A program made the position numbers and the translations under genes. 34,141 nucleotides of DNA, from positions 1 to 34,141 of the forward strand of contig CAKZJB010000022.1 of NCBI GenBank assembly GCA_936940865.1, given 5' to 3'. This document shows, piece after piece, positions 1-34,141 of this stretch (positions are counted from its first letter, which is position 1; every line of letters begins with the position of its first letter). The notes below the pieces were generated by a model that saw only the letters and a list, made by a program, of their open reading frames with translations, did not search any database and was not told where the DNA came from. The DNA comes from an uncultured Asticcacaulis sp. (GTDB taxonomy: Bacteria; Pseudomonadota; Alphaproteobacteria; Caulobacterales; Caulobacteraceae).

Positions 1-53
1 CACGAGCGAGATTTGCGAAAGCAAACGAGCGAGATGTGGTGGTGGGGTTTCTT
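1..53 (+). repeat. Dispersed intergenic repeat, copy R1 (partial, cut by the window edge)
   Basis: This is the right-hand part of a repeat seen at five other intergenic sites in the window. Its 53 bases match 27137-27189 at 50 positions by eye. The shared parts are a CACGAGCGAG stretch, a small hairpin (TTTGCGAAAGCAAA), and the terminal block GATGTGGTGGTGGGGTTTCTT. It sits about 50 bases past the stop codon of the minus-strand EF-G gene. A role as a terminator-like or REP-like element is inference. Confidence 0.75.
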
Positions 54-107
54 AAAGTCCCGCGTTCGCAAAGAAAGGCGGGAAGCCTTTCGCCCCCCGC
101 CCTCCTC

Positions 108-2144
<2,037 letters not shown>

Positions 2145-2592
2145 GTCTGCCTCGCTGTCTTGGTGTGCTTCGGGCAGCCGACAGCGACGCCTGACGCGAA
2201 CGCGCGCAGGCTTGGACACGGCGCGCGAATGCGCGCGGCGGTATCGCTATCGACCGGTTTTCAGGAAATGCGCGCGGGCCCCGGATCGTCCGGCGGCATG
2301 GCGCTGATGAGGGAAACGCGTTGAGCCACGCGTCTCAAGCGGACGCGAAGCTAGCAGCGCTCCCGAAACTGGCTATCGTCCGTCATGTTGCAACCTCAAC
2401 CAAATGCTGAAGCGCGGCTTATAGGCGGAACCGCGTTCATGCGTCAATCCATGACGAAACTTCGTCCGCCGCTGTGATGCATGGCGCACGGCCACGACAC
2501 ACTTGCATTCAGCAAGACACATCATCCGCCCGTCGGCAGGCATCCTTTCACTGCAGGATCGGCCTCCGCCGCCGGTCCGGTTTCCACCGCCG
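2145..2592. other. Intergenic stretch without a supportable gene
   Basis: This is 448 bases upstream of the EF-G gene and downstream of the OsmC gene, both on the minus strand. A short GC hairpin (GCGCGC-GAAT-GCGCGC) lies at about 2221-2236 in the likely EF-G leader. The open frames here look like shadows or lack ribosome-binding sites and family motifs. I see no convincing promoter or RNA gene. Confidence 0.5.
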
Positions 2593-3084
2593 TCAATCGT
2601 GGACATCCTCGCTTGCATTCCAAAAGCTTCCGTCGATAATGATTTCCGACCGTACGGAATTGGCGATATGGCAGGCTGCGTGCGCCTGATGGTGCAGGGC
2701 GTCGACATCCTCTTCGGTCACCGGCCTGTCGCCGGAAAACACCACCTCGGGCCGCAGCACCACGCGGTCGACCCAGTCGCGGCCCTCGGCGTTTTTCGAA
2801 CAGTGGGCCTCGGCATGGTCGACATAGGTGTCGACACGGAATCCCGCCCGCGCCGCGAAGTCGAGGAACCACAGCATGTGGCAACTCGACACCGCAGCGG
2901 CGAAGGCTTCCTCGGGATCGACGCCGGCGGGGTCCGTCAGCGGAACCCGGACATTGGCGGGCGATGCGGCCGCGGCGACGTCGGCGCCGCCGTCAAAGCT
3001 CCACAAATGCCGCCGGTCATACTTGCGATCGGTAAACACCGCCTCGCCACGGGCCCAGCTGACAATGGCGACATGGGTGGACAT
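2593..3084 (-). CDS. OsmC/Ohr-family peroxidase-like protein
   Basis: A 163-residue protein of the OsmC fold. Members reduce organic hydroperoxides with a reactive cysteine pair. The two expected cysteines are visible in SSCHMLWFLDFAARAG (after the AFAAAVSSC helix) and HAACHIANSV. The N-terminal region RGEAVFTDRKYDRRHLWSFDGG and the PEEAFAAAVSSC segment are typical of the YhfA/OsmC-like branch rather than strict Ohr. The start at 3084 is supported by a GGGAGAG site five bases upstream; the longer open frame continues into the intergenic region with no similarity. There is no signal peptide, so it is cytoplasmic. It is divergent from the halogenase gene and shares the 171-base region 3085-3255. 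The substrate cannot be read from the sequence. Confidence 0.85.
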   Translation of the reverse strand: MSTHVAIVSWARGEAVFTDRKYDRRHLWSFDGGADVAAAASPANVRVPLTDPAGVDPEEAFAAAVSSCHMLWFLDFAARAGFRVDTYVDHAEAHCSKNAEGRDWVDRVVLRPEVVFSGDRPVTEEDVDALHHQAHAACHIANSVRSEIIIDGSFWNASEDVHD

Positions 3085-3201
3085 GAAGGCTCTCCCTGAT
3101 GACGACTCGTTTTTTGCAACACTGCGCGCTGCAGCGATAAAGGTGCAAGACGGGGATCGACACCAAAATTCCCCCTCCCCAACCCGCCGGCCCTGCGCTA
3201 T

Positions 3202-3215
3202 CGATACCGGTAACA
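3202..3215. promoter_or_regulatory. Candidate LacI-family operator upstream of the halogenase gene
   Basis: A perfect TACCGGTA palindrome (3205-3212) with right flank ACA fits the general TGNTACCGGTANCA shape of LacI-family operators in alphaproteobacteria. The left flank is imperfect. It lies about 45 bases before the halogenase start. Regulation by a sugar- or aromatic-responsive LacI protein is inference, and no regulator gene is in the window. Confidence 0.4.
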
Positions 3216-3255
3216 AAAAAGCGGTTACGAGCCGCGACAGACAAGGGAGAACACC

Positions 3256-4758
3256 ATGGACGGTCAGGTCATCAGGAAGGTCGTCATCGCCGGCGGCGGC
3301 ACAGCCGGCTGGTGCGTGGCGGCAGCCCTCAGCCGCCTGCTACACCCTCTGCTCGACATCACTTTGGTCGAATCCGCCGAAATCGGCATTGTCGGCGTCG
3401 GCGAGGCGACCGTTCCGACCATCCGCGCCTTTCACCGCAATCTCGGCATCGATGAGCGCGACTTCATGCGCAACTGCCAGGCGGGGATCAAGCTCGGCAT
3501 CAATTTCCAGAACTGGGCGCGCATCGGCGACCGCTATATCCATTCCTTCGGCCTGGTCGGCAAGTCGCCGTGGATCGCGCCCTTCCATCACTTCTGGCTG
3601 CACGCCAGGACCCTCGGCTTCGGCGGCGATCTAAACGACTACTGCCTTGAGCACCGGGCGGCCGACGCCGCGAAATTCTATACCGGCGAAAACGGCCCTT
3701 TAAGCTACGCCTACCACTTCGACACGGCGCTTTACGGTCCCTATTTGCGCAAACTGTCGGAAGCCGCCGGCGCCAGACGCATCGAGGGCAAGATCAAATC
3801 CGTCCAGCAGGACAGCGAAACCGGCAATGTCACGTCGCTGACCATGGAGTCGGGCCAGGTCATCGAAGGCGACCTGTTCATCGACTGCACGGGCTTTCGC
3901 GGCCTGCTGATCGAAGGCGCGCTCAAGACGGGCTATGAGGACTGGAACCACTGGCTGGCCAACGACAGCGCCTGGGCCTGCCAGACCGGCCTCCACGGCC
4001 GGCTCAGCCCCATGACCAGCGCCATCGCGCACCAGGCCGGCTGGCGGTGGGAAATCCCGCTGCAGCACCGTATCGGCAACGGCTTCGTCTATAGCAGCAA
4101 GCACCTGTCCGACGACGACGCGCGCGCGCAGTTCATGCGCGAACTCAAGGCGCCCGTCACCACCGAACCCCACCTGATCAAGTTCCGCACCGGCCGGCGC
4201 AAGAAGATCTGGAACAAGAACGTCATCTGCTTCGGCCTGGCGTCCGGCTTCATCGAGCCTTTGGAATCGACCAACATCCATCTGATGCAGATCTGCGCCA
4301 CACGCCTTGTCCAGATGTTCCCGTTCAGCGGCATCCACGAAGCCCAGGTCCAGCACTTCAACCAGGCCACGGCGCGCGAAGTCGAAAAGATCCGCAACTT
4401 CGTCATCATGCACTACAAGCTGACCGAACGCGACGACACCGAATATTGGAAGAGCCGCCGCGACATGGAGGTGCCTGAGGACCTGGCCATGCGCGTCCAG
4501 ATGTTCAGGGACTGCGGCCACCTGTTCCAGGCCGAAGAAGAGTTGTTCCGCATCGACTCGTGGCTCCAGGTCCTGCCCGGCCAGCGCGTACATGCCAACG
4601 GCTATCACCAGATCGCCAGGGCCATGCCGGAGGCCAGGCTGCGCGAAATGCTCGACGGCATGCGCGCCGAGGTCGAAGCGACGCTTGCCCGCCTGCCCGA
4701 CTACGAGACCTTCATCCGCCAGTACGGCGGCGCGCCCAAGCCGATGACGGCAGGGTGA
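3256..4758 (+). CDS. Flavin-dependent tryptophan-halogenase-family protein
   Basis: A 500-residue FADH2-dependent halogenase-type flavoprotein. The N-terminal dinucleotide-binding motif GGGTAGW is at residues 13-19. The catalytic lysine of the family falls at K79 (CQAGIKLG), the same number as in PrnA. The halogenase signature WRWEIP is at 263-268, and the EPLES motif carries the E337-S338 pair that matches the E-S pair of characterised enzymes. Length is normal (about 500-540). Start ATG with AAGGGAGAACACC upstream. Many Caulobacterales members of this family sit in TonB and polysaccharide-utilisation loci with unproven substrates, so free tryptophan is not assured. The likely operon partner is the tannase/feruloyl esterase 57 bases downstream, which may point to an aromatic plant-derived substrate. 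No flavin reductase gene is nearby. Confidence 0.88.
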   Translation: MDGQVIRKVVIAGGGTAGWCVAAALSRLLHPLLDITLVESAEIGIVGVGEATVPTIRAFHRNLGIDERDFMRNCQAGIKLGINFQNWARIGDRYIHSFGLVGKSPWIAPFHHFWLHARTLGFGGDLNDYCLEHRAADAAKFYTGENGPLSYAYHFDTALYGPYLRKLSEAAGARRIEGKIKSVQQDSETGNVTSLTMESGQVIEGDLFIDCTGFRGLLIEGALKTGYEDWNHWLANDSAWACQTGLHGRLSPMTSAIAHQAGWRWEIPLQHRIGNGFVYSSKHLSDDDARAQFMRELKAPVTTEPHLIKFRTGRRKKIWNKNVICFGLASGFIEPLESTNIHLMQICATRLVQMFPFSGIHEAQVQHFNQATAREVEKIRNFVIMHYKLTERDDTEYWKSRRDMEVPEDLAMRVQMFRDCGHLFQAEEELFRIDSWLQVLPGQRVHANGYHQIARAMPEARLREMLDGMRAEVEATLARLPDYETFIRQYGGAPKPMTAG

Positions 4759-4815
4759 TGCGGAATCCGGCCGGCGGCGCGTTTTGTGAATAGTCAGCAA
4801 ACATCGAGGGCGAAG

Positions 4816-6489
4816 ATGAGAACAACGATGACGGCCGCAGCGGCAATCCTGACGGCCCTGTCCGTTCTTTTCATCGGGCCCCATGCCCGCGCCGCCGCGC
4901 CGGCCGGTCAGGCCGCGTGTACGGCCTTGGCCCATCAGGCCGTTGCTTTCCCCGATCCGTCGACGCGGATAGCGTCGGCCGACTACCGCGCGGCGGCCAA
5001 TGGCTTGCCGGCCCATTGCGAGATCATAGGCGTTGCGCAGGAGCGCGACGGCGCCAACCACCAGCATTACGCCATCCGCTTCCACCTGCGCCTGCCGGAC
5101 GCCTGGACCGCGCGCTTCCTGTTCGAGGGCGGCGGCGGGCTGGACGGCGACATCGGCAACGCCACAGGCCCCGGCAATGCTGTTGGGCAAGGCTATGCCG
5201 TCGTCAGCCAGGATTCCGGCCACAGCAACGCGACCAATTCCGACCCGGCGCACAACGGCCCGGCGGCTTTCGGCTTTGACCCACAAGCGCGCGAAAACTA
5301 CGGCCACGCTTCGCTGAAAATCACGGCGGATGCCGCCAAGGCGATCATCAAAGCCTATTACGGCAAGGGCCCGGACCACAGCTATTTCGTCGGCTGCTCC
5401 AAGGGCGGCCAGGAAGGCATGGCCTTTGCCCAGCGCTATCCCGACGAATTCGACGGGATACTGGTGACGGCGCCCGGCTTTGCCCTGCCGCGCGCGGCGA
5501 TAGCCGAGGCCTGGGACACCCAAAGCTTCGCCAACCTCGCCCGGACAAAATCCGGTTCGGTGCCGTTCGATGGCCTTTCGAAAGTGTTTTCCGCCAGCGA
5601 CTATGCGCTCGCCCGCGACGCCATCCTCGACGCCTGCGACGGCCTCGACGGCCTGAAAGACGGTATGGTCGGCGACGCCCGCGCCTGCACCGACGCCCTG
5701 GTCCTGCCGAAACTGGCGGCCCGCACCTGCACGGGACCGAAAACGGATGCCTGCCTGTCCGCCGCCCAGGTGGCGGCGCTGACGCGCGTCGTCCATGGCC
5801 CGCGCAATTCCAGGGGCGAAACGCTTTACAGCGACTGGGCCTGGCCGTCGGGCATCAGCGCGCCCGACTGGGCCATGTGGAAGACCGGCACGCCCGACGG
5901 CCGCGTTCCGGCGCTTAACGTGGTGCTCGGCGGCCCGGCCATGGCCTCGATCTTCATGACCCCACCCAAGGCAATCGGTGGCGATCCGCAAGCGATCCTG
6001 AATTACCAGCTCATGTTCGACTTCGACAAGGACGCGCCGCGCATCTACACGGCCACCGCGCCCTTCCCCCATTCGTCGTGGGAAGACATATCGGCACGGT
6101 CCGACGACCTGTCCGGCTTCCATGCCCATGGCGCCAAGATGATCGTCCTGCACGGCGAATCCGACCCGGTCTTCTCGCTCAAGGACACCGAAAACTGGTA
6201 CGACGCGGTCAACACGCGCTTTGGCGATGCGTCAAGCTTCGTCCGCCTCTTCCCCATCCCCGGCATGTGCCATTGCGGCGGCGGCCCGGCCGCCAGCACC
6301 TATGACGCCCTGTCGGCCCTGACCGCCTGGGTCGAAGGCGGCACGGCGCCCGACGCCATTATCGCCACAGCCGACGGCAACACGCCCTGGCCCGGCCGCA
6401 CCCGGCCGCTGTGCCCCTATCCGCTGGTCGCCCGCTATGACGGCAAGGGCGACCCGGAACGCGCCGAAAGCTTCACTTGCAAAGCGTAA
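4816..6489 (+). CDS. Secreted tannase/feruloyl esterase-family hydrolase
   Basis: A 557-residue alpha/beta hydrolase of the tannase/feruloyl esterase family, which hydrolyses ester bonds of gallate or hydroxycinnamate. Residues 1-30 form a signal peptide ending near ARAAAPA, so it acts in the periplasm or outside the cell. The CS-D-HC arrangement of the family is complete: C194-S195 in GCSKGGQEG, D450 in HGESDPVF, and H486-C487 in GMCHCGGG. The cysteine pair is expected to bridge the catalytic serine and histidine. The start at 4816 is chosen for the GAGGG site five bases upstream and because the signal peptide begins there; a GTG at 4786 is in frame but lacks a site. It follows the halogenase gene by 57 bases and is probably co-transcribed. 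It ends nine bases from the convergent DUF1593 gene. Confidence 0.88.
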   Translation: MRTTMTAAAAILTALSVLFIGPHARAAAPAGQAACTALAHQAVAFPDPSTRIASADYRAAANGLPAHCEIIGVAQERDGANHQHYAIRFHLRLPDAWTARFLFEGGGGLDGDIGNATGPGNAVGQGYAVVSQDSGHSNATNSDPAHNGPAAFGFDPQARENYGHASLKITADAAKAIIKAYYGKGPDHSYFVGCSKGGQEGMAFAQRYPDEFDGILVTAPGFALPRAAIAEAWDTQSFANLARTKSGSVPFDGLSKVFSASDYALARDAILDACDGLDGLKDGMVGDARACTDALVLPKLAARTCTGPKTDACLSAAQVAALTRVVHGPRNSRGETLYSDWAWPSGISAPDWAMWKTGTPDGRVPALNVVLGGPAMASIFMTPPKAIGGDPQAILNYQLMFDFDKDAPRIYTATAPFPHSSWEDISARSDDLSGFHAHGAKMIVLHGESDPVFSLKDTENWYDAVNTRFGDASSFVRLFPIPGMCHCGGGPAASTYDALSALTAWVEGGTAPDAIIATADGNTPWPGRTRPLCPYPLVARYDGKGDPERAESFTCKA

Positions 6490-6498
6490 GTGAAGCCG

Positions 6499-7971
6499 TC
6501 ACGGCATGACCGTCACGATCACGCGCTTATAGCGGCTGATCGGCGGCGTCCCCTTGTCCGTGACGCGCAGGATGAAATGCAGGGTTTCGGGCTGGGTGAC
6601 GACCGGCGCCTTGAACCCGGCGTGAGCGGCATTTTCCGGCTGGTCGATCGGCACCGGGGTCTTGAACGAGCCCGCCTCCGGATAGTTGATCCAGAAATAG
6701 CTCAGGCTGTCGCCGTCGGGATCGGTGGTGCCCTCGGCGCTCAGCGCTACATAGTCGCCGGAATGGACCGTCATGTGCTCGGGCGTCGCCAGCCGGACAT
6801 CCGGCGCGTGGTTGGCCTCGGCGAAGGTCGTCGTCGCCCAGCGCATGCGCGCGGCAAAATCGTTCTGGTAGTCGGCCCGCCACCGCCACAGGGTCGCCTT
6901 GAAATCCGAAAACGATTTGTCGCCCGGCTTCAACGCCCGGCCATAGTCACCAGCGACGGGCGGCGTGTATGTGTCCACGGCATTGGACCAGATCGGCCGG
7001 CTTTCCGGCCTAATGGGAATCCCGCCGGTCACGGTATCGCCTAATCCTTCCACCGACGGCGTTTGCAGGACATAGCGCCCGCCCCAGCCGCCGAAGTCCG
7101 GATGGTCGGGGACACTGAGACCATTGGGTATCAGCCCCAGGAAGGACGGCGTATCGCCCTCCATGCCCCAGCCGACATCGGGATAGGCCGCCCTCAGCGG
7201 CCCGTGCCCCTGCTGGATATTGGCGGCCAGCCAGGCATTGCTGATAGCCGTGTTGTCGATGCCGTCGACCACCGTCATATTGCCGTTCCAGATCGCATTG
7301 CCGTACGGCCCGACGCTGACGATATAGAAGAGGTCGGGGAAGGTCTTGCGGATCCACGGCCCGGCATCGTCCTGGTCGGAAATGGCATAGACCCTGAGCC
7401 TGGCGATCAGCCGGCGCGCCTCGTCGGGCGTCCGCGTGTCGCGGATCGTCGTCAGCGCCTGGGCCAGCGTGTTGATCCCGCCCCACGCCGTCACCCACAG
7501 CGGACGCGGATCCCTGGCTTCCAGAGCCTTGACGATCAGATCGGACCCGGCCGAACGCTTGCCCGGGCCGACCGCGTCCATGCCATAGCCCGGCTGCCCC
7601 ACCACGATCCGGCTCATCAGGCTGGCTTCGGCCGGATAGCCGGTTTCGTGGAGCACCAGGTGCGGACGCGCGGCGCCATAGGCCGAAACGACAGCGCGGA
7701 TGACATCGGGATGGGTCTGCGTCTTCATCCATACCGATGTCGTGGCCACCAGGCCCTCGATGTCGATTTCGTTGGAATACAGCATCAGCCGGACCGTGGA
7801 TTCGGTATCATCCGGTTCCCCGCCGATATCGGTCAGCACGATCAGGCGCTGCCGTTCCGCCGGCGCCGCCAACGGAGGATGAACCGTGGCCACCGGCGCG
7901 GCATGGGCTCCGGCGACACCGGCAAGAAGCGACGCCGCCATAACGGCCGCGAATATCCCTGGCTTTTTCAT
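6499..7971 (-). CDS. Secreted Sde182-type (DUF1593) nucleoside-hydrolase-like protein
   Basis: A 490-residue exported protein. The signal peptide covers about residues 1-24, ending GAHAA. The first domain resembles inosine-uridine nucleoside hydrolases in the DUF1593/Sde182 form: LTDIGGEPDD (D48, E52, D54, D55) replaces the classical DxDxxxDD metal site, followed by WVTAWGGINTLAQAL. The last 100 or so residues form a cadherin-like beta domain (DPDGDSLSYFWINYPEAG), as in Sde182 of Saccharophagus. Family members occur in plant-polysaccharide loci, but their reaction is not established. The start at 7971 is set by the signal peptide; an open frame extends 45 codons upstream without support. It is convergent with the tannase gene (nine-base gap) and has a TAGCGCTA palindrome about 30 bases upstream. 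Confidence 0.85.
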   Translation of the reverse strand: MKKPGIFAAVMAASLLAGVAGAHAAPVATVHPPLAAPAERQRLIVLTDIGGEPDDTESTVRLMLYSNEIDIEGLVATTSVWMKTQTHPDVIRAVVSAYGAARPHLVLHETGYPAEASLMSRIVVGQPGYGMDAVGPGKRSAGSDLIVKALEARDPRPLWVTAWGGINTLAQALTTIRDTRTPDEARRLIARLRVYAISDQDDAGPWIRKTFPDLFYIVSVGPYGNAIWNGNMTVVDGIDNTAISNAWLAANIQQGHGPLRAAYPDVGWGMEGDTPSFLGLIPNGLSVPDHPDFGGWGGRYVLQTPSVEGLGDTVTGGIPIRPESRPIWSNAVDTYTPPVAGDYGRALKPGDKSFSDFKATLWRWRADYQNDFAARMRWATTTFAEANHAPDVRLATPEHMTVHSGDYVALSAEGTTDPDGDSLSYFWINYPEAGSFKTPVPIDQPENAAHAGFKAPVVTQPETLHFILRVTDKGTPPISRYKRVIVTVMP

Positions 7972-7994
7972 GATGGCCCTGTTTGTTATTTGTG

Positions 7995-8008
7995 CGTTAG
8001 CGCTATCA
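7995..8008. promoter_or_regulatory. Candidate LacI-family operator upstream of the DUF1593 gene
   Basis: A perfect TAGCGCTA palindrome (7998-8005) with right flank TCA and left flank CGT. It differs at one fixed position from TGNTAGCGCTANCA, a shape known for LacI-type sugar regulators in Caulobacter. It lies in the probable promoter of the minus-strand DUF1593 gene. The regulator is not in the window. Confidence 0.45.
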
Positions 8009-8079
8009 ATTGCACATCCGTGCGGGAATTCAACACTGGAGCCATCCATCCGAAACGCCTTCTTACGTATATACATTTG

Positions 8080-8107
8080 TTGACACGTGGGCAAAATTCC
8101 GTACACT
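8080..8107 (+). promoter_or_regulatory. Sigma-70-type promoter of mazEF
   Basis: TTGACA (8080-8085), a 16-base spacer and TACACT (8102-8107) lie 26 bases before the mazE start. The -35 box is a full match to consensus, and the -10 box matches at four of six. A GTATATAC palindrome just upstream (8067-8074) is a possible binding site for the MazE-MazF complex. Autoregulation is usual for the family but is not shown here. Confidence 0.6.
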
Positions 8108-8132
8108 TTGGGTAATGGCCGGAGGCAAGACG

Positions 8133-8375
8133 ATGCGCGTGCAAATCAAGAAATGGGGCAACAGCGCCTCAGTCAGAATACCGGCTTCCGTCATGGCGGC
8201 GGCGGCCGTTCAGCTCGACCAAGCGGTAGAGGTTCGCGAAGAAGGCGGTCGCATTATCATCGAGCCCATTTCCGCACCGGTTTACGATCTCGACGATCTG
8301 CTGGCTCAGATGACACCCGACACCTTCCCGGAAGACGTCGATTTCGGCAAGGCTCTTGGCGGCGAGGCCTGGTAG
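8133..8375 (+). CDS. mazE: MazE-type AbrB-fold antitoxin
   Basis: An 80-residue antitoxin. The N-terminal half is a swapped-hairpin AbrB DNA-binding domain (MRVQIKKWGNSASVRIPASV). The acidic C terminus (YDLDDLLAQMTPDTFPEDVDFGKA) is the kind of flexible tail that wraps and neutralises MazF. The start at 8133 is fixed by GGAGG seven bases upstream; the longer frame upstream crosses the promoter. Its TAG stop overlaps the GTG start of mazF by one base (TAGTG), so translation of the two is coupled. Such pairs normally repress their own promoter; the TTGACA-N16-TACACT promoter lies just upstream. Confidence 0.9.
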   Translation: MRVQIKKWGNSASVRIPASVMAAAAVQLDQAVEVREEGGRIIIEPISAPVYDLDDLLAQMTPDTFPEDVDFGKALGGEAW

Positions 8376-8707
8376 TGGCCGGCTGGGTCCCGGACACCGG
8401 CGATATCGTCTGGCTGCAGTTCGATCCTCAAGCCGGTCATGAACAGGCCGGCCATCGCCCTGCCCTCGTGCTTTCGCCCGCACGATATAACGGCCCACGC
8501 GGCATGATGCTGTGCTGTCCGATGACATCCCGACTGAAGGGCTACGCCTTCGAGGTCGTGGTCTCGGACAATCCACCAAGCGCTGTCCTGGCCGACCAGA
8601 TCAAGAGCCTTGACTGGCGCGCCCGCTCAGCCAGCTTCAAGGGCAAGGTCGCGCCTGAAGTGCTGGCGGACGTCCAGGCAAAGCTCAAAGCGCTGCTGCA
8701 AATCTGA
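8375..8707 (+). CDS. mazF: MazF-family mRNA interferase toxin
   Basis: A 110-residue endoribonuclease toxin that cleaves single-stranded mRNA at short specific sites. Family motifs are in order: GDIVWLQFDPQAGHEQ, then GHRPALVLSPARYN with the conserved R28, CCPMTS with T51, and the C-terminal LADQIKSLDWRAR. Length is typical (about 105-115). Translation begins at a GTG overlapping the mazE stop; no ATG fits. Motif spacing is closest to the ChpB/PemK-like branch. All key residues are present, so the toxin is probably functional. It lies between the DUF1593 gene and katG with no mobile-element trace beside it. The cleavage site cannot be read from the sequence. Confidence 0.9.
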   Translation: MAGWVPDTGDIVWLQFDPQAGHEQAGHRPALVLSPARYNGPRGMMLCCPMTSRLKGYAFEVVVSDNPPSAVLADQIKSLDWRARSASFKGKVAPEVLADVQAKLKALLQI

Positions 8708-8896
8708 TCGCTAAATCACACCCCGCACAACTTTTCGGGAGGTTGCGCAAAAGCAATGTCTGCGGCGCCGAAACCTGCCTAAACAGGCTCGGCCGAGGCG
8801 CGTTGCATAAATTTTTCCTTCGAAATTTAAAAGACAAATCAATTTCCCTTATGAACCGCCAGCGCCGATAGTGCCCGTGTACCGCATATCCCTTAG

Positions 8897-11074
<2,178 letters not shown>

Positions 11075-11076
11075 TC

Positions 11077-11130
11077 GCACCTCCCTGTCGCCCGAAGCTT
11101 TAGCGTAGGGCGATGGTGGTGGGGTTTCTT
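11077..11130 (+). repeat. Dispersed intergenic repeat, copy R2 (internally shortened)
   Basis: It begins GCACCTCCCTGTCGC immediately after the katG stop and ends GATGGTGGTGGGGTTTCTT. The middle part seen in copies R3 and R5 is missing. Being directly downstream of katG, it could act as or near a terminator; this is inference. Confidence 0.65.
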
Positions 11131-11260
11131 GCTTCCTTACTTTTTCGGGCGCAAGCGGTTAAGGCAGAAACTCCACCAAAGCCCGCCGGTGCGTGGGTTG
11201 TCCACTTGCCCGCGCCCGTAGGCAGCGCTACGCTCCTGCCGTATCCAAGGGGGACATTCC

Positions 11261-12424
11261 GTGCGAAACATCTCGATCTGCCTAAGCCTCACCATCACGC
11301 TGCTGGCCGGCGGCACTGCCGCCGCCCACGCCGCCGCTCCGGCGTGGCACGGCGTGTGGCGCGGCACGATCGGAACGTCCAAGGTCCAGGTCTGCCTGCA
11401 ACATACCGATTACCAGGACTTCGGCGCCTACTATTACATGCGCCACCTCCAGATCATCCGCCTTGAGGCCCCGGACAAACCCGCCGGCAAGGACCTGGCC
11501 ACCTGGACGGAGGGCGATGCGTCGGCCCCATCGGCCCAAAACCCGCAATGGCACGTCACGGCTGTAAAGAACGGCCACCTCGACGGCACCTGGACCGGCA
11601 ACGGCAAATCCCTGCCCATCGCCCTTACCTCCGTGGCTATGGACAAGGACAGCGACGACCAGCCGTGTGGGTCAATGGCCTTCAGCCTGCCGCGCTTCAC
11701 CAAACCCGCCGTGACCACCAAGCCGGCGAAGGTCGACGGCATCGCCTATACCCGCGTGGTGGCCGATATCGACAAGGCATTTTCCGACTCCAGCTTCGAG
11801 ACCTTCCAGCTTCTGGGCACCAGCCCCGCCATCCGCCGCATCAATGCCGAGCTCTATAAGGACGTCCCGAAAGATGCCGGGCACGCCGACTATTTCCAGT
11901 GTTCGATGGATGCGCTCGCCCAGGGCTGGAACGGCAGCCGCACGTCGGAAATAAAGCCCGAGACCCTGACGCCGGGCTTCATGGTGGTGGCCGATTCCGA
12001 AAGCTGGGATTGCGGCGGTGCCCATCCCGACGCCAATACCAGCTACCAGACCTGGGATCTGCGCAAGGGCACGAAGATCGACGTCTACGGCCTGCTGACC
12101 GGGTCCGCCCTGGCCCGGACGGTGCATGACAAGGGCACGGCCAACGAATATTCCGAGATTACCTACACCGCACCGTTCAAGGCCATGATCCTTCGCGCCT
12201 TTCCCGCCGCCGACGCCGACTGCAAGGACGCTGTTGAAACGACCGAAACCTGGAATGCGCGCCTGACCGCAAGCGGCATGGCCTTCACGCCCGAACTGCC
12301 CCACGTCGCCGCCGGCTGCGTCGATGACGCCGTCATCCCGTTCGCCAAACTCCAGCCCTACCTGACGCCCGACGGCAAGGCCCTGGTCGCGGCCTTCCAG
12401 GCCGAGGTCAAGGGGCGGAAATAG
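11261..12424 (+). CDS. Secreted protein with an RsiV/DUF3298-like C-terminal region
   Basis: A 387-residue protein starting at GTG with an AGGGGG site eight bases upstream. Residues 1-26 form a signal peptide (LLAGGTAAAHAAA), so it is periplasmic or secreted. The C-terminal half contains DCGGAHPDANTSYQTWDLRK, then a KIDVYGLL segment, and close to the end a PFAKLQPYLTPDGKAL segment. This order resembles the DUF3298 domain of the anti-sigma factor RsiV, which binds lysozyme, but no transmembrane or anti-sigma segment is present, so a different role is likely. Cysteines at several places suggest disulfides. There is no operon partner: katG ends 186 bases upstream. The family call is tentative and the function unknown. 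Confidence 0.6.
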   Translation: MRNISICLSLTITLLAGGTAAAHAAAPAWHGVWRGTIGTSKVQVCLQHTDYQDFGAYYYMRHLQIIRLEAPDKPAGKDLATWTEGDASAPSAQNPQWHVTAVKNGHLDGTWTGNGKSLPIALTSVAMDKDSDDQPCGSMAFSLPRFTKPAVTTKPAKVDGIAYTRVVADIDKAFSDSSFETFQLLGTSPAIRRINAELYKDVPKDAGHADYFQCSMDALAQGWNGSRTSEIKPETLTPGFMVVADSESWDCGGAHPDANTSYQTWDLRKGTKIDVYGLLTGSALARTVHDKGTANEYSEITYTAPFKAMILRAFPAADADCKDAVETTETWNARLTASGMAFTPELPHVAAGCVDDAVIPFAKLQPYLTPDGKALVAAFQAEVKGRK

Positions 12425-12550
12425 ACGATAAGTCTTTCCCTTGCCCTGCGCTGCCAGCCCGTCCACTTTCAACATTTGAAAGCAAACATGATTGTGCCCA
12501 TATGGAATCTGCCTCCCTTGAGCCATCGTGCTCTAGCGGACAGACTTGAC

Positions 12551-12603
12551 GTGCACTGCCTTTTGGATTACGTCCTTAGGACGTAATCCAAAAGGCAGTG
12601 CAC
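12551..12603. repeat. Perfect 53-bp palindrome IR1 upstream of abiE
   Basis: Two 26-base arms are exact reverse complements around a single T at 12577. The centre is ACGTCCT-T-AGGACGT. CCTTT lies six bases outside the core on the left, and its mirror AAAGG lies on the right, exactly as in IR2. It is upstream of the -35 box of the abiE promoter, with its centre 98 bases from the centre of IR2. It is probably a DNA operator for the AbiEi repressor. Confidence 0.85.
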
Positions 12604-12639
12604 TCGAACCGTGGGAGACGTTCACTCACCAGAAGTCCC

Positions 12640-12668
12640 TTGACTTAGTCGAATATCCTTTATATAAA
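12640..12668 (+). promoter_or_regulatory. Sigma-70-type promoter of the abiE operon
   Basis: TTGACT (12640-12645), a 17-base spacer and TATAAA (12663-12668). The -10 box lies inside the left arm of palindrome IR2. Transcription should start near the IR2 centre, so the mRNA would contain only the right arm. This argues that IR2 acts as DNA rather than as an RNA hairpin. The leader before the abiEi ATG would be about 32 bases. Confidence 0.65.
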
Positions 12669-12699
12669 CGTCCTAAGGACGTTTATATAAAGGATATTC
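12651..12699. repeat. Perfect 49-bp palindrome IR2 over the abiE promoter
   Basis: Two exact 24-base arms surround a single A at 12675. The core is ACGTCCT-A-AGGACGT, with CCTTT at 12657-12661 and AAAGG at 12689-12693. With IR1 it defines the shared pattern CCTTT-N6-ACGTCCT-W-AGGACGT-N6-AAAGG. It overlaps the -10 box, so bound protein would block transcription. The outermost arm bases are symmetric too but differ from IR1. Confidence 0.88.
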
Positions 12700-12706
12700 A
12701 TTCGAT

Positions 12707-13615
12707 ATGGCGCCGCGAGTTGAGGCTTTTTTTCCTGAGAAACTCACCAATGCGGCCAAGCGCCTAGCTGAGATATTGCGTGAAAACAATAAGCCGGTGC
12801 TGACATCTTACGACTTCCATCACCTCGTCTGGGAAATGTATCGCCAGCCAGACCGCAAGAAGCTTTACCTTCGGCGTGAAACGCCCGCAGCAGAGGACAC
12901 CAACCGCCTGCGAACAAGTCTTCGCAAGGCCGGAATCATTGGTTCAGATCCCGACTACGGAGCGAAGGTGATCCGAGTACTCTCCATTCCTGACCTTCCC
13001 GCCGATGATATCGTCTGTATGCTGGATTCGACATGCTACGTTTCGCACTTGTCGTCCATGCAGCGTTGGGGCCTTACCGACCGTCATCCTGAAAAGCTGA
13101 TCCTGAGCCGGCCCGATAGAACGATTGCGCAAGAACGTCTGAAAGAAAAAATGGAAATTGCCCGGAGCGCCGGAGAGGAAGTGCTATTTCCGCTGCGGAT
13201 TGTCGCGCATCCGCACGTCGTACGACAGCGCAATATTATGGTGTTTGAAACGAAGGCGGCCGGTGCGAGCCTCCAAAGCCGCGGAACGAATGTCAGGGTT
13301 GCGACTATAGGCCAGACCTTTCTCGACATGGTGCAAAAGCCAGACCTATGCGGCGGGATGTCCCACGTCCTCGATGTCTGGCAAGAACACGCGAAGACCT
13401 ATCTGGATGAGATCGTGGCCGCTGTTGATACGGCCAAGTCCGACATAGCGAAAAGCCGCGCGGGCTATATCCTTGACGAACGGCTGCGCCTGCACCACCC
13501 TCAAATTGAGCTTTGGAAAGCGCTAAGCCAGCGCGGCGGATCGAGAAAACTCGACCCAGACAAGGACTTTTCGCCACTCTATTCCGAAGTCTGGATGCTA
13601 TCCCTGAATGTCTGA
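12707..13615 (+). CDS. AbiEi-like antitoxin/transcriptional regulator (type IV TA)
   Basis: A 302-residue cytoplasmic protein resembling AbiEi-family antitoxins. The N-terminal 100 residues look like a winged-helix unit (LAEILRENNKPVLTSYDF, then NRLRTSLRKAGII). The centre carries the family-like stretch CYVSHLSSMQRWGLTDRHP, where AbiEi proteins have a YIS..SAL..HGL pattern. No transmembrane segment or signal is present. There is no strong Shine-Dalgarno sequence: AAAGGA lies about 13 bases upstream, inside palindrome IR2. The stop overlaps the toxin start by eight bases (ATGTCTGA). G+C is lower than around it (27 of 60 bases at 12781-12840 against 38 of 60 at 9301-9360 in katG), suggesting transfer. 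In characterised AbiE systems AbiEi represses its own promoter through inverted repeats, which fits IR1 and IR2. Confidence 0.8.
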   Translation: MAPRVEAFFPEKLTNAAKRLAEILRENNKPVLTSYDFHHLVWEMYRQPDRKKLYLRRETPAAEDTNRLRTSLRKAGIIGSDPDYGAKVIRVLSIPDLPADDIVCMLDSTCYVSHLSSMQRWGLTDRHPEKLILSRPDRTIAQERLKEKMEIARSAGEEVLFPLRIVAHPHVVRQRNIMVFETKAAGASLQSRGTNVRVATIGQTFLDMVQKPDLCGGMSHVLDVWQEHAKTYLDEIVAAVDTAKSDIAKSRAGYILDERLRLHHPQIELWKALSQRGGSRKLDPDKDFSPLYSEVWMLSLNV

Positions 13616-14480
13616 ACCCCTCGAAGTCGATGTTGCCGCATGGGTAGAGAAAGCCAAAGCCGACCCTGTCACCTATCGCCAACGTCAAGCCGTCGAGGTA
13701 ACCCTGAACGCCATCGCAATGACAGCTCCTCTGAACGAGAAGCTGTATCTCAAGGGAGGGATTTTGATGGGGCTGGCTTACAACAGCCCGCGCCAGACCT
13801 CCGACGTCGACCTGACCGCGGCTTTCACAGCAGACGTCGACATCGGCGAGAAAATCAAGACGTCAATTGAATCGGCATTTCCGCGCGCCGCGGCGAAACT
13901 TGGTTATACCGATCTGATCTTGAAGGTCCACTCGGTCAAAAAGGAGCCGGGGAAAATCTTCGAAACAGCCACGGCGCCGGCGCTCAAGATGAAAATTGCG
14001 TTCGCCGTGCGCGGAACACTTCAAGAGGAAGCCTTAAAGGCGGGTAAGGTGCCTGGTCTCATCGAAGTCGATATATCCTTCAACGAGGTATTAAAACACT
14101 TCCAACTGCTGGAACTTACCGGCGGGCCGGAGTTACGCGCCTACAGCTTATCGGAGCTCATGGCCGAAAAATACCGCTCGATGCTTCAGCAGGTCTACCG
14201 CAACCGTAATCGCCGTCAGGACGTCTTTGATCTGGACCGGCTTTTGGAAGAGCATAAGCCCGATGGCGCCTTAAAAGCTGAAATACTGAATACTTTCATC
14301 GAGAAATGCCGTTCCCGGAAAATTGAGCCCGCACCGGACTCACTCGATAACGACGCGGTAAAAACCCGATCGGGGAAAGAATGGGAAACGCTCAAACTTG
14401 AGCTTGGCGAATTGCCGAAGTTCGAAGCGTGCTATAAACGCGTCAACGAATTTTACAAAAGCCTGCCTTGGCAAAAATAG
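13608..14480 (+). CDS. AbiEii/AbiGii-family nucleotidyltransferase toxin
   Basis: A 290-residue DNA polymerase beta-fold nucleotidyltransferase, the toxin of type IV AbiE systems; characterised members inhibit growth and can abort phage infection. Motif I is LKGGILMGLAYNSPRQTSDVDL, with G50-G51 and the metal-binding D66 and D68. The later family motif is AEKYRSML with K188, followed by RRQDVFDL with D205. All catalytic positions are present, so it should be active. The start overlaps the antitoxin stop by eight bases, implying coupled translation. Length is typical (about 290-300). Low G+C and isolation among chromosomal housekeeping genes suggest acquisition as a two-gene cassette with its own promoter. 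Confidence 0.9.
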   Translation: MSEPLEVDVAAWVEKAKADPVTYRQRQAVEVTLNAIAMTAPLNEKLYLKGGILMGLAYNSPRQTSDVDLTAAFTADVDIGEKIKTSIESAFPRAAAKLGYTDLILKVHSVKKEPGKIFETATAPALKMKIAFAVRGTLQEEALKAGKVPGLIEVDISFNEVLKHFQLLELTGGPELRAYSLSELMAEKYRSMLQQVYRNRNRRQDVFDLDRLLEEHKPDGALKAEILNTFIEKCRSRKIEPAPDSLDNDAVKTRSGKEWETLKLELGELPKFEACYKRVNEFYKSLPWQK

Positions 14481-14529
14481 TCGACACCAAAATAGTTTCA
14501 GCGACACCTGACGGCCCCATAGAACAGTC

Positions 14530-15120
14530 CTAATCGTCCAGGCCCTTGCCGGCCATTATCTGCGGCACGCATTTGTCGATACGGGCCTCGCGCGTCTTGG
14601 CCTGCTTGGCGGATGAAAAGAACAACAGATACCCGCGCTGCCGGCCAGGGGTAAGCGCCTCAAACGCGGCCTTCAACGCCGGATCACCGTCCAGCCGCGC
14701 CTGGAATTCCTCGGCCACGGGAAAGTCGGCCGTCGTCTTCTTGACGATCTTTTCCCCCGAGCGCTCGATGGCGATCGCCTCGTCGACATAGGCCTTGAGC
14801 ATATTGTCCATGCGCTTGATCTCGTCGACGGAGGTAAAGCGGAGCTGGCGCGCCGACTGGACGTTTTCGGTCTGCTGGACAAGGACGCGCTCCTCGTCCT
14901 TCATCAGCGCGCCCTTCATGAACAACAGCGCCGCATAGTCCTTGAAACCGTGCATCAGCACGACATTATTGCCGTCGAGCGTATAGGTGGGCTTTCCCCA
15001 CTTGATCTCTTCCTTGAGGCCCGACGGCAGGACGATTGCCCGCAGCGCCTCGAACTCCGGCCGCCAGCGTTCCTCCTGTTCCAGGAAGGCGTCGACGGAA
15101 GGATGCGGTGGACAATGCAT
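14530..15120 (-). CDS. YdeI/OmpD-associated-family protein with DUF1801 domain
   Basis: A 196-residue soluble protein. Residues 20-110 match the DUF1801 fold (LKEEIKWGKPTYTLDGNNVVLMHGFKDYAALLF is split here between the WGKPTY and MHGFKDYAAL motifs). The C-terminal 70 residues match the YdeI/OmpD-associated domain: ADFPVAEEFQARLDGDP, then GYLLFFSSAKQAKTREARI. The biochemical role is unknown; related genes are tied to envelope stress in enterobacteria. It is the last gene of a four-gene operon: its ATG starts one base after the stop of the 71-residue membrane protein. Expression should follow the ArsR regulator at the head of the operon. Confidence 0.85.
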   Translation of the reverse strand: MHCPPHPSVDAFLEQEERWRPEFEALRAIVLPSGLKEEIKWGKPTYTLDGNNVVLMHGFKDYAALLFMKGALMKDEERVLVQQTENVQSARQLRFTSVDEIKRMDNMLKAYVDEAIAIERSGEKIVKKTTADFPVAEEFQARLDGDPALKAAFEALTPGRQRGYLLFFSSAKQAKTREARIDKCVPQIMAGKGLDD

Positions 15121-15121
15121 A

Positions 15122-15337
15122 TCAGGCGGCCTCCGTCCGTTTTGCCCTGGCCTTGATGATATAGGGCTCGGCGAACATGTACAGCCCCGTAACGATCATC
15201 GCGATCAACGGAAACAGCGCCAGAAGCCCGATCCAGTAGGCCTGGCTCTTCATCATCAGCGCGGCGATATTGATGATGACCGCGACCGTCAGGGCGAACC
15301 CCGTCCAGCGGTGAAATACGCGAATACCTTTGCTCAT
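15122..15337 (-). CDS. Small two-helix membrane protein
   Basis: A 71-residue protein with two hydrophobic segments at about residues 12-32 and 35-56 (IGLLALFPLIAMIVTGLYMF), then a basic tail (KARAKRTEAA). It fits an inner-membrane hairpin protein with unknown role. It lies nine bases after the SRPBCC gene and one base before the YdeI-like gene, so it belongs to the ArsR operon. An AGGAGACGATC-like site (GGAGACGATC) precedes the ATG. No family was recognised. Confidence 0.8.
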   Translation of the reverse strand: MSKGIRVFHRWTGFALTVAVIINIAALMMKSQAYWIGLLALFPLIAMIVTGLYMFAEPYIIKARAKRTEAA

Positions 15338-15346
15338 GATCGTCTC

Positions 15347-15781
15347 CTATACGTTTTCGCGGTTCAACACGTCGTCGAGCTTGCCCAGCATCTGCTGCCA
15401 GCCCATGCGCGCCCCGCCCGAAGCCCGCGCCTGGTCGGGCCGGAAACCCGCCTGCTCCATGCGCAGGTGCGTGCCCGCACCCGTCGGCGTCAGGGTAAAG
15501 GTCACGATGCTCTTCAGGTTGAAGGCCGGATCGTCATTGGGAAAATCCCAGCGGTAGGCCAGAGTCTCGTTCGGCTCGACCTCCAGGACCTCGCAGTCCA
15601 GCACCCCGCCCCACTCGCCGCTAAGCTTGAATTTATGACCCACTTGCGGAATGAAATCGTTCTTCATCAGCCATTCGGCGATCAGGTGCGGCTGGGTCAG
15701 CGCGCGCCACAGCTTTTCCGGCGGATGCGGGAATTCGCGCTCCACCACGACGGATACTGTCTCAGTCTTTGGCTCGGTCAT
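15347..15781 (-). CDS. SRPBCC/AHSA1-like START-fold protein
   Basis: A 144-residue protein of the Aha1-C-terminal-like SRPBCC family. The family pattern is clear: VEREFPHPPEKLWRALTQP at the start, LIAEWLMKNDF, then a beta grip with VLEVEPNETLAYRWDF and the C-terminal helix WQQMLGKLDDVL. Members bind hydrophobic ligands in a cavity; ligand and reaction are unknown here. Its ATG overlaps the stop of the ArsR gene by four bases (ATGA), a very common ArsR-SRPBCC pairing. It is probably cytoplasmic, with no signal peptide or membrane segment. Confidence 0.9.
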   Translation of the reverse strand: MTEPKTETVSVVVEREFPHPPEKLWRALTQPHLIAEWLMKNDFIPQVGHKFKLSGEWGGVLDCEVLEVEPNETLAYRWDFPNDDPAFNLKSIVTFTLTPTGAGTHLRMEQAGFRPDQARASGGARMGWQQMLGKLDDVLNRENV

Positions 15782-16101
15782 TGGTCCATCCTTTTCAGCA
15801 AGTCCCCCAGGTCGTCGAAGCGCGCTTCCCAGAAGCCCGCCATGTCTTTCGTCCAGTCGACCAGCGGCATCAGCGCCGCCGGGCGGGCGGAATAGTGCGT
15901 ATTGCGGCCCTCGTGCCGGTCGGCCACCAGCCCTGCCTGTTTCAGCACGCTGAGGTGCTTGGACACCACCGGCTGCGACACGCCGGCCCCGGCGGTAAGC
16001 GCGCCGACGGTCGTTTCACCGTCGCGGCACAGGCGCTCGAAAATGGCCCGCCGCGTCGGATCGGCCAGCGACCGGAAAAGGGCATCATAAGTGTCAGGCA
16101 T
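15778..16101 (-). CDS. ArsR-family winged-helix repressor
   Basis: A 107-residue ArsR/SmtB-fold regulator heading the operon. The helix-turn-helix is clear: LADPTRRAIFERLC, then TVGALTAGAGVSQPVVSKHLSVLKQAG followed by the wing VADRHEGRNTHYSA. There is no CxC or other metal-binding motif, so it belongs to the metal-independent group normally paired with SRPBCC genes. It probably represses its own operon by binding the repeated CTATGAATTGGC sites that flank its promoter. The ATG at 16101 follows GGGTATGAATTGCG with no strong ribosome-binding site. The C terminus overlaps the SRPBCC gene by four bases. Confidence 0.93.
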   Translation of the reverse strand: MPDTYDALFRSLADPTRRAIFERLCRDGETTVGALTAGAGVSQPVVSKHLSVLKQAGLVADRHEGRNTHYSARPAALMPLVDWTKDMAGFWEARFDDLGDLLKRMDQ

Positions 16102-16103
16102 CG

Positions 16104-16161
16104 CAATTCATACCCAATTGACTATGAATTGGCGTATAGCCAACGAGCTATGAATTGGCAA
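16104..16161 (-). promoter_or_regulatory. Promoter and operator repeats of the ArsR-SRPBCC operon
   Basis: On the minus strand, TTGCCA (16161-16156), a 17-base spacer and TATACG (16138-16133) form a sigma-70-like promoter. Two exact 12-base direct repeats, CTATGAATTGGC, lie at 16122-16133 and 16148-16159, so one overlaps the -35 box and one touches the -10 box. A nine-base inverted partial copy (CAATTCATA) is at 16104-16112. The spacing between the exact repeats is 26 bases. Binding by the ArsR protein is inferred. Confidence 0.7.
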
Positions 16162-16185
16162 GCGGTATTTGCGTCATGCTTTCTT

Positions 16186-16276
16186 GCACCTCCCTGTCGC
16201 GAAGCGATGGGGAGGGGGACCGCACGAGTGAGCCCTGTAAAACAAGGGCGAGCGAGATGTGGTGGTGGGGTTTCTT
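16186..16276 (+). repeat. Dispersed intergenic repeat, copy R3 (single unit)
   Basis: A full single unit: GCACCTCCC-TGTCGCGAAGCGAT-GGGGAGG hairpin, GGGGACCGCACGAG, a second small hairpin (CCCTGTAAAACAAGGG), then GATGTGGTGGTGGGGTTTCTT. It lies between the ArsR promoter and the 3' end of the minus-strand GNAT gene, about 30 bases past that gene's stop. Confidence 0.75.
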
Positions 16277-16307
16277 ACTTCCTTCCCGAACGCCAGGCTC
16301 GAAATCC

Positions 16308-16760
16308 CTACTCCGCCCTTACCGGCAACCGCCGCATCTGAAACCCGGTCTTACTCTGCTCGAACCCGGCGTCCTCATAAAACTTCAAAGTCTCCGGTCG
16401 CCTCGACCCGGTCATCAGCATGACCTTATAGCACCCGGCAGCCCAGGCTGCCTCGGCCGCCGCCTTCAGAACCGCCTTGCCATAGCCCCGGCTGCGATGC
16501 TCGGCATGCGTCACGACATTCTCGATCAGGGCATAAGGCGCCCCGCACCGCGTCAGGTTCGGAATGACTATCAAAGTGCAAGTCGCAACCATAATGTCGC
16601 CTAAGCAACCCGCGACGATCCCGCTGCCGGGATAGAGCTGCAACCGCTCCCAGTTCGCCACGGCATCCTCAGCCGCCGTCACCTTGTCGTCGGCATCGAG
16701 ATGGCGATAAAGCGCCAAAACCTGGGGGATGTCGTCGCGGCCGGCAAATCGGATATTCAT
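16308..16760 (-). CDS. GNAT-family N-acetyltransferase
   Basis: A 150-residue acyl-CoA-dependent acetyltransferase of the GNAT fold. The N terminus is MNIRFAGRDDIPQVLALYRHL, beta-4 is ALIENVVTHAEHR, and the acetyl-CoA pyrophosphate loop is RSRGYGKAVLKAA (the R-x-x-G-x-G type). The final SRRPETLKFYEDAGFEQ motif is classic. Start ATG with an AGGGGAGGGGAT site. The gene stands alone between repeat R3 and the divergent nucleoside-hydrolase-like gene. The substrate amine is not predictable. Confidence 0.9.
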   Translation of the reverse strand: MNIRFAGRDDIPQVLALYRHLDADDKVTAAEDAVANWERLQLYPGSGIVAGCLGDIMVATCTLIVIPNLTRCGAPYALIENVVTHAEHRSRGYGKAVLKAAAEAAWAAGCYKVMLMTGSRRPETLKFYEDAGFEQSKTGFQMRRLPVRAE

Positions 16761-16814
16761 ATCCCCTCCCCTGCTTTTGCGTTACGGTACGGTCGCCACG
16801 TTCGGGGAGCAAGC

Positions 16815-17888
16815 ATGAAAGAACCCACGCCCGCCCATTATGCCGCCCCGAAATCCGATGGCGGCGAAGCTGTGCATAAGGGCAACTCCATGACCGCCAC
16901 CGCTTCCCGCCGCGCCGTGATGGCCGGTCTTTCCGCCCTGGCCTTCGCGCGCCCGGCCCGCGCGGACAGCGGTCCCCGCCAGCGCATCATCGTCGACAAC
17001 GACTTTTCCGGCGATCCCGACGGCCTGTTCCAGCTGGCCCACCACCTCCTGTCGCCGTCCGTCGATATCCGATTCATCATCGGCTCGCACATCCATGAAC
17101 GCGACTTCCTCGACGGCTCGGGCACCCAGGCGGACAATGCCGTGGCGCGCGTCAAAACCCTGATGTCGAAAATGCCGGGCGTCCGCCGCCCCGACGTGGT
17201 CGCCGGCCGCAACGCCATCCCCGCCACAGACGCCGCCACCTCGGAAGCCGCCAGACGCATCGTGCTTGAAGCTATGCGCGACGACACCAAACTGCCGCTC
17301 TTCTATTGCGCCGGCGCGGGGCTGACCGATCTGGCCGAGGCGCTGAGGCTCGAACCGAAAATCGGCGCGGGGCTCACCCTGGTGTGGATCGGCGGCATGG
17401 AATACCCCGATCTTCTGCCCGACATCCCGCAACGCCACGACCGCGAATACAACCTGACCATCGACCTCGACGCGGCGCGCACGGTCTTCAATGACGCGTC
17501 GGTGACGATCTGGCAGGTGCCGCGCAACGTCTACCGCCAGATGATCGTCAGTGACGCCGAGCTGAAAACCCGCCTCGGCGCGGCCGGCGAACTCGGCCCA
17601 TGGCTCATCGATTGCATTGCGCAAGTTAAAAACAGGCCCGGCCTGAACCTTGGCGAAACCTATATCCTGGGCGACAGCCCGCTGGTGACCCTGACGGCCC
17701 TGCAAACCGGCTTCGAGCCCGACAGCGCCTCCTCGGCCTATGTGGTGCGCCCGACACCACGCCTCAGCGACAAGGGCCTTTACGCGGCCGATCCGAACGG
17801 CCGCCCCATGCGCGTCTATACGCAGATCGACACGCGCCTGACCTTCGAGGACATGTTCGCCAGGTTCGCAAGCCTCCATCAAGGCTGA
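16815..17888 (+). CDS. Tat-exported nucleoside hydrolase-like protein
   Basis: A 357-residue protein related to inosine-uridine nucleoside N-ribohydrolases. A twin-arginine signal is visible (SRRAVMAGLSALAFARPARA, R32-R33), so it is probably exported folded. The metal site is DNDFSGDPDG (D61, D63, D67, D69), a variant of DxDxxxDD. GAGLTDLAEALRLEP, WIGGMEY and REYNLTIDLDAA match the GPLTN, MGG and EFN motifs of the family. The start at 16815 has GGGGAG six bases upstream; an ATG at 16890 would give a shorter n-region. It shares its promoter region with the divergent GNAT gene. With the DUF1593 protein at 6499 it is the second exported hydrolase of this superfamily in the window. Confidence 0.82.
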   Translation: MKEPTPAHYAAPKSDGGEAVHKGNSMTATASRRAVMAGLSALAFARPARADSGPRQRIIVDNDFSGDPDGLFQLAHHLLSPSVDIRFIIGSHIHERDFLDGSGTQADNAVARVKTLMSKMPGVRRPDVVAGRNAIPATDAATSEAARRIVLEAMRDDTKLPLFYCAGAGLTDLAEALRLEPKIGAGLTLVWIGGMEYPDLLPDIPQRHDREYNLTIDLDAARTVFNDASVTIWQVPRNVYRQMIVSDAELKTRLGAAGELGPWLIDCIAQVKNRPGLNLGETYILGDSPLVTLTALQTGFEPDSASSAYVVRPTPRLSDKGLYAADPNGRPMRVYTQIDTRLTFEDMFARFASLHQG

Positions 17889-17925
17889 CGCAGCAACCCG
17901 CGCGCGATTGGCGGCCGAAAAAGGC

Positions 17926-18084
17926 AAGACACCCACCACCTCATCTCGCTTGTCGGCCTGGACGCTTCGGGCGACGGTGAGGTGCAGGACGGGGCAATCT
18001 GTTGCGCCTCCCGTTTTTCGAAGACAAATGAGGGGCGGGACCGCACGAGCCGCGAAGCAGTGAGATGTGGTGGCGGGGTGTCTT
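17926..18084. repeat. Dispersed intergenic repeat, copy R4 (inverted dimer)
   Basis: Two units point away from each other: the left end AAGACACCCACCACCTCATC is the near reverse complement of the right end GATGTGGTGGCGGGGTGTCTT, with GAGGTGCAGGACGGGG and GAGGGGCGGGACCGCACGAG inside. It lies between two convergent genes (stop at 17888, stop at 18273) and can fold into a long imperfect hairpin. It explains most of the 384-base gap; I see no gene there. Confidence 0.7.
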
Positions 18085-18272
18085 AAGGCCATCCCCACGA
18101 TGTGTGAATCCGATAGCCTGGCCACGAAGACAGGATAAAGACTGAGCGCCGGTATTCGCATTTTTTCAGCGCGAACGCCGCATGCCCATGTCACCCGGAG
18201 CGGGCGGGCCATAACCAAAAGGCGGAACGGCATGACCGCTCCGCCCTGAGGCCTTATATCTGCAAGCGCGCC

Positions 18273-18974
18273 TCAGGCCTGGGCGTCGGCCAGTTGCGGT
18301 GCGGGCGTGGCCTGCATGGGCGGATACGGCGTGACCTTGCCGATGCTGATCAGCATGCTGCCATTGGCGGAATTCCCCGCGACACGGCCGGAGCCCGGCG
18401 CCGTGCCCATCTCGAAGGTGATGGTCTTGCCGGCCACGGCGAACTCGATGACGAACATGGCGTAGTTGTAGGCGTACAGCTGGACCGGCACCAGGTCGCC
18501 CCCGTCGTCCGGGCGGTAGGCGATCGAGCCGTCCGTATTGATCCGGAACTTCGCCACATAGACCGGGCCGCCCGACGTCTGCAGCGTCTCGTAATATTCG
18601 GCGGCGAACACATCGATCTCGATCGGGTTGAACGGCGTGGTGCCCGTCACCTGGACGCCGCCCACCGTGCCGCTGAGCGCGGAAACGACGCCGCCGGAAT
18701 TGACGCTGGACAGGGTGACGCTGGCGACGGTCGAGGTCCCGTTGCTGACGGTCAGGACATTGTCGGCAAAGGTGCAGCACTGGGCGAAGTCGTACTTGTC
18801 AGACGACACGCCATCCGTCGATATGGTAATGGACGCCTCATAGGTGATCGCGCCATTGTTGTATATGAAATTCGTGTCGATCAGAAGAAAACTTCCGGAC
18901 CCGCTGCTGAGCGCGTAGAAGCCCGTGTAGGGTATAAGGTCGGCGGCATTGGTGCTGGCTACGGTGTTCGTCAT
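18273..18974 (-). CDS. Unrecognised beta-rich protein
   Basis: A 233-residue protein that I cannot assign. It starts at ATG 18974 with GGGAGAC five bases upstream, and base use is normal for the genome. No signal peptide or membrane segment is visible. The sequence is rich in T, S, G, V and A with alternating hydrophobic residues, suggesting beta sheets (ASITISTDG, VASVTLSSV, AKFRINTDGSIAYRP). A CC pair occurs at QCCTF in the middle. The C terminus is proline- and alanine-rich (PPMQATPAPQLADAQA). It is divergent from the glycosyltransferase gene across a 375-base region, and may share regulation with it. It could be a surface or export substrate lacking an N-terminal signal; this is speculation. 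Confidence 0.75.
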   Translation of the reverse strand: MTNTVASTNAADLIPYTGFYALSSGSGSFLLIDTNFIYNNGAITYEASITISTDGVSSDKYDFAQCCTFADNVLTVSNGTSTVASVTLSSVNSGGVVSALSGTVGGVQVTGTTPFNPIEIDVFAAEYYETLQTSGGPVYVAKFRINTDGSIAYRPDDGGDLVPVQLYAYNYAMFVIEFAVAGKTITFEMGTAPGSGRVAGNSANGSMLISIGKVTPYPPMQATPAPQLADAQA

Positions 18975-19349
18975 GGTCTGTCTCCCTGGGTTGAATTACC
19001 CTGGCAAGAACCGTTTACATAAACAACCTTAAGGCGTTGTGAAGCGAAGATCGATATATGCAAAAAATTATCGGCGCCATCCAGCCCGGGCAAGGCCTCA
19101 GATTAACTGTCTTGCCGATTGCAATCGAATACGCGAATGACGGCTGACGCCCTGCCCCGGCGCCCCCACAACCATGGCGGGCCGCCGCGATTCAAGGGAC
19201 GACGCGCCGGACGCGGCACGATCGACGCCCTTCCGGCAGCCAGAACAGGAAACAACAGGCTATTGCCGGCGAATCGGAATATGGGTGTTGTGTTCCCTTT
19301 GGGAAAGATACGCGACCGCATCAACAATCTCAGGTTATATGCAAATAAC
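18975..19349. other. Divergent intergenic region
   Basis: It separates the beta-rich orphan from the glycosyltransferase gene. A GTTTACATAAAC palindrome (19013-19024) lies about 40 bases before the orphan's start. The frame of the glycosyltransferase is open upstream to 19119, so a longer N terminus is possible, but residues before 19350 look non-family and no ribosome-binding site supports them. Confidence 0.45.
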
Positions 19350-20231
19350 ATGAACGATCGCGTCATCTATTCCTTTATCGTCGATCGGCACCCAAAGTTC
19401 GCATATCAGGCCTGGCAGCTGGCAGCCTCGATCGTCCGGCATTGCAAGGCCCGGCCGCGCGACATCAATATCCAGATAACGCCCGGCGTAGCGGACCATG
19501 TATGGTCGATATTTTCCGACCAGGGTTACTCTGTCAGGGCGCTGACGCCGTTCGGCGACGGAACCTTCTGCAACAAACTGGCGCAAATTCCGAATTTGAC
19601 GGACACGGAATGCGGCAGGATCGTTTTGCTCGACACCGACATGGTTGCCGTTTCCGACTGCAGGCCCCTGCTGACCCATGACGGTGTCATGGCCAAGGTC
19701 GTCGACAATGCCAACCCCAAGCTGAACGTGCTGCAGGACATGATCGTTGCGGCGGGCGGGGCCGACGTTTCGCTTATGGAAGTCGAAGTCAACACCCAGC
19801 TCACCGTGCGCGGCAACGCCAACGGCGGTTTCTATGCGATGCCCCGCCACCTTGCCGCGCGATTCAACGGTGAATGGCAAAGATGGGCGAAGTGGATCTT
19901 CGACAACGACGGCATCCTGCGCGCCGCCGGCCGGATGAAGAACGTCGACCAGATCAGCGCCGCCCTGGCATTCAACCTGTCGGGCATTCCCTACGCAGCC
20001 GCGCCGTCGAACCTGAATTACTTCCTGCACATGGACGGCGGGCATAAATATTACGATCCCGGCCATGACATCTGTTTCCTGCACTACCACGACGTTTCGA
20101 TGAACGCCGCCGGAGTCATTGAAACAAAAATAGCCCTGTCGCCGCTTGAGCAGGACGCCGTCGACGCGGCGAACCGCCATATCCGCGAAGGCAACCACGC
20201 GCGCCTTTTAAGGGACTACATGAATGCATAA
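19350..20231 (+). CDS. GT-A-fold glycosyltransferase-like protein
   Basis: A 293-residue protein resembling GT8-like nucleotide-sugar transferases. It opens with RVIYSFIVDRHPKFAYQAW, as GT-A enzymes do, followed by FCNKLAQIPNL and the metal-binding DxD motif at D95-T96-D97 (VLLDTDMVAV). Later GGFYAMP and FLHYHDV segments fit the acceptor and second metal regions. No membrane segment. The start at 19350 is chosen on domain boundaries; ATG 19281 and upstream codons are alternatives. The stop overlaps the next gene by eight bases, so it forms an operon with the beta-propeller gene. The sugar and acceptor are unknown; the adjacent sulfotransferase suggests a glycan product. Confidence 0.7.
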   Translation: MNDRVIYSFIVDRHPKFAYQAWQLAASIVRHCKARPRDINIQITPGVADHVWSIFSDQGYSVRALTPFGDGTFCNKLAQIPNLTDTECGRIVLLDTDMVAVSDCRPLLTHDGVMAKVVDNANPKLNVLQDMIVAAGGADVSLMEVEVNTQLTVRGNANGGFYAMPRHLAARFNGEWQRWAKWIFDNDGILRAAGRMKNVDQISAALAFNLSGIPYAAAPSNLNYFLHMDGGHKYYDPGHDICFLHYHDVSMNAAGVIETKIALSPLEQDAVDAANRHIREGNHARLLRDYMNA

Positions 20232-21243
20232 GATCATCCCCCACACCGGATTTGCCGACGCGCACTACGACGCCCTCCGCACCGAAGACGTCAAGTTTTC
20301 GCCCTCGGGAAATCTCCTGGTCATCGTATCCAAGAACATCATGATCCTGTCGCACCTGGACACGACATGCAGTCCGGTCAGGATATTGAAGTCGATCGAG
20401 CTTTACTCGCCAAGCCTGGCCTGCGCGCACGGCATCGATTTCGTGCGCGAAGACCTTCTGGTCGTCGCCAATCGCGAAGGCTGGGTAACCTTCTACAAGG
20501 TGCCGCCCATCGACACCTGGACCGCCGCGATGACGATCGACAGCATCCATGAACTTGAATCCGCCTGGTTCGGCGCCAAGGGCACAATGCGGAAAAGCGG
20601 CACGCGTGTCGTGCGCTGCGGCCCCGGCGCGGTCCGGATCAGGGGCAACCACCTCTTCACCGGGACCAACAACGTCAATACGGTTACGCGCCATACGATC
20701 CGCCTCGACGGCGACAGGATAGAGACCGGCGACGAACGGCTGGCCGCCCAGGACGGCCTCGAGATTCCCGACGGCGTTTCCACCAGCCGCGACAACAGGT
20801 TCATGGCGGTCTCCAATCTGCACTACGGCACCGCCGTCATCTATGACCTTTCCGATTTTTCCATCAAATGCCAGCTAAGCGACATCGACCTGCATCATCC
20901 GCACGGCCTGTGCTTCGGCGTATCCGGCCGCACCCTTTATGTCGCCGACGCCGGCAACCGGTTCGTGCATAAGTTCGAAACGGCCGACGACTGGCAAACC
21001 TCCCTGCGATCGAGCGCCGAAAAGTTCGCCGCGGTCGACCAGGCGGCTTTCGACCTGACCAAGGCCGAGACGCCCGAAGACGTCAGGTACCTGGAGGGCG
21101 GCATGAAGGGGATAGATATGCCCCCCTCCGGGCGCCTCATAGCGACGACCTGCCGGCACCAGACCCTGCGCTTCTTCGAAGTCCAGCCCGAACAGCTCGA
21201 TACCGTCCCCGCAGACGCCGCGCGGGACTATGTTAACGGTTAA
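20224..21243 (+). CDS. Beta-propeller protein (SMP-30/NHL/YVTN-like)
   Basis: A 339-residue protein with repeated propeller-blade signatures: VKFSPSGNLLVIVSKN near the start, GIDFVREDLLVVANREGWV, GVSTSRDNRFMAVSNLHYG, HPHGLCFGVSGRTLYVADAGNRFVHKF, and PPSGRLIATTCRHQTLRFF near the end. Each pairs a (D/S)G-type turn with a hydrophobic strand. No signal peptide or membrane segment, so cytoplasmic unless exported by another route. Its ATG overlaps the glycosyltransferase stop by eight bases, which implies coupled translation and a shared function. It could be a scaffold or a lactonase-like enzyme; no catalytic residues can be assigned with confidence. Confidence 0.7.
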   Translation: MHKIIPHTGFADAHYDALRTEDVKFSPSGNLLVIVSKNIMILSHLDTTCSPVRILKSIELYSPSLACAHGIDFVREDLLVVANREGWVTFYKVPPIDTWTAAMTIDSIHELESAWFGAKGTMRKSGTRVVRCGPGAVRIRGNHLFTGTNNVNTVTRHTIRLDGDRIETGDERLAAQDGLEIPDGVSTSRDNRFMAVSNLHYGTAVIYDLSDFSIKCQLSDIDLHHPHGLCFGVSGRTLYVADAGNRFVHKFETADDWQTSLRSSAEKFAAVDQAAFDLTKAETPEDVRYLEGGMKGIDMPPSGRLIATTCRHQTLRFFEVQPEQLDTVPADAARDYVNG

Positions 21244-21363
21244 CCGGTAGCTTCGACCCAGGGCGCGATACGACTCAACCGGACAGACCTGAACCTTTGT
21301 CCTGGCGCACCCTGGTCCAAAAGATCGTCCCGTAGATTACGTGAGTGCCCCGGAGGCAACCTG

Positions 21364-22029
21364 GTGAAGCTTTTTTTGCATATGCCGAAATGTGGCGGCA
21401 CAAGCGTCTTGCAGGCGCTGGAAGCCGCAAGCGATGTCGAAATCGTTCGGGATTACAATTCCTTCTTTAAAATTCCGCTCCCCGTAAGAGCGGGCGTAAT
21501 AAAGGCAAGTTTAAACAACAATACGCCGCACACCAGCGATGCAATAATATACGGACACTTCTTTCCGATAAAATACTGCCATGGGCGCCCTCACCCCGAC
21601 GCAAATATGGTTACGATAATCAGAGACCCGGTAAGGCGACTTATATCTCATTATAATTACTGGAAGTCCGGATCGTTTCCCGACCATTATCTGTGGAACA
21701 AGATGATGGAAAACAACTGGAATTTTAACGATTTTGCGTTTTGCGAAGAAATGCAGAACATCTATTCCCAGTATTTTTACGGCATCGACGTAGAATCGTT
21801 TTCCTACATCGGCACGTTTGAAAACCTGGTGGGCTCTTTCCAGTCCTGCTGCCGGACGCTGGGTGTGGACGCCAGGCATATCGTGCTGGACCATTGCAAC
21901 AAGACGATGGCGAATGAAGATATCCACATGGATAAATATACGCTGCAGAAATTACAGGCGTTCCATGCCGACGACTACGCGATTTACAACTATGCGCGGA
22001 GACGATTCCGCCATCTCGACGCGGCGTGA
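21364..22029 (+). CDS. Sulfotransferase family 2-like protein
   Basis: A 221-residue PAPS-dependent sulfotransferase. The 5'-phosphosulfate loop HMPKCGGTSV (residues 6-15) and the 3'-phosphate-binding segment IIRDPVRRLISHYNY (R87 onward) are both clear. There is no membrane anchor, so it is soluble. The GTG start at 21364 has GGAGG nearby upstream. Base composition is strikingly AT-rich (19 of 60 bases G or C at 21721-21780), well below the neighbouring genes, a strong sign of recent transfer. It lies 120 bases after the propeller gene and may have its own promoter. The acceptor is unknown; a glycan made by the upstream glycosyltransferase is an attractive but unproven candidate. Confidence 0.88.
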   Translation: MKLFLHMPKCGGTSVLQALEAASDVEIVRDYNSFFKIPLPVRAGVIKASLNNNTPHTSDAIIYGHFFPIKYCHGRPHPDANMVTIIRDPVRRLISHYNYWKSGSFPDHYLWNKMMENNWNFNDFAFCEEMQNIYSQYFYGIDVESFSYIGTFENLVGSFQSCCRTLGVDARHIVLDHCNKTMANEDIHMDKYTLQKLQAFHADDYAIYNYARRRFRHLDAA

Positions 22030-22154
22030 CGCTCCGGACTTCGTTGCCGGGGTCAATTTCGCGAGAAAGCTGAAGCGGAAATCTCCGTCAAGGCCGGTTG
22101 GCAAATTCCACGGCGATGCTACCCATAGGGCGCGTCCCGGCTTACGGAGAGACT

Positions 22155-22622
22155 ATGTCCCTGGCGCTCAAGCCCGAATACCGCCCTCCATGGTCCGTTC
22201 TCCGCCGCTTCCTTCCCTTCCGGCGCGACGGTTCGGTCAAACTGGCCTGGCTGATCGTAATCGCCGCCCTGCTGGCGCCGCTGACCGGGCTTTATCTCTA
22301 TACGGCGCGCATCTGTTTCGAGGGCTCGCTGGCCGAAAACGTGCTGGTTCTCAAGCCTGAGCCGTCGTTCGACACCCACCTGATGCGCAGCGAATACGGC
22401 TGGAAACCCGGCTATCCGGGCCAACCCATGCCCTGGTGGGAGTCGGAAAAGACCACGCATGAACTGGCCTTCGGCGGCGACTGGGAAGACCCGGTGTGGT
22501 GGGACGGCTGGTACGATTTCGGCTGCCTTCTGACGCCGCTGCTTTGGCTGCTCCTGGTCTACGGCGTCGCCCGCGACGTCATCCGGCTGGGCCTGCGCAG
22601 CATCCGCACATATCCGGCATGA
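22155..22622 (+). CDS. Small membrane protein of unknown function
   Basis: A 155-residue protein. The start at 22155 has GGAGAGACT directly upstream; an ATG at 22098 is in frame but lacks a site. Two hydrophobic segments are visible at about residues 25-46 (LAWLIVIAALLAPLTGLYLY) and 128-148 (CLLTPLLWLLLVYGVA), with an aromatic-rich loop between (WWDGWYDFG, PWWESEKTTH). The loop probably faces the periplasm. No family recognised. It follows the sulfotransferase by 125 bases in the same direction. Base composition is back to the genomic norm, so it may not belong to the transferred sulfotransferase unit. Confidence 0.75.
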   Translation: MSLALKPEYRPPWSVLRRFLPFRRDGSVKLAWLIVIAALLAPLTGLYLYTARICFEGSLAENVLVLKPEPSFDTHLMRSEYGWKPGYPGQPMPWWESEKTTHELAFGGDWEDPVWWDGWYDFGCLLTPLLWLLLVYGVARDVIRLGLRSIRTYPA

Positions 22623-22630
22623 CGGCCCCT

Positions 22631-22702
22631 ACCCCTGCGGCAGCCGCCTCGGCGGGGCCCTGGGCGCGGTGTGCGCCATCATCGCCCCCAACCGGATCGC
22701 CC
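22631..22702 (-). pseudogene. Remnant resembling the 3' end of the PP2C-kinase gene
   Basis: Bases 22631-22663 are identical over 33 positions to 24989-25021, the last codons of the PP2C-kinase gene. Read on the minus strand it gives RAPPRRLPQG and a stop, as in the intact gene. A second block (22677-22702) resembles 25062-25086 (CATCATCG ... CCGGAT-GCCC) after a shortened spacer, with a one-base difference that shifts the frame. It looks like a decayed duplicate of the gene tail, about 2.4 kb from the original. A short mobile repeat is the alternative. Confidence 0.5.
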
Positions 22703-22728
22703 ACAGGCAAAAAATTACCCTGTTGGAG

Positions 22729-22767
22729 GTGAATGTGCCTATATTCACTGGTAAATTATCTATTTAC
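22729..22767. promoter_or_regulatory. Paired inverted repeats upstream of the GH43-like gene
   Basis: GTGAAT-N8-ATTCAC (22729-22748) and GTAAAT-N5-ATTTAC (22751-22767) lie side by side in an AT-rich region 34-72 bases before the start codon. Both could be operator half-site pairs. No matching regulator gene is present; a function is inference. Confidence 0.4.
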
Positions 22768-22800
22768 ATAGAGCATCCGCATATTCCTAAGAAGAACAAT

Positions 22801-23949
22801 ATGACTTTTCCCCGCCGCACCCTGCCCGCCCTCGCCCTTGCCTGCCTCCTGGCTGGCGCGACCGCCTCCGCGCAAGGTCTGCCGGTCCTCGGGCCGAAGC
22901 CGTTTATCGCCTATTTTAAGCCCACCCCGGTAAAGGGCGCGCTGTCGGCGTCCGCCTGGGGCGCGGCGACGACCGGCCCCCGCGACCAGGACAACGGCCT
23001 CGAGGACAGGACGCTGGCCAAATGGAACTATTGGGACGGCGTGATCCTCAAAGGGCCGGACGGACGGTACCGCCTGTTCGGCAGCCGCTGGGAACAGTCC
23101 AAGGGCCATGGCGAATGGTGGAACTCCAAGGCCATCGAGGCAACTGCGTCGAAACTCTATGGCCCGTACCAGGACCAGGGATTGCTTTGGCCGGACAATG
23201 ACGGCGGGCGCGGGCACAATGTGGTTGCCCTGCGGCTGCACGACGGCACCTATGTGGTGATCATCAGCGAAACGCGCAATACCACCGTCTTTACGTCGGC
23301 TTCGATAGACGGCCCGTGGCGTTTTTCAGGTGAGATCGCGGTCGACCAGAGCCGGTATCATTCTCTGTCCAATGCCGGACCCGACGGCGGCGACCTGACC
23401 GGCCCGGATCCGAAGCCGTGGCACGGCTCGAACGTCAATATCGTCGAACGGCCGCAGGGCGGCTTCATCCTGATTCAGCGCTCCGGCCAGATCCTGGTCA
23501 GCGAGAAAAGCATCCTCGGGCCTTATCAGGTCACCGGCGACAGCATCTATCGCGGGCTTGACGGCCTTCCGCAATCGAACCTGCAAAACCTCGAAGACCC
23601 GGTCATCTGGTACAGCGGCGGCTGGTACCACATCCTGGTCAATCACTGGGAACAAAGGCGCGCCTACCACCTGATCTCGCGCGACGGTGTCGCCGGGTGG
23701 CGGTTCCAGGGCCTGGCCTACGAGCCCGGCGCGGACTTCATCCGCTATACCAATGGCACGGTCAATCACTGGAACAAGCTGGAGCGCCCGGGCGTGGTCC
23801 TCGAAAAAGGCCATGTCGTTGCCCTGACCTTCGCGGTGATCGACGTCCCCAAGGAAGAGCAGACGCCCGGCAGCGCCCACGGCAGCAAGATCATCGTCGT
23901 TCCGTTCGACGGCGCGAAGCTGGACAAGGACTTGGCGAAGATCAAATAG
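22801..23949 (+). CDS. Secreted glycoside hydrolase family 43-like propeller protein
   Basis: A 382-residue exported protein with a signal peptide (residues 1-24, ending TASAQG). The mature part shows five-bladed-propeller features of GH43 or related families: NYWDGVILKGPDGRYRLFGS, GHNVVALRLHDGTYVVIIS, GSNVNIVERPQGGFILIQRS, LEDPVIWYSGGWYHILVNHW, and HGSKIIVVPFDGA at the end. The WDGVILKGPDGRYRLF and EDPVIWYSGGWYHI blades recall the substrate-facing aspartate and glutamate loops. The start at 22801 has only a weak AAGAAG site, and upstream codons to 22669 are open but unsupported. It is probably a plant-glycan enzyme or binding protein. Substrate and exact family are uncertain. Confidence 0.65.
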   Translation: MTFPRRTLPALALACLLAGATASAQGLPVLGPKPFIAYFKPTPVKGALSASAWGAATTGPRDQDNGLEDRTLAKWNYWDGVILKGPDGRYRLFGSRWEQSKGHGEWWNSKAIEATASKLYGPYQDQGLLWPDNDGGRGHNVVALRLHDGTYVVIISETRNTTVFTSASIDGPWRFSGEIAVDQSRYHSLSNAGPDGGDLTGPDPKPWHGSNVNIVERPQGGFILIQRSGQILVSEKSILGPYQVTGDSIYRGLDGLPQSNLQNLEDPVIWYSGGWYHILVNHWEQRRAYHLISRDGVAGWRFQGLAYEPGADFIRYTNGTVNHWNKLERPGVVLEKGHVVALTFAVIDVPKEEQTPGSAHGSKIIVVPFDGAKLDKDLAKIK

Positions 23950-24291
23950 CAGCTTTATTCGATAAATATCTGATATGACAAAGAATTCGGACTTCCCCTG
24001 GAATCAGGCGAGGTTCGATATTTTTGCGCTGGTTTCGAGCGAAGGATGCTGGTCTCGAAATTGATGGACGGTCCTCTGAGCGCTACTTTCTCCGATCGCG
24101 AGTCCGCGTGCGAACACCCCGTCCACGCCATTTAGCACCAGAGGCGAGACACGGCCGTCCGCAGTGATCTGTCGGGGAACTTTTACGTTACGCCATCGTC
24201 CGAAGTCGCTCAATCGGATTTCCATGCGTAACAGGGCGTTGAACCCGATTTTTAACGTCCCGCTGACGCACTTCCCGCCACCGCTGCAACG
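23950..24291. other. Intergenic stretch between convergent genes
   Basis: This is 342 bases with a somewhat lower G+C than the flanks. A 73-codon minus-strand frame (24004-24225) is open but has no ribosome-binding site and no family motif, so I do not call it a gene. No clear terminator or repeat seen. Confidence 0.45.
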
Positions 24292-24990
24292 CTAAGGCGT
24301 TACCGGTGCCGGGCATTGCGTCTGCGCCGACAGCAGTTGGTCGTGCACGGCGCCATATCCGGGCAACAGCCTATCGGTGTCGGCGGCCTTGGGCGCGCCG
24401 CCCGGAGAATCACCGTTGAAATCGACAAGAGCGGCCTGAAGATCGGAAGATACTGCCGTCGCTTCGGCGACTCTCGCGCAGGCCTTGCTTCCGCCACCGC
24501 TATCACGCGCGGCAACATACGATTCCATGGCCACCGCAAGTTCGGCGAAAAGGAACTGCACTCTGGCGGCCTTCGGGTTCCGGGCTGCGGCCTTGGCGAC
24601 AGCGCCACTGCAAACCGCGTCTTCAACGCTTACAAGGTCGGACTTCATATCTGCCGCCCTTTGTGCAAGATCAGCAGCAATGTCCGGCTTTTTGCCTTCC
24701 GACACCAGCCGCTTCCGCATCGCTTCGCTGCGCGTGCTCATAGCTGTGAGACGCATTTCCTCGTCACGCAGTGTCCTGCAAGCAAGGGCCGGATCGCCGG
24801 CGGCCTTTAGGGAAATAGTATCGACCGCCGCCATATACGGCCGGGCATTGTCCTTCCAGATGGCCTGCGCTTCGTCAAAGTCCTCCACGCTCAGGGGTGG
24901 GGCAGACTGGGTCTGATTTTGTGCTCGGGCCGCGGTCCACAGACACGCAATCCCAATAACAAGTGCTCCGGATAGGCGAAGGCGGCTCAC
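24292..24990 (-). CDS. Small exported protein coupled to the PP2C-kinase
   Basis: A 232-residue protein starting at GTG 24990. The GTGA start overlaps the stop of the upstream kinase gene by four bases, so translation is coupled. Residues 1-24 form a signal peptide (LSGALVIGIACLWTAARAQ). The mature part is mainly helical and charged (DEEMRLTAMSTRSEAMRKRL, LAQRAADMKSDLVS) with four cysteines spaced for possible disulfides (ALACRTL, DAVCSGAV, SKACARV, TQCPAP). No family recognised. A longer open frame upstream of 24990 lies inside the kinase gene and is a shadow. Coupling to a membrane-anchored kinase suggests a periplasmic partner or accessory protein; this is inference. Confidence 0.75.
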   Translation of the reverse strand: MSRLRLSGALVIGIACLWTAARAQNQTQSAPPLSVEDFDEAQAIWKDNARPYMAAVDTISLKAAGDPALACRTLRDEEMRLTAMSTRSEAMRKRLVSEGKKPDIAADLAQRAADMKSDLVSVEDAVCSGAVAKAAARNPKAARVQFLFAELAVAMESYVAARDSGGGSKACARVAEATAVSSDLQAALVDFNGDSPGGAPKAADTDRLLPGYGAVHDQLLSAQTQCPAPVTP

Positions 24991-26822
24991 CCCTGCGGCA
25001 GCCGCCTCGGCGGGGCCCTGGTGGGCGTCGCGATCTTCGCCGCCGACTCTCCCCACGCCTTCATCATCGGCCACACCGGATAGCCCGCGGCCTCGGCCGC
25101 CAGCAGACCGGCCGCGATCACGAACAGCACCACCGATGCCGTGCGCCAGATACCGACCTGGTTGCGGCCGGCCCAGGAATGCTTCTTCGCGAAGTCGGGC
25201 TCGGCGCCGAATGCCCCCGTCTCCAGCTTGAACGCCATTTCGAAGCCGTCGTGGAAACGGTCGGCGGGATCGGGCGCTATGGCCTGCACGATCAGGCTGT
25301 CCAGCCACGCCGGCAGGTCGCGGCGCTTCGACAGCAACCGTTCCGGCCGGTTGAATTTCGGCGTCTGGCCGGGCTCGATTTCGCCGTACGGATAGGCGCC
25401 GCCGGTGAACATGCGGTAGAGCGTGACGCCCAGGGCGAAAATATCGGACCGCTCGTCGCCCGGACTGGCCGCGCGGTTGCGGCCTTCGAACAGCTCCGGC
25501 GCCTTGTAGGACGGCGTGCCCGGCACGAAGACGTGATCCTTCTGCATGCCCGGAATGCGCGCCACCCCCAGATCCACCAGCTTCAGCCCCCCGTCCGACA
25601 GCAGAATGATGTTTTCAGGCTTGATGTCGCGGTGGATGATGCCGGCGCGGTGCAGCGACCCGATCGCCTTGGCCAGACGGGTGGCGATCGACACCCCTTC
25701 CTCCAGCGCCACCCTGGGCGCGCGCTTCAGACGCCGCTCCAGCGTCTCGCCGACATAGAAGGGCTGCGCGACATACAGGCATGTCTGCCGCCCGGGCGCC
25801 AGCGTCAGCACCTGGCCGATCCAGATGTGGTTGACGCGCTGGGCAACCCAGGCCTCGCGCATGAAGGCCGAGCGCGCGGCCGCTTCCGCGCCGATCGTGT
25901 CGGGCTTGGGGAATTTCAGCAGCACGCTCTGCAGGCCCGGCCGGTTCTCGCGGATATCGCGCGCCCGGAAGACGCGCGAATACAGCCCGTCGGCCAGTAT
26001 GCGCTCCATGCGGAAGCCGTCGACGATATCGCCGACCTTCGGCGGCTCGATCAGCGGCAGTTCGGCGATGGCCGCCGTCAGGTCGTCGACGGTCGCCGGC
26101 GCCAGGTCGATGATGTCGATCAGCAGCGCGGTCGTATTGTCGTCGCCGTGGTTGGACAGCGCCCCGCTGACCAGCCTTTGCACGGTTTCCTGCGGAGAGG
26201 CGCGCTGCTCAAGGATGGCGCCGATCTGCACGGGATTGAGGTGCTGGTGCACGCCGTCGGTCGTCAGCAGCAACCGGTCGTGCGGCGCCACATCGAACAC
26301 CAGGTAGTCGATGCGCACGGCCTCCTCGCGCCCGACGGCGCGGGTGATGAAATTGGTCTGCTCGGCGCCCTCCGGCTTGTGGTCGCGCGTCAACTGCGTC
26401 AGCACGCCTTCACGTAAGCGCCACAGCCGCGTGTCGCCGATATGGAAGACGTGCAGCCTGCGCCCCTTGACCACGATGCCGGTAAAGGCGCAGCTCATGC
26501 CCTTCAGGTCTTCGTTCTTCGTGCCTTCGCGATAGAGCCAGTGGTTGATCGATTCCAGGGCGCGGGCCGCGGTCCTGCGCGGCGACAACAGGTCGGACTG
26601 CCCCAGATAGTCGTCGATGAAGGTGCGTACCGCCAGTTCGGCGGCCACCCGCCCGCCCTTCATGCCGCCCACGCCGTCGGCGATGGCGGCGACCGCGCCG
26701 TGATGGCCGCGCGCCTCGTCGAGACACAGGGCGGCAAAGTCCTGGTTTTCGTCGCGGCGGCCGATATCGCTGGCAAAGCCGGTCGCGATATTGAGGCGCA
26801 TGGTGTAGGGCGGCGGCGTCAT
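24987..26822 (-). CDS. Fused PP2C phosphatase and Ser/Thr protein kinase, membrane-anchored
   Basis: A 611-residue bifunctional signalling protein. Residues 10-240 are a PP2C-type phosphatase: GRRDENQDF, AAIADGVGGMKGGRVAAEL, GDTRLWRLR, LLLTTDGVHQHL and DDNTTALLID supply the metal aspartates. From about residue 265 a protein kinase follows: VLLKFP, HRDIKPEN with D399, LVDLGVARI with D417 (DLG in place of DFG), GTPSYKAPE and SDIFALGVTLYRMF. A single membrane helix near the C terminus (SVVLFVIAAGLLAAEAAGYPV) is followed by a short tail. The start at 26822 is chosen because MTPPPYTMRLNIATGFASD fits the PP2C N terminus; ATG 26858 and 26801 are alternatives. The last codons lie within a 33-bp sequence duplicated at 22631. 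The kinase substrates are unknown. Confidence 0.92.
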   Translation of the reverse strand: MTPPPYTMRLNIATGFASDIGRRDENQDFAALCLDEARGHHGAVAAIADGVGGMKGGRVAAELAVRTFIDDYLGQSDLLSPRRTAARALESINHWLYREGTKNEDLKGMSCAFTGIVVKGRRLHVFHIGDTRLWRLREGVLTQLTRDHKPEGAEQTNFITRAVGREEAVRIDYLVFDVAPHDRLLLTTDGVHQHLNPVQIGAILEQRASPQETVQRLVSGALSNHGDDNTTALLIDIIDLAPATVDDLTAAIAELPLIEPPKVGDIVDGFRMERILADGLYSRVFRARDIRENRPGLQSVLLKFPKPDTIGAEAAARSAFMREAWVAQRVNHIWIGQVLTLAPGRQTCLYVAQPFYVGETLERRLKRAPRVALEEGVSIATRLAKAIGSLHRAGIIHRDIKPENIILLSDGGLKLVDLGVARIPGMQKDHVFVPGTPSYKAPELFEGRNRAASPGDERSDIFALGVTLYRMFTGGAYPYGEIEPGQTPKFNRPERLLSKRRDLPAWLDSLIVQAIAPDPADRFHDGFEMAFKLETGAFGAEPDFAKKHSWAGRNQVGIWRTASVVLFVIAAGLLAAEAAGYPVWPMMKAWGESAAKIATPTRAPPRRLPQG

Positions 26823-26996
26823 ACCGCAGGATTGCCTGAGGAATCCGCCCGCGTCCATAACGCGGTTAACCTTTGCGGTGCGGCGTGGCGCGTTTGCAAC
26901 GCACTAAAAAACCAGCCCCCCAGGACTCAGCGAATATTCGGGTATGGACTCCACTCGGCACCGACCTGGCCGCCGATGCACATTGCAGATGGCCTT

Positions 26997-27189
26997 AAGA
27001 AACCCCACCACCCCATCTCGTCGCCTGAAGGCTCCTCGTGCGGTCCCCCCATTTTTCTGCGAAAAACGGGGAGGTGCAGGGTAATTGCGCGAACCCTTTG
27101 CACCTCCCCGTTCGGAACGAATGGGCAGGGGGACCGCACGAGCGAGATTTGCGAGAGCAAACGAGCGAGATGTGGTGGTGGGGCGTCTT
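26997..27189. repeat. Dispersed intergenic repeat, copy R5 (inverted dimer)
   Basis: The most complete copy. A left unit (AAGAAACCCCACCACCCCATC ... CGGGGAGGTGCA, split here by its variable centre) is followed by a right unit (TGCACCTCCCCGTT ... GGGGGACCGCACGAGCGAG ... GATGTGGTGGTGGGGCGTCTT) in reverse orientation. Each unit contains a CACCTCCCC/GGGGAGG stem. It lies in the 666-base region between the start of the PP2C-kinase gene and the stop of the histidine kinase gene. The short open frames across it are noise. Confidence 0.75.
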
Positions 27190-27257
27190 GCTTTTATACC
27201 AACGGCGATTGAGGTTGACTGTGTCGCCGTTGACAAGGGCGACAGCCCGCCGGTGCC

Positions 27258-27362
27258 TTGTCCTCAAGGAGCGAAGCGTCAGGACAACGCTTCTTGGTCC
27301 TCAGGGAGCGAAGCGTTAGGACAACGCTTCTTGGTCCTCAGGGAGCGAAGCGTCAGGACAAC
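27258..27362. repeat. Three tandem 32-37 bp palindromic repeats
   Basis: Copies start at 27258, 27294 and 27331. The common part is TTGGTCCTCAGGGAGCGAAG followed by CGTCAGGACAAC. Copies 2 and 3 differ at one position over 32 bases; copy 1 differs slightly more. Each copy folds on GTCCT/AGGAC, and GAAGCGT pairs with ACGCTTC between copies. It sits 125 bases past the stop of the hybrid histidine kinase gene. The function is unknown; it is unlike repeats R1-R6. Confidence 0.8.
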
Positions 27363-27488
27363 CGCGGAATTCCGCGTCGGGAAGACAGATGTGTGAATAC
27401 GATCGCCGTAAACGGGGAATCCCGAAAATAGGCTGCATGTCCCTCCTCCCACGCTTCGCTCGCGCAAACGCAAGAAAGAGTGCGCATC

Positions 27489-30254
27489 CTACTCGCCGCT
27501 CAGCAACGCCTCCAGCGCCTTGGGATCGAACGGCTTGGCGATATAGTCGTCCATGCCCGCCGCCAGGCAGCGCTCGCGGTCGCCGGCCATGGCGTGCGCC
27601 GTCATGCCGATGATACGCACCGGCGTCTGCCCCTTCCGCCGCTCGTACTGCCGGATCAGCTGCGTGGCGTCGAAGCCGTTCATGCCCGGCATCTGCACGT
27701 CCATCAGCACCACGTCATAGGCCTTCTGCTTGACCATTTCGCAGGCCTGAAGCCCGTTGCCCGCCACGTCGGTGTCGAACCCGAAGGCGTCGAGAAAGCT
27801 GGTCGCCACCAGCACATTGGGCTCGTGGTCCTCGACCAGCAGAGCCCACCGGCGCTCGCCCGCCTCCACCCTCGGCGCCGTCGCCTCGGCCACGGGCGCG
27901 GCGCCGTCAGCGGCACGCAACGGCAGGGTCACGGTAAAGGCCGAACCCTGCCCCTCCACGCTTTCGACCGCGATGGCGCCGCCCAGCGCCTCGGCAAGGG
28001 TCCGCGTAATGGCCAGCCCCAGCCCGGTCCCGCCATAGCGCCGCGTGATCGAGCTGTCGGCCTGGACGAACTTGTCGAAGATCGAGCCCAGCTTGTCGGC
28101 CGCGATGCCGATGCCGGTGTCCTCGACGCGCAGGGTAACCGTCTCCACGCCCGGCGCGCCGCCGGGCTCGCAGCCCACCACGATCGCCACCCGGCCTTTT
28201 TCGGTGAACTTGACCGCATTTGAACAGAGATTGAGCACGATCTGGCGGATCCGCGTCGGATCGCCGACGAACTGCCGCCCCTTGGCGCAATCGTCGTCGA
28301 CGTGGAAATCCAGCCCCTTTTCGCGCACCCGAACCGCCATCATGCTCGACACCTCGCGGATCAGGGCGTCGAGATTGAACGGCACCTCCTCGAACTCTAT
28401 GGTCTGCGCCTCGATGCGCGCCACGTCCAGCAGGTCGTTGATCAGCTCCAGCAGGCTTCTGGCGCTGACATTGAGCGTGCGCACGAAATCCTGCTGGCGC
28501 GGCGTCAGGGGCTTCGACAGGGCCAGAAGGTTGGCGATGCCGACGATGGCGTTCATCGGCGTGCGGATCTCATGGCTCATATTGGCCAGGAACTCGCTCT
28601 TGGCGACATTGGCCTCCTCGGCCTTCTGGCGGGCGTCGACCAGGTCCTGGATGTCGGTGCAGGTGCCGTACCAGCGCACGATGCGCCCGCGCTCCCAAAC
28701 CGCCGTCGCCCGCCCCAGCGTCCAGCGGTATACCCCGTCGGCGCGCCTCAACCGGTACTGGATTTCGAACGGATCGCCGGTTTCGCGCGCCGAATCCCAC
28801 CGCGCCCTGGCCCGCTCGCGGTCGTCCGGATGGATGATCTGCGACCACACATCCGCGCTGGCGTGGCCCTCGGGCAGCCCCGTGAACTCGTACCAGCGCC
28901 GATTGCAGTAGGCCAGCCCGCCCGACCCGCGCGCCACCCACACCATCTGGTCGATGGAATCGGCCATGTTGCGGAATTCCGCCTCGCTGCGCGCCAGTTC
29001 GGCCTCGGCCTCGGCGCGCTCGATCAGCTGGCGCGTGCGCTCGGCGACGTCCTGCATGAAGGCGACCTCGTCGTCCGTCCAGTGCCGCGCCTCGCGCGCA
29101 TTGAGATAGACGATGGTGCGCAGCCGCGCCCCACGCAGGAAGGGCACCACCAGGATGGCGCTGGTGTCGACCGCCTCGGCGGTACGGCGCGTGTGCGCCT
29201 CGTCGGACATCGCGTCCGTGAACAGGTCGTCGACGACGACGGTTTCCCCGGCGCTCAGAGCCGCCACGATCTTGTCGCCGAAGGCGTGGGCCGGGTATTC
29301 GCCCAGCAAGGGCGGAACATGGCCGTCCGTCCAGCACACGTCGTAGCGGAAGACGTCCTCGACCGGATCGAGCAGCCCGTAGCCGACGCGCGAAACCCCG
29401 AAATATCCGCCCATCAGGGCGCACGCCGACTGAAGGGCGCCCTGGGTATCGGTGCCGCGCATCAGGTCGCTGAGCTCCAGCATCACGGCCTGGCGCGCTT
29501 CGGCTATCCGCCGCGACGTGATGTCGATGGTGTTGCCCAGGATCCGGACGCACCGCCCCCTGGCGTCGAAAATGCCCCGGCCCTTGGCCGCCACCCAGCG
29601 CACCACGCCGTCGCGCCCGATCGTCCGGTATTCGACGTCATAGAAGCTGCGGCGGTCCGGATCCTGCGCGCTGAGATAGGCGGCGACCGTCGCTTCGCGG
29701 TCGTCGGGATACAGCCCGTCGTAAAAGTCCCGCAGCGTCACGGGTTCGTCGGGGCCGATACCGAACATGGCCTTGCAGCGCGCGTCCCAGTACAGCACGT
29801 CGTTGACGACATCGACGTCCCACAGGCCGATCTCGGCGGCGTCGCGCGCCAGCCTCAGTTGCTCCTCCGTCCGCTTCTGCTGGGTGATGTCCCGGGCGAT
29901 CTTCGAAGCGCCGACGACATTGCCGTCCCTGTCGCGGATCGGAGAAACCGTGATCGACACGGTGATCAGTTCCCCGGACTTCCTGCGGCGGATGGTCTCG
30001 AAATGCGTGACGCGTTCGCCGGCGCGGATGCGGCCGATGATGTCCGCCTCCTCGTGGCGCCGGTCCTCGGGGATGATAAGGGTGATGGACTGGCCGACCG
30101 CCTCGCCGGCGGCATAGCCGAAGATGCGCTCGGCGGCGGCGTTCCACGACGTGATGATTCCGTCCAGCGTCTTGCCGACGATGGCGTCATCGGACGACTC
30201 GACGATGGCCGCCAGACTGGCGGCCGATGCAGGCCCCGGCGGCGGCGCACTCAT
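27489..30254 (-). CDS. Soluble hybrid sensor histidine kinase with PAS, GAF and receiver domains
   Basis: A 921-residue cytoplasmic kinase; no membrane segment is visible. Domains in order: PAS 1 at about 10-125 (SSDDAIVGKTLDGIITSWN), PAS/PAC 2 at 135-250, GAF at about 260-420 (AILVVPFLRGARLRTIVYLN), PAS 3 at 430-550 (NRRWYEFTGLPEG), HisKA with the phospho-accepting H561 in MSHEIRTPMN, HATPase with NLCSNAVKFTEKG, DTGIGI and GTGLGLAI boxes, and a C-terminal receiver with D852 in VLMDVQMPGMNG and a final KPFDP. All catalytic boxes are intact. No cysteine or histidine ligands for a cofactor are obvious, so the signal is unknown; PAS and GAF domains may sense light, redox or small molecules. It is divergent from the response regulator at 30467, and the pair probably work together. 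Confidence 0.95.
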   Translation of the reverse strand: MSAPPPGPASAASLAAIVESSDDAIVGKTLDGIITSWNAAAERIFGYAAGEAVGQSITLIIPEDRRHEEADIIGRIRAGERVTHFETIRRRKSGELITVSITVSPIRDRDGNVVGASKIARDITQQKRTEEQLRLARDAAEIGLWDVDVVNDVLYWDARCKAMFGIGPDEPVTLRDFYDGLYPDDREATVAAYLSAQDPDRRSFYDVEYRTIGRDGVVRWVAAKGRGIFDARGRCVRILGNTIDITSRRIAEARQAVMLELSDLMRGTDTQGALQSACALMGGYFGVSRVGYGLLDPVEDVFRYDVCWTDGHVPPLLGEYPAHAFGDKIVAALSAGETVVVDDLFTDAMSDEAHTRRTAEAVDTSAILVVPFLRGARLRTIVYLNAREARHWTDDEVAFMQDVAERTRQLIERAEAEAELARSEAEFRNMADSIDQMVWVARGSGGLAYCNRRWYEFTGLPEGHASADVWSQIIHPDDRERARARWDSARETGDPFEIQYRLRRADGVYRWTLGRATAVWERGRIVRWYGTCTDIQDLVDARQKAEEANVAKSEFLANMSHEIRTPMNAIVGIANLLALSKPLTPRQQDFVRTLNVSARSLLELINDLLDVARIEAQTIEFEEVPFNLDALIREVSSMMAVRVREKGLDFHVDDDCAKGRQFVGDPTRIRQIVLNLCSNAVKFTEKGRVAIVVGCEPGGAPGVETVTLRVEDTGIGIAADKLGSIFDKFVQADSSITRRYGGTGLGLAITRTLAEALGGAIAVESVEGQGSAFTVTLPLRAADGAAPVAEATAPRVEAGERRWALLVEDHEPNVLVATSFLDAFGFDTDVAGNGLQACEMVKQKAYDVVLMDVQMPGMNGFDATQLIRQYERRKGQTPVRIIGMTAHAMAGDRERCLAAGMDDYIAKPFDPKALEALLSGE

Positions 30255-30466
30255 TTAAACCATTGCCCCATAAATCGTTTTTGCAAATGACACCCAGGTT
30301 CGCCTCGGATGTTTTCCTGTCAAATTTATAAGAAAACAATGCGCCGCGCGTCGGAACGGGCAAGCTTTCCTCAACATCTTGCTGTCAGCCTCAAGCGATG
30401 CCGAAACGTGTCGGCGGCTTTCGGCGCAAACACCGCCAGACAAGACACATATCAGGGAGGTCCGCC

Positions 30467-30925
30467 GTGGCCGACGACAGTCTGCACATTCTGCTGGTCG
30501 AAGACAATCCCGGCGATATCCTGTCGCTGCAGCGCTCGGTCCGCCGCGTGGCGCCGGACACCGAAATCAGCGTCGCCCGCGACGCCGAGGCGGCGATCCA
30601 CCAGCTGGCCGAACAGCCGCAAGGCACCTTCGGCCTGCTGCTGCTCGATATCAATCTTCCCCGGATGAGCGGGATCGAGCTGCTGCGGCGGCTGAAGTCG
30701 GAATCCTGGCTGTCCAACACGCCCATGCTGCTGCTGACCACGTCCGAAGCGCCCTTCGACGTCCGCAACGGCTATGCCAGCGGCGCCGACGGCTACCTGG
30801 TCAAGCCGTTCGACCCGGAAGGCTACGACCGGCTGGTGCGCTTCCTGGTCAATACGTGGAACGGCCATATCCTGGAAGACACCGGCGACTACCGCGGCCT
30901 GGTCATCGCCCCGCCGGCGGCTTAG
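30467..30925 (+). CDS. Single-domain response regulator (Rcp1-like)
   Basis: A 152-residue stand-alone receiver. The start is GTG 30467 with GGGAGG seven bases upstream; the open frame to 30398 lacks a site. The acidic pocket is E12-D13 (LLVEDNPGD), the phosphorylation site D61 (LLLLDINLPRMSG), the threonine is in LLLTTSEAPF and the lysine in GYLVKPFDPE. The VEDNPGD and long SVRR-loop pattern is typical of Rcp1-like receivers that serve phytochrome-type and other soluble kinases. There is no output domain, so it acts by protein contact or phosphotransfer. It is divergent from the hybrid kinase gene with a 212-base shared promoter region, a likely functional pair. Confidence 0.92.
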   Translation: MADDSLHILLVEDNPGDILSLQRSVRRVAPDTEISVARDAEAAIHQLAEQPQGTFGLLLLDINLPRMSGIELLRRLKSESWLSNTPMLLLTTSEAPFDVRNGYASGADGYLVKPFDPEGYDRLVRFLVNTWNGHILEDTGDYRGLVIAPPAA

Positions 30926-31026
30926 GCCGCCCGTTTCTCCCGAAACACGAAAATTTACACAGATGAACGGTTCCTTAAACACGTTCCGCTAAAACCCTCG
31001 CATTGTTAAGGTTTAGCGGGTGGGCC

Positions 31027-32328
31027 ATGTTCAGGGACTTTTTCCGCAGCCGCCGGGCAGGCGTCGCCGTCATCACGGCCCTGTCTCTCCCCGGCGCCAT
31101 GACGGCCATTGGCGGCGCCGTCGATTTCAGCCGCGTCGTCCAGCTTCACGACGCCATCCAGGACGTCGCCGACGACGCCACGCTGGCGACCATCGCCGTC
31201 AATTCCGCCGCCTACAAGACCGGCATCACCATGAATGCCGACGGCACCATATCGGGCGGCGCGACGAAAGCGGTGTCGAACTTCAATGCCGGCTACACGC
31301 CGCCCGGCGACGTGTCGGGCGTCACGCCCACCGCCACGGCCACCAAGTCGGGAACCGTCATGACGGTCAACATGACGGTCAAGGCGACCTACAGGACCTA
31401 TATACTGGGAATGATCGGCATCTCATCCGTGCCCATCACCGTGACCTCGACCTCGACGGCGACCGTGCCGCCCTATATCGACTTCTACCTGCTGCTCGAC
31501 AATACGCCATCCATGGGCGTGGGCGCGACCACCGCCGACATCAACACCATGGTCGCCAATACTCCGGACAAATGCGCCTTCGCCTGTCACGAAGACGACA
31601 AGCCGGGCACGGACTACTACGCCAAGGCCAAGTCGCTTGGGGTCACCACCCGCATCGACGTCGTGCGCCAGGCGACGCAGAACCTGATGACCACGGCGGC
31701 GGCGACCGAAACCCTGGCGAACCAGTACCGGATGGCGATCTACAGCTTCGGCAAGGCGGCCGGCTCGATCGACGCCAAGGCTCCCACGGCCTACAAGGTG
31801 TCCAGCCTGACATCCAGCCTCAGCCAGTCCTCGACCGACGCCGGGACGCTCGACCTGATGACCATCCCGTACCAGAACTACAATTCCGACCGGCAGTCGA
31901 ACTTCATCTCGATGCTCAGCAGCATGAACACGAACATTCCGGCCTCGGGCGACGGCGCATCCGCCGCCAACCCGCAAAAGGTGCTGTTCTTCGTGTCGGA
32001 CGGCACGAATGACGGCTACGACTGCGCCTATTCCAACGGCAGTTCGTGCCGCCGCATCACGCCGATCGACACGACGACCTGCACCACGCTGAAAAACCGG
32101 GGCGTCAAGATCGCGGTGCTGTACACCACCTACCTGCCGCTTCCGACCAACAGCTTCTACAACACCTATGTGGCCAAGTACGTGTCGCCGACCTCGCAGA
32201 TCGCATCCCAGATGCAGGCCTGCGCCAGTCCCGGCCTGTACTTCGAAGTCGCGCCCAGCCAGGGCATCTCGGCGGCCATGACGGCGCTTTTCCAGCGCAT
32301 CGTGTCGGTTGTGAGGATCAACGCGTAA
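31027..32328 (+). CDS. TadG-like protein with a von Willebrand A-type domain
   Basis: A 433-residue protein. The N terminus is a TadE/G-like membrane anchor (FRSRRAGVAVITALSLPGAM), and the rest faces the periplasm. A vWA-like domain starts near residue 155; its metal-ion site reads DNTPSMG (D158, T160, S162) where DxSxS is usual. A CAFACHE cysteine motif follows, as in other alphaproteobacterial TadG-type proteins, and VLFFVSDGTNDG is the second metal loop. The start at 31027 is preferred over an in-frame TTG at 31003. The protein is isolated: no tadA-tadF, cpa or pilin genes are near. It may assist adhesion or pilus assembly; this is inference from the family. Confidence 0.82.
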   Translation: MFRDFFRSRRAGVAVITALSLPGAMTAIGGAVDFSRVVQLHDAIQDVADDATLATIAVNSAAYKTGITMNADGTISGGATKAVSNFNAGYTPPGDVSGVTPTATATKSGTVMTVNMTVKATYRTYILGMIGISSVPITVTSTSTATVPPYIDFYLLLDNTPSMGVGATTADINTMVANTPDKCAFACHEDDKPGTDYYAKAKSLGVTTRIDVVRQATQNLMTTAAATETLANQYRMAIYSFGKAAGSIDAKAPTAYKVSSLTSSLSQSSTDAGTLDLMTIPYQNYNSDRQSNFISMLSSMNTNIPASGDGASAANPQKVLFFVSDGTNDGYDCAYSNGSSCRRITPIDTTTCTTLKNRGVKIAVLYTTYLPLPTNSFYNTYVAKYVSPTSQIASQMQACASPGLYFEVAPSQGISAAMTALFQRIVSVVRINA

Positions 32329-32362
32329 ACGATTGCTTCAACACCATTTTCTCTTATGCCTT

Positions 32363-32431
32363 GCACCTCCCCGTCGCAACGCGATGGGGAGGGGGACCGT
32401 CCCACGAAGTGGGATGGTGGTGGGGTTTCTT
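32363..32431 (+). repeat. Dispersed intergenic repeat, copy R6 (single unit)
   Basis: It contains a GCACCTCCCC/GGGGAGG stem around GTCGCAACGCGAT, then a second stem GTCCCAC-GAA-GTGGGAT, and the terminal GGTGGTGGGGTTTCTT. It lies between convergent genes (stops at 32328 and 32507), so it could end transcription from both sides. The insert between the stems differs from R3, R4 and R5. Confidence 0.75.
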
Positions 32432-32506
32432 GCTTCCGGCAACGGCCGCGCGCCCGAACCCCAAACCGTTGGCGCCCATTCCCCGTCTGTAATACTGCAG
32501 CCCCCC

Positions 32507-33025
32507 TTACCGCATAACCGCCCGCACCATGGCGCAGCGCCGTTCCGCCGGCAGGCCCGCCTCGGCCTCGGCAGCCAGTATGCCCGCCAGGCGCGGCCCC
32601 ATGGCGTCGCCCTCGACCGTGTCGAACCCAAGCGAGCGATAGAAAGGCTGGTTCCACGGCACGTCGCGGAAGGTGGTCAGCGTCACCGGCGCAACGCCCG
32701 CGGCCTGCGCGAACAGGCGGGCGAACAACCGCCGGCCGATGCCCCTGCCCTGCGCCTCCAGCCGCACGGCCGCCTCCCAGACATGGACCGCGTCGGGCTC
32801 GACCGTCGCCGCCACGAAGCCCGCCAGCCGGCCATCGGGGGCCACGGCCACCCACGACCAGTCCTGGCCCACGATGTCGCGATACCGCGCGGCTGTCCGG
32901 TTGTCGCCGTCCGCCAGCCATTCCAGGCCGGGCACGGCGCGAAACGCCAGGCCCGCCGACTGCTCGATATCGGGCATGGCCTCGCCGTCGCGCATCACGG
33001 CCTTGCGCAGCAAGACCCTATCCAA
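32507..33025 (-). CDS. GNAT-family N-acetyltransferase (second of a pair)
   Basis: A 172-residue acetyltransferase. The family loop is LEAQGRGIGRRLFARL (R/Q-x-x-G-x-G/A type), and PWNQPFYRSLGFDTVEG is the classic C-terminal motif. The domain starts at VLLRKAVMRDGEAMPDI, so the TTG codon at 33025 is the most reasonable start; an ATG at 32995 would cut into the first beta strand. This TTG overlaps the stop of the upstream GNAT gene by eight bases, which implies translational coupling. The substrate cannot be predicted. Confidence 0.85.
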   Translation of the reverse strand: MDRVLLRKAVMRDGEAMPDIEQSAGLAFRAVPGLEWLADGDNRTAARYRDIVGQDWSWVAVAPDGRLAGFVAATVEPDAVHVWEAAVRLEAQGRGIGRRLFARLFAQAAGVAPVTLTTFRDVPWNQPFYRSLGFDTVEGDAMGPRLAGILAAEAEAGLPAERRCAMVRAVMR

Positions 33026-33443
33026 GGGATTTGCTCAGGAAATACTTGGTGTGGCCGGGCGGATAGCCCTCGATCGCCCCGCGAACGCCATAGCCCTGCT
33101 TTTCGTAGAAACCCCGCGCCTGGAAGCTGTAGGTCTCCAGCGCCGCGCCCGCCGCCCCCTGCCGCACGGCTTCGTCCTCGGCCATGGCCAGAAGCCGGGC
33201 GCCGAATCCCTGTCCCCGCAAGGAGGACGACACCCAAAGGGCCGTGACCTGCAGCCAGCCGCGCCATACGAAGCCCAGCACGCCACCCCGGATATCGCCG
33301 CGCGGGCCGCGTATGACCACGTTTACCGGCGCGTATTCCGGCATTCCCGTCGCCGCGACATTGAACATGTCGACGCCATCGGTGATAAAGCGCTGCGTGT
33401 CCGCGTCGGCGAACGGCTCGTATACGATGGCGACGTCGTCCAT
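33018..33443 (-). CDS. GNAT-family N-acetyltransferase (first of a pair)
   Basis: A 141-residue acetyltransferase. The acetyl-CoA loop is SSLRGQGFGARLLAMAE, with upstream beta-4 WLQVTALWVSSS and the C-terminal ARGFYEKQGYGVRG motif. ATG at 33443 has an AGGAGG site directly upstream. The gene overlaps the next GNAT gene by eight bases. The two differ in sequence, so they are not a recent tandem duplication. The pair may act as paired enzymes on one substrate, but this is inference. Confidence 0.9.
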   Translation of the reverse strand: MDDVAIVYEPFADADTQRFITDGVDMFNVAATGMPEYAPVNVVIRGPRGDIRGGVLGFVWRGWLQVTALWVSSSLRGQGFGARLLAMAEDEAVRQGAAGAALETYSFQARGFYEKQGYGVRGAIEGYPPGHTKYFLSKSLG

Positions 33444-33536
33444 GGGACCTCCTGAGCATCCATACGAAGCCGCCGCCGTTCCGGTTACACGACGAAACCA
33501 TTTCCTTTTTACCGGAAATCATTCAGGTTTTGCCCC

Positions 33537-34141
33537 ATGGCGTCGAAGACCACCTTAAACCAGAAGAACCTCGAAGCGCTGGGCGCGGAACGGCTGGCCG
33601 AACTGCTGATCGACATCTCGACCGGCAATGCCAATGCCAAACGCCGCCTGCGCATGGAGCTGGCGGCGGCCGAAAGCCCGGACAAGCTGGCGGGAGAGAT
33701 CCGCAAGCGCCTGGCCTCGATCGCCAACGCCTCGACCGGCGTCGGCTGGCGCACGCTCAAGGCCTTCGTCGCCGACCTGGAAACCCAGCGCCGCCACATC
33801 GCCACCCGGGTCGCCGCCGCCGCCCCGGCCGAAGCCTGGGACCTGGCCGCCACCCTTGCCGCCATGGGCGACGGCACCCTCAGCCGCGCCACCGATACCT
33901 CGGGTGAACTGCTCGGCGTCTTTCACCGCGCCGCGCTCGACATGGCGGCAATCGCCGAAACGGCCAATCCATCGCCTGAAGCCGTCGGCCTCCGCGTGCT
34001 CGAAGCCGTGTCCGCCAACGGCTATGGCCAGAACGACGGCCTGATTACGGCCCTGGCTCCGCGTCTCGGCGAAGCCGGCCTTCGCGCCTTGCGCGATGCC
34101 CTGCTGGCCGGCAAGACGCCCGAACGCGCCCCCGCCCCGCC
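33537..34141 (+). CDS. DUF6880-like protein, 3' end outside the window
   Basis: At least 201 residues are read before the window ends with the frame still open, so the gene is partial at its 3' end. The N terminus carries a family-like pattern: KTTLNQKNLEALGAERLAEL, then NANAKRRLRMELAAAESP, IRKRLASIANAS and ADLETQRRHIATRVAAAAP. It is alpha-helical and soluble, with no signal or membrane segment. Function is unknown; no catalytic motif is seen. It starts at ATG 33537 with a weak CAGG upstream and is divergent from the GNAT pair (gap 33444-33536). I recall the DUF6880 name from similarity only, so the family label should be checked. Confidence 0.7.
   Translation, partial: MASKTTLNQKNLEALGAERLAELLIDISTGNANAKRRLRMELAAAESPDKLAGEIRKRLASIANASTGVGWRTLKAFVADLETQRRHIATRVAAAAPAEAWDLAATLAAMGDGTLSRATDTSGELLGVFHRAALDMAAIAETANPSPEAVGLRVLEAVSANGYGQNDGLITALAPRLGEAGLRALRDALLAGKTPERAPAP

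What the first reader, a model, noticed from the sequence alone, without database searches (positions are those of the whole stretch)
12551..12699. Two long perfect palindromes share a two-part symmetric motif over the AbiE promoter
IR1 (26-base arms) and IR2 (24-base arms) are exact over their full arms but match each other only at CCTTT-N6-ACGTCCT-W-AGGACGT-N6-AAAGG. The -10 box of a TTGACT-N17-TATAAA promoter sits in IR2, and the centres are 98 bases apart. AbiEi proteins are known to repress through inverted repeats, but symmetry maintained outside the shared motif is unusual. It could mean an extended protein footprint, a cruciform that matters, or recent origin of both palindromes by a hairpin-copying event.
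Basis: partly seen in the sequence, partly recalled or inferred. Interest (0 to 1): 0.75.

Follow-up and report, generated by a model that had tools for sequence, protein, structure and literature searches.

The report
Mirror-perfect operators of AbiE operons
The switches in front of this phage-defence toxin-antitoxin operon are long exact mirror-image DNA sequences, and in relatives from many bacterial groups the letters change while the mirror symmetry stays nearly perfect, which suggests that one arm keeps being copied from the other.

Summary
In detail: two exact palindromes (26- and 24-base arms, 1-base centre) lie over the promoter of an AbiEi/AbiEii type IV toxin-antitoxin operon.
Of 78 related loci with upstream sequence, 75 carry at least one such palindrome, mostly with 19-26-base arms and a 1-base centre. 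Only the central TCCTNAGGA is nearly fixed.
At positions 14-19 from the centre the bases carry little information, yet 445 of 456 pairs are complementary (shuffled: 29%). Symmetry ends near position 22-23.
In close relatives, arm changes are mostly both-sided, and the centre base flips, mainly A<->T, far faster than flanking DNA changes. Both are signatures of template switching. One-sided changes there came from three recent plasmid variants.
Two of the three loci without palindromes have a broken abiEi; in the third no abiEii was detected.
Best reading: AbiEi operators laid over promoters, whose outer arms evolve in concert by hairpin-templated copying while selection on a working operon keeps their length. 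Whether the folded hairpin itself is read is open.
The palindromes are old, not recent.

The parts
12551..12603 (.). IR1: perfect palindrome, 26-base arms, 1-base centre at 12577
   Evidence: single-stranded DNA fold -30.9 kcal/mol
12651..12699 (.). IR2: perfect palindrome, 24-base arms, 1-base centre at 12675; spans the -10 box and ends 7 bases before the abiEi start codon
   Evidence: single-stranded DNA fold -21.4 kcal/mol
12570..12584 (.). centre of IR1 (ACGTCCTTAGGACGT)
12668..12682 (.). centre of IR2 (ACGTCCTAAGGACGT)
12640..12645 (+). -35 box TTGACT of the abiE promoter, just outside IR2
   Evidence: TTGAC at 31-40 bases left of the IR2 centre in 56 of 66 distinct loci, on the right in 0 of 66
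12663..12668 (+). -10 box TATAAA inside the left arm of IR2; the start site is inferred to be at about the IR2 centre (12675)
   Evidence: start site is inference
12546..12550 (+). TTGAC just upstream of IR1: possible second, tandem promoter (its -10 is poor here)
   Evidence: TTGAC left of IR1 in 21 of 66 loci, on the right (opposite strand) in 22 of 66; no chance level was computed
12689..12694 (+). AAAGGA, possible ribosome-binding site inside the right arm of IR2
   Evidence: sequence; inference
12707..13615 (+). abiEi: antitoxin and likely autorepressor, 302 aa
   Evidence: Pfam AbiEi_1, barely over its cut-off; PADLOC AbiEi 5.5e-99; model pLDDT 92.5, best PDB matches AbiEi 6y8q and Rv2827c 1zel
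13608..14480 (+). abiEii: nucleotidyltransferase-type toxin, 290 aa, overlaps abiEi by 8 bases
   Evidence: Pfam AbiEii 3.9e-28; PADLOC AbiEii 9.7e-103

Best explanation
IR1 and IR2 are AbiEi operators laid over promoters of an autoregulated AbiE type IV toxin-antitoxin operon. IR2 covers the -10 box and start site of the operon; IR1 probably covers a second promoter, tandem in some lineages and divergent in others. AbiEi reads the nearly fixed centre TCCTNAGGA and, with lineage-specific preference, bases out to about 13 from the centre. The outer arms (14 to about 22) are not read base by base. They stay mirror copies because a change in one arm is soon copied into the other, or removed, by template switching at the hairpin during replication (quasipalindrome correction). 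Selection on a working operon keeps the arms near the length of one AbiEi footprint (about 22-23 bases). Shown by comparison: location, centre, sequence-free symmetry, near-constant length, mostly both-sided changes, fast centre flips, absence where abiEi is broken. Inferred: AbiEi binding, repression, start sites, template switching as the agent, the reason for the length.
For: Operators of this subfamily: palindromes with arms of 13 or more near the start of abiEi in 75 of 78 loci with upstream sequence; the core 15-mer lies only in abiE promoters in 388 genomes; TTGAC beside IR2 in 56 of 66 loci; the fold of AbiEi matches known operator-binding AbiEi and Rv2827c. Sequence-free symmetry: sites chosen by the 9-base core alone, 76 representatives: 445/456 pairs at positions 14-19 (shuffled 28.9%), 276/912 at 24-35; information at positions 13-22 is 0.02-0.28 bits. 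Length: most often 22 (47 of 128 sites); IR1 and IR2 lengths correlate, rho 0.58 in 37 loci that differ in their arms (shared ancestry not removed). Inner bases are shared by IR1 and IR2 of one locus (positions 6-8: 0.69 against 0.53 permuted; 9-13: 0.43 against 0.34, P 0.0045), outer ones not clearly (14-20: 0.317 against 0.278, P 0.098). Coupled change: on 22 spanning-tree edges, 15 both-sided changes (one of them counted on two edges) and 6 one-sided positions, the latter from three recent plasmid variants; centre base changed at 12/44 sites, 8 of them A<->T, while flanks changed at 68/1997. Gene dependence: 3 of 78 loci lack palindromes, two with broken abiEi (L045, L091), one with no abiEii detected (L096). 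No sign of RNA wobble: of 16 mismatched pairs at 6-19 one is G-T.
Against: No binding or expression data. One-sided variants exist: in E. coli/Klebsiella plasmids (L114, L115), an insertion in one arm of L123 whose span is shared by 19 of the 23 listed Xanthomonas records at 99% identity or more, a single mismatch at position 6 in a second palindrome of L075 and one-sided centre mismatches in L032, L064 and L086. So symmetry is not essential in the short term. In the E. coli/Klebsiella and Xanthomonas sets the arms are more conserved than the flanks, so some sequence constraint reaches the outer arms. L042 has a palindrome although no abiEii was found; L032, L039 and L040 keep palindromes although their abiEii alignments hold stops. 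Centre flips are few and 4 of 12 are not complementary. One of the fetched records with a second place in the megablast listing (L116) shows no flip. Five of the 16 mismatches are A-C or C-A, which would be wobble pairs on the other strand. Template switching alone does not explain the near-constant length.
Confidence: 0.6

Rival explanations
1. Structure-read operator: the cruciform or hairpin itself is the signal. AbiEi (or another factor) recognises a DNA hairpin of fixed stem length with a conserved tip, and extrusion, driven by supercoiling or by single-stranded DNA during replication, transfer or phage attack, switches the operon. Selection then demands pairing, not sequence.
For: Sequence-free pairing with a sharp end near 22; IR1 and IR2 lengths correlate; hairpins are very stable as single-stranded DNA (-30.9 and -21.4 kcal/mol); palindromes absent where abiEi is broken.
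Against: No structural probing; the GC-rich centre would slow extrusion (general knowledge); selection alone predicts visible one-sided intermediates or slow paired change, whereas paired changes (15/836 pairs, invariant centre included) run at about half the per-site rate of the flanks (68/1997).
Confidence: 0.25
2. Ordinary protein operator read along its whole length: AbiEi contacts all 22-23 bases of each arm, with a specificity that drifts between lineages, so symmetry simply mirrors a symmetric protein dimer.
For: Known AbiEi and Rv2827c sites are 23-base repeats (PMC3985639, PMC7319586, passages); arms more conserved than flanks in recent sets; inner positions 6-13 are shared within a locus.
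Against: IR1 and IR2 presumably serve the same protein yet at positions 14-20 agree hardly more than operators of different loci do (P 0.098); CCTTT of the window is in 0 of 122 others; additive contacts do not require exact mirror identity.
Confidence: 0.12
3. RNA hairpin: the palindromes are transcribed and act as RNA stems, for example masking the ribosome-binding site of read-through transcripts or as an RNase III site.
For: AAAGGA lies inside IR2's right arm, so a read-through transcript would hide it.
Against: RNA stems tolerate G-U pairs, but one G-T among 1064 pairs was seen; the inferred start is at the centre of IR2, so the main transcript would hold only half of it; no terminator-like site.
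Confidence: 0.06

Closest known systems
abiE operator of Streptococcus agalactiae (Dy et al. 2014, PMC3985639; Beck et al. 2020, PMC7319586; passages seen)
   Same: two 23-base inverted repeats over the promoter of a bicistronic abiEi-abiEii operon, bound by AbiEi which represses it
   Different: there one pair, 3 bases apart, 4 mismatches in 23, with the perfect 11 bases at the outer ends; here two palindromes, each exact over the whole arm, with the fixed part at the centre and free outer ends
Rv2827c promoter of Mycobacterium tuberculosis (PMC7319586, passages seen)
   Same: two pairs of 23-base repeats within 131 bases upstream, bound by an AbiEi-type antitoxin whose fold (1zel) matches ours
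   Different: 13 bases between the members of a pair and a consensus shared by the repeats; the passages seen do not describe exact mirror copies
Quasipalindrome correction / template-switch mutation (PMC7202029 and PMC8604942 passages; PMC8794818 abstract and opening)
   Same: makes imperfect repeats perfect, homogenises arms, inverts spacers
   Different: described there for an E. coli reporter, yeast genes and RNA genes; I saw no account of it as long-term keeper of a family of bacterial operators (searches)

Membership tests
AbiE type IV toxin-antitoxin operon | AbiEi protein upstream of and next to AbiEii | tested here: met
   genes overlap by 8 bases
AbiE type IV toxin-antitoxin operon | AbiEi two-domain fold with N-terminal DNA-binding domain | tested here: met
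   model pLDDT 92.5; best PDB matches 6y8q_A E 1.5e-05 and 1zel_B E 3.4e-05, though TM-scores are modest, 0.40-0.56; no sequence-profile match to either in the PDB at E up to 1
AbiE type IV toxin-antitoxin operon | inverted repeats over the promoter | tested here: met
   of a different architecture
AbiE type IV toxin-antitoxin operon | AbiEi binds the repeats and represses; AbiEii is toxic and AbiEi relieves it | not testable with these tools
   needs the bench
Template-switch (quasipalindrome) maintenance | arms made identical: changes appear on both arms | tested here: met
   15 both-sided against 6 one-sided positions from 3 recent variants on 22 edges
Template-switch (quasipalindrome) maintenance | inversion of the spacer | tested here: inconclusive
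   centre base changed at 5/34 sites while flanks changed at 12/1548; 4 of the 5 are A<->T, as inversion predicts, but the numbers are small and 4 of 12 in the wider set are not complementary
Template-switch (quasipalindrome) maintenance | raised mutation rate at the repeat in a replicating culture | not testable with these tools
   -
Cruciform-controlled promoter | hairpin pairing conserved rather than sequence | tested here: met
Cruciform-controlled promoter | extrusion in vivo alters transcription | not testable with these tools
Intrinsic terminator | short GC-rich stem followed by a T run | tested here: not met
   0 found in 12400-12800

The most novel reading that the evidence does not exclude
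A structure-coded operator: AbiEi, or the trigger of AbiE defence, recognises a DNA hairpin/cruciform of fixed stem length (about 22 pairs) with a TCCTNAGGA tip, so the operon senses supercoiling or single-stranded DNA rather than a sequence, and the operator's letters can drift freely as long as the two arms stay exact copies.
Probability: 0.25. Interest if true: 0.9.

Novelty: new variant of a known kind. Interest (0 to 1): 0.72.

Why it matters
Operators are normally recognised by conserved letters; here symmetry is conserved and letters are not, in 75 of 78 loci examined, from many bacterial groups. It offers a natural family in which template switching would be the keeper of a regulatory element, and it makes a testable claim about what AbiEi reads and perhaps about what triggers AbiE. 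It also means that motif searches that look for conserved sequence would see only the centre of such an operator.

Tried and rejected
Second motif CCTTT: rejected, 0 of 122 other palindromes. RNA hairpin: made unlikely by the lack of G-T pairs. Terminator: none found. Recent origin: rejected. Generic palindrome-rich DNA: rejected. Operator copies elsewhere in the own genome: only two further sites with 2 mismatches, fewer than the backwards control gives. General AbiEi feature: rejected for more distant PF09407 relatives, found in 20 other genomes of 289; of their 26 loci none has the centre or arms of 15 or more (some loci end near a contig end), though L146 has two 14-base-arm palindromes with another centre and L141 one of 13. 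Phage relatives of AbiEi in IMG/VR: 6 stretches matched, none confirmed. A first comparison of arms with fourfold sites was set aside for two reasons: restricting to the shorter perfect arm makes 'one-sided = 0' true by construction, and some pairs have upstream regions far more diverged than the gene; replaced. One search stopped on an indexing error after its main counts; redone with another choice of sites. One search counted only sites with arms of 13 or more, so its values up to position 13 are true by construction. In one search L080 (holds an N) and the window were left out beforehand. Among the 128 core-chosen sites two have arms under 13: one in L068 lies in the gene and has none, one in L075 is a palindrome with a single mismatch at position 6.

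Literature searches for a prior report: in the open-licence library only; none of the listings or passages that I saw describes perfect sequence-free palindromes at abiE. Hampton et al. 2018 (J Mol Biol) was seen only as a reference.

Full report
What is there. The window holds a bicistronic operon, abiEi 12707-13615 and abiEii 13608-14480. The first gene matches AbiEi (Pfam AbiEi_1, 23.9 bits against a cut-off of 22.2; PADLOC AbiEi 5.5e-99, profile positions 2-285 of 285); the second matches AbiEii (3.9e-28; 9.7e-103). A structure model of AbiEi made with 43 relatives has mean pLDDT 92.5. Its best matches in the PDB are the S. agalactiae AbiEi antitoxin (6y8q) and Rv2827c (1zel), with E-values of 1.5e-05 and 3.4e-05 and modest TM-scores. 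Upstream lie the two palindromes as described, exact over 26 and 24 bases with a single centre base.

Generality. One scan of the genome collection with an alignment of AbiEi relatives returned the best 80 of 120 loci, labelled as Alpha-, Beta- and Gammaproteobacteria, Rhodothermales, Nitrospinae, Acidobacteria, Verrucomicrobia, Desulfobulbaceae, Cyanobacteria and others. Many are metagenome bins whose labels may be wrong. Two loci (L061, L082) start at a contig end. Of the other 78, 75 have at least one palindrome with arms of 13 or more near the start of abiEi; 55 have exactly two and the whole set holds 130. Four of the 130 depart from TCCTNAGGA at the centre (L032, L047, L064, L086). The first eleven plasmid loci fetched (L101-L111: Rhodobacterales, Serratia, E. 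coli, Klebsiella, Citrobacter, Xanthomonas) have two each. In the same 498,210 bases seven other perfect palindromes with arms of 13 or more and loops up to 3 lie elsewhere; one of them has the same centre and lies behind the operon in L034. The 15-base centre occurs in 5 of 388 genomes of the order, 7 places, all in abiE promoters (against the places). More distant AbiEi relatives, found by Pfam family in 20 other genomes of 289 of the class, lack the centre in all 26 loci.

Symmetry without sequence. To avoid choosing palindromes by their symmetry, sites were chosen by the 9-base centre TCCTNAGGA alone within about 350 bases upstream of the gene start or at it: 128 sites in 78 loci, 76 representatives that differ at more than 4 of 20 bases. 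Complementarity is 603/608 at positions 6-13, 445/456 at 14-19, 191/228 at 20-22 and 276/912 at 24-35. With the right arms dealt out anew it is 41%, 29%, 28% and 28%. All four pair types occur at every position from 7 to 22. Two of the 128 sites have arms under 13: one, in L068, lies inside the gene and has none, so it adds to the mismatches; the other, in L075, is a palindrome with one mismatch at position 6. In the earlier set (arms of 13 or more, 117 palindromes) the information per base at positions 13-22 is 0.02-0.28 bits and pairing falls from 98% at 19 to 80% at 22, 48% at 23 and 30% at 24. So the stem has a defined length and nearly free letters. Of the 16 mismatches at 6-19 one is G-T and five are A-C or C-A. 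The rarity of G-T speaks against selection on pairing of a forward RNA; A-C would be wobble on the other strand, and the numbers are too small to say more.

What is read by the protein. Comparing IR1 with IR2 in 37 loci with differing arms, positions 6-8 agree more often within a locus than between loci (0.69 against 0.53), positions 9-13 as well (0.43 against 0.34, P 0.0045), positions 14-20 not clearly (0.317 against 0.278, P 0.098). I read this as protein specificity reaching to about 13 from the centre. The window's shared CCTTT at 14-18 is not found in any of 122 other palindromes with arms of 19 or more.

Promoters. TTGAC stands 31-40 bases left of the IR2 centre in 56 of 66 distinct loci and never at the mirror place on the right. 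With a -10 box in the left arm the start falls at about the centre; that is inference. IR1 has TTGAC on the left in 21 and on the right, opposite strand, in 22 of 66 loci (no chance level computed), so IR1 probably covers a second promoter whose direction differs between lineages.

Tempo. Among near relatives (flank difference up to 15%, 22 spanning-tree edges over 8 clusters) flanks differ at 68/1997 sites and arms at 15/836 pairs on both sides (positions 1-19, the invariant centre included; one change in L073 is counted on two edges). One-sided differences amount to six positions that come from three variants (L114, L115, and an insertion in L123), all between near-identical plasmids. The centre base differs at 12/44 sites, 8 of them A<->T. 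At up to 5% flank difference the figures are 12/1548 for flanks and 5/34 for centres, 4 of them A<->T. Megablast of the E. coli operator lists many records with few differences and a second place. Of four such records fetched, three show the centre flip (L112, L113, L119) and one, a 17.6-kb record, does not (L116). Further out, one-sided states are seen at the centre of L032, L064 and L086 and at position 6 in L075. Both-sided change at about half the flank rate with few lasting one-sided states is hard to get from selection for pairing alone and is what template switching does: it homogenises arms and inverts spacers (PMC8604942, passages; PMC7202029, passages on E. coli quasipalindromes; PMC8794818, abstract and opening).

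Selection as well. Three of the 78 loci have no palindrome: in L045 abiEi holds a stop, in L091 it is split between frames, in L096 abiEi is open but no abiEii was detected in 3000 bases downstream, where a 3'-5' exonuclease gene lies on the other strand. L046, in the same chromosome record as L045, has an open abiEi and keeps a palindrome (17-base arms). Against a strict rule, L042 has a palindrome without a detected abiEii, and L032, L039 and L040 keep palindromes although their abiEii alignments hold stops, so the link looks to be with abiEi. Arm length is most often 22 and correlates between IR1 and IR2 (rho 0.58, 37 loci; shared ancestry not removed). The known AbiEi sites are 23 bases per arm (PMC3985639 and PMC7319586, passages), so the length fits one AbiEi footprint; that is a resemblance, not a test. 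In the E. coli/Klebsiella and Xanthomonas sets the arms change less than the flanks.

Judgement. The operator reading is strong. Concerted evolution of the arms is shown by comparison. Template switching is the likeliest agent. Why exact symmetry should be worth keeping, beyond being a by-product of homogenisation, is the open and interesting question; a hairpin-reading operator is not excluded.

Noticed in passing
L159:5471-5509 (IMGVR_UViG_3300028822_000310): A viral contig with a major head protein gene and a portal/head-tail adaptor gene (PHROGs) carries, beside the head protein gene, a perfect 19-base-arm palindrome with the same centre (TCCTTAGGA): possible phage-borne copy or decoy of an AbiE operator, or an unrelated phage hairpin.
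   Followed up: partly
L160:213-249 (IMGVR_UViG_3300033153_006335): A second viral contig has an 18-base-arm palindrome with the same centre in AT-rich DNA before phage genes (exonuclease and Holliday junction resolvase families). Three other viral hits (L161-L163) do not have long arms; L162 reaches 13.
   Followed up: partly
L034:4873-4923: A second palindrome with the same centre (25-base arms) lies downstream of abiEii, so the operon is flanked on both sides.
   Followed up: partly
L146:2189-2265: A more distant AbiEi relative's locus has two 14-base-arm perfect palindromes 49 bases apart with a different shared centre (TATAGTATATATACTATA) and different outer ends: the same style may exist in another AbiEi subfamily.
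   Followed up: no
L081:2940-3004 (Pseudanabaena): Longest arms seen, 32 bases, with centre ATCCTGAGGAT.
   Followed up: no
L101:458-3876 and L122:119-2211: In these Rhodobacterales plasmids the operon follows a tyrosine recombinase and a WGR-domain gene and, in L101, is followed by an N-6 DNA methylase gene.
   Followed up: no
L123 (Xanthomonas citri plasmid pla) and like records: A one-base insertion in the left arm of IR1 breaks the symmetry; 19 of the 23 listed records at 99% identity or more have the same longer span, of which only L123 was read.
   Followed up: partly
L069, L072 against the L063 group: By eye, the arm sequence at IR1 in L069/L072 resembles that of IR2 in the L063 group and the reverse, as if the segment or the operators had been exchanged.
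   Followed up: no
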